The notes beneath the pieces are model-generated. The model worked only from the letters and a program-made list of their open reading frames with translations. It made no database searches and was not told where the DNA came from. A program made the translations under genes and the position numbers. From Longibacter salinarum (lineage in GTDB: Bacteria > Bacteroidota > Rhodothermia > Rhodothermales > Salinibacteraceae): DNA of 64,000 nt. Positions 1-64,000 of the stretch are shown here, piece by piece. Positions within the stretch are counted from its first letter, which is position 1. Each line of letters opens with the position of its first letter. The DNA is taken from positions 124,001 to 188,000 of the forward strand of contig NZ_PDEQ01000001.1 of NCBI RefSeq assembly GCF_002554795.1, in the 5' to 3' direction.

Positions 1-1677
1 AACGCTTATCTCTACAAAGTGCCCAAGAGCGCGGACTTCGTCATGTTCTGGTGGTACAAAGCAGCGAAGGCGGTTCGCGGCAAGTTGGACAACTGGAATA
101 TACCGGCCGAGCAGTTTGGGTTCGTCTCGACGAATAGCATAAGCCAGACCTTCAACCGAAAGGTCATGGAGAAGCAAATTAACACGAACCCATCCGTGAA
201 CCTCGTCTTTGCCATTCCGGACCACCCGTGGGTCGCAGGACGCGACGGAGCGGATGTGCGAATTGCTATGACAGTAGGGGCCGTCTCCGATCAGGAGGGG
301 ACGCTGCAAGAGGTAATGGAAGAAGGTGCGTCCGACGGCATACATTGGAACGTGCAACTGAAGACGCGGCAAGGCAACATCCTTCCAGATCTGACCATTG
401 GCGCAGATGTGGCAGGTGCAGGACCATTGGAAGCAAATGATATGATCTGCTACCGTGGCTTCAATCCTGTAGGGAGGGGCTTTGTACTAAGTCGAGCGGA
501 AGCAGTAAAACTGGGTCTTGGAAGTAGCAAAGAGAACTCGGACTATATCAAGGCTTACATGAACGGTCGTGATCTGACACAACGCTCCCGAGATGTTTTC
601 ATCCTCGATCTTCATGGTCTGACTAAACAAGAGCTAAGGAAGCAACTTCCGTCTTTGTATCAACATGTCAGAGATCACGTGAAGCCTGAAAGAGACCAGA
701 ATAATGAGGAGTATAGACGTGAGAACTGGTGGCTATTTGGTCGTCCAGGAACCAATCTCCGAAATGCACTGGACGCGATTGACAGGTTCATCGCAACACC
801 TTACGTGTCCAAACATCGCTTCTTCCAATTCTTGAACTCGGAGATTTGCCCCGACGATGGATTGGTAAACATCGCTATCGAGGATGCCTATTATCTGGGA
901 GTATTGTGCAGTCGTATCCATGTAACTTGGGCAATGGCAGCAGGTGGTAGACTGGGCGTTGGCAACGATTCGCGCTACAACAACACCCAATGCTTCGACC
1001 CCTTCCCTTTTCCCCTAGCTGACGAAAACGAGAAAGCCGAGATACGAGACTTGGGGGAACAGCTGGACCGTCACCGGAAGCAGGTCCTCGACCGGCACGA
1101 AGATCTTACGATGACCGGCCTCTACAACGTGCTGGAGAAAGAGCGCGCCCTGAAACAGGATGACCCACAAGGGGCCTCCGGGGAGACGCTGGACGAAGAC
1201 GAGCGCGAGATCCACGAGAAAGGGCTGGTCGGCGTCCTCCACGAGATCCACGACGAACTCGATGCGGCCGTAGCCCGCGCGTACGGCTGGGAGCCCGGCC
1301 TGCCCGAGGACGAAATCCTGCAACGCCTCGTCGACCTCAACGCCAAGCGGAAGGCCGAGGAAGAGCAGGGGAAGGTCCGCTGGCTCCGCCCCGAGTACCA
1401 GGCGCCCGAAGAAGTCGCCCAGCAGAGCGAGATGGACCTCGACATCGACTTGCCGGACGACACCGATGTGCTGGAGCCGATGTCCTGGCCGTCCGAGCTC
1501 AAAGAGCGCGCTCAGGCCATTCGCCTCGTCATGGAGCAGAGCACCGGCCCACTCACGGTCGAACAGGTCGCTCAGCATTTCCACCGCGCCCGCCGCAAGG
1601 ACGTCCGCGGCCTTCTAGAGACGCTCGACGCGCTCGGGCTCGTGGAGAAGGCGGGGGAAGGCGTGTTTGCCGCGTAG
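1..1677 (+). CDS. MmeI-like DNA methyltransferase, C-terminal part (5' end outside window)
   Basis: The reading frame is open from base 1, so the internal GTG at 19 is not the true start and the N-terminal catalytic region lies to the left. The visible part begins with FWWYKAAK and FGFVSTNSISQ, and continues with VFAIPDHPWV and RIAMTVG, wording typical of the large class I DNA methyltransferases related to MmeI/YeeA. It then has a target-recognition-like stretch ending in DSRYNNTQCFDPFPFP (about residues 320-335). A charged helical segment follows (to about 460). The last 65 residues look like a winged helix (LTVEQVAQHFHRARRKDVR). By family knowledge it methylates adenine in DNA and may also restrict. 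The catalytic NPPY-type motif cannot be checked here. The SF2 helicase downstream on the same strand suggests a two-gene restriction or defence unit, which is an inference. Confidence 0.75.
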   Translation, partial: NAYLYKVPKSADFVMFWWYKAAKAVRGKLDNWNIPAEQFGFVSTNSISQTFNRKVMEKQINTNPSVNLVFAIPDHPWVAGRDGADVRIAMTVGAVSDQEGTLQEVMEEGASDGIHWNVQLKTRQGNILPDLTIGADVAGAGPLEANDMICYRGFNPVGRGFVLSRAEAVKLGLGSSKENSDYIKAYMNGRDLTQRSRDVFILDLHGLTKQELRKQLPSLYQHVRDHVKPERDQNNEEYRRENWWLFGRPGTNLRNALDAIDRFIATPYVSKHRFFQFLNSEICPDDGLVNIAIEDAYYLGVLCSRIHVTWAMAAGGRLGVGNDSRYNNTQCFDPFPFPLADENEKAEIRDLGEQLDRHRKQVLDRHEDLTMTGLYNVLEKERALKQDDPQGASGETLDEDEREIHEKGLVGVLHEIHDELDAAVARAYGWEPGLPEDEILQRLVDLNAKRKAEEEQGKVRWLRPEYQAPEEVAQQSEMDLDIDLPDDTDVLEPMSWPSELKERAQAIRLVMEQSTGPLTVEQVAQHFHRARRKDVRGLLETLDALGLVEKAGEGVFAA

Positions 1678-2056
1678 GGTTGCGCTTGACTCGCTAGAAT
1701 CGGACACGGGCATTCTAAACGACCATTGCTCATCAGAAGAGCCGTTCATGATCCATGTAGACAGCCGAACGAGCTCATCAAGGTCCGGTGAGAACGGGAA
1801 AACGACTACCCGTGAGTAGATTTCGTCCTTTGCCCAGAAAGCGAAATTAGATTGCGCAACGAGCAAGGCTAGAAAGTTGTACGCTGCGTGTTTGCCTCGT
1901 TTTCTTAGCGTTTACGATCAAGCCGCCCGGATCTCTACTTTTGACTGGTTGAATTACAGGGAGGGGCAACCCTCGAACCCTCTATCTCTATCCGCGTCAG
2001 ATAAAGGGTAAGCTTACAGGGAGGTATAAAATGTTAAATAGCACACGAACGTACTC
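1678..2056. other. Intergenic region with an 11-bp direct repeat
   Basis: No convincing gene is seen. The 11-mer TTACAGGGAGG occurs at 1954-1964 and again at 2014-2024, exactly 60 bases apart, just before the helicase gene. Between the copies lies CCTCGAACCCTC, which recalls the T-arm of a tRNA read backwards, but the arms do not pair. The second copy ends in AGGGAGG, which could act as a ribosome binding site for the ATG at 2031, but that frame is not the helicase frame. Confidence 0.4.
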
Positions 2057-5000
2057 TTGCTTCTTTTCACGAAGGATGTGTATCTACCTCCGCGGTTGTC
2101 TCTTTCAGGAAAGATTGTCGGCAATCCTGTCGAACGCTTCGAGCACGCAGGCCGGGTTGAGAGCCTAGGTGTAGAGGGATACGACCGATATGGTGTGCAG
2201 GGGTTGACGCTGCATAGACCGAAGGGCGAACGCGTTCTGGCAGTAGGAAGGCATACATCGGCAGAGCCATACGAAGCAACGCTCGTTGTACCTGGCGATG
2301 ATGCTAGACCGCTAACCACTGATAGGCTGCCAGGTGACGTAGATGAAGCTCCTGAGGCTTATCGGTGGCTTTCTCCACAGCCATTGAATACGTCTGAGCA
2401 GAATAACCTCCCCACGCTTTGCGCTGAAATATGTGCCTCGTGGAAGGACCAATTCCGATTTGTAAGTGAGGCTCGCGAGGATGATGAGATTCAACGTCCA
2501 GGGCTTCGTGCTCCCCAGATGGGCGCGCTACACGCGTCTTTGGCCCACTGGACGGTTACTAGGGAGGTAGGCACCGTCGTTATGCCCACTGGGACGGGCA
2601 AGACTGAAACTATGCTAGCTCTTTTTGCTCGTGAGCGACTAGAAAAGCTCCTCGTGGTCGTACCGACATCGGCCCTGCGTGATCAGATCGCTCGTAAGTT
2701 TCTAACGATGGGCGTACTTCCTGATTTCGGAATCGTCGACCGAGATGTCCAGCTTCCCGTTGTCGGACGTATGGAGCATCGGTTTGACACACCGGAGGAG
2801 GCGCGGCACTTTCAGGAAAGCTGCAATGTGGTAGTAGCGACCATGTCCGTCATCGGCGGATGCACGAACGAAGTGAAGGACGCGTTGGCGACCGGGTGCA
2901 GCCATCTTTTCATCGACGAAGCGCATCACGTACCCGCAAAAACGTGGAGTGCGTTTAAGGAGCGCGCTCGTGAACATGGCAAGCCGATCTTACAGTTCAC
3001 CGCCACCCCTTACCGGCGCGACGGCAAGCATATCGGCGGAAAATCAATATTCACCTATCCGCTTCGAAAAGCGCAGCAAGAGGGATACTTCGCGCCAATT
3101 AAGTTCATCTCAATATGGGAGTACAATCGCGACCTTGCTGACGAGGCTGTCGCCAGACGCGCTATCGGCGCGCTCCGCTCAGATAGAGAGAGTGGCCTCG
3201 ATCATCTTCTTATGGCACGGACGGAGAGGATTCATCGGGCGGAGGAGGTACATGAGGTGTACGCGCGTCTCGCACCAGATCTGCACCCTCTTATCGTACA
3301 CAATCGTATGGGGGCCAGAGAGCAAACCGCAGCGATTGAAGCTCTCATGTCTCGTAGGTCGCGCGTCATCGTGTGTGTGAACATGCTGGGAGAAGGCTTC
3401 GACCTACCACAACTGAAGATCGCTGCAATCCACGACGTTCATAAGAGCATGGCTGTCACTATTCAATTCGTAGGGAGGTTCGCGCGGGTCGCAGGCGGAC
3501 TCGGTGACGCTACTGTTGTCGCCAATGCGGCGGATGCGGATGTCGAAGAGGCGATCGACGACCTCTACGTGAAGGACGCCGACTGGAACGACGTGCTGCA
3601 GCGCCTGAGCGAGGGTGAAACGTCCCGCCAGCGCCGACGATCTGAGCTTATGAGAGGCTTCCAGACCTCGCCGGGGCCTGTCCCTCTCCAGAACATCCGG
3701 CCGAAGATGAGCACCGTGGCCTACCGGACGCAGTGCGAAGACTGGCGACCTCATAAGCTAGATGACTATCTGAAGGATACGCCTCTTCTAGTCGAGCCGA
3801 CGGTCAATCCGTCGGAGCGTGTGCTCTTTTACATCACACGTGAAGAGCAGGGGGTCGCTTGGGGAGAAACACGGGCCGTGAGCGACCTCGTGCACGACCT
3901 GTATCTCGCATACTGGGACGAAGAGCGTGCGCTTCTCTTCATCAATAGCACGAACAACGACAGCTTGCACCGGAAGCTCGCGGAAGTGTTAGTCGGCGAG
4001 GACGCGCGGCGCATCCAGGGCGAGCGCATCTACAAGAGCTTTCACGACATCAACCGGCTGACGCTCTCGAACCTGGGACTCTCGCACTTGCACAGTCAGG
4101 CGACACAGTTCACGATGCACGTCGGCAGCGATATCCGAGAGGGTCTCAGCCCGGCATCCGTCGAGAACCGCCGAAAAGCAAACATCTTCTCGCGTGGGTT
4201 CGAAACCGGCGAGAGCGTAACTATCGGTGCCTCCCACAAGGGGCGCGTGTGGTCATATAAGGTGGCCGAGGGTTTCTCTGACTGGATGGAGTGGTGTGGA
4301 CGAGTCGGGGACAAGTTGCTTGACCCCTCAGCATCGACAGAGGAGATCCTAGAGCACGCCATCATTCCGAAGATTATCGAGGAGCGTCCCTCGCTCGTCC
4401 CAACTCATGTTCAGTGGCCGTTCTACTTCTTAAAGAGAAGCGAAGAAGCCATCTGGGTTGAGGTGGCTGGACATACAGCCCCGTTCTACGAGTCCGAAAT
4501 CAGAATCACAACCTTCAAGGAAGAGGGTCCCCTTCGGTTCGAAGTCGTCGTCGAAGAGGCATCTGCGGAGTACGAAGTCGTGCTTGGAGAAGAGGAGGTT
4601 CAGTACATACCAGTTGGGCAAGAGAAGGCACGCCTCAGAACTACGAGGCGCGAGCAGCCACTCGGTGAGTGGTTTCAGGAGGAGCCGCCGCACATATGGT
4701 TTGAGGACACCTCAAAGCTCGACTACAACGAGATCTACCAGCCGAAGGGCGAGCGTGAGCCATACGATCGAACGTCAATCGAGGCGTGGTCCTGGGAGGG
4801 TGTCCAGATCAGAAAAGAGTCGCAGTACAAGAAGAAGACAGACCCGCGCCGTCTTGAGCTGCGCTCGGATTCTGTGCAGCGGCACGTTATTGATCGGATG
4901 CAGGGTGACTACGGGGCCGACTACGATATCATCTTCGATGACGACGGAAAGGGGGAAATCGCTGATGTCGTCGGGCTTAAAGCAACGGGGGAGCAGCTAC

Positions 5001-5380
5001 TCGTACATTTCCTGCACCTCAAGTACTCGAAGTCGGAGAGCGCTGGCGTACGTGTTGACGACTTCTATGAGGTGTGTGGCCAGGCACAACGAAGCGTCTA
5101 CTGGCGCGGGGCTGTACAAAGACTATTCAGCCGAATGAAGCTTCGTGAGCAAAAGCGGCAGGAAAACTACGGCGTTTCACGGTTCGAACGAGGCGATCTG
5201 CAGAAGCTTGACGAACTGAGCCGACGGGCTAAGCAGCTCGTACCACGTTTTCGCATTTTCGTCGTGCAGCCGGGACTCGAGAAGGAGAGTGTGAACACCC
5301 GGGTACTCGACCTGCTGGGTGCGACAGAGGTCTACTTGAAAGAGACCTTTGGTGTACCACTGACTGTGATTTCTAGCTAA
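2057..5380 (+). CDS. Large SF2 helicase with nuclease-like C-terminus (restriction/defence type)
   Basis: About 1107 residues. The helicase core carries motif I MPTGTGKT (about 176-183), DEAH in LFIDEAHHVP (about 287-291), motif III-like FTATPYRR, and a C-terminal RecA lobe with GEGFDLPQ and QFVGRFAR. A long middle region has no recognisable domain. Near residues 965-995 GEIADVVG is followed by LVHFLHLKYS, which resembles a PD-(D/E)xK nuclease core (acid, then x-K), a pattern seen in helicase-type restriction proteins. The frame has a stop at 2039 and no ATG near the start, so TTG 2057 or GTG 2078 must serve. It probably translocates on and cleaves unmethylated DNA together with the upstream methyltransferase. 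That partnership is inferred from adjacency only. Confidence 0.72.
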   Translation: MLLFTKDVYLPPRLSLSGKIVGNPVERFEHAGRVESLGVEGYDRYGVQGLTLHRPKGERVLAVGRHTSAEPYEATLVVPGDDARPLTTDRLPGDVDEAPEAYRWLSPQPLNTSEQNNLPTLCAEICASWKDQFRFVSEAREDDEIQRPGLRAPQMGALHASLAHWTVTREVGTVVMPTGTGKTETMLALFARERLEKLLVVVPTSALRDQIARKFLTMGVLPDFGIVDRDVQLPVVGRMEHRFDTPEEARHFQESCNVVVATMSVIGGCTNEVKDALATGCSHLFIDEAHHVPAKTWSAFKERAREHGKPILQFTATPYRRDGKHIGGKSIFTYPLRKAQQEGYFAPIKFISIWEYNRDLADEAVARRAIGALRSDRESGLDHLLMARTERIHRAEEVHEVYARLAPDLHPLIVHNRMGAREQTAAIEALMSRRSRVIVCVNMLGEGFDLPQLKIAAIHDVHKSMAVTIQFVGRFARVAGGLGDATVVANAADADVEEAIDDLYVKDADWNDVLQRLSEGETSRQRRRSELMRGFQTSPGPVPLQNIRPKMSTVAYRTQCEDWRPHKLDDYLKDTPLLVEPTVNPSERVLFYITREEQGVAWGETRAVSDLVHDLYLAYWDEERALLFINSTNNDSLHRKLAEVLVGEDARRIQGERIYKSFHDINRLTLSNLGLSHLHSQATQFTMHVGSDIREGLSPASVENRRKANIFSRGFETGESVTIGASHKGRVWSYKVAEGFSDWMEWCGRVGDKLLDPSASTEEILEHAIIPKIIEERPSLVPTHVQWPFYFLKRSEEAIWVEVAGHTAPFYESEIRITTFKEEGPLRFEVVVEEASAEYEVVLGEEEVQYIPVGQEKARLRTTRREQPLGEWFQEEPPHIWFEDTSKLDYNEIYQPKGEREPYDRTSIEAWSWEGVQIRKESQYKKKTDPRRLELRSDSVQRHVIDRMQGDYGADYDIIFDDDGKGEIADVVGLKATGEQLLVHFLHLKYSKSESAGVRVDDFYEVCGQAQRSVYWRGAVQRLFSRMKLREQKRQENYGVSRFERGDLQKLDELSRRAKQLVPRFRIFVVQPGLEKESVNTRVLDLLGATEVYLKETFGVPLTVISS

Positions 5381-5658
5381 TTCGATCTTCTCTTGCTAGT
5401 AGTAGTGTCGGCTTACTCTCAAGCCGGTAGACTGAAAAGGTCACACGGACCTCCATGCGATCCTCAGTTCAGAGTTCGTAGAAGAGCGAGAGAGCGAAGA
5501 AGTCGGCCCCGCGGACGGGGGAAGCCGAGCCAAATGCGCCCCATTTAGCTGATTTTTTCGTGGTCAGATGCCAGTTGCGAAATTGGGGGCGTCCGCTATA
5601 CTGGTAGGTAACTCCTCGTTTAACACGAATAGCGAGAGCCCGCCTCTCCCATTCCCCT

Positions 5659-6396
5659 TTGCCTCCGTCGCCAGATTCCTCTAGCCGTTCTCATTCGGAC
5701 AACGACCGCCCAGGCAAGGGTCACTCAGACCATAACCGCCAGGCGGACATTCGGCGCGTGGCGAAGATCCTCCGAGACGGCGGCTACACATACGACCGGT
5801 CGAAGCACCTCATCGCCGAGCCCCGAAAAGAGGTCAGCCTCACGCCCTCGAAGAGAAAGAAGGGAAGCGTGGACCGCTTGACAGGGGAAGAGATCGACCG
5901 GCTCCTAACGGCCGCTTATGAGAAGAGCGCGCGGCAAGGACTGATGCTCCGGACCCTCCTCGAGACCGGCATGCGCGTTTCGTTCTTCGCGAAGCTCACA
6001 GCCGAGCAGATTGCGTTTCGCGAGAAGGAGATTCGCGTGCGCGGGAGAGGGGGGAAGGCGAGGGACATCCCCATCCTTCAGAGCCTGGTGAACGAGCTGC
6101 GCCTGCACCTGGGCAATCGGCGCACCGGCTATGTTTTCCCGTCCCCGCGCGGCGGGCACTATTCATCGCGGCGCATCCAGCAGATCGTCAAGGAGCGGGC
6201 GAAAGATGCCGAGATTACAAAGCGCTTCTACCCGCACCTTCTGCGGCATACGGTCGCTAAGCGGCTCGCCGACGAGGGCATGCCGGAGAACCTCCTGCAG
6301 AAGTTTCTAGGGCATGAGAATGCGCAGACCACCCAAGTCTACTACGAACCGTCCCGCGCGCAGGTGAAGCAGGCGTTCGAGGATGCGATGGATTAA
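5659..6396 (+). CDS. Tyrosine recombinase / phage-type integrase
   Basis: The catalytic set of the tyrosine recombinase family is complete: Arg in ETGMRVSFF, Lys in RGRGGKARDIP, the HLLRH box, His in FLGHENAQTT, and the nucleophile Tyr in QVYYEP. The N-terminal DNA-binding core domain looks shortened: only about 65 residues precede the catalytic domain, and the total is 245 residues against roughly 300-330 for XerC/D. The TTG at 5659 is the first plausible start after a stop at 5605, and no strong ribosome binding site is visible. Its place behind the methyltransferase and helicase suggests it moved, or once moved, this island. It lacks any obvious IntI-specific insertion, so it is not a good candidate for an integron integrase. 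The 278 bases before it hold nothing I can name. Confidence 0.85.
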   Translation: MPPSPDSSSRSHSDNDRPGKGHSDHNRQADIRRVAKILRDGGYTYDRSKHLIAEPRKEVSLTPSKRKKGSVDRLTGEEIDRLLTAAYEKSARQGLMLRTLLETGMRVSFFAKLTAEQIAFREKEIRVRGRGGKARDIPILQSLVNELRLHLGNRRTGYVFPSPRGGHYSSRRIQQIVKERAKDAEITKRFYPHLLRHTVAKRLADEGMPENLLQKFLGHENAQTTQVYYEPSRAQVKQAFEDAMD

Positions 6397-6470
6397 GACA
6401 AGATGATAAACCCTCAGTCTGAAGATGTACACTAAGCTCACACCCTCGTAGTGATAGATCAATCAGATTC

Positions 6471-6905
6471 GTGATCCGGCGACTAGGATTAACCATTCTT
6501 CATCTGTCAATTATCCTTTTACCGGGGGTGATTTACATCCTATCGAGATCGTTTGCGATCGTCCCGAGTCGTTTTGATGACGTCGTCTATGATTTTCTGA
6601 TTCCGGACCTTGGTCTCGTCTTTCTCTGTGCTAGCTCTGCAATAATATATTTGCTCTGGACACGTGCCCCGCGGTCTGTGTCGTTTATACCGAAGTGGAT
6701 GGATTGGTTGGCCTATCTCTTCATCGTTCCATTGACGTTCCTTCTTGGGTTCGACAATGTTATTCTATACTATCAAGGGTCGTTGCCCACTGCTGTTAGC
6801 GTATCATGCCTCCTTGTATTCATCACCCATATGATTGCTCACCTATTGCCTATGCTCGCATTAGAAAAGATTTATTCTCGAGTCAACGCATGGTGGTCGC
6901 AATAA
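6471..6905 (+). CDS. Hypothetical polytopic membrane protein
   Basis: 144 residues with about four hydrophobic segments: residues 5-27, 45-65, 80-97 and 105-130. I recognise no family. Base composition is clearly more AT-rich than the core genes (many TTT, TAT and ATT codons), which points to recent acquisition. The GTG start at 6471 is the first start giving a hydrophobic N-terminus, and no good ribosome binding site precedes it. The gene stands alone between the integrase and a 59-residue membrane protein. Confidence 0.5.
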   Translation: MIRRLGLTILHLSIILLPGVIYILSRSFAIVPSRFDDVVYDFLIPDLGLVFLCASSAIIYLLWTRAPRSVSFIPKWMDWLAYLFIVPLTFLLGFDNVILYYQGSLPTAVSVSCLLVFITHMIAHLLPMLALEKIYSRVNAWWSQ

Positions 6906-7217
6906 TTCTGATGCCGTCTGGAGTTCAGAGCAGAGACTCTACATTAACTGGTTGAGATAATTGAGAGGCCTACAAGACGGTTTATAGTGGAGACTACCTG
7001 TGATAACGCTCTACGTTCTGGACCCTTGGGAAACGAGCTGATACTTAGAGCTCGCGAGAAGTTGTTGGAGCCATTGCACGCACAATAGTCTGACTGAGAA
7101 GTCAACTTCTAGATATAGCTTTGTCTTGATAGCGTCTGTCGTCTGGCGTGGTGCTTGCGTTTCCCACCAGGGAGATTTCCACCGCCGTATTAGTAATCTA
7201 TATCACTCCCAAAGCTC
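6906..7217. other. Intergenic region, no feature seen
   Basis: AT-rich stretch between two membrane-protein genes. I see no gene, tRNA or clear hairpin. Confidence 0.4.
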
Positions 7218-7397
7218 ATGGAAACTGAGACATCTTCTAGTGAAGCGGAATCAAGCGGCGTTGTTCGGTGGCTCGTGTATGCTTCGATGACAATTGCAGC
7301 AGGTTTCCTCGGAAAGATATTTGGCTTCACTGGAGTTCTTGTCGTCGTTGTAAGCGTCTTCGCCTACTACGTTTACCACGGCTATTCAAAAGCCTAA
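7218..7397 (+). CDS. Small membrane protein, 59 residues
   Basis: ATG at 7218 opens a 59-codon frame ending with TAA at 7397. The product starts with a Ser/Glu-rich head, METETSSSEAESSG. Two hydrophobic stretches follow, VVRWLVYASMTIAAGFLG and FTGVLVVVVSVFAYYVYHG, separated by a Lys-Ile-Phe-Gly turn, which suggests a hairpin of two membrane helices. No family is recognised. It lies 154 bases before the J-domain membrane protein on the same strand and could work with it. The ribosome binding site is weak, so translation is not certain. Confidence 0.45.
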   Translation: METETSSSEAESSGVVRWLVYASMTIAAGFLGKIFGFTGVLVVVVSVFAYYVYHGYSKA

Positions 7398-7551
7398 GGG
7401 AGTCGCCGCATTCAGTTCGCAACCTACTTCTGCCAATACGCTCGGAAGCAAAGAACCGGAGTTGCGGGCTCAGCATGGCGACCCCATTGTAGTATCCAGG
7501 TGTGTTGATGCCTGCTTTGCGCAGTCGAACTTTCGGATTGGATTTAGGCCC

Positions 7552-9108
7552 ATGGTTGAAAAAGATTTGTACTCTGTACTCGGAGTTGCCTCCGATGCAT
7601 CGCAGAACGAAATCCGCGATGCGTACATCCGGATCAGCCGTGTCGTCCATCCAGACCGGTTTAACGAGAACGAGCAGCCGGTTGAGTGGCGGCAGGCCAA
7701 TAAGATGCTGAAGGAAGCGAATCAAGCATACGAGATACTGAGCGATACTGATAAACGGGCACAGTACGACAGAGCACGTGCTTCCTCCCAGTCGTCTACC
7801 TCAAAGCGAGGTCAGAAGACGTCCTCGCGAGCAGCCTCGAACCAAGAACGAAGCGGTACCGCAACGAGTGCCCCAATGAACGCTGGGCGGGCTGTTTTCA
7901 GCGACCTTCCTGAAAACGTCCGAAAAAGGCTTCTTGACCGGCAGGATGGAAAAGCAGGGAGGCAATGGGACGCACAGACAGACGGGGTCTTCTGGAAGTA
8001 CGTTTGGCTTATTGTCCCGTGTGGATGGTTTTGGCTCCTGTTTACGTTCGCATCCGAAAATCAATGGGGGGAGTCCGAACTTTTCTGGCTCAGTCTTATC
8101 ACCGTTGCGGTTTCGCTCTTCATCGGCCGACAGGCCCATTGGATCTGGAGGTGGCACAAATCTAACCTTAAGTGCCGGTTCTATGTGACTCCCCTCTATT
8201 TCGTGCAGGCTCATCTCGATGAGGTGAGATGGTGGCCGCTATTGAGTCTACAAGACCTCAAGGTTACCCACAATCATCGCAACGGTGGATATCAGAATAC
8301 AGATATACAGCTGATCTTCTCTGAAGAGACCTGGGAGGTGACGATCTCCTCGAAGCACGATGCCGAGTCTCTGCTTGACGGGATGCGCAAGGTCGATCAG
8401 AAGATGCGTCAAGCCGCAGAGAAAAAGCAGTGGGGGTACTTCGCTGAACACGATGATTTCCGTTCCGCCACGTCACAGGACATGAAGCGCGGATGGTTGA
8501 CCAAAGTCCGCGGCTTGGCTTATGGTCTGCCCTTGACGGCCGGTCTTATCTTGATGCTAGCAGCTTTCAGCATCAACGTTGACAATCCCCCCGGTCCTAG
8601 CACCTCGCCTGCACTCAGTGGCGAGAGAACGAACACGTCGAGGTCCCCTCGTCCGGTGCCTCAAGAGACAGAGGCACCTCGAAACACCTTCGACGCTCCC
8701 CCGCAACCGTTGCCCCGTAGTGGTGATGTGAAAAGGTATCACACAGGGCGTGCGGTAGCCCCTCTCGAAATCAGAACGCGTGCGGTTGAACGCGATTATG
8801 CTGACCGCCACTACTTCGTTAAGATCACGGACTACGAGACAGATCGCCGAATTGCGACCGCCTTCGTTCGAGGTGGTGACACGACGAAGATATCGGTGCC
8901 TCTCGGCACTTTCCGTTTAAAGTATGCCACCGGAGAGACGTGGTACGGAGAAAACCTACACTTTGGACCTGAAACGGTCTACAGCGAAGCGGATCAGGCG
9001 CTTTATTTCGCCGACCAAGGCAACCAGTACAGCGGTTACACGGTGGAGCTATTTCTGCAAAGGAACGGCAACCTGAGAACTGATCGAATTGGACGAGATG
9101 AGTTCTGA
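7552..9108 (+). CDS. Membrane-anchored J-domain protein with PH-like domain
   Basis: The ATG at 7552 is preferred to the upstream GTG at 7462 because the J-domain starts right after it (MVEKDLYSVLGV) and TTTAGG lies just upstream. Product 518 residues. Order: J-domain (about 4-72) with the Hsp70-stimulating HPD motif in VVHPDRF; a Ser/Gln-rich linker; two hydrophobic helices (about 145-200); a PH-like beta domain (about 205-290); another membrane helix near 325-345; a Pro-rich spacer; and a C-terminal module of about 105 residues with YFVKI, FVRGGDTTKISVPLG and TGETWYGENLHFGP. That last module resembles a conserved domain of unknown role seen in mobile-element proteins, as I recall it. It should recruit DnaK to the membrane, but its client is unknown. 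Confidence 0.7.
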   Translation: MVEKDLYSVLGVASDASQNEIRDAYIRISRVVHPDRFNENEQPVEWRQANKMLKEANQAYEILSDTDKRAQYDRARASSQSSTSKRGQKTSSRAASNQERSGTATSAPMNAGRAVFSDLPENVRKRLLDRQDGKAGRQWDAQTDGVFWKYVWLIVPCGWFWLLFTFASENQWGESELFWLSLITVAVSLFIGRQAHWIWRWHKSNLKCRFYVTPLYFVQAHLDEVRWWPLLSLQDLKVTHNHRNGGYQNTDIQLIFSEETWEVTISSKHDAESLLDGMRKVDQKMRQAAEKKQWGYFAEHDDFRSATSQDMKRGWLTKVRGLAYGLPLTAGLILMLAAFSINVDNPPGPSTSPALSGERTNTSRSPRPVPQETEAPRNTFDAPPQPLPRSGDVKRYHTGRAVAPLEIRTRAVERDYADRHYFVKITDYETDRRIATAFVRGGDTTKISVPLGTFRLKYATGETWYGENLHFGPETVYSEADQALYFADQGNQYSGYTVELFLQRNGNLRTDRIGRDEF

Positions 9109-9150
9109 ATCATCGGGACTGAACCGAATCCTCCGTGTGCAGATGCGAAA

Positions 9151-9186
9151 ACAGGGGCAACTCTCTCTCGTGAGTTGTGCTTTTCC
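9151..9186 (+). terminator. Possible weak terminator after the J-domain gene
   Basis: CAACTC (9158-9163) pairs with GAGTTG (9172-9177) across an 8-base loop and is followed by TTTT at 9181-9184. The stem is short, so the call is weak. Confidence 0.35.
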
Positions 9187-9293
9187 TTGGATAGGCGCGT
9201 GATGCTCAAGGAATTGAGCCGCTCTTCCGTTGAGGGTCCCTGTCCGAGAAGGTCAATGTCCCGAGTGGGCTGGGTCTCGGCGCTCCCCACTGT

Positions 9294-9476
9294 TCAAAGG
9301 AGAAGCGCCCCCTTCAGGACGAAGTGTTGAGCTTGCTCCGTCTGAGCCAGCCGGTAGAGGAACCGTTCGATGCCGTAGTACTGAAGCAGTTCGTTGAACG
9401 GGCGCCCGGTGTCGCGAGCCTGGTTCAGCAGGCGGTTGTGCACCGACGCGGGAACGTTCGACAGATTGCGGGTCAT
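9294..9476 (-). pseudogene. AbiEii-type nucleotidyltransferase toxin, N-terminal remnant
   Basis: ATG at 9476 on the minus strand opens a frame of only 60 residues. Its sequence (MTRNLSNVPASVHNRLLNQA, GRPFNELLQYYGIERFLYRL, FVLKGALLL) matches the start of the AbiEii/AbiGii nucleotidyltransferase toxins as I know them. A TGA at 9294-9296 ends it just where the catalytic domain, with its GS-x10-D-x-D-type motif, should begin. Full members have about 280 residues, so this is a broken toxin gene. The antitoxin remnant lies directly upstream on the same strand. Confidence 0.72.
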
Positions 9477-9525
9477 CGATGCGGGAAACGGATGAACATG
9501 GCAGGAGGGAGATGCGACGGCCGCC

Positions 9526-9890
9526 TCAGGCCGTGAGGGCTTCCAGGTACGGCTGCATGACCCGGTCGACGCGGCAGAGGCGTCTATACCGAAGGACGTC
9601 GGCTACAGAGGATGTCCGCTTTTCTAGATATGAGCGAAGCGCCTGCACAGCGATCTCGTGCTGATCTGTCCCTAGCGCTTGGCGATCTCATCCCAGTCTG
9701 GGCGATACATCACTGGATCTGGTATCGATGCCACGGCTTGCCCGCCGTCAGTTCCATAGGCATCGGCTCCCGGTGCGGTGCCGAACGGGAGGGAGGGGCG
9801 AGCGGGGCTGCGGCGCGCGGTCGGTCCTCGCAGGACTGAAAATGGGTATTCAGGAGGAAGAGACGCGGCAGGGCGTATTTCCCATGGCAA
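9526..9890 (-). pseudogene. AbiEi-type antitoxin, frameshifted remnant
   Basis: Reading leftward from ATG 9890, a frame ends at TAG 9672-9674 with MYRPDWDEIAKR. In another frame the text carries straight on with LGTDQHEIAVQALRSYLEK and RLCRVDRVMQPYLEALTA, stopping at TGA 9526-9528. The two parts join by a one-base shift near 9672-9680. The ending (CRV-RV-x-PYLEAL) is typical of AbiEi-like antitoxin/regulator C-termini. The stop lies about 50 bases before the AbiEii start, as in intact type IV toxin-antitoxin operons. Both halves are broken, so the module is dead. Confidence 0.62.
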
Positions 9891-10120
9891 AGTAGGTCCG
9901 CATGGTTATATTTGCTGACCTGAGACCGTCGTCGAATGGACTCTCGCCGTGTGTCAGCGCTCCGAAAGGGTGCGACCGTTCCCTTCGGCGATGGAGACCA
10001 CGTAAGTGGTATACCCCCACGTGGGTTCGCGTCACGACGGACGTAGATTTGTAGCCCTTGGTTTGCTTACAGGACGGCTACGCGCACAATGCCGATCCCC
10101 GAACATTTAAACGACAGACC

Positions 10121-10582
10121 GTGAAATTACCCCTATTGGCTACGATCCTCCTTCTTCTATTCGCGCTCGACCCGAGAGCGAGCCATGCCCAGAATACAAA
10201 TAGCGACTACGCGTACGTAGAGGAGGAACTCTCGGATGTTGTGGAGGGCACGGTAGGAAGCGGATCCGGGAATTATCAGGTATCAGAGAGACGCATCGAG
10301 AAAAATGGAATCAGCTACGAACGGCCCTTCTTCGGCGACAATAAGTATTACATCCACTCGATTGCCTCGAAGCAAGAGTCCGTCGTCAGGCTGACCATCA
10401 CGTGCAACAACTACCGGGTGCTGGACGAGTCCTGGTCCAGTAATGCCGTCGGCGCGTCCTTCGATCCTCCCCACGGGCAGACGCAAGCGTGCACGATAAA
10501 AACGTTCATTTCGAGGTCCAGCGCGCCCGACAAGCCGCATTTCATCGGCATGGCCATCATGTACAGTAAGCAGAAGGAGTGA
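10121..10582 (+). CDS. Secreted hypothetical protein
   Basis: The GTG at 10121 is chosen because it puts a clean signal peptide at the N-terminus: KLPLLATILLLLFALDPR, then a likely cleavage after ASHAQ. The TTG at 10058 would add 21 polar residues. Mature part about 130 residues, with two cysteines (CNNYR, QACTIKTF) that could form a disulfide. No family is recognised. It converges with the permease gene on the other strand, leaving 43 bases between stops. Confidence 0.55.
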   Translation: MKLPLLATILLLLFALDPRASHAQNTNSDYAYVEEELSDVVEGTVGSGSGNYQVSERRIEKNGISYERPFFGDNKYYIHSIASKQESVVRLTITCNNYRVLDESWSSNAVGASFDPPHGQTQACTIKTFISRSSAPDKPHFIGMAIMYSKQKE

Positions 10583-10625
10583 CGGCCGGAAGGAGTAGAG
10601 CGGCAGACCGGGTGACGCCAAAGCA

Positions 10626-12410
10626 TTACACGTAGAAGAAATACAGGACCGTGGTTGAGACGGTCACGAATAGCAGCGAGAGAAGGCTGCCCGCCTTCAG
10701 GTAATCGGAGACGCGGTAGCCACCGGGCGTCATCAGGAGGGCGTTGACGTGGTGCGTGGGGAGGATGAACGAGTTTGCCGCGCAGAGCCCAACCTGAAGG
10801 ACGAGCGCCTGCGCACTGAGTCCGCCGATGCCGGCCATCTCCAGAACGAGCGGAATCATGAGGACCGTCGCCGCCACGTTGGACATGATGAGCGAGAAGA
10901 TGGTCATCAGCACGCCCAGGATGAAGAGAATGCCGTATGCGGGGACGCCTGCGATCAGGGTGACGAGATTCTCGGCGATGAAGGCGGCCGCCCCGGAGGT
11001 CTCCATCGCGATGCCGATCGGGATCAGGCCCGCGATCAGGAAGATAACCTTCCACTCGACAGAGCGGTACGCTTCCTCGATGGTTAGCACGCCGCCCAGG
11101 ACCATCGCGACGGCTCCCGTGAGAAACCCGATCGAGATCGGCAGGTCCAGCGTCAGCACGGCGAGAATCGCGCCGACAAAGCTGCCAAGCGCCAGCCAGG
11201 CCTTCTCCGGGTGCTTCGGCTCGTACTCGAAGGGCGTCACGGTGATGAAGTCGCCGCTCTCCTTGAAGAACTGCAGGCTGTCCCACTTTCCCTGCAGGAC
11301 GAGGGTGTCGCCCGCCCGGATGACCCGGTCGGCCAGGTTCTCTTCGACGACCTCGCTGTTGCTGAAGAAGAGCACCACCTGCGCGTTGTACTGTTCGCGC
11401 AGCGGCACCTCACGGATCGTCTTGCCGACGAGGCTGGAGCGGGCCGGAACGACCACTTCGAGGTACCCGTCGCGCCCCTCCGGTACCGACTTTTCATCCT
11501 CCTCCAGAAGGTCGAGCCCGTTCTTTTCGGCGAAGCTCCACACGTCGTCCTTCGGTCCCTGCACCACGATATGCTGACCGGATTCGAAGGTGTAGTCTTC
11601 CCAGATGTTGTAGTCCGCGGCCTCGTCGTCGTACACCCGTAGCAGGTTCACGCTGTAGATGGCGCCCATCTTCGACTCCTCAACGGACTGGCCCACGAGA
11701 GCGCTATCTCTCGGGACGCGGAACGTAAAGATGGAATCGGACAGGCCCCAGATGTTCAGCAGCTTTTGTCCGGGCGAGATGGTCGACTTCTCCTCCGGCT
11801 GGCTCGGAAGGACCGCGTCGCCGAACACGAAGAAATAGACGATCCCTGTCAGCAGCAGCACCACGCCGATCGGCGTTACGGCGAACAGGCCGAACGTCTC
11901 CAGCCCCCGCGTGCTAAGAAGGTCGTTGAGCACGATCAGTGAGCTCGTGCCCACCATCGTCAGGGTCCCGCCGAGCAGCGCCGCAAAGCCCATCGGCATC
12001 AGGAGGCTGGAAATGGAGATGTTCTCCCGCTTCGAAATGCCCATCATCACCGGCAGGAAGAGGGCCGCCGCGCCGATGTTTTGAATGAAGGCCGACAGCA
12101 GACCGACCGTAACGGACACCATCGAGAGGATTCTGCGCGTCCCATTGCCCGCCACCCGCAAGATGAACTGGGCGATGGTTTCGGTAATGCCCGATTTGTA
12201 GAGCCCGCGCCCCATGACCATCACTCCGATGATGGCTAAAACGGCGTTACTCGCAAATCCTGACCGCGCCTCGTTCGCGGAGATGCTCCCCGTCCAGACG
12301 AGCGAAAGCATCGCCAGGAGCGCCACAACATCGATCCGAACCACCTCCGTGATAATCAGGACGACGATGATGGCGAGAGTCGATAGAACGATAAGGAGCT
12401 GCGGGTCCAT
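10626..12410 (-). CDS. SLC13/DASS-type anion permease with two RCK_C domains
   Basis: 594 residues. An N-terminal bundle of membrane helices (to about residue 200) contains the family-like stretch FIQNIGAAALFLPV. Two TrkA-C/RCK_C modules follow (about 225-305 and 315-395), the second with LVGKTIREVPLREQYNAQVV and GDTLVLQG. A second helix bundle ends with MSNVAATVLMIPL and ANSFILPTHHVNALLM. This split layout is that of SLC13-type sodium/anion symporters, which carry sulfate or dicarboxylates. The substrate cannot be read from sequence. RCK_C domains usually bind a small ligand and gate transport. It stands alone, with no linked sulfate-assimilation genes. Confidence 0.85.
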   Translation of the reverse strand: MDPQLLIVLSTLAIIVVLIITEVVRIDVVALLAMLSLVWTGSISANEARSGFASNAVLAIIGVMVMGRGLYKSGITETIAQFILRVAGNGTRRILSMVSVTVGLLSAFIQNIGAAALFLPVMMGISKRENISISSLLMPMGFAALLGGTLTMVGTSSLIVLNDLLSTRGLETFGLFAVTPIGVVLLLTGIVYFFVFGDAVLPSQPEEKSTISPGQKLLNIWGLSDSIFTFRVPRDSALVGQSVEESKMGAIYSVNLLRVYDDEAADYNIWEDYTFESGQHIVVQGPKDDVWSFAEKNGLDLLEEDEKSVPEGRDGYLEVVVPARSSLVGKTIREVPLREQYNAQVVLFFSNSEVVEENLADRVIRAGDTLVLQGKWDSLQFFKESGDFITVTPFEYEPKHPEKAWLALGSFVGAILAVLTLDLPISIGFLTGAVAMVLGGVLTIEEAYRSVEWKVIFLIAGLIPIGIAMETSGAAAFIAENLVTLIAGVPAYGILFILGVLMTIFSLIMSNVAATVLMIPLVLEMAGIGGLSAQALVLQVGLCAANSFILPTHHVNALLMTPGGYRVSDYLKAGSLLSLLFVTVSTTVLYFFYV

Positions 12411-12763
12411 AGGCAGAGATGTTTGGAGGTCGGATGCTCAAGGAGAGCGGGCAATCGAACTGACAAGGTACTGAATAATGCGCCCAGTTCGAACACTCAC
12501 CAGGACTTATTACCAAATTCGCCCCTTGCCGAGAAATTTCGATGATCTGAACGAGATGGTCGGCAGGGATGAGAAGAGGCTCGCCGCCGCCATCGAACGG
12601 GCGCTTTCGAGTTTGCCCGCTGGAAAAGCCTGGAAGGACCGTTTCTGGCGCTCGGGGACGGCGTATCTGCGTTACCGCCTTTGGTTCGAATGTGCTATCT
12701 TAGGCTGGCTGTCTCTACAGCCGAGCACTCTGCGTTCACCGTTCCAACGTATACATACCGCTG
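12411..12763. other. Intergenic region, no gene called
   Basis: The divergent region between the permease and the next + strand gene. A frame opening at 12478 runs into the following gene out of register and has an arginine-rich, unlikely product, so I do not call it. No clear hairpins. Confidence 0.4.
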
Positions 12764-13441
12764 ATGGAAACCGCGCCTCGTCCGTACGGAGAAGACCAAT
12801 CCTTCCTCGACTGGCTTCTCGAGCCTCAAACATTGATCGCATTGTCCGCCGTCTTGATCGGCGTGTGTGGACTGTTTGTGTCGCTGTACGAGACGTCGCT
12901 GATGCGGCAGGAGCAGCGAGCGGAGGTCTGGCCACGCGTCACCCTTGGCTTTACAATCAACGACACGCTGGTCACGTTCATTGCGGAAAACGCCGGGGTA
13001 GGGCCCGCGCGGGTGCAGTCGGCCGAAGTCCGTCACAATGACTCGACCGTTGCCAACTGGGGCGAGCTCATGAGGCGAACCCTATCGGGGCCGCTCTCGG
13101 TGAACAGCAGCGTCAACCTGGTGAACGGCCGGGTGATGTCCCCCGAAAAGCGGGTCGAGTTCGCAACGTTTGACTTTCGAGATGAAGAGGAGGCAGCTGC
13201 GCTATCCGAATCCATCTTTGACGGGAAGACAGATATCCGCGCCTGTTATTGCTCGGTCTACGACGAGTGCTGGGTCACGTCGTTGCAGAACAGGCTGTCC
13301 GGCATGCGCCGGATCGGTATGGGATTCGCTGGCTCCTCGAGCGCCCCTACCGGACGCGACTCGTCTTTTTCTCAGCACCTGCAAATTCGTCAGCCGGAAC
13401 CGGTCCCGTCATGCGATGACATGAATCGGAGTGCCATCTGA
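12764..13441 (+). CDS. Hypothetical protein with single N-terminal membrane helix
   Basis: 225 residues. One hydrophobic helix (about 24-45, IALSAVLIGVCGLFVSLY) is followed by QRAEVWPRVTLGF and NAGVGPARV. This pattern recurs in a widespread family of uncharacterised single-pass proteins whose outer domain is a small beta-sandwich. Two cysteines (CYCSVYDECW) lie near residue 165. The last 40 residues are polar and probably disordered. ATG 12764 gives the helix a normal position. No operon partner. A 7-bp hairpin follows the stop. Confidence 0.55.
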   Translation: METAPRPYGEDQSFLDWLLEPQTLIALSAVLIGVCGLFVSLYETSLMRQEQRAEVWPRVTLGFTINDTLVTFIAENAGVGPARVQSAEVRHNDSTVANWGELMRRTLSGPLSVNSSVNLVNGRVMSPEKRVEFATFDFRDEEEAAALSESIFDGKTDIRACYCSVYDECWVTSLQNRLSGMRRIGMGFAGSSSAPTGRDSSFSQHLQIRQPEPVPSCDDMNRSAI

Positions 13442-13448
13442 CGGATCG

Positions 13449-13471
13449 CAGACTCTCCCTCGCGGAGTCTG
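13449..13471. terminator. Hairpin between convergent genes
   Basis: CAGACTC (13449-13455) pairs with GAGTCTG (13465-13471) over a 9-base loop. There is no T-run, so termination is possible rather than shown. Confidence 0.35.
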
Positions 13472-13567
13472 TGTCTGTCGTCACGACGGAGCGGTGTCCA
13501 TCGACCGTGCCCACTGGTGTATTTTCCATTCCTACCTGAAGAAGGTGGATCGTGCCCCCGTAGACCG

Positions 13568-14599
13568 TCATCGGGTGCCGGCACAGGCCCATCCCGAGTG
13601 CATGTCCCGGTCGGCACGGCCAAATCGAGCGGGCCGGTACCAGACACGGACGCCGGCGGTGTCGATGGCCGTATCCGTCCGGGTGGCGCAGTCCACCGCA
13701 GGTGCGGTGCCGGTGGCCGAAGGGAGCCGCGCGTTGAGTGCCCGGGCGGTGGAATCCGACGCCTCCGTGTCGTATCGAGCCAGGACGGTCGCGGTCACGG
13801 TTCGGTGCGTAAGGCGCGAGAATGCGCTATCGGCAAAGGCGTCGACGGTCGCGTCGAGCGGCTGGTCTTGAGCGAGCACCGAGAGGAGGTCGCCGTCGAT
13901 CATCGAGAGATGCAGGTCGCCCGGCGAGGCGACCAGGTAGCGCGTTGCCGGGGCGAGCGAGGCCACCGTGTTCGGCGTTCCGCCATCGCACGTGGATAGC
14001 ACCGTCACGTCAGTCGGGCCGATCGACTGAATCGCCTGTGCGACGCGGTCCACCGACAGCGAGTCGTCCGGGTGCGATCGGTGGTACGGAGCTAGCGATT
14101 CGGGGACAGCATGGCCGTAGTAGGCGACGATTCGGCGCCTGGACGGGGCCGATCGGCGCTCCGGCGGCGCGGGATAGGTGTTTTTGCGCACGAAGGCGAT
14201 TTCTGCCTCCCAGCCTGACACGCGCCGGTAGGTCTGCTGGCTCACGAGGCGCCCTCCGACAAAGTGGTAGGCGGTCCCGTCGTTCCGCGGGAACAGGCCG
14301 AGGATGCTCCGACCGGCGCGCTGGTGAAACACAAAGGCCTCCGCCGACGGCATCGAGCGTGCTGCAGCGAAGGCTTCGCGGAGGACCTTTTCGTCGGCGG
14401 CCCGGCGCGTGCCGCTGGTGTCGTGATAGGTGTAGCTCGCATCGCCGTGGACGACGACAATAACCTGCCGGTCGATCGAAGCGGACGGCGACCCTGCGGG
14501 GGAGGGAGCCTCAGGGACGGAAACCACACCCGAGGCGCAGGCCGAAAGGCAGAGCGCGGTGATGATGAGAACGAAAACCGGAGTTCGAACGGTCGTCAT
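13568..14599 (-). CDS. Clostripain-like (C11/caspase-fold) lipoprotein
   Basis: The ATG at 14599 is preferred because it gives a lipoprotein signal: MTTVRTPVFVLIITALCLSAC, with lipobox LSAC. Product 343 residues. A conserved His sits in RIVAYYGHAVPES and a Cys in VTVLSTCDGGTPN, followed by TRYLVASPGDLHLSMID. This is the spacing of the His-Cys dyad and the strand after it in clostripain-type peptidases. Those enzymes cut after basic residues, but specificity here is unknown. Anchored to a membrane, it could act in protein turnover or maturation. The family call rests on these motifs only. The preceding minus-strand gene encodes a small exported protein. Confidence 0.55.
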   Translation of the reverse strand: MTTVRTPVFVLIITALCLSACASGVVSVPEAPSPAGSPSASIDRQVIVVVHGDASYTYHDTSGTRRAADEKVLREAFAAARSMPSAEAFVFHQRAGRSILGLFPRNDGTAYHFVGGRLVSQQTYRRVSGWEAEIAFVRKNTYPAPPERRSAPSRRRIVAYYGHAVPESLAPYHRSHPDDSLSVDRVAQAIQSIGPTDVTVLSTCDGGTPNTVASLAPATRYLVASPGDLHLSMIDGDLLSVLAQDQPLDATVDAFADSAFSRLTHRTVTATVLARYDTEASDSTARALNARLPSATGTAPAVDCATRTDTAIDTAGVRVWYRPARFGRADRDMHSGWACAGTR

Positions 14600-14726
14600 G
14601 CGCCTGCGCTGGTCGTGCGTCCTCTCATCCATGTCACCTCGACTGATGTTGCTACAACTCCGCCTCACGGTCCTCGCTCAGCAGGGTATTGTCTGCACGT
14701 CGCCAGAGCAAAGTGTCGGACTTCGT

Positions 14727-15167
14727 TTACAGGAGGAGCAGGATGATGACGATCAGAAGCGCCGTGGTGAGACCGATCGTGATGCTTCGATCGGCGACCT
14801 CCATATCCTGCTGAACGTAGTCGGCGAAGTCGTCGAGCTGGCGGTTCGGGACCCGCTCGTAGCCGTGGGTGCCGCGTAGCTCGTGCTGCTTCTCCACAAC
14901 GCTGGCGCGTAGGGCCGCGATGCCGTTGCGATCCGCTTCCGAGAGGTTGGCCGTGCGTTCGACGCGATCGAGGGCGGTCACGAGGTCGTCGAGGCCGTTG
15001 TCGAGACGTTCCCGCTTCTCGGCGGCGTTATCAGCAGCCTTGGCATGAGTGACGACATCATTGACGTAGGCCTTGATGCGGTCAACCGGATTGCTGTGGG
15101 CATGGGCCGGAATAGCGGTGGAAAGTAGGAGCGCGACGATCAGGGCGGGAGTAGCGATGCGACGCAT
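14727..15167 (-). CDS. Exported alpha-helical protein with C-terminal membrane anchor
   Basis: 146 residues. A signal peptide (MRRIATPALIVALLLSTAIP, then AHAHS) is followed by about 85 charged residues predicted to form long helices (KAYVNDVVTHAKAADNAAEK, VERTANLSEADRNGIAALR). It ends in a hydrophobic anchor, ITIGLTTALLIVIILLLL, at the very C-terminus. No named family is recognised. It shares strand with the clostripain-like gene, separated by 127 bases. Confidence 0.55.
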   Translation of the reverse strand: MRRIATPALIVALLLSTAIPAHAHSNPVDRIKAYVNDVVTHAKAADNAAEKRERLDNGLDDLVTALDRVERTANLSEADRNGIAALRASVVEKQHELRGTHGYERVPNRQLDDFADYVQQDMEVADRSITIGLTTALLIVIILLLL

Positions 15168-15852
15168 GGGAACGGTGAGATCAGTTCAAAAGATGACGAG
15201 CAGTCGCAGAACCGAGGGGCGACAGGCCCTCACAACAGGTCGTGAACCATACCTCGAGAGATCGCGAACTACGCGTCGAGAGGAAGCGATAAACACGGCG
15301 ACACTGCCCTGAGGATCAACCGATTCTGCCCGAAAGGTTGATCCGTAGATGCATTGTAACGTACCGAAGGGCGATCATGGCTGATTGAACGACATCGAAT
15401 CATACTCCATGGCAAGCGAGACCTAACGATCGTCAAGCAGGGTGGTGTCGGAAAATGATGATGCGGGTTCGGTTCGTTGCCCGAGGCACGAGTGGTCGAA
15501 GTATGAGTCCTCGCTGCGGGCGCCTCGCACGGAGGTTTCGGACTTGAGTGCGTCATGCGTCTCCCAATTTGAGTACATAAGCGGACCGCTTCGGGTCTAT
15601 GTTTGCCCACGTGAAGGACATTGAGTCTTCCCATCCAGCATTGTGCACCGGGAAGAACAGATGTCGTGCCTACGTGTCGCCACCTTCCAGTCCCTCGTGC
15701 TCCGAATCTGCAGAGGAGGTGAACTCGTCGCGAGGCCGTCGGGGAGATCCTTCGGACGTTGTGCGCGGACGCCGCTTTGCAGGGTGCATCTCTGGGAATC
15801 GTCTTCCGCCGCCGTTCATATCGATCGTTCGAATCAACCGTCACCGAATGTC
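15168..15852. other. 685-bp divergent intergenic region
   Basis: It separates two outward-pointing genes and must hold their promoters, but I cannot point to boxes with confidence. A 191-residue minus-strand frame here is rich in His, Arg and Pro and is unlikely to be real. Confidence 0.4.
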
Positions 15853-16584
15853 ATGAACACTGTCCATCGCATTATCGCCATCGCGCTGTGCAGCGGCCTG
15901 CTTGCTTCCGCCGCGTTTGCGCAGGAGCCGACGATCGAAGAGACGCCGCAGGATGTCGTCAAGTATGAGGAGTCGATTCTGACGTCAGGCAACACGATGA
16001 TCGTGGTTGAGGAATCAAAGGTCGGAGAGGTCCGGAATCTCGTGGCGTACCTTCTCCAATCTGGGCGCTCGAATGCCCAGTCCGGAAATCTCGAACGATC
16101 CGCGGAAGCATTCACTCTGGCATCGGCATACATGCACGTGGACGCAGGTCGGGGGCAATCCAGAGCCCGAACGCGTGTTGTCGAGGAGGCCGATCTGATG
16201 AAGGAACTGGCCGGCATGATGACGGCGGGGTCGAAAACGGAAATGCGCGTCGTCGATCAACGTATTTTTGGCGCCCACCGTGCTCTCGCGTCCTATCACC
16301 AGGATCGTGCGATGAAAATGATCCGAGAGGGATACAATCGTCAGGCGGGTCATGCGCTGGAGGCGGCCATCGTGCACTACGATCACGCGGCCTGGGCGCA
16401 CGCTCGGGCGAACAACACCGAGGTCAGTGACGAGGTCAACCGGGAAGTCGAGGATATGGCGAACATCGCGACGACCCTCAAGCAGGCGGGGAGAAGCCGC
16501 GGTGAACAGACCGCAAGTGACGACACCGTGGCAAAAGTGCGATCGCTCGGTCAACACATTCGGTCCCTTGGTCGGGCCGGGTGA
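15853..16584 (+). CDS. Secreted helical hypothetical protein
   Basis: The ATG at 15853 starts a clear signal peptide (MNTVHRIIAIALCSGLLASA, cleavage near AFAQ). The longer frame upstream is rejected because its 70 extra residues are not signal-like. Mature part about 220 residues, mostly helical and charged, with alanine-rich helices such as RSNAQSGNLERSAEAFTLAS and RQAGHALEAAIVHYDHAAW that resemble a repeat-type helical bundle (TPR-like spacing). No family name can be given. A strong bidirectional terminator follows. Confidence 0.6.
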   Translation: MNTVHRIIAIALCSGLLASAAFAQEPTIEETPQDVVKYEESILTSGNTMIVVEESKVGEVRNLVAYLLQSGRSNAQSGNLERSAEAFTLASAYMHVDAGRGQSRARTRVVEEADLMKELAGMMTAGSKTEMRVVDQRIFGAHRALASYHQDRAMKMIREGYNRQAGHALEAAIVHYDHAAWAHARANNTEVSDEVNREVEDMANIATTLKQAGRSRGEQTASDDTVAKVRSLGQHIRSLGRAG

Positions 16585-16739
16585 ACCTTTGTTGCCTGAC
16601 CACGCCGGATCTACATTCCGGCTCCACGAGTCGCGAACCGACCGTTTTCCGTCGCACATCGGCCAGGTGCAGATGTCTCTATTGGTCCTGGTTCGGATTG
16701 TCGCGACGGGTACCAATACCTTTCAGTCAGTCAGACGAA

Positions 16740-16785
16740 AAGCCCACTGAACCGTCAGAGTTGGCGGCTTCAGTGGGCTTCTTTG
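16740..16785. terminator. Bidirectional rho-independent terminator
   Basis: AAGCCCACTGAA (16740-16751) and TTCAGTGGGCTT (16769-16780) form a perfect 12-bp stem followed by CTTTG. It sits between two convergent genes and can serve both. Confidence 0.8.
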
Positions 16786-16814
16786 CTTGGCGGTACGCGT
16801 GGTGAGCCGATCAG

Positions 16815-18473
16815 CTATTCGGTCGAGGCAGAGCCGGTGGCGAGGATGGTAGCGGAGCCGTCGGACATCGACTCGTAGTAGCCGACGAATCGATTGGTTT
16901 CGGGCTGATCGTAATCGCTCAGATTCTGTGCCCAGCGGTACGCGATCGGCTGGTACCAGAGCTCGGCGTGCACGTGGAACGGACCGTTCGCCCCGTCGAC
17001 ATCCACGAGATAGGTGACGTTATCGCTACCGCCGATAAAGGAGCGATCGTGTATCGCCTCTCCCTGCACAGCGATGTCTTCCTCTGCGGTCGCTATGTCG
17101 AAGCCGTCCGGAAGAAGTCGGTTGTCCTTGATGAAGCGGATCGCGGAGAGAAGTCCCGTCGTCACGGCTCCATCCGGAGTGGCCATGATGGTCTCGTACA
17201 CCTGCACCTGTGAGGGCCCCGTAATCTTGTCGTAGTGCGGCTCGTAGGCATCCGGATTCAGGTCGTTGTCGTTGCCTGCGATGGATCCGTCGGGTTGGAA
17301 TGCGCCCGATTCGAACACGATGGCTCCGGAACGGTCTCGCACGGTGAGGTGAATCCACACCCGCCGGGAAGGATACGCCGTCGGTAGCTTATGGCCCGCG
17401 AGGTTTTCAATCGCGACCTTCACGCGGAGCGTCCCATCGACGACCGTGGGCGTGTTGATCGAGAGCTGGGCCGTATTCGTCTGCAGGTGGTTTTCGGTGC
17501 GTCGCGCGGATTCGGCGAGGCCTTGAGGCGATGCCGTGACGCCCAGGTCCGTCCGGTATCGATTCAGCATGCGGAGCATAAAGAAGTTGCCGCCGCGGAA
17601 GGTGTGGCGGGACACCTCGGTGCGGGGTTGACCCAGGACGCCGGAAATGGCCACGCTGTCCTCGACGACCGGCATGTGGCACGATTGGCAGCTCTTTTCG
17701 TCGCGGTAGGCACTGTGGCGCCACTCCAGGTACGGCACCTGCTCGGGAAGCTCGCCGATGACGCTCCCGTCTGGACCCAGCGTCTCCGTATAGAGCGTAT
17801 GGCACGTTGCGCAGAGTTCCGATTTCTGAAGATGCGTGGACTGCTCCTGGCGAAATCCAGACGCCGAATGCATGATCGTCGTTCGTCCCTGATCCACAGA
17901 GTACGGGCCAAACACGCGTCGTTGTCCCAGCGGGGAGGTGGTGTCCACGTTGAATCCCCCGACGAAACTCTCGCGCGTGCCGAAATTCTCGGGCGTGATC
18001 TGGTGGCACATCGTGCATGACACGCCGTCCGCAGCGAGTCGATCCAGGCGACCGGCCGCCCGGCCAATGGGGAGGTGGGCGAAGATGTCGCCCTCATGCC
18101 CGAGCAGGTGTGCCTCGAAACGGGCCATTGGCATGTGGCAGGTAGAGCACTCATCCTCAATGTGAGCCTGGGCCCGAGGGTGATCGGTCACTTCTCGGCG
18201 GACGGCGGCCTGCCAGTACGGATCGCGCGCCGAATTCGCCATCATCGACGCCTCCCAGTCGGCGCCGAACGAAATATCGACGCCCTCCGGGGTGACGAGG
18301 CCGTTGTGGCAGCTCATGCAGGCATCGGCCGTCCGGAAGAGTTCGGCCGGCACGCGGGCGTGCGGTGCAGCGGGAGCCTGCTGGGCCTTCGACATGTCGG
18401 GAGCGGTGTAGACAAACGCCGTCCCGATCGCGAGTACGACGCTGGTGGCGGCAATCAGGAATCGTCCGTACAT
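16815..18473 (-). CDS. Penta-heme c-type cytochrome, exported
   Basis: Five CxxCH heme sites are visible: CMSCH, CSTCH, CTMCH, CATCH and CQSCH, all in the first 300 residues, with extra histidines (HMPMARFEAH, HSAYRDEKS) that could be distal ligands. The remaining 230 residues form a beta-rich domain (LRVKVAIENLAGHKLPTAYP, NVTYLVDVDGANGPFHVHAE). The ATG at 18473 is chosen over a longer frame because CGGAGGAT lies just upstream and a membrane/signal helix follows (YGRFLIAATSVVLAIGTAFV). It lies 58 bases after the cytochrome/beta-barrel fusion gene, so the two are probably co-transcribed and exchange electrons in the periplasm or at the outer membrane. Donor and acceptor are unknown. Confidence 0.82.
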   Translation of the reverse strand: MYGRFLIAATSVVLAIGTAFVYTAPDMSKAQQAPAAPHARVPAELFRTADACMSCHNGLVTPEGVDISFGADWEASMMANSARDPYWQAAVRREVTDHPRAQAHIEDECSTCHMPMARFEAHLLGHEGDIFAHLPIGRAAGRLDRLAADGVSCTMCHQITPENFGTRESFVGGFNVDTTSPLGQRRVFGPYSVDQGRTTIMHSASGFRQEQSTHLQKSELCATCHTLYTETLGPDGSVIGELPEQVPYLEWRHSAYRDEKSCQSCHMPVVEDSVAISGVLGQPRTEVSRHTFRGGNFFMLRMLNRYRTDLGVTASPQGLAESARRTENHLQTNTAQLSINTPTVVDGTLRVKVAIENLAGHKLPTAYPSRRVWIHLTVRDRSGAIVFESGAFQPDGSIAGNDNDLNPDAYEPHYDKITGPSQVQVYETIMATPDGAVTTGLLSAIRFIKDNRLLPDGFDIATAEEDIAVQGEAIHDRSFIGGSDNVTYLVDVDGANGPFHVHAELWYQPIAYRWAQNLSDYDQPETNRFVGYYESMSDGSATILATGSASTE

Positions 18474-18531
18474 GTCATCCTCCGGTATTGGATGAGTCAA
18501 GGTCGCGAAAATGTACCGCAGCGCCGGCCCG

Positions 18532-19728
18532 CTACCAGCCCTCGAAGAAGCCACCGTCGAACCAGTCCCAGAGCAGGTAGACCGCTATTCGCGTATCGCG
18601 ACCGGCGTCGTCCAGCGGAATCTGGGCACCCACGTTCAGCCTCACGTGCTGCCGCGTGTTGAGGGTGACCTGCACCTGTGGGGCGATGTCCCAGTGTGTC
18701 TCGGCGCCAGACTCGAGGGCTCTTGATCCCAGCACCTCGACCATGGGCGACCACGTGCGTCCCCACGGTTGGATAGAAAAGCTTTTCCCGAGAGCGCCAC
18801 GGAAGAACGCTTCGTTCTCGGCTTTGTCCTGGTCGAGCGGCAGTTCGGACCCGCCTTGGGCGTGGAAGAAGCTGCCGGCGGGGAGGAGCTGGCCGTAGGA
18901 CACGAACGGCTCGAAGACCGTCGTGCCAGAGCCGAATCCCAGGTCATCGGCGCCGGTGGGAAAGAGAACCTCCCCGGTGACACTCAGGATGGAGCCGCTG
19001 TCGAGGCTGTGAAAGAGCGCCCGCTTGACGCCCACGGCAATGTCGCCAAGATGCCCGCCGGTCCAGTTGCCGTCGGGCCGTTCTCGGTAGCCGAAGGGAA
19101 TCACCACCTCAAGCTGATTGCGCGCCCCAAATCGAGACTCGTAGACAATCTCGTTCACGACGGCTCCCTCGTTCTCCACGTCGATGCTCGTCGAGAAAAC
19201 GGCTTCATCCTCGGGATAGGCCTTTTCCGTTACGAGCGGACGGGGGAGGTTCAGCTCACCTCGAGGCCAGTCGCCATCATCACACATCGACCGGATGTAG
19301 GTCATGATTTTTGCAAGCTCCACCCTCGTGAGGGCGTCGCCGAAAGCAGGCATCATCGGTGAGAATCCCCGCACGGGACCGCCCTGGTGGGCGACAGCGA
19401 TCCAGTCGGCATCGGGTTCGCGTGTGGCGAAGGTGCAACTCGTGAAGTCGGGCAGGGGAACGTCAAACCCAACTTGACTCTGGGGCACTCCGGTGCCGTC
19501 GGCTCCATGGCACGCAGCACAGGCGTCCATGTACAGTTCGCGTCCCGTCTTCGGTGGCAGAACGGCCACATTGACGACGTGCACGAAGCGGTTCGAAGAG
19601 ATTTCCCGTGGACCGATTGGTTGTTCGGTGGTCACGGGTCCGTTCGGCGTCATTCCGATCGCCGTGACCAGAATCGCCACAGCGGCCAAGAGCCCGGTAT
19701 GCGTCCAGGAAAAGTCGAGCGTCGGCAT
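18532..19728 (-). CDS. Cytochrome c fused to an outer-membrane beta-barrel-like domain
   Basis: 398 residues. A signal/anchor helix (TGLLAAVAILVTAIG) is followed by a mono-heme cytochrome c domain (about 58-150) with CAACH, a GTGVPQSQ loop, and a later Met in GFSPMMPAFGDALTR as likely sixth ligand. From about residue 180 to the end the sequence alternates in beta-barrel fashion (NQLEVVIPFGYRERP, LSVTGEVLFPTG, VRLNVGAQIPLD) and ends in an aromatic, WFDGGFFEGW, like outer-membrane proteins. This fusion could pass electrons across or to the outer membrane. It is the first gene of a two-gene operon with the penta-heme cytochrome. Confidence 0.72.
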   Translation of the reverse strand: MPTLDFSWTHTGLLAAVAILVTAIGMTPNGPVTTEQPIGPREISSNRFVHVVNVAVLPPKTGRELYMDACAACHGADGTGVPQSQVGFDVPLPDFTSCTFATREPDADWIAVAHQGGPVRGFSPMMPAFGDALTRVELAKIMTYIRSMCDDGDWPRGELNLPRPLVTEKAYPEDEAVFSTSIDVENEGAVVNEIVYESRFGARNQLEVVIPFGYRERPDGNWTGGHLGDIAVGVKRALFHSLDSGSILSVTGEVLFPTGADDLGFGSGTTVFEPFVSYGQLLPAGSFFHAQGGSELPLDQDKAENEAFFRGALGKSFSIQPWGRTWSPMVEVLGSRALESGAETHWDIAPQVQVTLNTRQHVRLNVGAQIPLDDAGRDTRIAVYLLWDWFDGGFFEGW

Positions 19729-20011
19729 GGCGCACCCTCGCGATTCGTTTACCGTCTGTTCTCCGTGAGAAGGTAGTTCTCAGACGAACGCCGAGTAATG
19801 GGTGATGGGCTGAAATGCGCTGTGGTGCGTCCACCCACAGCTCGTGCGACCTGTGGGGAAGAGGATGGTACTGATTGTCCGCGCTTCGCCCGAATCATGC
19901 GTTTGTAGACATCGGTTCGATAGACGCCGACCTCAAATCGATCAACCGAGTCGACGGCTCCTCGGTGCATCGCGATATCGCTTCTCTGGGACCCCAATTC
20001 CCCGCGCACTC

Positions 20012-21271
20012 ATGTCTGACGGTATAGAGATCGACAAAACCGTGTCCGCCCGAGACGCGCGTCCGACGGCGCAGCTCGACGATTATGCAGACCTTCTCGG
20101 TCGACGCCATATCGACCGTATCTACAGGAAGGCGGCCGACCTTTCCCATCTTCACGTCGCACACGTGAGTTCTACCTTTTATGGGGGCGGGGTCGCGGAG
20201 CTACTCGATGGGCTGTCGCTCCTCATGAACCATGTCGGCATCACGACCGGCTGGCGTGTGATTCAGGGGGCGCCCGATTTTTTCAGCATCACGAAGAAGA
20301 TGCACAACGCTCTCCAGGGCGGATCCATCAACCTCACCGACCTGAAGAAGCAGCACTACGAGGACATCGTCTACAAGAATGCGCTGCGGAATCACCTCGA
20401 CCATCACAACATGGTGGTCGTGCACGACCCGCAGCCCCTTCCGCTCGTCCAGCATTATCATCGGAAGGGGCCGTGGATCTGGCAGTGTCATGTCGACCTC
20501 ACGGCACCGAACGTGGAGCTCTGGGCATACCTGAGGTCGTTCATCGAGCAGTACGACGGGGTAGTGGTGAGCCTGGACGAGTACCAGCAGCCCCTTGAAA
20601 CGCCACAGCGGACGATTCCGCCGGCCATCGACCCGTTCTCGATCAAGAACAAAGAGCTGAGTACCCAGGAGGTGAACGAGCGGCTCGCCCACTACGACAT
20701 CCCGACGGATCTCCCGCTCGTCGTTCAGGTATCGCGTTTCGATCGGTGGAAGGACCCGGAGGGCGTGATCGAGGCCTTCAAGCTCGCTACGAAGGAGATC
20801 GATGCGACGCTGGTTCTGCTGGGCAACGTGGCGACCGACGATCCGGAAGGGAAGGAGGTATACGAGTCTCTTCTGGACGAGCAGGGCGAGCGGATCTACA
20901 TTCTGAGCGTGGAGGATACGGCGCTCGTCAACGCGCTACAGCGGCGCGCGGCGGTGGTCCTTCAGAAGTCCCTCCGCGAGGGGTTCGGGCTGACCGTGAC
21001 GGAGGCCATGTGGAAGGGGAGTGCTGTGATCGGTGGGAACGTCGGAGGGATTCGACGTCAGATTGAGGATGGCAAGACCGGGTTTTTGGTCGACTCGGTC
21101 GAGGAGGCGGCGGAACGCATCGTTCAACTCGTCAGGGACCCGGATTTGCGGGAGCGGCTCGGGCAGGCGGCCCGCACGACGGTCCGTGACAGATTCCTTT
21201 TGCCGCACATGCTGGAACGGTACCTCGACCTGTTCGCCGGCTTCGAGACGCTGTATCGGCTGCGAGATTAA
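20012..21271 (+). CDS. treT: Trehalose glycosyltransferring synthase (GT4)
   Basis: 419 residues, the normal length for TreT, which joins NDP-glucose and glucose to trehalose (EC 2.4.1.245). Recognisable parts are HVSSTFYGGGVAELLDGL near the N-terminus, the acceptor-side WQCHVDLTAPN, the donor-side VSRFDRWKDPEGVIEAF, and the GT4 E-x7-E motif in REGFGLTVTEAMWKGSAV with GGIRRQIEDGKTGFLV after it. The ATG at 20012 is chosen because family homology starts soon after. Upstream frame extension is arginine-rich. Trehalose is a compatible solute, which suits a salt-adapted organism. It is a single gene with a 283-bp divergent upstream region. No other trehalose gene is in the window. Confidence 0.88.
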   Translation: MSDGIEIDKTVSARDARPTAQLDDYADLLGRRHIDRIYRKAADLSHLHVAHVSSTFYGGGVAELLDGLSLLMNHVGITTGWRVIQGAPDFFSITKKMHNALQGGSINLTDLKKQHYEDIVYKNALRNHLDHHNMVVVHDPQPLPLVQHYHRKGPWIWQCHVDLTAPNVELWAYLRSFIEQYDGVVVSLDEYQQPLETPQRTIPPAIDPFSIKNKELSTQEVNERLAHYDIPTDLPLVVQVSRFDRWKDPEGVIEAFKLATKEIDATLVLLGNVATDDPEGKEVYESLLDEQGERIYILSVEDTALVNALQRRAAVVLQKSLREGFGLTVTEAMWKGSAVIGGNVGGIRRQIEDGKTGFLVDSVEEAAERIVQLVRDPDLRERLGQAARTTVRDRFLLPHMLERYLDLFAGFETLYRLRD

Positions 21272-21899
21272 GCGGTCGTTATTGGCGCGCAATCGTGGAG
21301 GCTCGTGGGACACGAGGTGTGCGCGCGTGTCGTCTTCGCGCTGCAAACAACGTTTAGCAAAGTGATCGCCCTGGGAAGCACTGTTTTCGAATGGATCCGC
21401 TAACCATCCGTCGAATCGTTGACAGCCCGACTGCTCGGGTTCGGAAACGTGCGGGAGAACGACGCAGTGGATGGGGAGCGAGACTTCTTGCGTTCACCCG
21501 GCGCTTATGGAACGATGGTCTCAGACATCGTCTCAGCGAGCCGGGTTCTCGTACGCCTGGGAAGGCATATGCAAACGCCGATTTGGCAAAAGAACTACCC
21601 TCCACCACAGCTGGAACGAACACGATCGATGTTTCTTTTCATAGATCCGCTCCGACTTGCATTTAGAAAAGTAAAAGTGCACATTAATACCGATCCTTTT
21701 CGAAGCCAATCGCAGCGGTAATCGTCTTGCTGAATACGTGTGCGTGTGTCGCCGTGACGGTGTTCACAGAGTCGGTTCACGACACAGGGTGGAGAGAGGG
21801 TCAGGTCATCACGAGCGTCTACCGTACAGGAAGAAGAAGGACATCGGAACGACGGCCGATGAAGGCAGGTCAGTTGTCGAATCAATCGCCGGTACGCGC
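21272..21899. other. 628-bp intergenic region, no gene called
   Basis: Overlapping short frames of 90-100 codons exist on both strands, but their products are Arg/Ser-rich and unlike proteins. An AT-rich patch near 21650-21690 could hold a promoter for the next gene. Confidence 0.35.
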
Positions 21900-22319
21900 A
21901 TGAGTAGTTCCTTTTTTGAGTACGCGAAGGCACATGGGTTGGACACGCGGATCATCAACGGGCGTCCCACCATCGAGGAGGAAGTGGAGGACGAGGAGGG
22001 GACGTCGAAAGCGACGTGGATTCTGACGCCGGACAGCGACGGGGATCCGTATGCCGCACTCAACCGAGGGCACGAGACCACGCAGGTGAAGTCAGAGGGC
22101 TCGTCCAACACGAGCGTGGAGACGGTCGTCGTCGACATCTGCCAGTTCTACACCGATGGCAGCAAAGTCATCGCCCACGTTCGGGTCCAGAGTGGGACCC
22201 GGCGGTCGTGCGTCGAGCAGGCCTGGCGGAAGTTTATGCGGCGCCATTGCCTCAAACGCGCGAAGAACCTGGACGTCGAACCGGCCCGCTTCGGCATCAT
22301 CGTCCGGCAGACGGGATAG
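21900..22319 (+). CDS. Acidic hypothetical protein
   Basis: 139 residues starting MSSSFFEYAKAHGLDTRI, with an acidic patch (TIEEEVEDEEG) and later TVVVDICQFYTDGSKVIAHV. Residues 100-125 are basic (RKFMRRHCLKRAK). No family is recognised. ATG 21900 is chosen because the preceding in-frame residues are compositionally unlike the rest. It is the first of a run of short + strand genes. Confidence 0.5.
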   Translation: MSSSFFEYAKAHGLDTRIINGRPTIEEEVEDEEGTSKATWILTPDSDGDPYAALNRGHETTQVKSEGSSNTSVETVVVDICQFYTDGSKVIAHVRVQSGTRRSCVEQAWRKFMRRHCLKRAKNLDVEPARFGIIVRQTG

Positions 22320-22497
22320 CGTCTAGCGTACCTGATTCATCGCGCGACGGTTACAGGGGCCAGGCGCGTCCGCGCGGTGTTCGCACCAGCAAAACGGGAG
22401 TTCATGACTCGTGTACGCGGCCAGCGACTATCGCCTGGAGTTATTGATCGCAATGTTTGTCCGGCTGTAGTGCGAGAGGGACTGGTACTGGAAATTG

Positions 22498-22635
22498 TCC
22501 GGATAGTATGCGTAATTCCGTACGCCTTCCGGATAGGATTCATCGCGATAATATCGCATCAGCCTCGCTGAGGCCCGATTCAATCCAGATCGTTTTTATT
22601 ATCCCGAAGCCGTCCGGATAATAATAAGTTATCCA
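22498..22635. promoter_or_regulatory. Repeated TCCGGATA boxes and nested palindrome, possible operator
   Basis: TCCGGATA occurs at 22498-22505, 22528-22535 and 22613-22620. The last copy lies in a nested palindrome: TTATTATCC (22596-22604) pairs with GGATAATAA (22616-22624), which can also pair with the following TTATCC. It lies about 90 bases before a toxin-antitoxin operon, where antitoxins usually bind to repress themselves. The rest of 22320-22719 shows no gene. Confidence 0.4.
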
Positions 22636-22719
22636 CACCCGAAGCCAAAGCAGCGAAACAGGAAAGCGACCCCGAAGGTACCTCTCGCACGCCTCCGCAT
22701 CACAAACTCATAACCTCAC

Positions 22720-22908
22720 ATGCCTACAACTAAAGTTAAAGAAGAGGCGCAGCGCCTTATCGAGGAGTTGCCTGACGATGCCACGTGGGACGATCTCATG
22801 CAACGCATCTACGTCCGCCAAGCCATTGAAGCGGGGTTGGAAGACAGTGAGGCCGGCCGCACGATGGACGTGAACGAGCTTCGCGAAAAACTCGGACTGT
22901 CGGCTTGA
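22720..22908 (+). CDS. Type II antitoxin (small, ParE/RelE partner)
   Basis: 62 residues, with helices QRLIEELPDDATWDDLMQRI and VRQAIEAGLEDSEAGRTM, then VNELREKLGL. This is the usual makeup of a widespread family of short antitoxins found before ParE-type toxins. It should neutralise the toxin and repress the operon. It starts at ATG 22720. Its stop codon overlaps the start of the toxin gene by four bases (TTGA), a coupling typical of such pairs. The boxes at 22498-22635 are candidate operators. Confidence 0.8.
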   Translation: MPTTKVKEEAQRLIEELPDDATWDDLMQRIYVRQAIEAGLEDSEAGRTMDVNELREKLGLSA

Positions 22909-23198
22909 GGGTTCACTGGACGAACACGGCCATCGATCACCTCTTGTCGATCTACGAGTACGTGGCCCACGACTCGGAAGTCTACGCCGACCGGTTGATG
23001 GACCGGTTGACCCGGCGATCGCAGCAGGTTGGCACGTTTCCTAGGTCGGGGCGGCAGGTGCCGGAGTACGAGGCGCCAGACGTACGCGAAGTAATCGAAG
23101 GCTCGTATCGGGTCATCTACCGCATCAAGGAAGAGCAAATCGACGTACTTGCGGTAATGCACAGCGCGCAAAAATTGCCGCCCGAATTAGGCGAGTAG
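22905..23198 (+). CDS. RelE/ParE-family toxin
   Basis: 97 residues. The family pattern is clear: VHWTNTAIDHLLSIYEYVAH at the start, SGRQVPEYEAPDVREVIEGS in the middle, and YRVIYRIKEEQIDVLAVMH at the end. Members block gyrase (ParE) or cut mRNA (RelE). Which applies cannot be told here. The TTG at 22905 is used as start since no ATG or GTG precedes the conserved region. Translation is coupled to the antitoxin through a 4-base overlap. Intact length suggests a working toxin. Confidence 0.85.
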   Translation: MRVHWTNTAIDHLLSIYEYVAHDSEVYADRLMDRLTRRSQQVGTFPRSGRQVPEYEAPDVREVIEGSYRVIYRIKEEQIDVLAVMHSAQKLPPELGE

Positions 23199-23207
23199 TA
23201 GAGGTGC

Positions 23208-23324
23208 GTATAACCCCACACTGCTGCCGACGACGGGCTGCGGGCTAACTTTCTACGGTAGCACCTCAGGCGCCATTTCCGTAGGTGTTGCGATGCCCGT
23301 CGCGGCAGAGTTCGACCGTTATGC
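23208..23324 (+). other. attC-like integron recombination site
   Basis: Ten bases after the ParE-type stop, GTATAAC (23208-23214) mirrors GTTATGC (23318-23324), giving R''/R'-like outer boxes. Inside, CTGCCGACGACGGGC (23224-23238) pairs with GCCCGTCGCGGCAG (23295-23308) with one bulged base. Inside that, CTACGG (23253-23258) pairs with CCGTAG (23279-23284). Total 117 bases. An imperfect hairpin of this size with unpaired spacers and an extra-helical base is how attC sites look. The core match to GTTRRRY is imperfect (GTTATGC). Confidence 0.5.
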
Positions 23325-23400
23325 GCCCCCGTATCTCACGAACGGAAACGAACCAACCGTTACGCGTTGCATCTACATATGCTCACAGACAAGTCGCGCC

Positions 23401-23598
23401 ATGAAGAAACTCACTCTCCAACTCTCCGACGACACGGCCCAGCGCCTTGAAGTTCTTGCCGAGAAGCTCGGCGTCTCTCCAGAAGAGATTGTCCAGGCGG
23501 GTCTCGCGGAGCAGCTCTCCAGTCTAGATCGTGAGTATGAACAGGCGGCTGCCCGCGTGCTTCAGAAGAACGAAGAGCTTTATCGTCGTTTGTCCTAG
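23401..23598 (+). CDS. Antitoxin of a Doc-type pair (ribbon-helix-helix-like)
   Basis: 65 residues starting MKKLTLQLSDDTAQRLEVLA, a beta strand followed by two helices as in CopG/ribbon-helix-helix DNA-binding antitoxins. The rest (LSSLDREYEQAAARVLQKNE) is a helical tail that would wrap the toxin. ATG 23401 is used. A 36-residue upstream extension lacks homology and crosses the attC-like site. The toxin starts 21 bases after the stop. Confidence 0.75.
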   Translation: MKKLTLQLSDDTAQRLEVLAEKLGVSPEEIVQAGLAEQLSSLDREYEQAAARVLQKNEELYRRLS

Positions 23599-23619
23599 TC
23601 CCAATCGCCTGCTGATTGC

Positions 23620-24015
23620 GTGCGATATCTCAGCACTGCAGAGATCTTAGATTTACACCGCCGGGTGATTCGGCAGTCGGGCGGGAGCGAAGGTGTTCGT
23701 GATCAAGGCGGAGTACTTTCGGCGGTCGCGCAGCCCAAGATGACATTCGAAGGCGAAGAGCTTTATCCATCCATGATAGAGAAAGCGGCCGTCTTGGCAG
23801 TATCGCTCACCCGAAACCATCGACTTGTCGATGGCAACAAGCGAGTCGCGCATGCAGCAATGGAGGTGTTTCTGTTATTGAATGGCCGAGAGGTTAAGGC
23901 GAGCGTCGATGAGCAAGAGGAATTGATGCTAGGACTCGCAGCAGGGAATCTCGATAGGGAAGAGGTGGTCGAGTGGCTCTCAGATCATGTCGTACGGCGG
24001 CAGGGAACGGTGTAG
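23620..24015 (+). CDS. Doc-type Fic-fold toxin
   Basis: 131 residues, normal for Doc, which phosphorylates elongation factor Tu. The start LSTAEILDLHRRVIRQSGG and the RDQGGVLSAVAQP segment are typical. The Fic motif reads NHRLVDGNKRVAHAA, so the catalytic His and the DGNKR part are present. The usual Phe after the His is Leu. Starts at GTG 23620. Paired with the upstream antitoxin. The predicted neutralising interaction is inferred from gene order. GCATAAC occurs 5 bases after its stop, like a cassette boundary. Confidence 0.85.
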   Translation: MRYLSTAEILDLHRRVIRQSGGSEGVRDQGGVLSAVAQPKMTFEGEELYPSMIEKAAVLAVSLTRNHRLVDGNKRVAHAAMEVFLLLNGREVKASVDEQEELMLGLAAGNLDREEVVEWLSDHVVRRQGTV

Positions 24016-24291
24016 GATCGCATAACCACGCGCTCTTATTATGCCAAGCGGATGTCTTTTCTGGGTGTGTGGAAGGTTGGTGAGTCTGGGCAGAGGGCAT
24101 AGCTCCTCTGTTCGCCCTTTATCGACGCATGGGGGTGGTAGAGTGTCCGCGTACGGATATGGCTCGGCGCGTGCACCGCACGGTGTTGGTGTGCGCCTTG
24201 AACAGTCGTTGCGTCTCGTTCGCTTACCCCGAGGCCCGGCGCCAGCACCGCCGCAGAGCTCGAGCCTTATGCCGCATGAGTCAAGGACTCA

Positions 24292-24903
24292 ATGAGTAAA
24301 CATGATGAATGGCGAAGAGCCCGTAAGCAAATTGACACGGACTATAAGACGTGGCTGTATGAGGCCGCAAGGTACGGCTCGATTCCCTGCCTGCTCATCG
24401 CTCTGATCCTGGTTCTTGATGCTACTCTGCCCAGCCATGAAAGAGAGCGCGTGACGGTTTGGCGTGTCGAGAAGAGAGTAGATAGATCCTGGGAGCGCGG
24501 AGACTGGATGTACATCGTCACGAACCAGGAGCGGCCAAGTCATACATACTTGGTCATGCACGTCTACCGCGAAAGCGAAGGGAGGTCGTCCCGGTCTACA
24601 CTTGAAGTCTCGGACTACTTCGCTGAGAAAGTGGGTGCCAGTGATACTCTTTCGATTCGTGCTACGCCTCTTCTGGGAGCCAGGAAGAACGTTGTGCGCC
24701 TGAGTAACGGCAGGGTTGATGTGAAAGACAGCAACTACCAGTCTCTGCTGTATCTATTGAAAGTGATTTGGATGTTAACACCGTTTATGGCATTGGTCAA
24801 CGTGTTTGAAGTGCGGTACGGACCGCTACTTGCACTCATGCTTAGTGCGGAGATATTCTCTCTTGTCTATTGGTACTACCTCATCACTCACTTACTCTTA
24901 TAA
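24292..24903 (+). CDS. Hypothetical membrane protein
   Basis: 203 residues. One helix near the N-terminus (YGSIPCLLIALILVLDATL), a polar central domain of about 110 residues with beta character (RVTVWRVEKRVDRSWERGDW), and two C-terminal helices (LLKVIWMLTPFMALVNVF, GPLLALMLSAEIFSLVYWYY). No family is recognised. TTATGC lies 20 bases before the ATG. The 276-base gap before it holds GCATAAC at 24020-24026, possibly a second, longer cassette boundary. Confidence 0.5.
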   Translation: MSKHDEWRRARKQIDTDYKTWLYEAARYGSIPCLLIALILVLDATLPSHERERVTVWRVEKRVDRSWERGDWMYIVTNQERPSHTYLVMHVYRESEGRSSRSTLEVSDYFAEKVGASDTLSIRATPLLGARKNVVRLSNGRVDVKDSNYQSLLYLLKVIWMLTPFMALVNVFEVRYGPLLALMLSAEIFSLVYWYYLITHLLL

Positions 24904-25143
24904 GCACAGGGCCGGCATACCAAGCGCATCATCGCGGACGTCAGGCCGTCGGCGTCTTCTCGTCAGCACGTCTCTTGAGCGTTCTTGAAATAGAATGCGA
25001 ACGTCCAATAGACACCGAGCCGATTATGCGTGGACCGGTATGCGCATGGATATACCTTGAGATAGATCGTCTGTCTTTGTTGCACCCGCAGATGGTCCAG
25101 GTCCGCGTTCGTCGCGAAATCCACACCACCTAAATATCACTTT

Positions 25144-25598
25144 ATGGAGTCAAAACAGACGAAAAAGGCTTATCTGAAGCGTCTCAAAGGCGTTCTTTAC
25201 TTCTTCCTCTCCCTGTTTCTCTCGCTACTAGGAATAAGAGCATATTTTGAGATACACAAATATTCAGATAGCGAGGCCTACTTAAGTTTAGGATTTAAAG
25301 GGGTGAGTGGCGCATTGCTTTTTTCGTGGGCCTCCTGAAGTTGGCACAAGCATTTATAGACGATGATGCATCGATTCTCCAGCGTCTGTCCAAGGGATCG
25401 ATATTTCTTCTGTGTCTTTGTGCAGCTGTAGGTACAATCGGATTGTATAGTGTGAAGGTGCTGGGTTTCTCTGAAGCCCTGCCTCTGCTCACATACGGGC
25501 TAATCGCCAGTTCTACAGTTCTCGTGCTGACGGGTAGTCTTAAGCTGGGTGAAGTGTACTCGATGGCTCAACTCGAACAAGATGGAGCAACTGATTGA
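25144..25598 (+). pseudogene. Membrane protein gene split by a frameshift in a T6 run
   Basis: A frame from ATG 25144 encodes 64 residues (MESKQTKKAYLKRLKGVLYF onward) and stops just after LLFSWAS. A second frame, usable from about 25326, continues with VGLLKLAQAFIDDDASILQR and two more hydrophobic helices (KGSIFLLCLCAAVGTIGLY, LLTYGLIASSTVLVLTGSL) to 25598. The frames meet at six T's (25319-25324). One extra T would give an unbroken 150-residue protein with about four membrane helices, reading LLFFVGLLKLAQ across the join. It is either a mutated gene or a sequencing slip. Family unknown. Confidence 0.6.
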
Positions 25599-25747
25599 GG
25601 GACAGCCGCACCGACAAACGTTAAAGTGCAAAAACCTATCCGTCGCACCGGATCGTGTCGGATTTCGTCTTCCGTCAACCGACACGTCTCAATTGCTCAC
25701 CGCGGGGGGAGCACCGCTGGCTTAGACTGTGGCTTAGAACAGCGTAC

Positions 25748-26194
25748 ATGAATTGGACGGACCTCATCACGGAGTCGCGCATGGTCACGTCGATATACGG
25801 CGGCGCTACGTCGCTGGCCCACTTTGCGCTCGAAGACCTTGTTTTCTCGGGCAGAAGTGTGAGGCTTCGGGGCGACTTTGCTCAGATGCCTGACCCGTTA
25901 CCGGAGCGGTGGGCGAGCTGTGGATTTACGCGTGCCGGCGCAACCTTCAACGCCTCTGACGTGGTAGAGGCCAAGGTCACAGGGATGCCGCAACTGCACT
26001 TCGACGACAGGCACTGTCTCGAAGGCGATCCTGTGAGCCTCGCAGTTGAACAGACGAAGTGCATCTGGACTGCACCAGACGGAACGGAACGCCCGTACAT
26101 TGTGCTTTCGGGCAACAGCGACTTCCTGGAATTCCGATTCGTGTGCAAGAACCTCCGCGTGGGAGTGAAGGGGTATACGCCCGCGCCGTACTGA
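25748..26194 (+). CDS. Imm50-like immunity protein
   Basis: 148 residues beginning MNWTDLITESRMVTSIYGG. The W-x-x-L...SIYGG start, the strand FALEDLVFSGRSVRLRGDF, and PDPLPERWASCGF match the layout of immunity protein family 50 as I know it (strands ending in a D-x-P-x-x-PP-x-RW-like motif). Such proteins protect against toxins of polymorphic or contact-dependent systems. No toxin gene is beside it, so it may be an orphan defence gene. ATG 25748 is used because the family starts there. Confidence 0.6.
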   Translation: MNWTDLITESRMVTSIYGGATSLAHFALEDLVFSGRSVRLRGDFAQMPDPLPERWASCGFTRAGATFNASDVVEAKVTGMPQLHFDDRHCLEGDPVSLAVEQTKCIWTAPDGTERPYIVLSGNSDFLEFRFVCKNLRVGVKGYTPAPY

Positions 26195-26296
26195 ATGCAA
26201 AGGTCTGTATAGAACTCGCATTTGCAGACACACGGCTCTGGAGGTGACGTTATTTTATGCCGGGACACGATGTGTGGACATGATACCACCTAATCC

Positions 26297-26467
26297 GTGA
26301 AACGCGCACTCGCCATTACGGGAATCCTCCTCGTCGTCGTGGCTGCCCTCCCGACGATCAAGAATGCTGTGCTCTATCTCGACTATCAACACGGCCGGGA
26401 GACGCTGACAAAGACGGAGGGACCACCCGGTCGGGATCGTCAATCTGACGGATCGCGGGGACAATGA
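26297..26467 (+). CDS. Short exported or membrane protein, probably truncated
   Basis: The GTG at 26297 starts a 56-codon frame: MKRALAITGILLVVVAALPT, then IKNAVLYLDYQHGRETLTK, ending at TGA 26467. The first 45 residues look like a genuine N-terminus with one membrane helix. The last part changes character where the pyrophosphatase fragment begins in another frame (about 26421), so the original C-terminus seems to have been replaced. Function unknown. Confidence 0.45.
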   Translation: MKRALAITGILLVVVAALPTIKNAVLYLDYQHGRETLTKTEGPPGRDRQSDGSRGQ

Positions 26468-26705
26468 TGACAAGATTATCTGTGTCCACTGCGACGACCC
26501 GATGTATGACGACTATCATAGCGTCAACGACCTCCCCGACTACGAACTTCGAGAGATCGAGTGGTTCTTTGAGGACTACCAGGACGTGATGCACCTGGAT
26601 GTAGATGTCGAAGGATTTCTCGGGACGGACAAGGCCCACGAAAGCATCCAGATGTGTCGGGAGCGCTACAGGGACGAATTCCCCAACGGCTTGTCGTCCA
26701 CATGA
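26421..26705 (+). pseudogene. ppa: Inorganic pyrophosphatase, 3' fragment
   Basis: From 26421 one frame reads DHPVGIVNLTDRGDNDDKII, CVHCDDPMYDDYHSVNDLPD, then YELREIEWFFEDYQ and DKAHESIQMCRERYRDEFPNG to the stop at 26705. This is the C-terminal half of a soluble family I pyrophosphatase, which hydrolyses diphosphate to two phosphates. The N-terminal half with most metal-binding residues is missing. No start codon precedes the match. Upstream is an unrelated short membrane frame. It is a stranded gene fragment, presumably left by recombination. Confidence 0.75.
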
Positions 26706-27124
26706 TGGCACCGGGCGAGCACTCGAGGTCGGGACGCCAGGCGGTTGTGTTCGAAGCCATTTCGTGTATGATACCAGGTGAGACCGTCTGCCAAGCACGT
26801 CTGCACCGCCTTCCAGACGCCCAAACCATGGAGGGTCGAACCGCCATGGTCTTCGCAAACACCTCGTTGGCGTTAGGTTTGCCGTTGCGAGCCGTACGAC
26901 TCTTATGGTCGCTATTGCGGTCCACTCACACGGACATCGGATTACATCCTCGCATACCGATTGGCCGTAATCCAACCGCATAACACCGATAAAGTGATGA
27001 AATGACGAATCATTATTCTTTCAAACGAGTGCGAGGGTGTGAATTCATTGACGAATGGGTGCATTAGGCGCTGTTCGCATTCCATACGTATATCGATAAT
27101 CCTTGCTCGACGCCCCGTCTCGAC
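26706..27124. other. 419-bp intergenic region, no gene called
   Basis: No convincing frame on either strand. CGCATAACACC at about 26978-26988 repeats the GCATAAC seen after the Doc gene. An AT-rich patch near 27000-27040 may be a promoter of the next gene. Confidence 0.35.
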
Positions 27125-27373
27125 ATGCTGGACATTCAATCTTTGCAGCTATTGTCGAAGCTTCTCAACGTCTCATATCTCTGTAGAGAAGCCGGTCTGA
27201 ATCCTCGAACGATTCAGTCGAAGTTGCGCCGCGGTACCGAGCTAACTGTGAAAGAAAGCCGAGCGATGTATCGCGTTCTCCAGAGCGATCTTGGAGCGGC
27301 CGGGCTGACAGTGACGGATAAGAACGGAGCGGCCGGTGAAGCGTCTCCAACATGGGAGGACTTACTCGCCTGA
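27125..27373 (+). CDS. Small HTH DNA-binding-like protein
   Basis: 82 residues. A helix-turn-helix is suggested by LLNVSYLCREAGLNPRTIQS and KLRRGTELTVKESRAMYRVL, which resembles the recognition region of short XRE-type regulators. The tail (ASPTWEDLLA) is acidic. The stop at 27373 lies 25 bases before the start of the HEAGH membrane protein, so the two are probably co-transcribed. A role in controlling that gene is inferred. Confidence 0.5.
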   Translation: MLDIQSLQLLSKLLNVSYLCREAGLNPRTIQSKLRRGTELTVKESRAMYRVLQSDLGAAGLTVTDKNGAAGEASPTWEDLLA

Positions 27374-27398
27374 GCGTATGCCGCTACGTCAAGGGACG

Positions 27399-27893
27399 AT
27401 GACGACTGCGGAGGCCGTACGCCCCTGGCTGCTGAGCGTCGTCCTCGCACCGCTGATCGCGTACATCGTCTATGGGTACGCTGCCGGAATCTACACGGTG
27501 TTCGACACCGCATCGTTGCTCATCCACGAAGCCGGGCACTTCTTTTTCCGGCCGTTTGGGTGGGCCCTCTTTCTGTTAGGTGGATCGCTGTACCAGTTGA
27601 TTCTCCCCGGCCTCTTCGTCTGGACCTTCCTCCGGTCCGAGTATCCGCCGGGTGTCCAGGTCAGTTGTGTATGGCTGGGGCAGAACGCGATGAACGTCGC
27701 CACCTACATCGCCGATGCCCGAGATCGGAGTTTACCTCTGATCACCGGCGACGTAAATAGTCACGATTGGTGGCAGCTCCTCGGTGCGGCCGGATTGCTT
27801 CCGTACGACGACCTGATCGCTGCCGGCGTGGTTGTCATCGGGATGGTGGCATTCACTGCCGCACTCCTGGCTCCCCGATGGATGTGGACGTAG
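27399..27893 (+). CDS. Membrane protein with HEAGH metalloprotease-like motif
   Basis: 164 residues with four hydrophobic helices. The second carries SLLIHEAGHFFFRPFGW, an HExxH zinc-binding signature inside or next to the membrane as in site-2-protease-like (M50) proteins. A possible third ligand lies in GDVNSHDWWQLLGAAG. The ATG at 27399 is favoured because AAGGGA lies just upstream. An in-frame ATG at 27378 is an alternative. Small size and lack of PDZ make it unlike standard RseP. Substrate unknown. Follows the small HTH gene. Confidence 0.6.
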   Translation: MTTAEAVRPWLLSVVLAPLIAYIVYGYAAGIYTVFDTASLLIHEAGHFFFRPFGWALFLLGGSLYQLILPGLFVWTFLRSEYPPGVQVSCVWLGQNAMNVATYIADARDRSLPLITGDVNSHDWWQLLGAAGLLPYDDLIAAGVVVIGMVAFTAALLAPRWMWT

Positions 27894-27904
27894 CACTGGG
27901 GCCA

Positions 27905-29857
27905 CTAGGGGAGAATGACAACGCGTTGGGTCGCCGACCCACGCTCGCCGTGTGCACGAAGCAGATACGTTCCGGCACCGAGTTCGGACGCATCCAGTTC
28001 GATCGAAAGCGGGCGGAGCCGTGCAATCGGTCCGTCGTGCAGGCGCGCGACCCGGCGCCCGAGGACGTCGAAGAGATCCACCTGCACGGATTGGGCGCTA
28101 CGAACCGTGAGGTAAACCCGCCCGTGCGATCGAATCGGATGGGGAGAAGGAAGCGTCAGTGCAACGCGTTCCGTCATGCCGACGGTGGCCTGCGTCGTAC
28201 CGATGGTTTTCTCGGCACCGTCAACGGTGATTTCAGCGAGTCGCACGTGGTACGGGCCGGGTGCCAGATTGCTGATCGTATGTCGGTAGCTTGCTCTGGC
28301 GTTGGGCGCTCCGCGTGCGGTGATAATCTCCGACGTATGTCGATGCGATGGTGCGTCTCCCGTTAATACGATCCGAAAGCCCGTTATCTGCGTCTCCGAT
28401 GCCGTTTCCCATTCGACGGTGACGGCGTTTGTACCGCCCGTCGCAGTGAGAGAGATCAATTCGACCGGAATCTGATCAAGGTACTCGCCGTCCAGCGTGA
28501 GCGTACCCGTGCCCAGCGGATCGAGCCACTCCCTGAACGTCATGTGGCCGAAGCTCGTCTCGTCGAATCCGGCAGCAAGAGCGCCGTACCAGTCCGGTTC
28601 GTTGTTGTCATCGGCCCCTCCTTCGGCCGCGCACGCAGCGTCTCCCCCCGACAAGACCCCGACGATCCGCTTGTTTTCACCGAAGAGGGGAGACCCCGAT
28701 GATCCGACTTCAGTGGTTCCGAGATCCCACGCTCCAACTTTCCAGTGCGTGCCCGAGGCGTCTTCGGTGGATCCGAAGTACGCTGTTCGCTGGAGCGGAT
28801 CCAGGTCGAAGGAGATCCGCTTCGCATCGCCGCGTGGGTGATGGATCGACACGGCCTGCTGCGGCGGATCTCCCGATGCGTCCCATCCGCTGTAGTACAC
28901 GCCAAATGTCGACAGATCGGCAGGGTCGTCGAGTTCAAGAAGAACCAGGTCTGGACCGTCGAAGATCGTGCCGAGGCTGTGCACATTGCCGGCTCTCGCT
29001 CGCATGATCGCGCCGCTGCTGGTCTCCTCCTGTCGGCTGTCATCCGACTCGTTTCCGCTCTCGGTGCTGCCTGGAGTGCGGCAGGTCGAGTTTTCGTAAT
29101 TCCAGTAGAACACGGCTGTCACCGCCGTATTCGGCGTGGAAATGCAATGCTCTGCGGTGAGAAAGAAAGGCCGCGCGTCGTACGCCGAGTTGTTTACGAG
29201 TGCGCCGGTGCACACGAACTGTCCACTATTTTCGATATAGGTGTACGTGGCAACGGATCGAACCTGGTCGCGGTAGGGGTCGGCCTCAGAGCACGCCACG
29301 TCAATGTTGCACGCGCCGGATTTAGCTCCGGTGACGGATCGAAGACGGTCGAAGGCGTGGACGACATCACGGATCCGGAGCGTGACGGTCTCAGAGGCAT
29401 CCGCTGGCACACGCACCTCCACCACAAGCGTGTCGTTCCAGACGATCGGCGTTGCGTGGGAGGCCTCCGTTGCGTCTTCGGCTGTATACGGACCGTAGAG
29501 GTCGGTTTTCTCCGGTTCACCAATGGTCAGCGTTGCGCCTGGCGGAAGCTGGAAGCGGTCGAAGAACAGGGAGAGCCCGACGGCACCCGGTGCGACAACG
29601 CGATGTCGCCAGGTGCGCAGAGGGAGATTCCCGGTGGATGTCCACTCGTCCAGCGCCGGCGAACGGTTGACCCGCCGGGTGATGCCAATCTGCCTTGGTT
29701 CGAGTCCCAGACCGTGTGCGCGTTCAGAAGGACGAAGCTCGTCGGCGTTCAGGTACGGCAGGACGGTTTCCGAAGGAACGGCGGATTGAGCTTTAAGGGA
29801 TGCCGGATAGCTGATGAGCATCACCAGACCGAGCACAATCAGGGGGTGGAGCGTCAT
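27905..29857 (-). CDS. Secreted lysyl-endopeptidase-like serine protease with T9SS sorting domain
   Basis: 650 residues from ATG 29857, which opens a signal peptide (MTLHPLIVLGLVMLISYPAS, then LKAQS). A propeptide-like N-terminal region precedes an S1-type protease domain with His in FFLTAEHCIS, Asp in GPDLVLLELDD and Ser in TTEVGSSGSPLFG. Paired cysteines (GACNIDVAC, FVCTGAL) fit the lysyl endopeptidase subfamily, which cuts after lysine. A fibronectin-like stretch follows (about 480-570). The last 80 residues (VQVDLFDVLGRRVARL, LGAGTYLLRA) form a type IX secretion C-terminal sorting domain. So it is exported by the Sec system and then T9SS to the surface or medium. Confidence 0.85.
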   Translation of the reverse strand: MTLHPLIVLGLVMLISYPASLKAQSAVPSETVLPYLNADELRPSERAHGLGLEPRQIGITRRVNRSPALDEWTSTGNLPLRTWRHRVVAPGAVGLSLFFDRFQLPPGATLTIGEPEKTDLYGPYTAEDATEASHATPIVWNDTLVVEVRVPADASETVTLRIRDVVHAFDRLRSVTGAKSGACNIDVACSEADPYRDQVRSVATYTYIENSGQFVCTGALVNNSAYDARPFFLTAEHCISTPNTAVTAVFYWNYENSTCRTPGSTESGNESDDSRQEETSSGAIMRARAGNVHSLGTIFDGPDLVLLELDDPADLSTFGVYYSGWDASGDPPQQAVSIHHPRGDAKRISFDLDPLQRTAYFGSTEDASGTHWKVGAWDLGTTEVGSSGSPLFGENKRIVGVLSGGDAACAAEGGADDNNEPDWYGALAAGFDETSFGHMTFREWLDPLGTGTLTLDGEYLDQIPVELISLTATGGTNAVTVEWETASETQITGFRIVLTGDAPSHRHTSEIITARGAPNARASYRHTISNLAPGPYHVRLAEITVDGAEKTIGTTQATVGMTERVALTLPSPHPIRSHGRVYLTVRSAQSVQVDLFDVLGRRVARLHDGPIARLRPLSIELDASELGAGTYLLRAHGERGSATQRVVILP

Positions 29858-30109
29858 CGATGTCGGCCGAACCGTGGTTAAATCAATAATGGCGATGCAG
29901 GACGGAGACGACGGAGATCTGATCAAAGACGACCCGCCGGGACGTCGCCACGAAGGCTCCACGAGTCTGCATCGCGTACATGATACACGCAACGTCCTCT
30001 GATTAGAGGGAGACAGAGCGCATTTATGTCAACGTCAATGCCGAAGATTGATGTAAGCTGACGCCGATACGAGACGACTCCCGGCGAACTCCGTTTGGCA
30101 CCGGTCAAA

Positions 30110-32398
30110 TCACTGAAAACTGATCTCGAGCCCCAGGTAGGGAACGACGGGAAGCTGGTCCACACGCTCCTCGAGGAAGAGGTCGAAATAAAAGACGTTA
30201 TTGCGGTCGTATGCATTGATGGCACCGGCTTCGAGCGTTAGCTCCATGCCGGGTCGAATCTGAAAGGGCCGCTCAAAGGACGCGTCGAGTCGATGGTAGG
30301 ATGGAAGGCGTCCGCCGTAAGTCTCGCTGTAGAGGAGGCGCGGGCGGCCGAATGTTTCTTCCGGAAGGTCGCGAATACCGAGGATCTCCAGAAAGGCGTC
30401 GGAGCCGTACGACTGCGTGAATGGCCGACCGGTCGAGAATTGCCAGCGCAGGCTCGCTGTACCGCCCAGGACATCGGCCGCGGCCCGAAGACCAACTCGG
30501 TGCCGCTGGTCATGCGGTGGAGTGTAGGTTTCGACGGTGCCACCGGTCCATGCGCCGAGATCGTCCGTCGCGGCTGAGTAGACCACCTTGCTAAGCCCGT
30601 AGTTAGCCGAAAGGTCGAGCCATCCTTGTTTGTATTCTACGACGACGCTACCACCGTACGCCTCCGCATCGGCGGGGGCGAGGCTTGTATTAAAGATCGG
30701 CTGCGGCGTCCATTTCGCGACGGGGAGGTCCTGCATCGTTTTGTAGTAGCCCTCGATGTTGACGCGGAGGGCATCCGTCAGCTGCTGGCTCCAGCCCGCC
30801 ATGGCATGGATCGCCTGAGGGGGACGCGACTGCGGATCGGCTACCCACGCGAGAAACGACGACCCGGCGTCCCGCTCGTCTACGACGGCATCTGAGAGCT
30901 GCCGATAGAGTCCGCCGGCGACGGACAGTTTCATTCGGTCGGAGTTGCCTGGCTGCCAGGAGGCGCGCAGGCGGGGCTCGATGGTGAGGTTGCTCCATCC
31001 GACGGGGAGTTCGGTTCCAATGGACGGTGAGACCGTCACCGCGTCGCCAATATCGATACCGGCACCGACGAAGCCGCCGAGCTTCAGAAGGAACTCGTCG
31101 TCTGCATCTACGCCGACGAATGGCTCCTGAAACCCATACTTGAAACGATTGACATCAACGCTGAAGCCTCCGGACGTCGTGCCCCAGCCGAACTCTTGCT
31201 CCATTTTGAGATCGGTCCGTAGCACCCATGTGGTGGCGCTACGGTCGGAGCCCTCGGTGTTCGAGATCTCGTTGGTAAAGCGCGCGGTGCCAAAGCTGAC
31301 ATCCACGATCTGCGGTGAGCGGGATCCGAACGTAAGGCAGCGAACCCCGGCTGAGGTATTCGCCCATTTGAACCGTGCATCTCGGGCGGGATTGATGGCA
31401 CCCCGGTCATACGTACGAATGCCGGTCACACTGCACTGACTGTTTTCGCTCTGCGTGAAGAGCCGGGCCGTCACGTCATAAAACCGGTAGGGTGTGTCTT
31501 CCCCGAGGAGGGTGGGGCCGACGGGCTCGATGACGGACTGCCGAGCGTGGACGAGAAACGAACTTGAGCCGTTGACAATCGGGCCTTCGGCGCGTGCCGA
31601 TGCCGCAAACGGGCTTCCCGAGACGCCGCCCTCGAACGACTTCAGATTACCTGGACGCAGGTTTACATCCAGCACTGAGGAAAGTGTATTACGGTATTCA
31701 GCACCAAAACCACCGGCGTAGAAATCGGCGCTCGCCACGAGTTCGGACGGAAACGCGGAGTAGAATCCGATAATGTGGAAGGGTTTGTAGATCGGAATGC
31801 CGTCCACAAGAATGAGGTTTTGCGACGGTGTGCCGCCTCGCACGTAGAGTCGTCCGCCGCGATCCCCGAGCGTGGCAACGCTGGGAAGCGACCGGAGGTA
31901 GCCGGCCAAGTCGCTTCCCGGCCCTGGCATGGGGATCGTTTGCAGATCCGCCGGCAGGATCTCCTTCAGTCCAGCTTGAGCGGTTTCGACCTTGCGACGC
32001 GCTTCCACGGTGACGCCGTCGAGGGCCTCATTCCGGGCCGCAAGGTTGATCTCGACCGTCTGCATCCCGGGTTCCAGCGTAACCGGGCGCCGATCCGTTT
32101 CGTAGCCGACAAAGCTGACGCGAAGAGTGTACTCCGCGGGAGCCGGGCCGTAGATCTGATAGAAACCGTCGCTGGACGATGCGACCGCTTTCACGATCTT
32201 CGTCGAATCAAGCAGGACAACGTTCGCTCCGGAGAGCGGCCGCCCGGTATCTGCATCTCGTACAAATCCGCGCAGGACGACGGGCTCGGGACCGCGTTGG
32301 GCGAGGGCCTGCGGCGAGAGGAGGGACGACACAGCGAGGACGACCGCCACAAAAATCGCTACAAGGGGAGCATAGCCTGTTTTTCTCGAACCACGCAT
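30110..32398 (-). CDS. TonB-dependent outer-membrane receptor
   Basis: 762 residues from ATG 32398; an upstream TTG at 32434 would only lengthen the leader. Signal peptide, then a carboxypeptidase-regulatory-like domain (VLRGFVRDADTGRPLSGANV, about 40-120), a plug domain with PMPGPGSDLAGYLRSLP and LYVRGGTPSQNLILVDGIPI (about 150-230), and a long beta-barrel ending in an aromatic residue (GLEISFQ). Uses TonB/proton-motive force to import a ligand that the sequence does not reveal. Two DUF4249-like lipoproteins lie upstream on the same strand and probably act with it in binding. Confidence 0.85.
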   Translation of the reverse strand: MRGSRKTGYAPLVAIFVAVVLAVSSLLSPQALAQRGPEPVVLRGFVRDADTGRPLSGANVVLLDSTKIVKAVASSSDGFYQIYGPAPAEYTLRVSFVGYETDRRPVTLEPGMQTVEINLAARNEALDGVTVEARRKVETAQAGLKEILPADLQTIPMPGPGSDLAGYLRSLPSVATLGDRGGRLYVRGGTPSQNLILVDGIPIYKPFHIIGFYSAFPSELVASADFYAGGFGAEYRNTLSSVLDVNLRPGNLKSFEGGVSGSPFAASARAEGPIVNGSSSFLVHARQSVIEPVGPTLLGEDTPYRFYDVTARLFTQSENSQCSVTGIRTYDRGAINPARDARFKWANTSAGVRCLTFGSRSPQIVDVSFGTARFTNEISNTEGSDRSATTWVLRTDLKMEQEFGWGTTSGGFSVDVNRFKYGFQEPFVGVDADDEFLLKLGGFVGAGIDIGDAVTVSPSIGTELPVGWSNLTIEPRLRASWQPGNSDRMKLSVAGGLYRQLSDAVVDERDAGSSFLAWVADPQSRPPQAIHAMAGWSQQLTDALRVNIEGYYKTMQDLPVAKWTPQPIFNTSLAPADAEAYGGSVVVEYKQGWLDLSANYGLSKVVYSAATDDLGAWTGGTVETYTPPHDQRHRVGLRAAADVLGGTASLRWQFSTGRPFTQSYGSDAFLEILGIRDLPEETFGRPRLLYSETYGGRLPSYHRLDASFERPFQIRPGMELTLEAGAINAYDRNNVFYFDLFLEERVDQLPVVPYLGLEISFQ

Positions 32399-32491
32399 GG
32401 ATAGGAACGGACCAAGAACGGAGAAAAGGGGCAAAACGAGATGCGGATAGAGTTTAGTAGCGAGACGAAAGGGACGACTGCGCCGCCGTAT

Positions 32492-33373
32492 TTACTCGAC
32501 GCTCAGAATGCGGGCGTTTTCTTCCGTGACGTCAATGGTGTACGTTCGGCGCACGACTCCGGCGACGTATCCATGGCCACCTGAGACGTTGCTAAACGAG
32601 TCGGGGCGGACGACATCTTCGAACGCAAGGTCGTTGTACGCATCGAGCTCTGGCCAGTCGGATCCGGCGGCGGTGAAATGAAGGGTCACGAGGCTATCCG
32701 CCCGCCGATAGCAGCGATATCTTGGCTGGTCCAGAAACGACACGTAATCGACGGGGGTGGTGAATTCGGAATCACCGGTTTGGGTGACCGAAGCGTAGAT
32801 GTCGAGACGTGCAGTGAACGGACTCTCGCTGCACCCGAAGTCTTCCCGCGCATCAAGTTCGATATCGAGGCGTGCACCAGCCACCATGGGGATGCCCGAC
32901 GTGACAAAGTCGAAGCTATCGGCCGTGACGTTGATGGTCTCGTAGTCGTAGTCGGGGTCTGGCGTCGATGTTGTCGCGGAGGCGCGGACGTCCCCCTCAC
33001 GAATGACGTCGATCCGGTACGTGTGCATGCCCCGGATGGGAAGGGTTGTCCAGAAGTTGTGCTGGCGCAGGTCTCGCGCGGAGGCAAACGTAAATATGGA
33101 ATCGTTCAGCTCGACGGACGTCCCGGTCGTTTCATCCGTAAGCATCACGGTCGCATTGATATCATCCCTCGCGCCGAGTGGGAGGCTGTCGCGAAGGTCT
33201 TCCACCCGGATCCACTGCGTATCTCGACCCACGTCGAGGACGCCGTACATCGAAAACTGGTATTCGTCGCGCGGTTGAACCGCATCGATTGTCGTGTCGC
33301 ATCCTACCATCAATACCGCCATCAGACTGGCAGCGAGCAATGACAGGGTGGTGGAGGTCGGGACGGTAGTCAT
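32492..33373 (-). CDS. DUF4249-like lipoprotein (paralogue 1)
   Basis: 293 residues from ATG 33373. A lipoprotein signal ends LMVGC. FSMYGVLDVGRDTQWIRVED and MHTYRIDVIREGDVRASATT give the pattern of the DUF4249 family, found in Bacteroidota next to TonB receptors. The C-terminus SFSNVSGGHGYVAGVVRRTY is shared nearly word for word with the next upstream gene. It lies 93 bases before the receptor on the same strand. Probable surface or periplasmic binding partner of the receptor. Ligand unknown. Confidence 0.7.
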   Translation of the reverse strand: MTTVPTSTTLSLLAASLMAVLMVGCDTTIDAVQPRDEYQFSMYGVLDVGRDTQWIRVEDLRDSLPLGARDDINATVMLTDETTGTSVELNDSIFTFASARDLRQHNFWTTLPIRGMHTYRIDVIREGDVRASATTSTPDPDYDYETINVTADSFDFVTSGIPMVAGARLDIELDAREDFGCSESPFTARLDIYASVTQTGDSEFTTPVDYVSFLDQPRYRCYRRADSLVTLHFTAAGSDWPELDAYNDLAFEDVVRPDSFSNVSGGHGYVAGVVRRTYTIDVTEENARILSVE

Positions 33374-33541
33374 AGGCAACCTCGAGAGTGAAACACGAGG
33401 GATTGGGACGTAAACGACTGCATGTAGATCAGAGTGGGATCGGGGAGCGCGCAAGTAGCAGCGACAGGATGCGCGCATTCGACCTCGGAACCTATCATGT
33501 CTGTGCGGTGCCCCCGCCACGCCGGTAACGAATACAGCATA

Positions 33542-34414
33542 TCAGTAAATATCTTTTACGTTACCGTCTTTGATAACGTACGTGCGCCGATAGACGCCCG
33601 CAACGTATCCATGTCCGCCGTCGACATTGCTAAACGAGTCGGGTTGGATGGTGGCTTCCAGTGGGAGCTGGTGGTATTCTTCAAAGCCGGGCCAGTCGGG
33701 GCCGCCGTCTGCAGTCCGGATCTTAAAGTTTTCGAAACCGAAGTCGTAGCAATCATAGCCCTGAAGCACCTTCGCTGATGGTACAATCCGTTCGATACGG
33801 TACGTGTCGCCGGACACGGCCTCTGTAGAGGAATAGAGATCGATCCTGACTTCGATCGGGGTAAGACCGCCGCATCCGGGTTTATTGTTCGGGATGCCAG
33901 TGAAAATGGCTTTTGCTCCTGCCAACGGAGTTTCGCTCGTGACGATGAGATAGAACTCGCTACCGCGACCGCCCCTCGTGTCGTAGGTGAACACGGAATC
34001 GGGCGTGGTTGTCGTTGCCGTCGTCTCGACACGTCCATCTCGTTCTACGTCAAGCCGATACGTGTGCTCGGCGTGGATCGGAGCCGTCGTCCAGAAATTG
34101 TGGTATTGCGCGTTCAGTGCGGATACGTCCCGAAAGATCGAGTCGCGCAGAACGGTTGACGTGCCTGCGGTTTCATCAGTCAATCGAACCGTCACATCGA
34201 GCGTATCCGGTGCTCCGATTCCAACGCCGTCTTGCAGGTTCTCCACGCGGATCCATTGCGTGTCGCGGTTGACGTCGAGGATGCCGTACATCGAGTATTT
34301 GTATCCCGGACGATCGACGAACGCGTCCACTGTCGTGTCGCAACGTACCGCGAATAGGGCGCAGACGATCGCGAGTGGGAGCAGGACATAGTGGCGCGAT
34401 GGAGAGAAGTGCAT
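33542..34414 (-). CDS. DUF4249-like lipoprotein (paralogue 2)
   Basis: 290 residues from ATG 34414, with lipobox FAVRC. It repeats the architecture of its downstream neighbour: YSMYGILDVNRDTQWIRVEN, HNFWTTAPIHAEHTYRLDVE, SFSNVDGGHGYVAGVYRRTY. The middle (residues about 150-230) differs, including cysteines in NKPGCGG and GYDCYDF. The two genes are therefore tandem duplicates that have diverged in the centre, perhaps in what they bind. First gene of a likely three-gene operon ending in the TonB receptor. Confidence 0.7.
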   Translation of the reverse strand: MHFSPSRHYVLLPLAIVCALFAVRCDTTVDAFVDRPGYKYSMYGILDVNRDTQWIRVENLQDGVGIGAPDTLDVTVRLTDETAGTSTVLRDSIFRDVSALNAQYHNFWTTAPIHAEHTYRLDVERDGRVETTATTTTPDSVFTYDTRGGRGSEFYLIVTSETPLAGAKAIFTGIPNNKPGCGGLTPIEVRIDLYSSTEAVSGDTYRIERIVPSAKVLQGYDCYDFGFENFKIRTADGGPDWPGFEEYHQLPLEATIQPDSFSNVDGGHGYVAGVYRRTYVIKDGNVKDIY

Positions 34415-34857
34415 ATACGCGCGAATTCAAATTCGTGTGTCTCCAGAGAGGGTACGGGTATGCTTTCAATCGTGCATATAAACAACATCTTTTTGTGGCG
34501 AAAGTCAACGTGGACCTGCCCGAATCCCTCTCGTTAAGGAAAGAACGTTTGTAGCACACACGGGCCGTTTATCAGCACCCGCCGATGGCCGGAGCGGTAT
34601 GCTGATATTGTGGTTTGTACGGAGGTAGGCGTGACCTAGAGTCCAGCCGTCGCGCCTGAGTGCGAATCGGTTATGGGATACCGAAGGAAGCGCCATCTCG
34701 CGGGTATCGCTCTCAGGATATCTGTAACGTTCCCTGCATGATCGGATAAGCCGGCGTATTTTCCTCAACGTAGATGGTTCAGGTCGGTGTAACGGCTCCA
34801 AGATAGGGATTTGGATACGAATCTCCGACTGGCCATTTACAAACCTCGCTGACAATC
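34415..34857. other. 443-bp divergent intergenic region
   Basis: It holds the promoters of the DUF4249/TonB operon (leftward) and of the DUF4864-like gene (rightward). No gene, tRNA or strong hairpin is seen. Confidence 0.4.
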
Positions 34858-35388
34858 ATGGATCTCGTTCCATTACAGTCCCGGTCCACATTACCCGTCT
34901 TCGTTGTCCTCGTAACCGGGTTGATACTTGCGTGTATCCCCGCTGAAACGCGCGGGGCGATGCCATCCGTTGCACCGGACTCTCTTCCCGGACCATCACC
35001 TTCTCTGACCCCAGTCGAGGTTGTGCAGACGCAGGTCGAGGCGCTGAAGCAAAACAATGCTCCATTCGAAGGAGCGGGCGTTGAAACGGCGTACCGTTTT
35101 GCATCGCCGAAAAGCCGAGCGGAAACCGGTCAATTAACGCAATTCCGGGCGCTCTTCGCCTCGGCGCCATACGGACCCATGCTCGACCATATCACGGCCG
35201 AATACAGCGAGCCGCAGGTGACGGGGGATATCGCGCGCGTCGGGGTCATTGTCATCACCGAGACCGGTGACCGTGTCAGTTACCTGTTCCAGCTGGAGCG
35301 GCAGAGCTATCCGCCGTACGAGGATTGCTGGATGACGGATGCAGTCGTGCCCGTCAAGAAGGAGGACCGAACGTCCGTGGGAACGTAA
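34858..35388 (+). CDS. DUF4864-like exported protein
   Basis: 176 residues. The N-terminal hydrophobic segment LPVFVVLVTGLILACIP looks like a signal or lipoprotein leader (Cys after LILA). The domain from about residue 50 (VVQTQVEALKQNNAPFEGAG, ETAYRFASPKSRAETGQLTQ, PYGPMLDH, VSYLFQLERQS) follows the DUF4864 pattern, an NTF2-like alpha/beta fold of unknown role. It converges on the histidine kinase gene with 11 bases between stops. Confidence 0.6.
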   Translation: MDLVPLQSRSTLPVFVVLVTGLILACIPAETRGAMPSVAPDSLPGPSPSLTPVEVVQTQVEALKQNNAPFEGAGVETAYRFASPKSRAETGQLTQFRALFASAPYGPMLDHITAEYSEPQVTGDIARVGVIVITETGDRVSYLFQLERQSYPPYEDCWMTDAVVPVKKEDRTSVGT

Positions 35389-35399
35389 GCCAACACCGG

Positions 35400-38300
35400 C
35401 TACGGTCGGTCCGCCATCGGAGCGACGCGCGGGAGGGTCACCGTAAACGTGGTGCCTTCGCCCTTCGTGCTATCGACATCGATCGACCCGTCCATAAGCT
35501 CGACCAGCTGACTCGTAATGGTGAGCCCGAGACCGGAGCCTTCGAACGCGCGGGCGGTTCCACTTGACTCCTGTGTGAATGCCTCGAACAGATCGGACAT
35601 GAAGTCATCGTCTATACCGATGCCCGTGTCCCGGACCTGGAGTTGCGCACAGGGCCCGGCATCGCGAACGCGAATGATAACCGATCCGCCCGGCTCTGTA
35701 AATTTGATGGCGTTGCTCACCAGATTCATGACGATGCGTCGAAAGGCGCTTTCGTCAGCGTACGCCATCACCGGTGACGAAGCCATCTCAACACTCAGAT
35801 CGATGTCCGCCTTCAGGACATTCGCACTAAACGACTCCACGACTCCGCGAATCGCTGGTCGCAGGTCTATCGATGCGAACTGAAGGTCGAACAGTCCTGC
35901 CTCCAGCTGCGACAGATCGAGTACGGAGTTCAGCGTATTCAAGAGCCGATTGCCACTCTTGTGCATGAGGGACAGGAAGTGGTCCGTCGTCTCATCCAGG
36001 TCACGTTCTTGCAGAAGCTCTGCGAATCCGATGATCGACGTCAACGGTGTGCGAATCTCGTGACTCATGTTAGCGAGGAAAGCAGACTTGAGTCGGTTCA
36101 TTTCCTCCGCCTCATCGCGCGCAGCCAGAAGTGACGTCTCGCGTTCAATTCGTTGGTAGACGCTCTCCGCATTGTTCGCCAGAATCTCGATCAGGCGAAT
36201 GTGAAATGGATCGATGTCATCGAGGGAATCACTGCCGATCGTGACGACACCATATCCCGTGATAGGGACGTACAGGACCGATTGAATGCTCGAGCCGTCA
36301 ACGGGTGACTGATCCGTGGTGGCAATGTCGTCGACGTAGATCGTCTCATTTTGCCGATACGATATCGCGGCGTTTTCCGGCCCATCAATGGAGTATCGGG
36401 GCCGCGGCATACTGAGGTTGGCTTCGGGAGGGGACGACACGACCTCCGGCACGAGCCACCCGTCCACGGCGCGGCGGATCCCGCATACGGGGTAATTCAG
36501 CGTTTCGTTGATGAGTTCATGGATCACGTGGGCGAGAGCAGACGGCGTCTTACACGCCGTGAGCGTTCCCGTCGCATGATAGAGGTCCTGGAGACGCGCT
36601 TCTCGCTGGCGGAGTGTTCGCTCTTTCGCGCGCCGCTCCGTTACGTCGAGAACGGTTCCGATAATGCGATGTGGTTCTTGATCGGCTCCCGTGTCGGCAT
36701 CAAACAGGAGGCCCGTGACCTCGACCCTGCGCCGGGTTCCGTCCGGTCGCAGGATGTCGTGCTCGACGGTCGTCGGTTCGCGATGCTTCTTGATATGGGT
36801 AATCGCCTCCTGAACGTTGTCTCTGTCCCGGGGAACGACCAGGTTGCGGTAGGCAGACAGGCTTGGCTCGAAGGTGTCTGGATCCATGCCAAAGATCCGA
36901 TAGGTCTCCGCCGACCACGTAATCTCGCCGGTTGTGACATCCCAATCCCAGTGGCCAAGGTTTGCGATGCGCTGTGACTCTTCCAGGAGCTGTCGATATT
37001 CTCGAAGCGATCGCTCGCGTTCGTGCTGGTCGGTCACGTCCTGGATGAAGAAAATGGCTCCGTCAAATTCGTTCTGCTCGTTGCGGAGCGGTGCGCCATT
37101 TACGTTGAGGACACGCCGGCTTCCATCGGGCCAGTGTAGTGCATGCTCTGCATCAAACACGGGCTTGCCGGTCCGTTTAATCACGGCGAACGGAATTTCG
37201 TTTTCCGGAATCGGCTCGCCGTCAATCGTTTTTAAGTTCCAAGCAGGATCGTTGTATGCGCGGTGCGTCACCTCGCTTTGCGAGAGTCCGAGGATCTGTT
37301 CTGCACGCTTATTCGCCTTCGTGATGGCTCCATCTGAATCGACGATCGTGATGCCGGCGGCACTGGTGTCGTAGATGCGGGCGAGGAGGTCCCGCTCCCG
37401 TTCGAGCTCCGCGTGGTGTCGATGCGCCTCCGAGATATCGCGAAAGACGAGAACGACGCCGACGATATCGCCCTCGGATGCTTCGATCGGTGACGCGTTT
37501 TCAGCGATGTGGCACTCGGTGCCGTCCTTTGCCGTGAGAACAATGTTTTGATTCCGGCTCATCGGGGAGCCCGTGCGAAGCACGTCGTTTACCGGATTAT
37601 CGATGGGGCGTCCGGTGTCCGCGTCGTGAATCTTGAATACGTCGCTGAGTGGGAGGCCGGTGGCTTCGGGCGACGACCAGCCGGTGAGCGTCTGCGCTAC
37701 GTCGTTCATTTCCGTGATCCGGCCATCCGTGTCGGTTGCGATGACGGCATCGCCGATCGAGTTGAGCGTGATCGACAGGTATGACTCGCGCCGTCGAAGT
37801 TGCTCTTCGATGGCCCGCCGTGCCGTCACATCGCGCTGCCCCGAGACCCAGTATTCAATCACGCCCTCCTCGTTGCGCACAGGCGCGACGGACCACGCCA
37901 CGACATACGAGGAGCCATCCTTCCGATAGTTGACCGTTTCCCCGGACCATTGCTCCTCGTTCTCAAGCGCCTCGCGAAGTGCATCCAGTTGCTCCGGATC
38001 CGTTTTGGGGCCCTGGAGAATCTTTGGAGTCTGACCGATCACTTCATCCCGGCTGTATCCAGTCATCTGCTCGAACGCCCGATTTACGTAGACGATCTCG
38101 GGTCCATCGCCCGTGGATGTTGTCGGGCGCGTAATCACCACGGCATCGTAGATTTGCTCGACTGCAGCAGACAGTACACGAAGCCGCTCCTTGGACGCGA
38201 TGCGATCGCTCACGTCATCAAAATACACCGATAGGCCGCCACGAAACGGGAATGCGTGAACGTCGAACCAGCAGTCGAGCGGAGGGAAGTACGCTGTGAA

Positions 38301-39092
38301 CCGCGTATTTTCGCCCTCTTTGGCCGCACGATGATATTCTTCGTAAAAAGGAAGGTCGACCGCTTCTGGAAACTCGTCCCACACGTTTTTTCCGAGCAAC
38401 TCCTCGCGCGACCGCTGAAGAAGTGACTCGGCATGCCGGTTGACGTAGGTAAAGCACCAGTCCTCGTCAAGAGCGAAAAAGCCGTCCGTAATGCTTTCAA
38501 GAATGTCCTGGTGACGGACCTCGCGAGCCCGCCCGTTTATTTCCAGGCATGCCAGTCCGGCGAGGTCAGCGAGGGTGGCATGAACAGCGTCTAGGTCCTC
38601 GACCTCCGACGAGGTGAAGAATGCGGTCAGAGCTCCGACCTGGTTATTCGTCAAGGAAAGAAGCGGGATTTCGCAGGCGACCTCAACGCCGGGAGTGACC
38701 TCCTGAAACGCATCGTGCGAGTAAATCGAGTCGTCGGTCAGTTGTCGAGTTATAATTCCATCTCCCGCATGGATCAAGGGCTCGTCGCGAATCTCGTCTG
38801 TCGAAACGACGACCCCCGAGCGGGTGAAGGGTGGGGCCCCGCGGTGCGAGATGGTTCTGGGCAATTCGCCAGCGACGGATATGAACTCCGCGTATTTCCC
38901 GTTGAGAAGGACAATGCCCGCCCGATCCGCGCCAACAACACGGGCGGCCATCGCTGTGAGCCGGTCCAGGACAGGTTCAGGTGTACGTGAGAACAGCCCA
39001 ATCGCGTCCAGAATGGAACGAATGGTCTTGGGCGATCCCGATTTTTTGCCGAGAAGGTGCGGATGAAAACCGGGGTCGGTAGAGGAGTTCAT
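35400..39092 (-). CDS. Multi-PAS/GAF sensor histidine kinase
   Basis: 1230 residues, no membrane helix, so probably cytosolic. Order: GAF (about 35-190); PAS at about 195-300, 305-425, 435-555, 570-690 and 705-820; a second GAF (about 840-985); HisKA with the phospho-acceptor His in NMSHEIRTPLTS (about 1012); and HATPase_c with N box LVSNAIKF, G1 DTGIGID and G2 GSGLGLTI. The third to fifth sensor units carry PAS/PAC wording such as GYSRDEVIGQTPKILQGPKT, typical of light or redox sensing, but no flavin-binding Cys motif (NCRFLQ) is seen. No receiver domain or response regulator lies beside it, so it is an orphan kinase here. Starts at ATG 39092 (or GTG 39095). Confidence 0.88.
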   Translation of the reverse strand: MNSSTDPGFHPHLLGKKSGSPKTIRSILDAIGLFSRTPEPVLDRLTAMAARVVGADRAGIVLLNGKYAEFISVAGELPRTISHRGAPPFTRSGVVVSTDEIRDEPLIHAGDGIITRQLTDDSIYSHDAFQEVTPGVEVACEIPLLSLTNNQVGALTAFFTSSEVEDLDAVHATLADLAGLACLEINGRAREVRHQDILESITDGFFALDEDWCFTYVNRHAESLLQRSREELLGKNVWDEFPEAVDLPFYEEYHRAAKEGENTRFTAYFPPLDCWFDVHAFPFRGGLSVYFDDVSDRIASKERLRVLSAAVEQIYDAVVITRPTTSTGDGPEIVYVNRAFEQMTGYSRDEVIGQTPKILQGPKTDPEQLDALREALENEEQWSGETVNYRKDGSSYVVAWSVAPVRNEEGVIEYWVSGQRDVTARRAIEEQLRRRESYLSITLNSIGDAVIATDTDGRITEMNDVAQTLTGWSSPEATGLPLSDVFKIHDADTGRPIDNPVNDVLRTGSPMSRNQNIVLTAKDGTECHIAENASPIEASEGDIVGVVLVFRDISEAHRHHAELERERDLLARIYDTSAAGITIVDSDGAITKANKRAEQILGLSQSEVTHRAYNDPAWNLKTIDGEPIPENEIPFAVIKRTGKPVFDAEHALHWPDGSRRVLNVNGAPLRNEQNEFDGAIFFIQDVTDQHERERSLREYRQLLEESQRIANLGHWDWDVTTGEITWSAETYRIFGMDPDTFEPSLSAYRNLVVPRDRDNVQEAITHIKKHREPTTVEHDILRPDGTRRRVEVTGLLFDADTGADQEPHRIIGTVLDVTERRAKERTLRQREARLQDLYHATGTLTACKTPSALAHVIHELINETLNYPVCGIRRAVDGWLVPEVVSSPPEANLSMPRPRYSIDGPENAAISYRQNETIYVDDIATTDQSPVDGSSIQSVLYVPITGYGVVTIGSDSLDDIDPFHIRLIEILANNAESVYQRIERETSLLAARDEAEEMNRLKSAFLANMSHEIRTPLTSIIGFAELLQERDLDETTDHFLSLMHKSGNRLLNTLNSVLDLSQLEAGLFDLQFASIDLRPAIRGVVESFSANVLKADIDLSVEMASSPVMAYADESAFRRIVMNLVSNAIKFTEPGGSVIIRVRDAGPCAQLQVRDTGIGIDDDFMSDLFEAFTQESSGTARAFEGSGLGLTITSQLVELMDGSIDVDSTKGEGTTFTVTLPRVAPMADRP

Positions 39093-39719
39093 CACGGAGG
39101 AGATCGGTGAACGTCAGAGACCACACACGCAGCAGATAGGCTTGATCGTGTAGCGGAGTGGTTGATTCCTGCGTATCGAAATATACGCAGCTTGTGGACT
39201 CTCTATATGACCTTAATATGAGGTGAAACCGGGGAGAGTCCCGTATGACACGACGCCGTATACGTTTCGTGGCTCACGATACACGTTTTCAGAATGACAG
39301 TGTCGGAGTGACCTAGTCGTGCCGTCTCAGTTGTCTGAATCCGGGCAGAAAAAGGTTCCAACGTTATACGTTCAGAACCTGTTTGGCGGATGAGTCGCAA
39401 AGAAATAAGCGCAGCCCTTCATGTCGATCATAGGGAGGCCGGTTATCTTTTTGCGTTGATGCAGCAGACAGGATGCACAAGATCAACCGATCCTGGTCTT
39501 GCAGGCACCGTGACGACCGACCGTCGGGAGGTCTGTACCTCTGTATGGCCGAAGGCTGTCCGCCTAACTGGTTCTCAAACGTTCTCGTGCTGAGGCTTGC
39601 CCCGACGATTATCGGAGGCTGGCGCATCCGCTAAATGGAGACCGTCTGAGGCACCTGTATCCTATCGACTCGCACGCCGACAACCCACGCCGGCGTGCGC
39701 ATTGGTGCGATCGGAGCAG
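39093..39719. other. 627-bp intergenic region with a perfect hairpin
   Basis: CGCACGCCG (39671-39679) and CGGCGTGCG (39691-39699) form a perfect 9-bp stem, 20 bases beyond the stop of the SUMF1-fold lipoprotein gene on the minus strand. It could end that transcript, though no T-run follows. Nothing else is seen, only weak frames without protein-like composition. Confidence 0.4.
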
Positions 39720-40883
39720 TTATTCACCGCCGGTCGGGGAGGTTGGTGATGCTTTTTTCGTTTCGCGCGCTCGGTCGTTGGCGCACCGAAACCCAATTCG
39801 AAGTGTGGCTGCGGACTGTTCCTGAAAGTCGCGGAACCCCACGCCCAGACGGAAGGCATTTGATTTCCACGATCCGCCCCTGATGACGTGACGCGACTCA
39901 TCCTCGTCGCGATGGAGCGGGTTGAAATCAGACAGATCGTTGTACCGTGGCGTGTACGCATCTTCGACCCATTCCGCCACATTCCCTGCCACATCATGCA
40001 GTCCCCAGTCATTCGGGGGGTATGATCCGACCGGAGCGGTAAATGCGTAGCCGTCGCTGTCCTTTCCACGACGCCCCGGGTCGTAGTTGGCGAGGAATTT
40101 CCCATCCTGCTTCTGGATAGAAAATCCGTCCCACGGGTAAATCCCGCCGACGATCCCTGCTCGGGCGGCGTATTCCCACTCCGCTTCGGTCGGAAGGCGC
40201 TGGCCTGCCCAGGAGCAATAGTCTCGTGCCTGTTTCCACGTCACAGCTACGACCGGGTGCTGGGCGAACTGATCACTGTAGAAGTATTGCGACCATGCGA
40301 CGCGAACATCGGCCTGTTGCCATGCCGTCGAGTCCGGACGGGCCGCCGTGCGACGGGAGGGAGGAATCGAGTCCAGGTACGCTCGGTAGTCTTCGTTCGT
40401 AACCTCGAACCGGTCGATATGGAATTGAGAGAGCGAGACCCGCTTCCGACCGGCAATCTGAATGTTGAACGGATCGGCGTCCGTGAGTCCCATGATGAAC
40501 GTACCCGCCGGCAGACGGACGGATTGTTCGTCGCCCGATAGCATGGGCGTGCCCGATACAGGCGGAACGCCAGGATCCTCAAATGGGGGCGGACCGCTGC
40601 GAGGGACGACGAGCGGATCACTGTTCTTTAGATCCTCTCTGGCATAGGGCCGCTCGTATTTCTGCTGGGCCGGGCCTCCTGCACCAGAGGCTGCGGGGTC
40701 CTCGAACGGAGTCTGGACCGACTCACCGGGAGTGCGTGTCGTTGATCGATCCCAGCCGCGGGGACCCGTGTACTCACTTTTTTCTTCCGACGAATCCTCG
40801 TCGTTCTCTGTCGCCGCTCCTGACCCACCGCAGCCGGTGAGAGCGAGACACGCGACGACAAAACCGCAAACGATGAGACGCAT
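39720..40883 (-). CDS. SUMF1-fold lipoprotein, GldJ/GldK-like
   Basis: 387 residues from ATG 40883; lipobox LTGC. After a polar, Pro-rich linker (25-130) comes a formylglycine-enzyme fold: RLPAGTFIMGLTDADPF, HIDRFEVTNEDYRAYL, HPVVAVTWKQARDYCSWAGQ, RLPTEAEWEYAARAG and GLHDVAGNVAEWVEDAY, with VIRGGSWKSNAFRLG near the end. The Cys pair needed for formylglycine generation is not in the expected place, so it is unlikely to be a catalyst. T9SS/gliding lipoproteins GldJ and GldK share this fold and the PVV-V-WKQA wording, and the window has a T9SS cargo, so a structural role in secretion is possible. Confidence 0.7.
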   Translation of the reverse strand: MRLIVCGFVVACLALTGCGGSGAATENDEDSSEEKSEYTGPRGWDRSTTRTPGESVQTPFEDPAASGAGGPAQQKYERPYAREDLKNSDPLVVPRSGPPPFEDPGVPPVSGTPMLSGDEQSVRLPAGTFIMGLTDADPFNIQIAGRKRVSLSQFHIDRFEVTNEDYRAYLDSIPPSRRTAARPDSTAWQQADVRVAWSQYFYSDQFAQHPVVAVTWKQARDYCSWAGQRLPTEAEWEYAARAGIVGGIYPWDGFSIQKQDGKFLANYDPGRRGKDSDGYAFTAPVGSYPPNDWGLHDVAGNVAEWVEDAYTPRYNDLSDFNPLHRDEDESRHVIRGGSWKSNAFRLGVGFRDFQEQSAATLRIGFRCANDRARETKKASPTSPTGGE

Positions 40884-41745
40884 GAGGAATTGAAAACCGA
40901 TGGAGGGGAGGTGGGCAGGGTGCAAGATGTAGGAGGACACCGGTTAAGCGCAAATTCCGAGGGTCCACCGAAACAAAAACTCGCAGAGTATAAGCAAACG
41001 GGTGATGCGTCTATACGAAAAACCGCAGCCATTGCCGTGCCGAAAACGATGACATTGTGTCGGTCGGTCGGATACGCTGGCAGCGGGGGGCGACCGGTGT
41101 AACACCCTCGTTGCGATAGTACACCTAACGGGTCGAAAATCCCGGAAACTCAGATGAAGGATCGGGGTAGACGGATTTCAATTTTAATGGGCGTCTTTAA
41201 TGGCGTCTATTTTCTCCTGGGCCTCTTACGTTACTGGCGGTACCGCTATGACGCTCTCCATCTCTTTTGGTCTGGGTGTTCACATCAAGCCTCATTGCTC
41301 AACCGAGGCGTGGATTCTGTCTGTGAGCGAAGTTCTTCTCGAACGCTCGTCGATTGTGTGCTGATCTGCAGTCGCATGTTGCAGGTTGCATGCGTCACTT
41401 CGCCGAACGGGTGAATTGTCCTACTTGTCGTCTGGAGGGCATCCTGTGTGACGTCGGTGCGTGGGCTTGTACGTCTGATCGAATAGGGTCCGACGTTGAT
41501 TCCGAGCCTCGTGTCCTCTCGTCACACGTCTACCATGCGTTTCGGAGGTGAGGTTTGATAACCCGGTCGAACGCAGGTAAGCGATCCTGCGAGATGCTGA
41601 GTGGCTAGTCGCCATTTTCGCCCGTTTCGCGACGCGGATATGGGATCAAGGTACGTCGCAAGCCGCGCTTGCATAGCCATCGTGGCCATCGCGCTCCATT
41701 GTGTCCGTACCTGTACAAGGGATGCAGATAGATGCGTTTTGAGAA
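40884..41745. other. 862-bp intergenic region, no gene called
   Basis: The longest gap in the window. A frame at 41154 has a hydrophobic start but no ribosome binding site, and its product then turns Ser/Cys-rich, so I do not accept it. Promoters of the flanking divergent genes must lie here. Confidence 0.35.
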
Positions 41746-43362
41746 ATGACACAGCTGAATTCAATCCTTGCAGCGACCGACCTTAGCGTCGGGTGCGATG
41801 CCGTTCTCCATTCGGCCGCCCAGTTGGCCGAAAACACCGGGGCTGAACTCCACATCGTTCACGTCGCCTCCGAGTGGGATCGTCATGCCGTCGAGCCGAG
41901 TGAGGCACTTGATGCTCAGGTTCGTCGCGTATTGCCGTACGGCGGCGCTCAGTCCGTCGAAGTACGACATGACCGGGCGTTTCATGGCATCCTTGTGCAT
42001 GCAGCGCATGTGCATGCCGATCTCGTTGTGATCGGAAATACCCGGATGTCGTCCATAGCGGCACGCCTTCAGGCCACGACGGCCGAACGCATCGTTCGGT
42101 CAGCGGAAGTACCGTGTCTGGTCGTTCGTTCGCCGTTTATCTGGCCGGTCGAGCAGTTTGGCGTCGCCGTAGACGGGACGGTTGCCGACCAGGGGCTGGT
42201 GCATCTGTTGAGCGACTGGATTCCACGTTTCGGCGGCGCCCCGCAGGTCACGTTTGTGAATGTACATGGACATTCAGAAGGGGATGGTCTGACTCCGGTT
42301 GACGTCAGTGCGAGAAGAGCGGAGCAGGTGTTTCCGTCGGAGGTAGATGTGTCGGTGATTGATGTCAACAGCGCGGATCCAGTCTCTGGTCTGACCGAGT
42401 GGGCGCGAGGCTCCACCGTACAGTGGCTCGTCGTCGCAACGGCCGCCCGTCAGGGCATCGACCGCCTCTGGAATGGTAGCCGAGCGGCCCGTTTGATCCA
42501 GGAGGCGCCCTGCTCTGTGCTTCTCGTCCCGTCGACCTACTGGCGGCGGTCGCCCATTCACCTCGACCGGATCGCTGTGGCGGTCAGCGCGGAGGAGCAG
42601 GGGGGCGCACCGCGTCGCTGGATCGATGACCGCATCGCCCGTGCGCAAACGCCGATCCAGGCCGTTGCTATCGATGCGTCCGAATCCGTGGTCGACGCCG
42701 CATGGGATGCACGAGCCGACCTGATCGTGGTAAGTGATGACCGCCTGCCTGGAGATACGCGATCGCCCGTGAATCCCGAGTTGGTCCAGGTTCTCGAGCA
42801 GACATACGTCCCGGTGCTTGTCCTGCGAGATCTTCCGGAGGGCCCAATCGAGCGAATTCTCGTCGCGGTAGACACCGGAGAGCTATGGTACGAGAAGTTT
42901 GGGTGGGCGAGACGGTTGCACGAGCGCTTCGGCACGAAGGTGACGGTCCTTCATGCCATCGATCTTTCGCTGCGAAGCAAGGTCCGCCGTACGCCCGGGG
43001 GCGAGTTCGTGACCGGTCTGTCGACGTGGATGAATGACGACATTGAGCGAACGGTGCTACCCGCGATGCGCGCCTGGTTGTGGGAGCGCGTGCGACTCGC
43101 CGGTCTACCGGAGGATGCGGTGGACGTGGAGGTGACCATGACCGACCCATGGTACGCGATCCCCACGTTCGCAGAGTCAATCGGGGCGGATCTCGTAGTG
43201 GCTGCTGCCCACAGTCGGCCGGGGCCGGACCCTGCGCCACTCAGTCCGATCACGCGCGCTGTTCTGATGGGCGGCACGTACTCGGTGCTCGCTGTCGTGG
43301 ACCGTGAGCGCGCGGTCGCCCGCTCGTTGCGTGATCAGAAAAAGAGGACGGCAAAGGTCTGA
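41746..43362 (+). CDS. Multidomain universal stress protein
   Basis: 538 residues in about four repeats of the UspA fold. Clear starts are LNSILAATDLSVGCDAVLHS (near 5), FGVAVDGTVADQGLVHLLSD (near 137), LDRIAVAVSAEEQGG (near 272) and IERILVAVDTGELWYEKFGW (near 370). The G-x2-G-like nucleotide site is best kept in the first unit (LVVIGNTRMSSIAARL). It probably binds ATP and helps survival under stress. It lies 37 bases before mrpF on the same strand, which makes it a likely first gene of the antiporter operon. Confidence 0.8.
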   Translation: MTQLNSILAATDLSVGCDAVLHSAAQLAENTGAELHIVHVASEWDRHAVEPSEALDAQVRRVLPYGGAQSVEVRHDRAFHGILVHAAHVHADLVVIGNTRMSSIAARLQATTAERIVRSAEVPCLVVRSPFIWPVEQFGVAVDGTVADQGLVHLLSDWIPRFGGAPQVTFVNVHGHSEGDGLTPVDVSARRAEQVFPSEVDVSVIDVNSADPVSGLTEWARGSTVQWLVVATAARQGIDRLWNGSRAARLIQEAPCSVLLVPSTYWRRSPIHLDRIAVAVSAEEQGGAPRRWIDDRIARAQTPIQAVAIDASESVVDAAWDARADLIVVSDDRLPGDTRSPVNPELVQVLEQTYVPVLVLRDLPEGPIERILVAVDTGELWYEKFGWARRLHERFGTKVTVLHAIDLSLRSKVRRTPGGEFVTGLSTWMNDDIERTVLPAMRAWLWERVRLAGLPEDAVDVEVTMTDPWYAIPTFAESIGADLVVAAAHSRPGPDPAPLSPITRAVLMGGTYSVLAVVDRERAVARSLRDQKKRTAKV

Positions 43363-43399
43363 GTGTGCGTCCGCTCCATGCCTACATACCGACACGTTG

Positions 43400-43753
43400 A
43401 TGATTACCGTCGCATATCTGCTCATTGGCTGCGCGCTTCTGCTCGTCACCGGCCGACTTCTGTACGGTCCAAGTTTGTCCGATCGCATTGTCGCGCTCGA
43501 CATGCTATCGTTCATCGCCGTGGGACTGATTGCCATCTACACCGTGGCAACCAAGTCGGCCGTGATGCTTGATGCAGCGATGGTTCTAGCTTTGATCGCA
43601 TTCCTCGGTACGGTTGCCTTCGCACGGTTTGTGGAGCGAATCCGACCACAAAAAGAGAATGCGACACCGGCAACCAGCACGTCTCTAGCCCCGACGCGTG
43701 GGGCAAGAAACGACGCTGACCATACGCGGCCGCGCGAATCGACTGCACGATGA
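43400..43753 (+). CDS. mrpF: Mrp Na+/H+ antiporter subunit F
   Basis: 117 residues. Three membrane helices with the family wording RLLYGPSLSDRIVALDML and MLDAAMVLALIAFLGTVAFA. The C-terminal 35 residues are polar and longer than in most MrpF. The ATG at 43400 is used, as the longer frame adds a cysteine- and arginine-rich leader. MrpF is a small subunit of the seven-part antiporter that expels Na+ in exchange for H+. Confidence 0.88.
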   Translation: MITVAYLLIGCALLLVTGRLLYGPSLSDRIVALDMLSFIAVGLIAIYTVATKSAVMLDAAMVLALIAFLGTVAFARFVERIRPQKENATPATSTSLAPTRGARNDADHTRPRESTAR

Positions 43754-43813
43754 ATCTCCTTTCTATACGGCGTGAATTCACGAACGCGTTCGCCTATTAA
43801 CTTGAAAAGTTAA

Positions 43814-44251
43814 ATGACTGCTCTTGTCTCATTTTGTCTGATTGTTGGGAGTGCATTCGTGCTCGTCGCAGCCATCGGGCTGGTTCGCCTGCCCGACTTG
43901 CTCATGCGCATGCATGCGGCGACCAAAGCAGGTACGCTTGGGGCCGGCCTTCTGCTTACAGCCGTTGCGGTGGCCGTGCCGGGCGAGGGCGTCGCGGTAA
44001 AGGCCATCGCGACCATCGTCTTTCTCGTGATGACAGCACCCATTGCTTCCCATGTCATCGCTCGGGCTGCCTATTACGCTGGCGACGTTGTTCTCTGGGA
44101 GAATACATTCGTGGATGAACTCGCTGTATTCATTCGGTCGGATGATAGCTGTCGTTCTGGTGAGACGGAGGCTGAATGGGGAAGTCCGGCCCCTGAAGAA
44201 GATGTGTCTGTAAGGCCACCCTCACGCAGAAGAGGCGCACCTTCTTTCTGA
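43814..44251 (+). CDS. mrpG: Mrp Na+/H+ antiporter subunit G
   Basis: 145 residues. LVRLPDLLMRMHAATKAGTL is the hallmark of MnhG/MrpG, with three membrane helices (SFCLIVGSAFVLVAAIG, LGAGLLLTAVAVAVPG, IATIVFLVMTAPIASHVIAR). About 45 acidic/polar residues follow, an extension beyond the usual length. Located between mrpF and the mrpA-B fusion. Confidence 0.9.
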   Translation: MTALVSFCLIVGSAFVLVAAIGLVRLPDLLMRMHAATKAGTLGAGLLLTAVAVAVPGEGVAVKAIATIVFLVMTAPIASHVIARAAYYAGDVVLWENTFVDELAVFIRSDDSCRSGETEAEWGSPAPEEDVSVRPPSRRRGAPSF

Positions 44252-44370
44252 CGTCAGCCGCGTACGATTTGAATCGACCTCTGCGGGTCATTCATACGGG
44301 CTGCACCATCTGTATACGCGTCCAGAGGGCCTGACGCGATGTCCTGACTGCCGTCTCTACGTATTGGGCC

Positions 44371-47220
44371 ATGATTTTCGCCATTCTGATTACATTTCTC
44401 ATCGCAGGTTGCGCTCCGTGGATTGTCTCGCGAACGGGTCGCCACGCGGGCTGGGTGCTTGGCCTCGTTCCTGCAGCTCTTTTCGTTTATTTTGCGACGT
44501 GGATACCAGTCATCTGGGAGGGCGGTATCGGTCGCGTCACCGTGGAATGGGTACCGACGCTCGACATTCAGTTTGCATTCGTTGTCGACGGACTGAGCCT
44601 GCTGTTCGCCTTGCTCATCGCAAGTCTGGGCACGGCTATCCTCGCGTACGCTGGAACGTATCTGGAAGGGGATTCGGACCTCGGGCGGTTCTATGCGGCG
44701 TTGATAGCGTTTATGGCGTCGATGCTCGGGCTCGTCCTGGCAGATGACCTGATTGCTCTCTTCGTGTTCTGGGAGCTAACCAGCATTACGTCCTATCTGC
44801 TCATTGGCTACAAGCATGAGAAAGAGTCGGCTCGGTCCGCTGCGCTCCAGGCCCTTCTCGTGACGGGCGGCGGTGGCCTTGCGTTGCTGGCTGGCGTACT
44901 GCTCCTTTCTCTGATGACGGGAACGACATCCATCTCTGCGATTCTCGCCTCGGGGAGTGTCGTTTCTCAGCACGCCCTGTATCTACCGGCATTCGTGCTC
45001 ATTGCAGTCGGCGCGTTTACGAAATCGGCCCAGCTGCCCTTTCACTTCTGGCTGCCGAATGCGATGGAGGCGCCGACGCCCGTTAGCGCGTTCCTGCACT
45101 CGGCGACGATGGTCAAAGCCGGTGTGTACTTGCTTGCTCGACTGGATCCCGTGCTCGGAGGAACGCCCGCATGGACCTGGACGCTGACACTTGTCGGGGG
45201 CGCGACGATGTTGCTCGGCGCGATTTCAGCCGTCGCACACACGGATTTGAAAAAGGTGCTGGCGTACTCGACCATCACAGCGCTCGGGACGCTCGTCGTG
45301 CTGATCGGCCTGAGCTACCCGTCGGCGTTGAAGGCGGCCGTGGTGTTTTTGATCGTTCACTCGCTGTACAAGAGCGTCCTCTTTCTGGTCGCCGGTGCCG
45401 TTGACCACGAGACGGGGACGCGGGACATCCGGGAGGTGAGCGGGCTTCGGGGTAAAATGCCGTACACGTTCGCTGCCGCGGTACTGGCCGGCCTCTCCAT
45501 GGCCGGCTTGCCACCGCTCTTCGGGTTCGTTGCGAAGGAACTCACGTATAAGGCAAAGCTCGGCGTCGAGGGCATGAGCTGGGTGCTTCCATCTGTCGCT
45601 GTCGTGGCGAATGCACTAACGGTGGTCGCCGTAGCGATCCTCGTTATTGGGCCGTTTCTCGGTCGCGCACGGAGCCCGAAGGCCGTGCACGAAGCGCCAG
45701 TCGCGATGTGGTTGGGACCCGTTATCCTCGGAGCGGCAGGCCTTCTGTTTGGTCTGGCGCCGGGTCTGCTTGCGGGGATCGTCGGTCCGGCCGTCGATGC
45801 CATGGCCGGCGAAGCCGTGCCGATTCAGCTTTCGCTGTGGTATGGCCTGAATACGGCGCTCGTCTTGAGCGTGATCACGATCGTGCTCGGTGTCATCGGA
45901 GCCTGGCAAGTTGAGACGCTTCGTGCGGGCATTCGTCGGCTCGACGGCCTACGTTCGTTCGGACCGCAGGCTGTGTATGTATGGGGCATGGCGGCTCTTC
46001 CGCGGGTCGCCAAATGGCAAACAGCTTTCTTCGAGGGCGGAAGCCTGCGAACGTACCTGCGATCCATCGTCCTGACGATCCTCTTTCTGGTCGGCGGCAC
46101 GTATCTCTGGTTCGGCGAGGGTCTGGTCGTGCCCGTGCCCTCACTGCAACCGATCGAGTTGATCGTCGTCGGGATGACTGTTATCGCCGCGGTTGCAGTG
46201 ACGGTGGTTCGCTCTCGTCTCGTCGCCGTCACCGCCCTCGGTGTGGTCGGCATCGGCGTAGCTCTGCTCTACGTATTCGTCAGCGCGCCCGACCTTGCGA
46301 TGACGCAGTTTCTCGTAGAGATCCTGATCGTCGTGCTCGTACTGATGTTGATGTACAATCTGCCGGATGAGCCGGTGCTCGAGTCCGTGCGAAGCCGAGT
46401 CCGCGATGCCGCGATCGCGATCGGGGCCGGAGCACTCGTGACCACCGTGCTGCTCGCCGTGAACCAGGTACCGATTAGCCGTCACCTGTCTGACTTCTTC
46501 GGTGAAACCGCCGTGCCCGGTGGTTTTGGGCGCAACGTCGTCAACGTCATTCTTGTGGACTTCCGAGCACTGGATACGCTGGGCGAAGTGGCCGTCATTG
46601 CCGTTGCCGCCATCGGCGTTCTGGTTCTTCTGAAGATGAAGGGGCAACTTCCAGTGAGCATTCCGTCGCCTCAGCCGTCCGTCGTATTGCAAACGGGTAC
46701 ACGCCTGTTGATGAGTGTGCTCCTGCTTGCGTCGCTGTTCTTGCTCTGGCGAGGGCACAACGAGCCAGGAGGAGGCTTCATCGGTGGGCTTGTCGGGGCC
46801 GCGGCCCTCGTATTGTACACGATTGCCTATCGAGCCGAAGGAACGCAGCGCATTCTCCGCGTTGCTCCGCGCATCCTCGTCGGTGCCGGGCTCGCGGTGG
46901 CGCTTGTGAGCGGCCTTTTCGCTGTCGTGACTGGACAACCGTTCCTCACGGGCCTCTGGGTGAGCGTCGGCGACTCCGGGGCGCTCAAGCTGGGAACACC
47001 GCTTCTGTTCGACATCGGTGTCTTTATTACGGTGGTCGGCGTGGTGCTGACGATGGTGCTTTCACTTGAGGCGTTGACGACGGACGGCGGAGAGGAGAAT
47101 AGCTCGTTCTCTGCCCCCGGAAGGAGCCAGGCCAATGAATCGACACACGAGGGTTCACGATCGGCGCCCGACCGGGTGCCCGACGTACCGATCGATTCAG
47201 AAGAACTCCCCATGACGTGA
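44371..47220 (+). CDS. mrpA: Mrp antiporter subunit A fused to subunit B
   Basis: 949 residues. The first 500 residues are an NuoL-like proton channel (FVVDGLSLLFALLIASLGTA, KSAQLPFHFWLPNAMEAPTP with the lysine-containing channel helix, and AHTDLKKVLAYSTITALG). A DUF4040-like section follows near residue 620-690 (DLAMTQFLVEILIVVLVLMLM). The last 140 residues hold an MrpB/MnhB domain with the signature WRGHNEPGGGFIGGLVGAAA. The A-B fusion is common in this group of antiporters. An acidic tail (SNESTHEGSRS-like) closes the protein. Channel-forming subunit of the complex. Confidence 0.92.
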   Translation: MIFAILITFLIAGCAPWIVSRTGRHAGWVLGLVPAALFVYFATWIPVIWEGGIGRVTVEWVPTLDIQFAFVVDGLSLLFALLIASLGTAILAYAGTYLEGDSDLGRFYAALIAFMASMLGLVLADDLIALFVFWELTSITSYLLIGYKHEKESARSAALQALLVTGGGGLALLAGVLLLSLMTGTTSISAILASGSVVSQHALYLPAFVLIAVGAFTKSAQLPFHFWLPNAMEAPTPVSAFLHSATMVKAGVYLLARLDPVLGGTPAWTWTLTLVGGATMLLGAISAVAHTDLKKVLAYSTITALGTLVVLIGLSYPSALKAAVVFLIVHSLYKSVLFLVAGAVDHETGTRDIREVSGLRGKMPYTFAAAVLAGLSMAGLPPLFGFVAKELTYKAKLGVEGMSWVLPSVAVVANALTVVAVAILVIGPFLGRARSPKAVHEAPVAMWLGPVILGAAGLLFGLAPGLLAGIVGPAVDAMAGEAVPIQLSLWYGLNTALVLSVITIVLGVIGAWQVETLRAGIRRLDGLRSFGPQAVYVWGMAALPRVAKWQTAFFEGGSLRTYLRSIVLTILFLVGGTYLWFGEGLVVPVPSLQPIELIVVGMTVIAAVAVTVVRSRLVAVTALGVVGIGVALLYVFVSAPDLAMTQFLVEILIVVLVLMLMYNLPDEPVLESVRSRVRDAAIAIGAGALVTTVLLAVNQVPISRHLSDFFGETAVPGGFGRNVVNVILVDFRALDTLGEVAVIAVAAIGVLVLLKMKGQLPVSIPSPQPSVVLQTGTRLLMSVLLLASLFLLWRGHNEPGGGFIGGLVGAAALVLYTIAYRAEGTQRILRVAPRILVGAGLAVALVSGLFAVVTGQPFLTGLWVSVGDSGALKLGTPLLFDIGVFITVVGVVLTMVLSLEALTTDGGEENSSFSAPGRSQANESTHEGSRSAPDRVPDVPIDSEELPMT

Positions 47221-47287
47221 CCGAGAGGCCCGAATGAATCCCATCGGGTCTTGATGTCGACACTACGACTCAACCTTACGTACTGCG

Positions 47288-47644
47288 ATGGAAACCACAC
47301 TCGCTATTTTGGTCGGCATACTGACGGCTGCAGGGATTTACCTCCTGTTGCGTCGCAGCATGCTCCGTATGCTGTTCGGGCTCATTTTGATATCCAATGC
47401 AGTCAATATTCTGATCTTGACGGCCGGAGGCGTGCGCCGAGGAGCACCGCCTCTCGTTGAGGCCGGGAACGTGGCGCTGGGGGCAGGGGCCGCGAATCCG
47501 CTTCCCCAGGCTCTGATTCTAACCGCGATCGTGATTGGCTTTGGTCTGATCGCATTCGCGCTCGTTCTGGTGTATCGGACGTATACCGCCCTCGGCACCA
47601 TGGACGCCGATATCGCCGCTGAGAAACGTGGTGAGGCCGCTTAG
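47288..47644 (+). CDS. mrpC: Mrp Na+/H+ antiporter subunit C
   Basis: 118 residues, NuoK-like, with three helices: LAILVGILTAAGIYLLLRR, MLRMLFGLILISNAVNILIL and the conserved end PLPQALILTAIVIGFGLIAF. The PQALxLTAIVIG motif is diagnostic for MnhC/MrpC. Spacing of 67 bases from mrpA. Confidence 0.92.
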   Translation: METTLAILVGILTAAGIYLLLRRSMLRMLFGLILISNAVNILILTAGGVRRGAPPLVEAGNVALGAGAANPLPQALILTAIVIGFGLIAFALVLVYRTYTALGTMDADIAAEKRGEAA

Positions 47645-47724
47645 CATGGTCTACTCGCGGTCGGTCGACCAACGTTTGGTCCGACGACAGCATCCTTCGT
47701 ACGCTTTAACCGTGATGGAGTGAG

Positions 47725-49254
47725 ATGGCAGATGTACTGATTCTCCCGATTCTCGTGCCTCTGGCCACGATGGTGGCGACGCTTCTTCTGTGGAGGGCCG
47801 TCTGGGTACAGCGGGTGCTCCACATACTGGGGGCATCGGCACTACTTGTCGTGTCCATACTGATCGCCTCAATGGTGTGGGAGGGAGGCATCCTGCATTT
47901 CAATGTGGGATCGTGGCGCTCCCCGTTTGGCATCACACTCGTGGCCGATCTGTTCAGTGCGGTCATGCTCTTCATCGTCGGATTGACCGGGCTGGCGGTG
48001 GCTATCTACTCGATCGGGTCAATTGACGACGAGCGCGAAAAGTACGGGTTTTACCCCCTGTATCATGCCCTCATCATGGGCGTGAGCGGAGCGTTCCTGG
48101 CGGGCGACCTGTTCAACCTGTACGTCTGGTTCGAGATTATGCTGATCAGCTCGTTCGTTCTTCTGGTCCAGGGGAACGAGAAGGAGCAGCTCCGCGGCGC
48201 GAGTACGTATGTGATCATCAACCTGCTGTCCTCTCTTTGTTTTCTCGCCGCAATCGGACTCCTTTACGGACTGACCGGGTCGCTCAACCTCGCTGATCTT
48301 GCTGTTCGCCTTCCCGGTGTCGATGCACCGGGAGTGGTGACGACCATAGCCATGTTGTTCGTGATTGCGTTTGGGATTAAAGCGGCGATCTTTCCGCTGT
48401 ACTTCTGGCTTCCCGCTTCCTACCACACGCCGCCCGTGGCTGTATCGGCTATCTTCGCGGGGCTGCTCACGAAGGTGGGGGTCTACGCCCTGATTCGCGT
48501 GTTCACCCTGTTGTTTACCCAGGATACCGGATACACGCACGGGCTTCTTCTGGGAATCGCCTTGCTGACCATGGTCACCGGCGTGCTCGGTGCGGCGGCA
48601 CAGTATGAGTTTCGAAAGGTGTTGTCGTTTCACATCGTCAGCCAGATCGGCTACATGGTGCTCGGGCTTGCGTTGTTCACCCCGCTCGCCCTGCTTGGCG
48701 CCGTCTTTTACATCGTGCACCACATCGTCGTCAAAACGAACCTCTTCCTCGTCAGCGGCATCGCGCACCGGTACCTGGACACGTTCGAATTGACATCGCT
48801 CGGCGGTCTGTACAGGTCGAAGGCCTGGTTGGCGATTCTCTTCTCTATTCCGGCTCTGTCGCTCGCGGGTTTACCTCCGCTGTCGGGCTTTTGGGCGAAG
48901 CTCGTGATCATTCGAGCGGGGCTGGAAGCGGAGGCATACATTGCCGTGGCGATTGCATTGGCTGTCGGCTTGTTGACGCTGTATTCGATGACGAAAATCT
49001 GGAATGAGGCGTTCTGGAAGCCGCTGACGCGGGACGTAGCCGAGATCAGTGAAGTGAATGTCTCATCCATTGCCTCAACGAGGTCGCTGATCTGGATGGT
49101 GGCGCCGGTTGTTCTCCTAGCCGGCGTGACACTCGCGATCGGACTCTATGCAGAGCCTCTGGCCGTGGCTGCCGACCGGGTGGCAGGTGAATTGTTGCTT
49201 CCCGAGGCCTACGTCGATGCCGTCCTCGGCCCGGCCTCCGTGGCTGAACGATAG
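47725..49254 (+). CDS. mrpD: Mrp Na+/H+ antiporter subunit D
   Basis: 509 residues, NuoN/M-like. Recognisable are [20 protein letters not shown] (conserved Glu), [20 protein letters not shown] (conserved Lys), [20 protein letters not shown], and [20 protein letters not shown]. The second channel-forming subunit of the complex. About 14 helices expected. Confidence 0.93.
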
Positions 49255-49381
49255 AGGCGCAGACCGCGTCGAGCCGGATCGGTCTGAGACATCTAAAGCA
49301 GGGTGCGTGGCCAGGGGGCACGCATGCGACAGGTCGTAACCCGGGTAAACACATGACTACCCAAACAACGAACGAAAGCCG

Positions 49382-49861
49382 ATGAACCTGTTCTTTCTAA
49401 ATCTCGCTCTCGCCGCAGCGTGGGCAGCGGTGAACGGGTCTTTTTCCGCGGCAACACTTGCCGTTGGGTTTGTGCTTGGATACCTCGTGGTGTTGATCGC
49501 GCGGCCTGTTCTCGGGCCGTCTGCGTACTACTGGGGATTGTGGCGAGTCCTTGCATTCCTCACATATTACGTCTGGGAGTTGGTGTGGTCGAGCATCCGC
49601 GTGGCTATTGACGTTCTGAACCCGCGCTTGAAGGTGCGTCCCGCTGTAGTTCGAGTGCCTCTTATTATTCGATCGGATGTGGAAGTCACGCTACTGGCGA
49701 ATCTGATTTCTCTCACGCCAGGCACACTGAGTCTGGATGTCGAGGGTGGGAATACTGCTCTTTACATCCACGCGATGGATGTAGATGAACCCGATCGGCT
49801 CAGGCAGGAGATTCGTGACAGGCTGGAGCGGCGCGTGGTTTCTCTTACATCTCCGCGCTAG
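49382..49861 (+). CDS. mrpE: Mrp Na+/H+ antiporter subunit E
   Basis: 159 residues: MNLFFLNLALAAAWAAVNGS, the helix YYVWELVWSSIRVAIDVLNP, and the cytosolic ANLISLTPGTLSLDVEG typical of MrpE, ending LYIHAMDVDEPDRLRQEIRD. Last gene of the operon. The stop lies 10 bases before a strong hairpin terminator. Confidence 0.92.
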   Translation: MNLFFLNLALAAAWAAVNGSFSAATLAVGFVLGYLVVLIARPVLGPSAYYWGLWRVLAFLTYYVWELVWSSIRVAIDVLNPRLKVRPAVVRVPLIIRSDVEVTLLANLISLTPGTLSLDVEGGNTALYIHAMDVDEPDRLRQEIRDRLERRVVSLTSPR

Positions 49862-49870
49862 CCGCAAAGA

Positions 49871-49905
49871 AAACGCCCGACGTGCTCAGAGGCACATCGG
49901 GCGTT
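49871..49905. terminator. Terminator hairpin between convergent genes
   Basis: AAACGCCCGA-C-GTGC pairs with GCAC-A-TCGGGCGTTT (one mismatch), a stem of about 15 bp starting at 49871. It ends the mrp operon on + and the DUF5684-like gene on -. Confidence 0.8.
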
Positions 49906-49926
49906 TAGTTAACGATGTTCAGGGCA

Positions 49927-50321
49927 TTATGCGGTAGCGCTCGCCGTGCCCGCATCTGCGGCCGCAGGGCCTTGGTATTCTGCATCACCAAACGCCAGGA
50001 GGGGGAACATGATGATCGGCAAGAACACCATGGCAATGCCATAACCGGATCCTTTCCCGAAGCTTTTCGCAAGGTCGATGCAGACGATGAAGCCAAATAT
50101 GAAGGTGAGGGGGGGGGGACCATCAGCAAGATGAACCACCAGCCAGGTCGCCCGATGATGTCCATCAATACGATTGCGTTGTAGATAGGGACAATCCCTG
50201 CCCAACCAGGCTTATCTGCCTTGGTGAAAATCTTCCACCACGATGCAAGCACGATCGCGATGAGGCCGAGATAGAGAAGGAAGAATGTAGCACCAAAAAT
50301 TGCACCTGCGCCGTCGCTCAT
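49927..50321 (-). pseudogene. DUF5684-like membrane protein gene, frameshifted at a ten-G tract
   Basis: From ATG 50321 the frame reads MSDGAGAIFGATFFLLYLGL, then WWKIFTKADKPGWAGIVPIY and a helix ending WWFILLMVP, and then loses sense. In another frame the text carries on with FIFGFIVCIDLAKSFGKGSG, YGIAMVFLPIIMFPLLAFGD and AEYQGP to the stop at 49927. This is the usual order of the DUF5684 (signal-peptidase-like membrane) family. The break is exactly at C10 on the coding strand (G10 at 50109-50118): 11 or 8 residues of C would restore the frame. It may be a sequencing error, a mutation, or a slippage switch. Confidence 0.75.
50109..50118. repeat. Homopolymer tract G10
   Basis: Ten consecutive G on the + strand, inside the DUF5684-like gene and exactly where its reading frame breaks. 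Confidence 0.9.
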
Positions 50322-50727
50322 AGTAGGGGGCGTCGGGATTGTATAGGGGAAAAGGAGGTCGGGTTGATCGCGGACGAAAGCCAAGGGCTTCACGTATCGT
50401 CCACACTGTCACCCGTCATAATAATAGACGTAAAAGTAACAATCGACCGGACATCCTTTCCACTCATGTGTGCAGAACGTGTCGTTCTAATCCGGAAGTA
50501 CGTTTCGGGGCGGTTGTCGCGTCGGACATTCGACGTCGCCGTAGCGTTCCTGAATCGCCTCGCTGGACCGGGTTTGTCTTCGCGTTATCTCCGTCTGTAC
50601 GCTCTCGAATCGGGTAGAAGGAGCAAGCCTGGATGTGAGCATGATGGCGAACCTCCGACCCGCGGAGACGTACACCGAAAATTGCAATCCGACCCCGTCC
50701 CTGCCGATTTAGAGCGACGCGCAGTAC
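50322..50727. other. 406-bp divergent intergenic region
   Basis: It lies between the DUF5684-like gene and prfA. Frames on the + strand here have Arg/Ser-rich products and are not called. I see no clear hairpin. Confidence 0.4.
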
Positions 50728-51801
50728 ATGATCGAATTAGAGAAGCTAGAGAAGATAAAACGCCGTTTTGAGGAGATCGAGCAGTTGATGGCCGATCCAG
50801 AAGTGGCCACCGACTCCTCGCGGATGCAAGAGTTAGGTCGCGAGCATGGAGAGTTGCGGGACGTTGTTGCAGCCATTCGAACGTATGAAAATCTGCTGCA
50901 GGAGAAGTCCGACCTGGAGGAGCTCGTGGAGACAGAAGATGGCGAAATGAAGGACCTCGCCCAGTACGAGCTGGAGGAACTGACCGCCCGGCTGCCGTCG
51001 GTCGAGCATGAGCTCAAGATGATGCTCATTCCGAAGGATCCAGAGGACAAGAAGGACGCCATTGTCGAGATTCGTGCGGGCACGGGTGGAGACGAAGCCG
51101 CACTCTTCGCCGGCGATCTCTTTCGCCTCTACACGAAGTTTGCAGAGAAGAAGGGCTGGAAGTACGAGGTGATGGAGATTGCCGAGGGGACGCAGGGCGG
51201 ATTCAAGGAGGTTGTTTTCGGTGTCCAGGGGAAGGGCGTGTTCGGCACATTCAAATACGAGAGTGGCGTTCACCGTGTCCAGCGCGTTCCAGAGACGGAG
51301 TCGAGCGGCCGCATTCACACGTCAGCAGCGACGGTTGCCGTGCTCCCCGAAGCGGAGGAGGTAGACGTGGACATCAATCCGGCCGATATTAAGATCGACA
51401 CCTTCCGCGCAACGGGCCCCGGCGGTCAGTCGGTAAATACGACGGACTCGGCCGTCCGGATCACGCACGTGCCGACGGATACCGTCGTGTCGTGCCAGGA
51501 CGAGAAGAGCCAGCACAAGAACAAGGCGAAAGCCATGCGGGTGCTGCGGTCGCGCCTGTATGAGAAAAAGCTTGAGGCGCAGCGCAAGGAGCGGGACGAG
51601 GCCCGTCGCTCGCAGGTCGGAAGTGGCGATCGTTCGGCTAAAATCCGCACGTACAACTTCCCGCAGGATCGCGTCACCGATCATCGGCTGGAGGGGAGCG
51701 AGAAAAATCACGCGCTGCAGGACATCATCGACGGCGATCTCGACCCGATCATCAACGCCCTCCGTGCGGAAGAAAATGCCGAGCGGCTGGCGAATCTATA
51801 A
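50728..51801 (+). CDS. prfA: Peptide chain release factor 1
   Basis: 357 residues, normal length. RF1 reads UAA and UAG and triggers peptide release. The peptidyl-transferase GGQ motif is in [15 protein letters not shown]. The stop-codon recognition motif is PxT type ([20 protein letters not shown]), which marks RF1 and not RF2. The coiled N-terminal domain ([20 protein letters not shown]) and the C-terminal [20 protein letters not shown] are standard. Starts at ATG 50728. No prmC methylase is beside it. Confidence 0.95.
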
Positions 51802-51805
51802 CTGC

Positions 51806-51849
51806 AAGTGCGAAGGGCTAAGTGCGAAGGGCTGAGTGCTAAAGAGTGC
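51806..51849. repeat. Short tandem repeat
   Basis: AAGTGCGAAGGGCT occurs twice in tandem (51806-51819, 51820-51833), followed by a degenerate third copy, GAGTGCTAAAGAGTGC. About 45 bases later comes a stretch rich in the complementary words CTTTCACAC and CTTCAACACC. Located between prfA and rpsF, and of the kind of low-complexity intergenic spacer seen in related genomes, in my recollection. Confidence 0.6.
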
Positions 51850-52076
51850 GGGTACGACGTTGGGACGTCTGGCACTTTCACACCTCCTCACTTCAACACC
51901 TAAACACCTGCCGTCCCCTTTTCCCAAAACCTTCAACGCTACGGGGCGACCTTCTTTGTTGCTTTCCGTACACATCATCTGCTGAGCGTTCCCTGCTCCT
52001 TGCAGCGATCCTGCCAGGGTCGGCCGACGAGGGGCATGATATACGTTCGTCATTCCAAAGGGAAACCAACCCAATT

Positions 52077-52487
52077 ATGGCATCGAAGAAAAATCAGTAC
52101 GAGCTCACATACGTCATCAGTGGGGTCGTCAAACAGAACCAGATCGACGACATCGTCCGCTCCATCACACAGTATGTGGAAGGCAACGGCGGTGAGATCA
52201 TCGAAGTCGACGAGTGGGGCAACCAGCGCCTCGCGTACGAGATCGACAAGAAGCGTAGCGGATACTACGTCAACATGTACTTCCGCGCGCCGGGCGACCT
52301 GATTCCGAAGGTCGAGCGTCAGATGCAGATCAACGACGACATCCTCCGCTACCTCTCGCTGCGGATGGACGCCAAGATGGTCCGCCATTACGAGAAGCAG
52401 AAGAAGCGTGCCGCGCGCAAAGCGGAGGAAGAAGCTGCCGCCGCTGAAGCTGAAGCCGAAGCGGAAGGAGAGGAGGACGACGAATAA
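52077..52487 (+). CDS. rpsF: 30S ribosomal protein bS6 with acidic tail
   Basis: 136 residues from ATG 52077, which begins MASKKNQYELTYVISGVVKQ. The frame is open far upstream but those residues are not ribosomal. bS6 binds 16S rRNA with bS18. The core (GGEIIEVDEWGNQRLAYEID, YYVNMYFRAPGDLIPKVERQ) is standard. The last 24 residues are an encoded Ala/Glu/Asp tail (RKAEEEAAAAEAEAEAEGEE and on). In E. coli the glutamate tail is added enzymatically. First gene of rpsF-rpsR-rplI. No ssb gene lies between them. Confidence 0.93.
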   Translation: MASKKNQYELTYVISGVVKQNQIDDIVRSITQYVEGNGGEIIEVDEWGNQRLAYEIDKKRSGYYVNMYFRAPGDLIPKVERQMQINDDILRYLSLRMDAKMVRHYEKQKKRAARKAEEEAAAAEAEAEAEGEEDDE

Positions 52488-52549
52488 CCTCCCCGGCGCG
52501 TCCGCGCCGCCGACAGACGCTTTCCATCTATTGACGACCCTATCTACCC

Positions 52550-52762
52550 ATGGCGAATAACAACGAGCAGGATTACGAGCATATCGAGTACGTCGACTAC
52601 AAGGACACGGAGTTCTTGCAGCAGTTCATGAACAACCAGGGCAAGATCTTGCCCCGTCGTGTGACCGGCGTTCCGGCACGCGTTCAGCGTCAGCTGACGG
52701 TCGCGATCAAGCGAGCCCGTCACCTCTCGCTGCTCTCCTTCGTCGAGGATAACGTCCGATAA
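52550..52762 (+). CDS. rpsR: 30S ribosomal protein bS18
   Basis: 70 residues. The conserved block [33 protein letters not shown] (written in two parts) is the bS18 signature, and [20 protein letters not shown] precedes it. Acidic N-terminus ([11 protein letters not shown]). It lies 62 bases after rpsF and 71 bases before rplI. Confidence 0.94.
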
Positions 52763-52833
52763 CCTCGACCCTGGGTCGCTTCCGCGGCCTGTCCGACGTA
52801 CACGTACTGTTCAGAACTGTATCGCACAAACAC

Positions 52834-53292
52834 ATGAAGGTCATTCTACTCCAAGACGTCGATCACCTCGGCGAAAAAGGCGAAATCCACGAGGTGGCGA
52901 ACGGCTACGGCCGAAACTACCTGATTCCGCAGGGGATTGCCCGCCTTGCTACCGACGGCGCCATCAAGCAGGCACGCGAAGAGCAGCGTCAGGCTGCCCG
53001 CAAACAGGCAGCGAAAGCCGACGAGGCACAGGATCTCGCTGACGAGCTCGAAGACATGCAGGTCGTCTTCACCGCGAAAGTGGGCGAGGACAACCGCATC
53101 TTCGGTACCGTCACGACGCAGCAGATTGCTGTTGAGCTTGCCAACCGCGGCTACGAGATCGACCGTCGTAGCATCGACCTCGATGAAGACATTCGCGAGG
53201 TGGGTACCTACACGGCGCACATCCAGTTGCATCCGAAGGTGAAGGCGAAGCTATCCATTCAGGTCATTCCTGAAACAGGCGCCGACTTTTAG
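52834..53292 (+). CDS. rplI: 50S ribosomal protein bL9
   Basis: 152 residues. MKVILLQDVDHLGEKGEIHE and VANGYGRNYLIPQGIA form the rRNA-binding N-domain, joined by a long charged helix (QAREEQRQAARKQAAKADEA) to a C-domain ending VGTYTAHIQLHPKVKAKLSI. bL9 stabilises the L1 region of 23S rRNA. Confidence 0.95.
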   Translation: MKVILLQDVDHLGEKGEIHEVANGYGRNYLIPQGIARLATDGAIKQAREEQRQAARKQAAKADEAQDLADELEDMQVVFTAKVGEDNRIFGTVTTQQIAVELANRGYEIDRRSIDLDEDIREVGTYTAHIQLHPKVKAKLSIQVIPETGADF

Positions 53293-53522
53293 AACCACCA
53301 CATTCCGGCTGAAGGTTGTTCGAAACATCGGTGGATCGGCCCCCGGGGTCGTGCCACCTGGCAACAACCACACAGGGTGCTCGTTCTCTCGGAGAACGGG
53401 TACCCTTCGTCGTTACGGTCGTTGGGTCCGGTTCAAAATCCACAGACGGTGGACCCGAACGCGGTCGGTTGCCATCGTTCCGTGACCCCTTTCGATCGTT
53501 CAGTCATATTGCGCGACGTTCT

Positions 53523-55685
53523 ATGCGCCACTTCGGGTCCACTCTGCTCCTCATCTGTGCCGCGACTCTCGCCCTCGTCGGCCTTTCGATGCCGACGGAC
53601 GCGTCCGCGCAGCCGATGGGAGCACAGACGAAGGTATCGTTTACGGCGTCGGCTGGCCCTAAGACCGCGGGTCCGGGTGAGCAGGTATCCGTCCATGTCG
53701 ATCTCACCATCGATGAGGGCTGGAAGATGTATGCCGTCGATTCTCCGCCTCCGAGCCGAGGTGTGAATCTGCACATCGACGACATACCCGACGGACTGTC
53801 GTGGTCTGGCGAGGTACTTCAGGATACGCCGCAGCGCGGCTACGACCCCAACTTCAAGAAGGAGGTCACCTACTTCCAGAACCGAGCGCACATCTGGGCG
53901 GATCTCGACGTGGAGCCTGGCGCCTCTCCCGGACCGCGCACCGTGACCGGGAAGGTCGAGTACATGATCTGCGATAAGGATATGTGCTACCCGCCGGTAC
54001 GAGAAGCCTTCGCCGTCGATGTCGTCGTCGACGAGGGGAGCGCTCCCGTAGCCGATGCCGGGGCAGATGCGGGCGATTCAGGTGCGTCCGCCGAAAGTGC
54101 TCCGGACGACGCTCCCGCTACAGCCTCCGACGGAGGCAGTGGAGACGATGGGGAGGATGCGGGCGACTCCGAGGCACAACGTGGAAGCGATGGAGGAACG
54201 GCGGCCCCGCCAACTGGGAACGATGGATCGGATAAGTCACGTCCTGGAAATGCGGCACCTGAGTCGCAGGAATCGGCGTCTGCAGCTCCTGCGTCTGCGC
54301 TGGACGAACTGAATGATGCTCGCTCGGATGGTCTCCTCGGATTTCTCTTGCTCGCGATTGGGGCGGGGGCCGCGGCGCTTTTGACCCCGTGCGTCTTCCC
54401 GATGATTCCGCTCACCGTCTCGTTTTTCACGAAGCACTCTGAGTCGCGGAGTGAGGCCGTCCGGATGGCGTCGCTCTACGGATTCGCCATCATCGCGACA
54501 TTCACAGGACTCGGCGTGGCCATGGCGATGATCCTCGGCGCGGCCGGGGCGCAGTCCATCGCTGCGAACCCGTGGGTCAACCTCTTCATCGGGTCGGTCT
54601 TCGTGATCTTTGCGCTGTCGCTTCTGGGGCTTTTTGAACTACGGTTGCCGAGCGGACTCGTTAACTACTTCAACCGTCGGGGCAACGAGCGGCAGGGCGT
54701 GGCCGGCGTTCTGTTCATGGGCCTCACGCTCACGCTCGTCTCGTTTAGCTGCACGGCACCGTTCGTCGGTGGACTCCTCGCAGCCACGTCGGGCGGCGAG
54801 TGGTTCTATCCCGTGGTCGGTATGCTCGCGTTCAGCGCGACCTTTGCCGTTCCATTTATCGGGTTCGCCATGTTCCCGCGGGCACTGGAGTCGCTGCCGC
54901 AGTCCGGGCAATGGATGAACGCGGTGAAGGTGACGCTCGGATTCGTCGAGCTGGCCGCTGCGCTGAAGTTTTTGTCGAACGCCGACCTCATCTGGGGGAC
55001 GCAGATCCTCTCGCGAACGCTGGCCATCGCGCTCACGATCGTCATTTTCTCGATGGCGGGCCTCTACCTGCTCGGTAAATTGCGGCTCAAGCACGAGGCG
55101 CCCACGGCGTCGATCGGGAGCCTGCGCCTGCTAGCCGCAACGGCCTTCTTTGGTTTGGCGCTGTTCATGCTCCCGGGCCTCTTCGGCGCACCTCTCGGTG
55201 CCGTCGACGCATACCTGCCGCCACGCCAGGCCTCCGATCCGAACCTCTTTGTTTCGGGCGATGCTCGCAGTTCGGAGAAAGGCAATAGCGAGTTCGAATG
55301 GCACACGGACGAGATCGAAGCAGCGTTCACGCAGGCGGCCGAGGTAGACAAGCCGGTATTCATAGACTTTACCGGTTACACCTGTACAAATTGCCGGGAT
55401 ATGGAGGCGAACGTCTTTCCGCAGGCCCCTGTCGCGGAGCAGTTTCGATCCGACTTTGTCCTGCTGCGGCTCTACACGGACGCGCCGCCAAAGGGGACTG
55501 AGTTCCAGCGCTATCAGCTGAAGCTCACGGGGACAACCGCCCTGCCAACCTACGCTATTGTCGATCCACAGGACCGGTCGCTCATCGAGAAGGACAGCGG
55601 TGTCTCGTCTGTAGAGGATTTTGCGGACTTTCTGCGGCAGGGAAGAGCAGAGTTTCAGGATCAGAGGTTGGCGGACGCCCGTTGA
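53523..55685 (+). CDS. dsbD: Thiol:disulfide interchange protein DsbD (cytochrome biogenesis type)
   Basis: 720 residues from ATG 53523 (signal peptide ending ASAQ). Domains: a periplasmic alpha domain with Cys pair in MICDKDMCYPP (about 150-160); an Asp/Ser/Gly/Ala-rich linker of about 100 residues (175-275); a membrane domain of eight helices with reactive cysteines in LLTPCVFPMIPLTVSFF and LVSFSCTAPFVGGLLAAT; and a C-terminal thioredoxin domain with CTNC in FTGYTCTNCRDMEANVF. It passes electrons from cytosolic thioredoxin to periplasmic thiols, needed for cytochrome c maturation, which fits the heme proteins nearby. The linker is far longer than in E. coli. Confidence 0.9.
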   Translation: MRHFGSTLLLICAATLALVGLSMPTDASAQPMGAQTKVSFTASAGPKTAGPGEQVSVHVDLTIDEGWKMYAVDSPPPSRGVNLHIDDIPDGLSWSGEVLQDTPQRGYDPNFKKEVTYFQNRAHIWADLDVEPGASPGPRTVTGKVEYMICDKDMCYPPVREAFAVDVVVDEGSAPVADAGADAGDSGASAESAPDDAPATASDGGSGDDGEDAGDSEAQRGSDGGTAAPPTGNDGSDKSRPGNAAPESQESASAAPASALDELNDARSDGLLGFLLLAIGAGAAALLTPCVFPMIPLTVSFFTKHSESRSEAVRMASLYGFAIIATFTGLGVAMAMILGAAGAQSIAANPWVNLFIGSVFVIFALSLLGLFELRLPSGLVNYFNRRGNERQGVAGVLFMGLTLTLVSFSCTAPFVGGLLAATSGGEWFYPVVGMLAFSATFAVPFIGFAMFPRALESLPQSGQWMNAVKVTLGFVELAAALKFLSNADLIWGTQILSRTLAIALTIVIFSMAGLYLLGKLRLKHEAPTASIGSLRLLAATAFFGLALFMLPGLFGAPLGAVDAYLPPRQASDPNLFVSGDARSSEKGNSEFEWHTDEIEAAFTQAAEVDKPVFIDFTGYTCTNCRDMEANVFPQAPVAEQFRSDFVLLRLYTDAPPKGTEFQRYQLKLTGTTALPTYAIVDPQDRSLIEKDSGVSSVEDFADFLRQGRAEFQDQRLADAR

Positions 55686-55724
55686 GAAGGCGTTCTTATC
55701 TTTCCGTTCTGAGCCGCCCCCTTC

Positions 55725-58517
55725 ATGGCCGACCACCCGGGTCCCGCCGTCTTTCGGTACGCACACGATTGCTTTCGTGCGGACCACCGCCGAACCACAC
55801 TCTGGGATCTCTTTCACGCCCGTGTTCGCCGGAAATATATCTTCGAGGGGGAGGAGGATGTGATGAACGGTGAACTGCCTCACGCCGTCGTCGACCGGGG
55901 TTGGGGGGAGGAGACGCGCTCAGAGGCCCGGATGTACGACGCGGAAACAGTACTTGTGATGGGGTCGCTGTTCGTCACCGGGCAAACCGTGGTGAATGGA
56001 CACGACATGACGCTCTGTTCGCCCCTGATCATCGTCCCGGCGAATCTGGTTGAGCGTGACGGCTTCCTGTTTGCTCGACCGGACCGGCGAAGGCGTCGAA
56101 TCAATCACGTGCTGCTGCAACAGATCGGTCGCAAACGTCTGACGGATGAGGCTGTCGATGCTGTGATCGGTCGTTTGCAGGCGACGCTCTCGGGTCAGCC
56201 GATTACAGGCGAAATTGCCAGTCAGCTTGCCGAAGAACTGGAGGCGGGTGTCGGCGTGGACGTCTCACCACTTGCGGCGTATCCCGCACGCGCAAGCGAG
56301 AAGGTGCTCCGCCGCCACCGCAGGGAGACGAAGAGCGGGATCTTTCGTTGCGTCCCCGCGACGGCTGTAGCCCTTATCAACCGATCGGTATCGACGCGCG
56401 GGATCCTGCATGAGCTGAACGAGATTGCCGGATCTTCGAAGACGAGTGCACCGCTCCGTACGCTCTTTTCAGATGCAAATGACGCACAGGGCGACCCGGC
56501 GCCCGGTCACGCCGACGTCCCCGCCGTACTGAGCAAGGCTCAGCACAACGTACTGAAGCGAGCACGCACACAGCCCCTGTCGATGGCGATTGGGCCGCCG
56601 GGAACGGGCAAGTCATTCACGATCGCTGCCGTGGCGGTCGAGCACGCGATTCGAGGGTCCACCGTTCTGGTTGCCTGCAAGAAAGATCACGCCGTCGATG
56701 TCGTCGCCGACATCGTGGACCGTCAGTTCGGGCTCGGGCAGTGCATCGTCCGGGCGGGTCGGCAGGACTATCTTCGCGATCTAAAACGGTATCTCGAACA
56801 GGTGTTGTCCGGCGTTCACACGGCCGATGCCCCATCGGCGAAGCGTCTTCGCGCCGTAGAGCGTCGTGTGGAGGAGATTCGGATTCGGGTATCTCGTTTA
56901 GAAAAATCTCTCGAAGCGGATCTTGACCGGCATACCGACTGGGGGAGGATTCTCGCTGCGGGTGATCCTGGCCTGTGGAGCCGGCTCCGGCAGCGATGGA
57001 TTGCCTGGAGAGTCGAACGGGGCACGGCACTCCCGGAACGAGCGGGACGCCTGTCGGAGTTGCGCTCGCAACAGCTTCGAGCGACGCGCGACCTCGTTCG
57101 GAGGAAGCATCAGTTCAATCTCGCGCAACTTCTCGACGATCACCGAGGCGACCTCAAGCAGTTCCTGAGTGCCATCCGAGCACGCAACAGCGGTACGCAG
57201 CTCCAGCGCATGCAGCAACTGCATCTGCCGGCTGTTCTACACGCGCTTCCGATCTGGCTCGTGAAAATGTCCGACGTATCCGACATTCTTCCGCTTGTTC
57301 GGGAGTGCTTTGACCTCGCCATCATTGACGAAGCATCGCAGTGCGACGTGCCGAGCGCGATTCCCGTTCTGCACCGTGCACGCAGAGCGCTGATCACCGG
57401 TGATCCGCGCCAGCTGCGCCACATCTCATTCCTCTCGACGGATCGGCAGCAAGAGATTCGACGAAAGCACAAGGCGGGAGAGAATCCCAATCGCCCTCTT
57501 TTCGACTATCGAAACCACAGCCTTCTCGACGTCGTCAGCGACGCGCTCGAATCACAGCGGGACGTTTCGTTTCTGGATGAGCATTTCCGGAGTGTCCCAC
57601 CCATCATCGAGTTTAGCAACGAACGGTTCTACGGCGGAGCCCTTCGCATCATGACAGAGAAACCGGATGCGCATCGTCCCGAGGCTCTTCGCCTCGTCCA
57701 GACGGGCGGGACGCGAGACGCCCGTGGGGTCAACCAGGCCGAGGTTACTGCTATCGTCGATGACGTGGAGACCCTCGTGGAATCACAGGCGAGTCAACCC
57801 ACGCCGACGAGTATCGGCATCCTGTCACCGTTTCGTGCGCAGGTGGATGCCCTGCGCGAGGCCATCCGGTCACGGTTTACGGTGGACGTGATCGATCGGC
57901 ATGACATTCTCGTGGGAACGGCCCACACGTTCCAGGGAGAGGAGCGAGAGTCCATGTTTTTGTCCTGGTGCGTGGATGGCAGCGGCAATGGAACTGCGCG
58001 CCGGTTCGCGGAGCGGCCAGACGTGTTCAACGTTAGCGTCACGCGGGCACGAAGCCGGCAATGGTCATACGCATCCGTCGATCTCGATGCGCTGGGCGTA
58101 GATGACCTGCTCGGAGCATATTTGCGCTATGTGGATCGCTACGCTGGAGCGGTGTCAATACCCCGTGTGGATGCGCATGATCGGTTTGCCGAAGACGTCG
58201 CAGCGCAGTTGCGGGAGGAGGGCTATCGTGTGTGGGTCGGTTTGTCGATTGCCGGTCAGACCGTGGATATTGTGGTCGAGACCCGCGGTCAGTACGCCGG
58301 CATCGATCTGATTGGGTATCCCGGCTCGTTCAGTGACGCGATTCCGCTGGAGCGATACCGAATGTTCGGGCGCGCCGAGTTGACGGTCGTGCCGCTGTCG
58401 TACCCGGACTGGACGACCGATCGTGCGGCGTGTATCGAAGAACTCCTCACCACGTTGCCATCTCCTCACGAATCCGCGAGCGAAAAACAGGAACCTGCCG
58501 TTCGGCAGTCACTGTGA
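55725..58517 (+). CDS. SF1 (UPF1/DNA2-like) helicase with degenerate nuclease-like C-terminus
   Basis: 930 residues. Walker A GPPGTGKSFT (about 289-298), DEAS in AIIDEASQCDVPSA (about 533), GDPRQLRHISF (about 558), EHFRSVPPIIEFSN, and the late motif NVSVTRARSRQW. The order is that of UPF1/DNA2-type helicases. The last 100 residues (FAEDVAAQLREEGYRVWVGL, VDIVVETRGQYAGIDLIGYP) resemble a restriction-endonuclease-like fold of the Vsr/DUF559 kind, but the second acid and Lys of PD-(D/E)xK are not seen, so it may be inactive. A role in defence, repair or RNA handling cannot be decided. ATG 55725; it ends 52 bases before the hydrolase. Confidence 0.75.
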   Translation: MADHPGPAVFRYAHDCFRADHRRTTLWDLFHARVRRKYIFEGEEDVMNGELPHAVVDRGWGEETRSEARMYDAETVLVMGSLFVTGQTVVNGHDMTLCSPLIIVPANLVERDGFLFARPDRRRRRINHVLLQQIGRKRLTDEAVDAVIGRLQATLSGQPITGEIASQLAEELEAGVGVDVSPLAAYPARASEKVLRRHRRETKSGIFRCVPATAVALINRSVSTRGILHELNEIAGSSKTSAPLRTLFSDANDAQGDPAPGHADVPAVLSKAQHNVLKRARTQPLSMAIGPPGTGKSFTIAAVAVEHAIRGSTVLVACKKDHAVDVVADIVDRQFGLGQCIVRAGRQDYLRDLKRYLEQVLSGVHTADAPSAKRLRAVERRVEEIRIRVSRLEKSLEADLDRHTDWGRILAAGDPGLWSRLRQRWIAWRVERGTALPERAGRLSELRSQQLRATRDLVRRKHQFNLAQLLDDHRGDLKQFLSAIRARNSGTQLQRMQQLHLPAVLHALPIWLVKMSDVSDILPLVRECFDLAIIDEASQCDVPSAIPVLHRARRALITGDPRQLRHISFLSTDRQQEIRRKHKAGENPNRPLFDYRNHSLLDVVSDALESQRDVSFLDEHFRSVPPIIEFSNERFYGGALRIMTEKPDAHRPEALRLVQTGGTRDARGVNQAEVTAIVDDVETLVESQASQPTPTSIGILSPFRAQVDALREAIRSRFTVDVIDRHDILVGTAHTFQGEERESMFLSWCVDGSGNGTARRFAERPDVFNVSVTRARSRQWSYASVDLDALGVDDLLGAYLRYVDRYAGAVSIPRVDAHDRFAEDVAAQLREEGYRVWVGLSIAGQTVDIVVETRGQYAGIDLIGYPGSFSDAIPLERYRMFGRAELTVVPLSYPDWTTDRAACIEELLTTLPSPHESASEKQEPAVRQSL

Positions 58518-58569
58518 ACCGGGCGCGATCGTTGCGAACGCATCCGACCTCATCATACACGATCCGACC

Positions 58570-59424
58570 ATGTCAACTGAGCTCCGAGAGGCCTCTTTTT
58601 CGACCGAAAACGTGCACGGCGACGTTGTGCACGGCGATCTTCGATGGCTGGAGGATGGACGCGTAAAACCGGTCGTCATCTTCTGTCACGGCTTTAAGGG
58701 CTTCAAGGATTGGGGCCCGTTTCCAGAGTGGGGACGCGAGCTCGCCCGCTCGGGATTTGTGGCTGTCCATTTCAACTTTAGCTACAACGGCGTCACGCCG
58801 GAGCATCCGACCGAGTTCGTCGACCTCGACGCGTTTGCGGACAACACCTACACGCGCGAACTCGATGACGTGGCAGCGGTGACCGATTACATCGTTGATG
58901 GAGCGGATGGTATCGCGCCCATCGACGTTGAGCGTATCGGGCTGATGGGGCATTCGCGCGGTGGGGGCATCGCGATCCTGCACGCGGAGCGAAGCGAGGT
59001 GATCAAGTCGCTCGTGACGTGGTCGGCCGTCGATACGTTCTTTGGTCGGTTCGGGCGCGAACGTATCCGCGACTGGAAGGAGCAGGGGTATACCGAGGTC
59101 AGGAATAGTCGCACGGGGCAGACCATGCGCCTGAACAAAGTTCTGTACGATGATACCGAGGCCCATCGAGACCTGCTCGACATCACGAGTGCCGCGGGTC
59201 GCGTGGACATTCCCTGGATGATTGTTCACGCTACAGATGATGAATCCGTCGACGTTGCAGCTGCCCGCCGCCTTGCCGACGCGCAGCCGGAGGCGATTTT
59301 TCTCGAAGCATCCGGCGGTCACACGTTTGGAGGGGCGCATCCCCATGAAAACGACGTTCCTGCGACGTTGCGGGAGGTGTGGAACGCGACGCTTTCGCAT
59401 TTCAACCAGACGCTCATGCTTTGA
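58570..59424 (+). CDS. Alpha/beta hydrolase (dienelactone hydrolase/acyl-esterase-like)
   Basis: 284 residues from ATG 58570. Core motifs: VVIFCHGFKGFKDWGPF (oxyanion region), the nucleophile elbow in LMGHSRGGGIAIL, an acid in MIVHATDDESVDVAA, and the catalytic His in GGHTFGGAHPH. The fold is sure; the substrate is not. The ATG gives a normal start for this family, and the longer upstream frame overlaps the helicase gene out of register. Confidence 0.8.
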   Translation: MSTELREASFSTENVHGDVVHGDLRWLEDGRVKPVVIFCHGFKGFKDWGPFPEWGRELARSGFVAVHFNFSYNGVTPEHPTEFVDLDAFADNTYTRELDDVAAVTDYIVDGADGIAPIDVERIGLMGHSRGGGIAILHAERSEVIKSLVTWSAVDTFFGRFGRERIRDWKEQGYTEVRNSRTGQTMRLNKVLYDDTEAHRDLLDITSAAGRVDIPWMIVHATDDESVDVAAARRLADAQPEAIFLEASGGHTFGGAHPHENDVPATLREVWNATLSHFNQTLML

Positions 59425-59606
59425 TGTATGTCACGCTCGAGGGAATTGTGCTCCCTGTGTAGATTGCATTAAGCAAAGCGCTCCCGGACCGCTGAGGCGG
59501 GACCTGGGGGAGGAAGACAGGGTTGGAGCGCGCAACTCGGCCCGGGTTGGATCGCATATCGAACCGGGTTCTCTGCAACAGAACGCGGCGGCGACGTCGC
59601 ATCTGA

Positions 59607-60068
59607 ATGGATACACTTCGTCCTTTGACTCCAGCTACCAAACGCATCGCTCTGGTGGCTCATGATCACAAGAAAAAGGACCTGCTCGAATGGGCACGAT
59701 TTAATCGGGACGGCCTGGCCGAGCATCAGTTGGTCGCAACCGGCACTACCGGCCGCATTCTTGAAGAAGAGCTCGATATCCCCGTCCACCGACTTCAGAG
59801 TGGGCCGCTCGGAGGGGATCAGCAGCTTGGCGCCATGATCGCGAATGGCGACATCGACGTATTGATTTTCTTCTGGGATCCTCTCGAACCGATGCCACAC
59901 GATCCGGACGTGAAGGCCCTCCTTCGCATTGCCGTCGTCTGGAATATTCCGATCGCCTGTAACCGGGCGTCGGCAGATTACCTGTTCTCTTCGCCGCTGG
60001 TGGAGGCGACGTACGACCGACGCGTACCGGATTTCACGGAGCACAGTGAACGGTCGGTCGCTGCCTAG
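59607..60068 (+). CDS. mgsA: Methylglyoxal synthase
   Basis: 153 residues, normal size. Converts dihydroxyacetone phosphate to methylglyoxal and phosphate (EC 4.2.3.3). Motifs present: RIALVAHDHKKKDLLEWARF, VATGTTG, HRLQSGPLGGDQQLGAMI, VLIFFWDPLEPMPHDPDVKA (catalytic Asp), and VVWNIPIACNRASADYLFSS. It lets cells drop phosphate-sugar stress when phosphate is low. A good terminator follows. Confidence 0.95.
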   Translation: MDTLRPLTPATKRIALVAHDHKKKDLLEWARFNRDGLAEHQLVATGTTGRILEEELDIPVHRLQSGPLGGDQQLGAMIANGDIDVLIFFWDPLEPMPHDPDVKALLRIAVVWNIPIACNRASADYLFSSPLVEATYDRRVPDFTEHSERSVAA

Positions 60069-60097
60069 CTGTCCGTTCATAACATTTCGGCCTGGTG

Positions 60098-60140
60098 AAC
60101 CGGCAGGATCTGCTAGCGCGGGGCCTGCCGGTTTTTTTGG
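60098..60140 (+). terminator. Terminator after mgsA
   Basis: AACCGGCAGG (60098-60107) and CCTGCCGGTT (60124-60133) form a 10-bp stem followed by a run of T to 60138. Confidence 0.88.
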
Positions 60141-60247
60141 CCAAGAACGTCCCAATTGATGGCGGGCTACATCTGATCTTCGCACCGGGTAGCATCAAAA
60201 AGGGGACTGCTGGTTGCAATCGTCGCCATCGTCGCTGTACATTCGCA

Positions 60248-60339
60248 GTGCGAAGCTAGGGGTGCCGCCCGTCGAACCGGGCGGCTGAGAAAGACCCTTG
60301 GAACCTGATCCGGTTCGTACCGGCGAAGGAAAGCTTCAC
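60248..60339 (+). promoter_or_regulatory. TPP riboswitch (THI box)
   Basis: The conserved core is present: GGGGTGCC near the start, GGCTGAGAAAGACCC in the middle, ACCTGATCCGGTTCGTACC and GGCGAAGGAAAGC. The outer stem pairs GTGCGAAGCT (60248-60257) with AGCTTCAC (60332-60339). It lies 132 bases before tenA, so thiamine diphosphate should lower its expression. The mechanism (transcription or translation) is not evident. Confidence 0.93.
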
Positions 60340-60471
60340 TCCGGTCTTCTTGATGGCTCGTGACGTCGATCCACGAAAGGATGCGCTTGCATCCGCGTGT
60401 TCACGTATCCAGCACGACCTGACTCCCCGGCTTCGCGTCATTCGATCCTTTCTGACGCAATCTCTAGCCTT

Positions 60472-61185
60472 ATGGAGTCGCCCACACTGACCGAAAACCG
60501 TCCCTACACCGTTCCGCCGTTTGCGAAGGAATGCCTGGAGGCGGCCGGTGAGGCCTGGCATGCCGCCCACGACCACGCATTTGTCCAGGCCCTGGCCGAC
60601 GGCTCGCTCGACAGCGACCGTTTCCGGTTTTACCAGATGCAGGATGCCCGGTATCTCGAGGCCTTTGCCGATGCCACGTCCATCATCTCGACGCGCTGCA
60701 CAGATCCCGACGACAAGCTGTGGTTCATCGAGGCCGCGCAGATGGCCGTGGTTGTCGAACAGGAACTGCATGCCGGATACGGTGAGGAACTCGGCTACGA
60801 CGCAGACGATGTCGCTCAGCTTGAGCTCACCCCGAACAATCGCGCCTACCAGAACCATATGATCGCCTCGGCCCACACCGGGTCGCTCGTAGAGGCCGTG
60901 GCTGCGATTACGCCCTGCCCGTGGCTATACGTTGACCTGGGTCAGCAGCTTGAGGCGGAGATGGGAGAGGTGCCAGAAAGCCACCCGTACGCTGAATGGC
61001 TGGAAATGTATCGCGATCCAGCGTTCAACGAGTACATGGATCATCTGCTTGAGCGCTTGCACCGCTTCGCCGTCGCGGCAGATCCGGCTGCCCGTGAACG
61101 AGCGAAAGAACTCTTTGTCCTGAGCGTTCGCTACGAGTGGATGTTCTGGGATCAGTCCTGGACGAAGCAGGAATGGCCCGTGTAG
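60472..61185 (+). CDS. tenA: TenA aminopyrimidine aminohydrolase
   Basis: 237 residues from ATG 60472. TenA hydrolyses 4-amino-5-aminomethyl-2-methylpyrimidine (and thiamine) so that the pyrimidine can be salvaged (EC 3.5.99.2). The catalytic Cys is in AAITPCPWLYVDLG, and RFRFYQMQDARYLEAFADAT and VRYEWMFWDQSW are typical substrate-site segments. It is the first gene behind a TPP riboswitch, yet no other thiamine gene follows; the downstream hairpin at 61212 isolates it. So salvage is controlled alone here. Confidence 0.92.
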   Translation: MESPTLTENRPYTVPPFAKECLEAAGEAWHAAHDHAFVQALADGSLDSDRFRFYQMQDARYLEAFADATSIISTRCTDPDDKLWFIEAAQMAVVVEQELHAGYGEELGYDADDVAQLELTPNNRAYQNHMIASAHTGSLVEAVAAITPCPWLYVDLGQQLEAEMGEVPESHPYAEWLEMYRDPAFNEYMDHLLERLHRFAVAADPAARERAKELFVLSVRYEWMFWDQSWTKQEWPV

Positions 61186-61211
61186 GATGATGGTCAGAAA
61201 ATAGATGGACG

Positions 61212-61250
61212 AGCGGCGTCGCTGGGGATGAATCAGGCGACGCCGCTTTC
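61212..61250 (+). terminator. Terminator after tenA
   Basis: AGCGGCGTCGC (61212-61222) pairs perfectly with GCGACGCCGCT (61237-61247), followed by TTTC. Confidence 0.75.
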
Positions 61251-61528
61251 GTATGCGGACGCGGGTTAAGTACACCGGATTCGTAGCCAGACAGCTCCAT
61301 TCGGGGGAGAAAACATCCAAGTAGCATGAAGCCTGCGCGGAAGTTACAGCACGACTGGAACGTGCGCGACGTAACTCGTACGTTTCATACGGTGCAAGCG
61401 ACTATACGTGATAACCTGCATCCCCACAGCGTCTTTTTTCGCTATACCGTCCGGTGCCATTACCGGGAGCACACTCCTGACGCGGCTCTCCGCTCCGGTC
61501 GAAAGACATTTACCTTGCTCCTCCCCTC
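61251..61528. other. Remainder of the 343-bp tenA-acyltransferase gap
   Basis: No gene or further hairpin is seen. It presumably contains the promoter of the acyltransferase pair. Confidence 0.4.
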
Positions 61529-62323
61529 ATGGCCTCCTCTGATACGACGTCTTATCCGGTATTCGAAGATCTGATTCCGGATGTCGATTCCACAGCCGAT
61601 CACTATGAGATAGCCTTTGCGCGAAGCGAGGAGGATCTGGTCGAAGTCCAGCGTCTTCGCTTTGACGTGTTCAATGTTGAGCTGGACGAAGGACTGGAAG
61701 AGTCGTTCGAAAGCGGACGCGATATCGACGCGTTCGACAACACCTGTCATCACCTCCTGGTGCGAGATCAGACCGACGGTGCGATCGTTGGCACCTACCG
61801 CATGCAGACGTATGAGATGGCACACTCCGGTCTCGGCTTTTACTCGTCAACGGAGTTTGACCTTTCCGAGTGGCCGGAATCCGTTACGCACAACGCGGTC
61901 GAGCTCGGTCGCGCCTGTATAGCGAAAGAGCATCGGTCGCTGCCCGTTCTCAACCTGCTCTGGAGAGGGCTCGGATCTTATCTCCGGCATTCTGGCTGCC
62001 GCTACCTCTTCGGCTGCTCGTCTCTAACAAGCCAGGATCCGCGGGAAGGGATCGCCATGCTCAAGTATTTTCAGGAGAAGGGGATGATGCATCCCGAGCT
62101 CCACGTCACGCCGCAGCCTGGCTACGAATGCAAGGTCGAAGGCGAGGTTGCAACCGCAACGGCCAGCGATGTCCCACGTCTCATGCGCGTCTACATCAGT
62201 ACGGGTGCTCGCATGTGTGGGCCGCCTGCGATCGACCGTGAATTTGGTACCATCGACTTTCTGACATTCTACGATATCAAAAACCTTGAGCCGAGTGCCG
62301 CCCGGTTCTTCGGATATCGCTAG
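61529..62323 (+). CDS. OlsB-like N-acyltransferase (GNAT fold)
   Basis: 264 residues. YEIAFARSEEDLVEVQRLRF DVF (written in two parts), RDIDAFDNTCHHLLVRDQ, ELGRACIAKEHRSLPVLNLL and FGCSSLTSQDPREGIAMLKY match the hemolysin-type acyl-ACP N-acyltransferases that make lyso-ornithine lipid (OlsB). The paired PlsC-like gene begins 37 bases later, as in ols gene pairs. Substrate assignment is inferred from the pairing. Confidence 0.75.
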   Translation: MASSDTTSYPVFEDLIPDVDSTADHYEIAFARSEEDLVEVQRLRFDVFNVELDEGLEESFESGRDIDAFDNTCHHLLVRDQTDGAIVGTYRMQTYEMAHSGLGFYSSTEFDLSEWPESVTHNAVELGRACIAKEHRSLPVLNLLWRGLGSYLRHSGCRYLFGCSSLTSQDPREGIAMLKYFQEKGMMHPELHVTPQPGYECKVEGEVATATASDVPRLMRVYISTGARMCGPPAIDREFGTIDFLTFYDIKNLEPSAARFFGYR

Positions 62324-62359
62324 TCGGACCTGCGTTTTTCCTGGCCCCATCGGTTAATC

Positions 62360-63277
62360 ATGACTCGCCCTTCCTCGACGACCGCGGATTCTGCTGCTTC
62401 AGCCTTGACGAAGCCCGCCGATCAGTTCGTTCCGCCGGCGTCCGTGATCGGAAACATCCGCGCAGCGATCCGCCTCGTGGGCATCGTGCTGTGGACGGTC
62501 TCCAGCTGTATCACATACGTGGTGCCATTCGATCTGCTGTGTGATGCAGAACGGAAAGGGTGGCTTCCGTGGCCGGGCGTCCATGCGGTGCGGGCCCGTG
62601 TGGTGAAGTTCTTTTTCCGCGTCGTGCAGTACATCATCGGACTGCGGATTCACGCAGAGGGGGACGAGCCGACGCCGCCATTCTTACTTGTCTCCAATCA
62701 TCTGGGCTATCTGGATGTCTTCGTCTTCATGAGTCATCTCGCGTGCGCTCTCGTGGCAAAGCGAGAGGTGCGGAGTTGGCCTCTGGTAGGGTACCTCGTC
62801 AAAATCGGCGGGACGATCTTCATCGACAGAAACTCGCGCCGCGATGTGCTGCGCATCAACGACCGGCTCGAGACAGCCATGCAGCGTGGTCAGGGCGTGA
62901 TCGTCTTCCCAGAAGGCACCTCGACCGCCGGCGACCAGGTGCTACCGTTTCGGGCTTCACTGCTTGCGCCCATCGCAGCATCCGACCGACCGGTGTATTA
63001 CGCCAGCCTGACGTATCGCACACCGGGCGAAGAGGCGCCGGCCTATCAGACCACGGCATGGTGGGGCGATATGGAGTTCGCGCCGCACTTCTGGCGTATG
63101 CTGGCCGTCCCGCGCATCGATGCCCATGTTCACTTCGGGCGCATCGATGGGGACACGGACGATCGGAAGGAGATCGCCGAGCGGCTTACGACGGTCGTCC
63201 GTTCGCATTTCGAACCAATTCCCGGGGCAGACCAAGCGGTTGAGATCGCACAGCCTACATATCTCCGCCGCGCCTGA
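62360..63277 (+). CDS. PlsC/OlsA-like O-acyltransferase
   Basis: 305 residues. A hydrophobic segment near the N-terminus (AIRLVGIVLWTVSSCITYVV) precedes the acyltransferase core. In place of NHxxxxD it has LVSNHLGYLDVFVF, with the EGTS box in VIVFPEGTSTAGDQV and the binding segment GGTIFIDRNSRRD. It transfers an acyl chain to a hydroxyl group: lysophosphatidic acid in PlsC, or lyso-ornithine lipid in OlsA. The OlsB-like neighbour makes the latter plausible. Confidence 0.82.
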   Translation: MTRPSSTTADSAASALTKPADQFVPPASVIGNIRAAIRLVGIVLWTVSSCITYVVPFDLLCDAERKGWLPWPGVHAVRARVVKFFFRVVQYIIGLRIHAEGDEPTPPFLLVSNHLGYLDVFVFMSHLACALVAKREVRSWPLVGYLVKIGGTIFIDRNSRRDVLRINDRLETAMQRGQGVIVFPEGTSTAGDQVLPFRASLLAPIAASDRPVYYASLTYRTPGEEAPAYQTTAWWGDMEFAPHFWRMLAVPRIDAHVHFGRIDGDTDDRKEIAERLTTVVRSHFEPIPGADQAVEIAQPTYLRRA

Positions 63278-63310
63278 GCATTTGTCTATGGCCCTGGATT
63301 TTGCCGTGAG

Positions 63311-64000
63311 TCATCTTGACTCCTTCGGAGGCGCATTTCCTTCATCGCCCCACAGCGCTTTGAGACGGGCGTCGCGGCCGCAGCCCTCACGGTAGGAATC
63401 ATAGCGCCCCGGATCCTTCTTATAGAAGTTCTGGTGGTAGTCCTCGGCCACATAGAACGCATTCAGTTCGAGCACGTCGACGACGATCGGCCGGTCGAAT
63501 CGACTCTGGGCCTCGTCTTTCGATGCCAGCGCAGCTTCCTTGTGGTCCGGGTGAGCGGGAGAAACGAAGATCTCGGGTCGGTACTGGGCGCCGCGGTCGC
63601 AGAACTGTCCGTTCTCGTCGAGCGGGTCCACGTTCCGCCAGTAGACGTACAGGAGACGGTCGATGCCCACCTTGGTCGTGTCGTATGCGATTTGAACCGT
63701 TTCCGTGTGGTCGGTCTGGCCACTGGCGACCTGCCGGTACGACGGGTTTTCGACGGTGCCGCCAGCGAAGCCTGAAATCGTGCTCAGAACGCCTTCCGTA
63801 CGGTCAAACGGCGGCTCCATGCACCAAAAGCATCCGCCGGCAAACCAGACGGTGTCCACGACTGCGGGATCCACGTCGGTTGTGTCGGTAACCGCCTCTG
63901 GTGCGCTGTCGGCGCGAGCCTCTGTGTCGGCGTCCTGACAGCCGATTGTCACGGTGAGGACGAGTAGGACGAGCAGCGAGGAGAAGAAGGACGGGAGAGA
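63311..64000 (-). CDS. msrA: Peptide methionine sulfoxide reductase MsrA, lipoprotein (5' end outside window)
   Basis: The catalytic motif GGCFWCMEPPF is complete, with GFAGGTVENPSYRQV, HTETVQIAYDTTKV and AEDYHQNFY. It reduces methionine-S-sulfoxide in proteins. The frame stays open from GTG 63952 to the window edge and reads LLVLLVLTVTIGCQD, a lipobox (Cys after TIG). So the start lies beyond 64000 and the mature protein is membrane-anchored outside the cytoplasm, unlike cytosolic MsrA. It repairs oxidised envelope proteins. Convergent with the PlsC-like gene, 33 bases apart. Confidence 0.92.
   Translation of the reverse strand, partial: SLPSFFSSLLVLLVLTVTIGCQDADTEARADSAPEAVTDTTDVDPAVVDTVWFAGGCFWCMEPPFDRTEGVLSTISGFAGGTVENPSYRQVASGQTDHTETVQIAYDTTKVGIDRLLYVYWRNVDPLDENGQFCDRGAQYRPEIFVSPAHPDHKEAALASKDEAQSRFDRPIVVDVLELNAFYVAEDYHQNFYKKDPGRYDSYREGCGRDARLKALWGDEGNAPPKESR

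Follow-up and report, generated by a model that had tools for sequence, protein, structure and literature searches.

The attC site and the cassettes that it joins

The window, i.e., the entire 64,000-nucleotide stretch of DNA analyzed here, was found to contain a short array of gene cassettes on the plus strand, which is preceded by an attI-like sequence (Table 1). The first cassette encodes a ParE toxin together with a putative ParD-like antitoxin, for which a Pfam search returned no family above cut-off, while the second encodes a Fic/Doc family toxin. The preliminary description of this DNA had placed an attC-like site between two toxin-antitoxin pairs, and this placement is borne out by the flanking genes: ParE (PF05016) lies to the left of the site, and Fic/Doc (PF02661) lies to its right, along with a small upstream ORF that resembles a ribbon-helix-helix (RHH) protein below the cut-off.

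Table 1. Positions of the features composing the cassette array in the window
Feature	Position	Strand	Remarks
attI-like site	22485..22632	+	Satellite copy without adjacent intI; expected crossover between G22628 and T22629
Cassette 1 (ParDE toxin-antitoxin)	22629..23318	+	5' end complementary to own R'' (10/12)
Putative ParD-like antitoxin ORF, 62 aa	22720..22908	+	Overlaps ParE start
ParE toxin	22905..23198	+	PF05016, 63.8 bits
attC 1	23208..23324	+	R'' 23208-23214, L'' 23221-23238, L' 23295-23310, R' 23318-23324; R1 109.2 bits
Cassette 2 (RHH-like ORF + Fic/Doc)	23319..24266	+	5' GTTATGCGCCCC against complement of own R'': 10/12
Putative ribbon-helix-helix antitoxin, 65 aa	23401..23598	+	RHH_1 19.3 bits, below 20.5 cut-off
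Fic/Doc family toxin	23620..24015	+	PF02661, 65.4 bits
attC 2, degenerate	24020..24272	+	R'' GCATAAC 24020-24026; R'-like CTTATGC 24266-24272
Probable cassette 3 (203-aa ORF, no assigned family) and decayed attC	24267..25024	+	

The R'' box of attC 1 (GTATAAC) starts nine bases past the TAG stop codon of the ParE gene (23196-23198), and its R' box reads GTTATGC; both were accepted as attC boxes, with one mismatch each to the strict consensus (RYYYAAC and GTTRRRY, respectively). The inner stem is formed by CTGCCG-A-CGACGGGC (23224-23238), which pairs with GCCCGTCG-CGGCAG (23295-23308) and leaves a single extrahelical A, and unpaired spacers separate the inner from the outer stems. All parts named in the preliminary description, i.e., the boxes, the bulged L''/L' stem and the unpaired spacers, are thus present. 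DNA folding of the site yielded a z-score of -2.55, with 1 of 200 shuffled sequences folding as well, which by itself may be considered suggestive.

A simple scan based on boxes and folding proved too weak, as it missed known attC sites, and was superseded by a covariance model, designated R1, which was constructed from nineteen attC sites identified by similarity in other genomes, the window and its own genome being left out. This independent model returned a strong match at 23204-23328 (E = 2.1e-30, the E-values of R1 being rough because its calibration was short), which identifies the site as an attC. Furthermore, the inner stem comprises sixteen predicted pairs in the alignment of the nineteen attC sequences, five of which exhibit two-sided changes, and one pair switches between A-T and C-G in seven of these sequences. 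A copy that is 75% identical to attC 1 is located on contig C9 of the same genome (C9:69421-69531). Based on these sequence features, attC 1 is an attC site at which two cassettes join, and its recombination by an IntI is predicted.

An ordinary hairpin, such as a terminator or a REP-like repeat between two toxin-antitoxin operons whose likeness to attC is due to chance, might also follow a stop codon, as this palindrome does. Such an origin is, however, difficult to reconcile with the E-value of 2e-30 from an independent model, with the attC-specific boxes, with the fact that the genome also carries attI and intI, or with the cassette boundaries that a homologue from another genus delimits (see below), and we regard it as extremely improbable; a terminator or REP hairpin was ruled out by the model score and the cassette boundaries. 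An Rfam search returned no match at the attC site at either threshold. The sole Rfam match in the window is a TPP riboswitch (RF00059, 71.1 bits) at 60248-60348.

The preliminary description had made its claim dependent on attC-model matches at or near this position, and two were obtained, the second and weaker of which is located at 24153-24276 (13.6 bits, E 0.056). This match represents the remainder of attC 2, which carries ~130 bp of inserted sequence after its R'' box, and which resembles the attC sites of contig C2. The locus possesses one strong attC site and one that is weak and interrupted, with no intI nearby. Cassette 3 is probable, as judged from its position in the array and from the R''-like sequence GGCATACC past its ORF, and the R1 model returned no match to its attC. 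The ~130 bp insert of attC 2 (24030-24160) was also observed at the ends of contigs C2 and C5 (C5:392361-392536), and contigs C6 and C8 each start with a transposase-like ORF, presumably IS110-like as recognized from the sequence by eye, directly followed by an attC remainder. The insert shared between array ends and the starts of C6 and C8 suggest an element for which attC sites serve as targets of insertion, possibly a complete insertion sequence in the case of attC 2.

The first bases of a gene cassette after the G^TT junction are expected to be complementary to its own R'' box. Among nine cassettes of this genome, 7.3 of the 9 positions beyond GTT were found to match the R'' box of the same cassette, as opposed to 4.4 of 9 in other pairings, and one in 100,000 permutations was equally good. 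The boundaries of cassette 1 are furthermore delimited by a homologue in a genome of another genus (G002, genus g2), with a DNA identity of 86%. The match (window 22628-23222) begins at the G^TT junction and stops shortly after R'', and identity outside it falls to 28% over the 60 preceding bases and to 23% over the 60 following ones, i.e., the unit from TTRRRY to R'' has moved as a block in the manner of a gene cassette. A ~2.2-kb chromosomal stretch common to both genomes is 74% identical, and the higher identity of the cassette is as expected of horizontal exchange. On this sequence comparison, cassette 1 is one that has been transferred between genera, and the 86% versus 74% identity points to its insertion after the genera had split. 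A plasmid search returned no relevant match.

attI copies and the integrase of the genome

The preliminary description was correct as to the attC site and the cassette end, although the more unusual feature of the locus, the attI-like site 580 bp upstream, went unseen. This sequence of ~146 bp is present in five copies in the genome, i.e., in the window, on contigs C2, C5 and C9, and elsewhere on C1. The copies display pairwise identities of 79-88%, the C2 copy being the most similar to that of the window (88%), and the right end of every copy is a G^TT junction (A^TT in one case). The C2 copy is placed between a divergently oriented integron integrase gene and the first cassette, so that it adjoins intI and is joined by cassettes at G^TT, as befits an attI site, and its homologue in the window lacks an adjacent intI. 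Position and conservation indicate that these sequences would serve in IntI binding and recombination. Variability over the last 40 attI columns was found to be lower than over the remaining ones, both in this genome (p 0.03) and in that of a relative, G004 (p 0.013), both tests being small. Such a pattern would be expected were the recombination end constrained.

The integrase encoded on C2 (TIGR02249, 399.7 bits against a cut-off of 265) possesses the expected catalytic motifs and is the only one in the genome above this cut-off. A translated search of up to 4 kb upstream of the four other, satellite attI copies returned no trace of intI, and the window locus therefore does not represent a complete integron composed of intI, attI and attC. 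Similarity among the left flanks of the copies (170 bases) does not exceed that of shuffled sequence. R1 returned twelve attC matches in this genome at E <= 0.001. A weak match of the intI search near the C9 copy corresponds to a different tyrosine recombinase; at C9:69885-70334 (L002, L012) the attI copy abuts the 3' end of a 392-aa tyrosine recombinase gene with ~25% identity to IntI. The window also encodes a tyrosine recombinase (5866-6342; PF00589, 119.5 bits), which scores far under the integron integrase cut-off.

An ortholog of the C5 attI locus is present in the sister species G001, where the attI-like sequence is truncated on its right half and followed by different cassettes. R1 detected no attC after the C5 copy itself; one was read by eye, situated where the contig ends and broken up by inserted sequence. 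At the position of the window locus, G001 retains the flanking genes with no attI between them, the intergenic region being too divergent to define an exact empty site.

The arrangement described above is probably one of satellite arrays on duplicated attI sites that are served in trans by one IntI, the activity in trans being what we infer from it, as is the manner in which the attI copies became scattered. The window site is the attC of the ParDE cassette, the first in a short array headed by a duplicated attI site without a neighboring integrase. The IntI of C2, i.e., of another contig, would act in trans on the window copy and on the other attI copies by recombining them with the attC sites of circular cassettes, folded as single-stranded hairpins. 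Several chromosomal loci would thereby be loaded, with one IntI serving several arrays. The absence of an adjacent intI would also befit an ordinary CALIN for which a distant IntI inserted cassettes off-target at a non-specific genomic site (attG), a type of insertion that has been described in the literature (as cited in passages of PMC12901181 and PMC12444791). What heads the array, however, is the genome's own attI in a copy of 146 bp rather than a short attG-like match, and an off-target origin is consequently very unlikely.

Integrase-less attI copies among relatives

An integron integrase above the curated cut-off was identified in 24 of the 60 genomes searched (that of the window included), and integrons are thus common in this order. 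Matches to the integrase at E 1e-70 were obtained in 14 of 34 genera, and the R1 attC model returned matches in 34 of the 60 genomes. Queries with attI regions from several relatives retrieved more than one attI copy per genome in G004, G003, G010, G015 and G021, among others, and several attI-like copies were also found in G037 and G033. The scan for intI covered up to 4 kb upstream of the examined copies, some of these stretches being ended by contig ends, and identified 27 attI copies for which no intI was detected, including the four satellite copies described above. For 24 of these 27, a same-strand attC was found downstream (at a median of 624 bp), and attC sites around the 27 copies number 67 downstream versus three upstream, this check covering genomes other than G037 and G033. 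These integrase-less arrays in several related genomes suggest that one integrase may load several chromosomal places.

The survey yielded several further observations. On C27 of G003 (L143; 3726-3766), an attI-like copy is preceded by three attC sites and followed by none before the contig end, possibly representing an attI inside or between arrays. The upstream flanks of two attI copies in G004 (C1:1633917 and C1:2517349) are alike beyond attI, which suggests a longer duplication. A second attC type of ~198 bp, with its own conserved stem, was also observed among relatives (L058, L094, L124, L125, L126, L131, L132, L142 and L144).

Truncated intI genes were identified beside some of the attI copies in G037, G033, G010, G018 and G008. 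For example, G037, a single-contig genome from another family, possesses a graded series of attI-like copies, which are accompanied by a complete intI, by 65 and 57 N-terminal residues of it, or by none, while in G033 one copy retains 73 residues and two retain none; at further copies about 99-218 residues are left. The series in G037, G033 and others shows that loss of intI does happen, and such remnants beside attI imply that at least part of the pattern stems from whole integrons that were duplicated or transferred and then lost intI. The sole intI detected in G004 is a truncated one, and current activity in trans from that gene is unlikely there. It may be argued on these grounds that such arrays are relics, i.e., that whole integrons were repeatedly duplicated or acquired, that their intI genes were deleted and that the remaining attI-headed arrays are inactive, and the decay seen in the window at attC 2 and cassette 3 would fit this reading. 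For the genome of the window, however, the four satellites have unrelated left flanks besides their lack of any detectable intI trace, their attI sequences are still 79-88% alike with the crossover end being least variable, and cassette 1 is closer to its g2 homologue than the core stretch is, indicating insertion after the genera split. Clean left boundaries, a conserved attI end and a recent cross-genus cassette favor continued use, and we consider it rather unlikely that the arrays are merely relics.

Satellite arrays loaded in trans thus remain the preferred reading for this genome. The broader proposal that, throughout this order, one integrase routinely serves several dedicated and scattered attI copies, each loading its own array, is one for which we judge the chances to be even. 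If it holds, attI behaves as a dispersed element, and many integrase-less clusters would be satellite arrays in working order, as opposed to products of decay or of off-target insertion.

Comparison with known integron systems

Integrase-less cassette clusters are widespread, and the origin of CALINs is debated, with off-target insertion, loss of intI and rearrangement having been proposed (PMC8618304). It has also been reported, in a passage of PMC12444791, that IntI can mobilize CALINs in trans. A search of the open-licence papers in PubMed Central for duplicated, orphan or additional attI sites returned no description of such sites, and in this literature we found no earlier account of a genome whose own attI stands, in copies, at the head of separate chromosomal arrays. 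The occurrence of such clusters in several genera, and in more than one family, makes a dedicated satellite attI used in trans a further route that is directly testable.

A complete integron has been reported in Salinibacter ruber M1 (PMC9024848). Sedentary chromosomal integrons, of which this is one, comprise the same components as those described here, i.e., IntI, attI, attC and cassettes, and C2 represents such an intI locus with its attI and array; they differ from the present case in that four extra attI-headed arrays without intI occur here in one genome. CALIN elements likewise consist of attC arrays without a nearby intI, whereas the arrays described here open with a sequence recognizable as a copy of the attI of the same genome. 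Detection of attI by IntegronFinder 2.0 is restricted to class 1 integrons (PMC9024848), and attI-headed arrays would therefore be reported simply as CALIN, so that this arrangement may escape notice elsewhere.

In Xanthomonas, CALINs at conserved loci also provide a genome with several arrays located apart from its single intI; the relevant passages of PMC12444791 describe no attI copy at those loci, and the two cases are set apart by that description. Displaced attI sequence is likewise a property of the Delta-attI-type cassettes of class 1 and class 2 integrons, in whose arrays pieces of attI can travel and for which recombination by IntI1 has been demonstrated in assays (PMC12901181). Delta-attI cassettes, however, mostly carry short attI pieces at cassette ends within one array (PMC12901181), whereas the copies described here are ~130-150 bp long and head separate chromosomal arrays.
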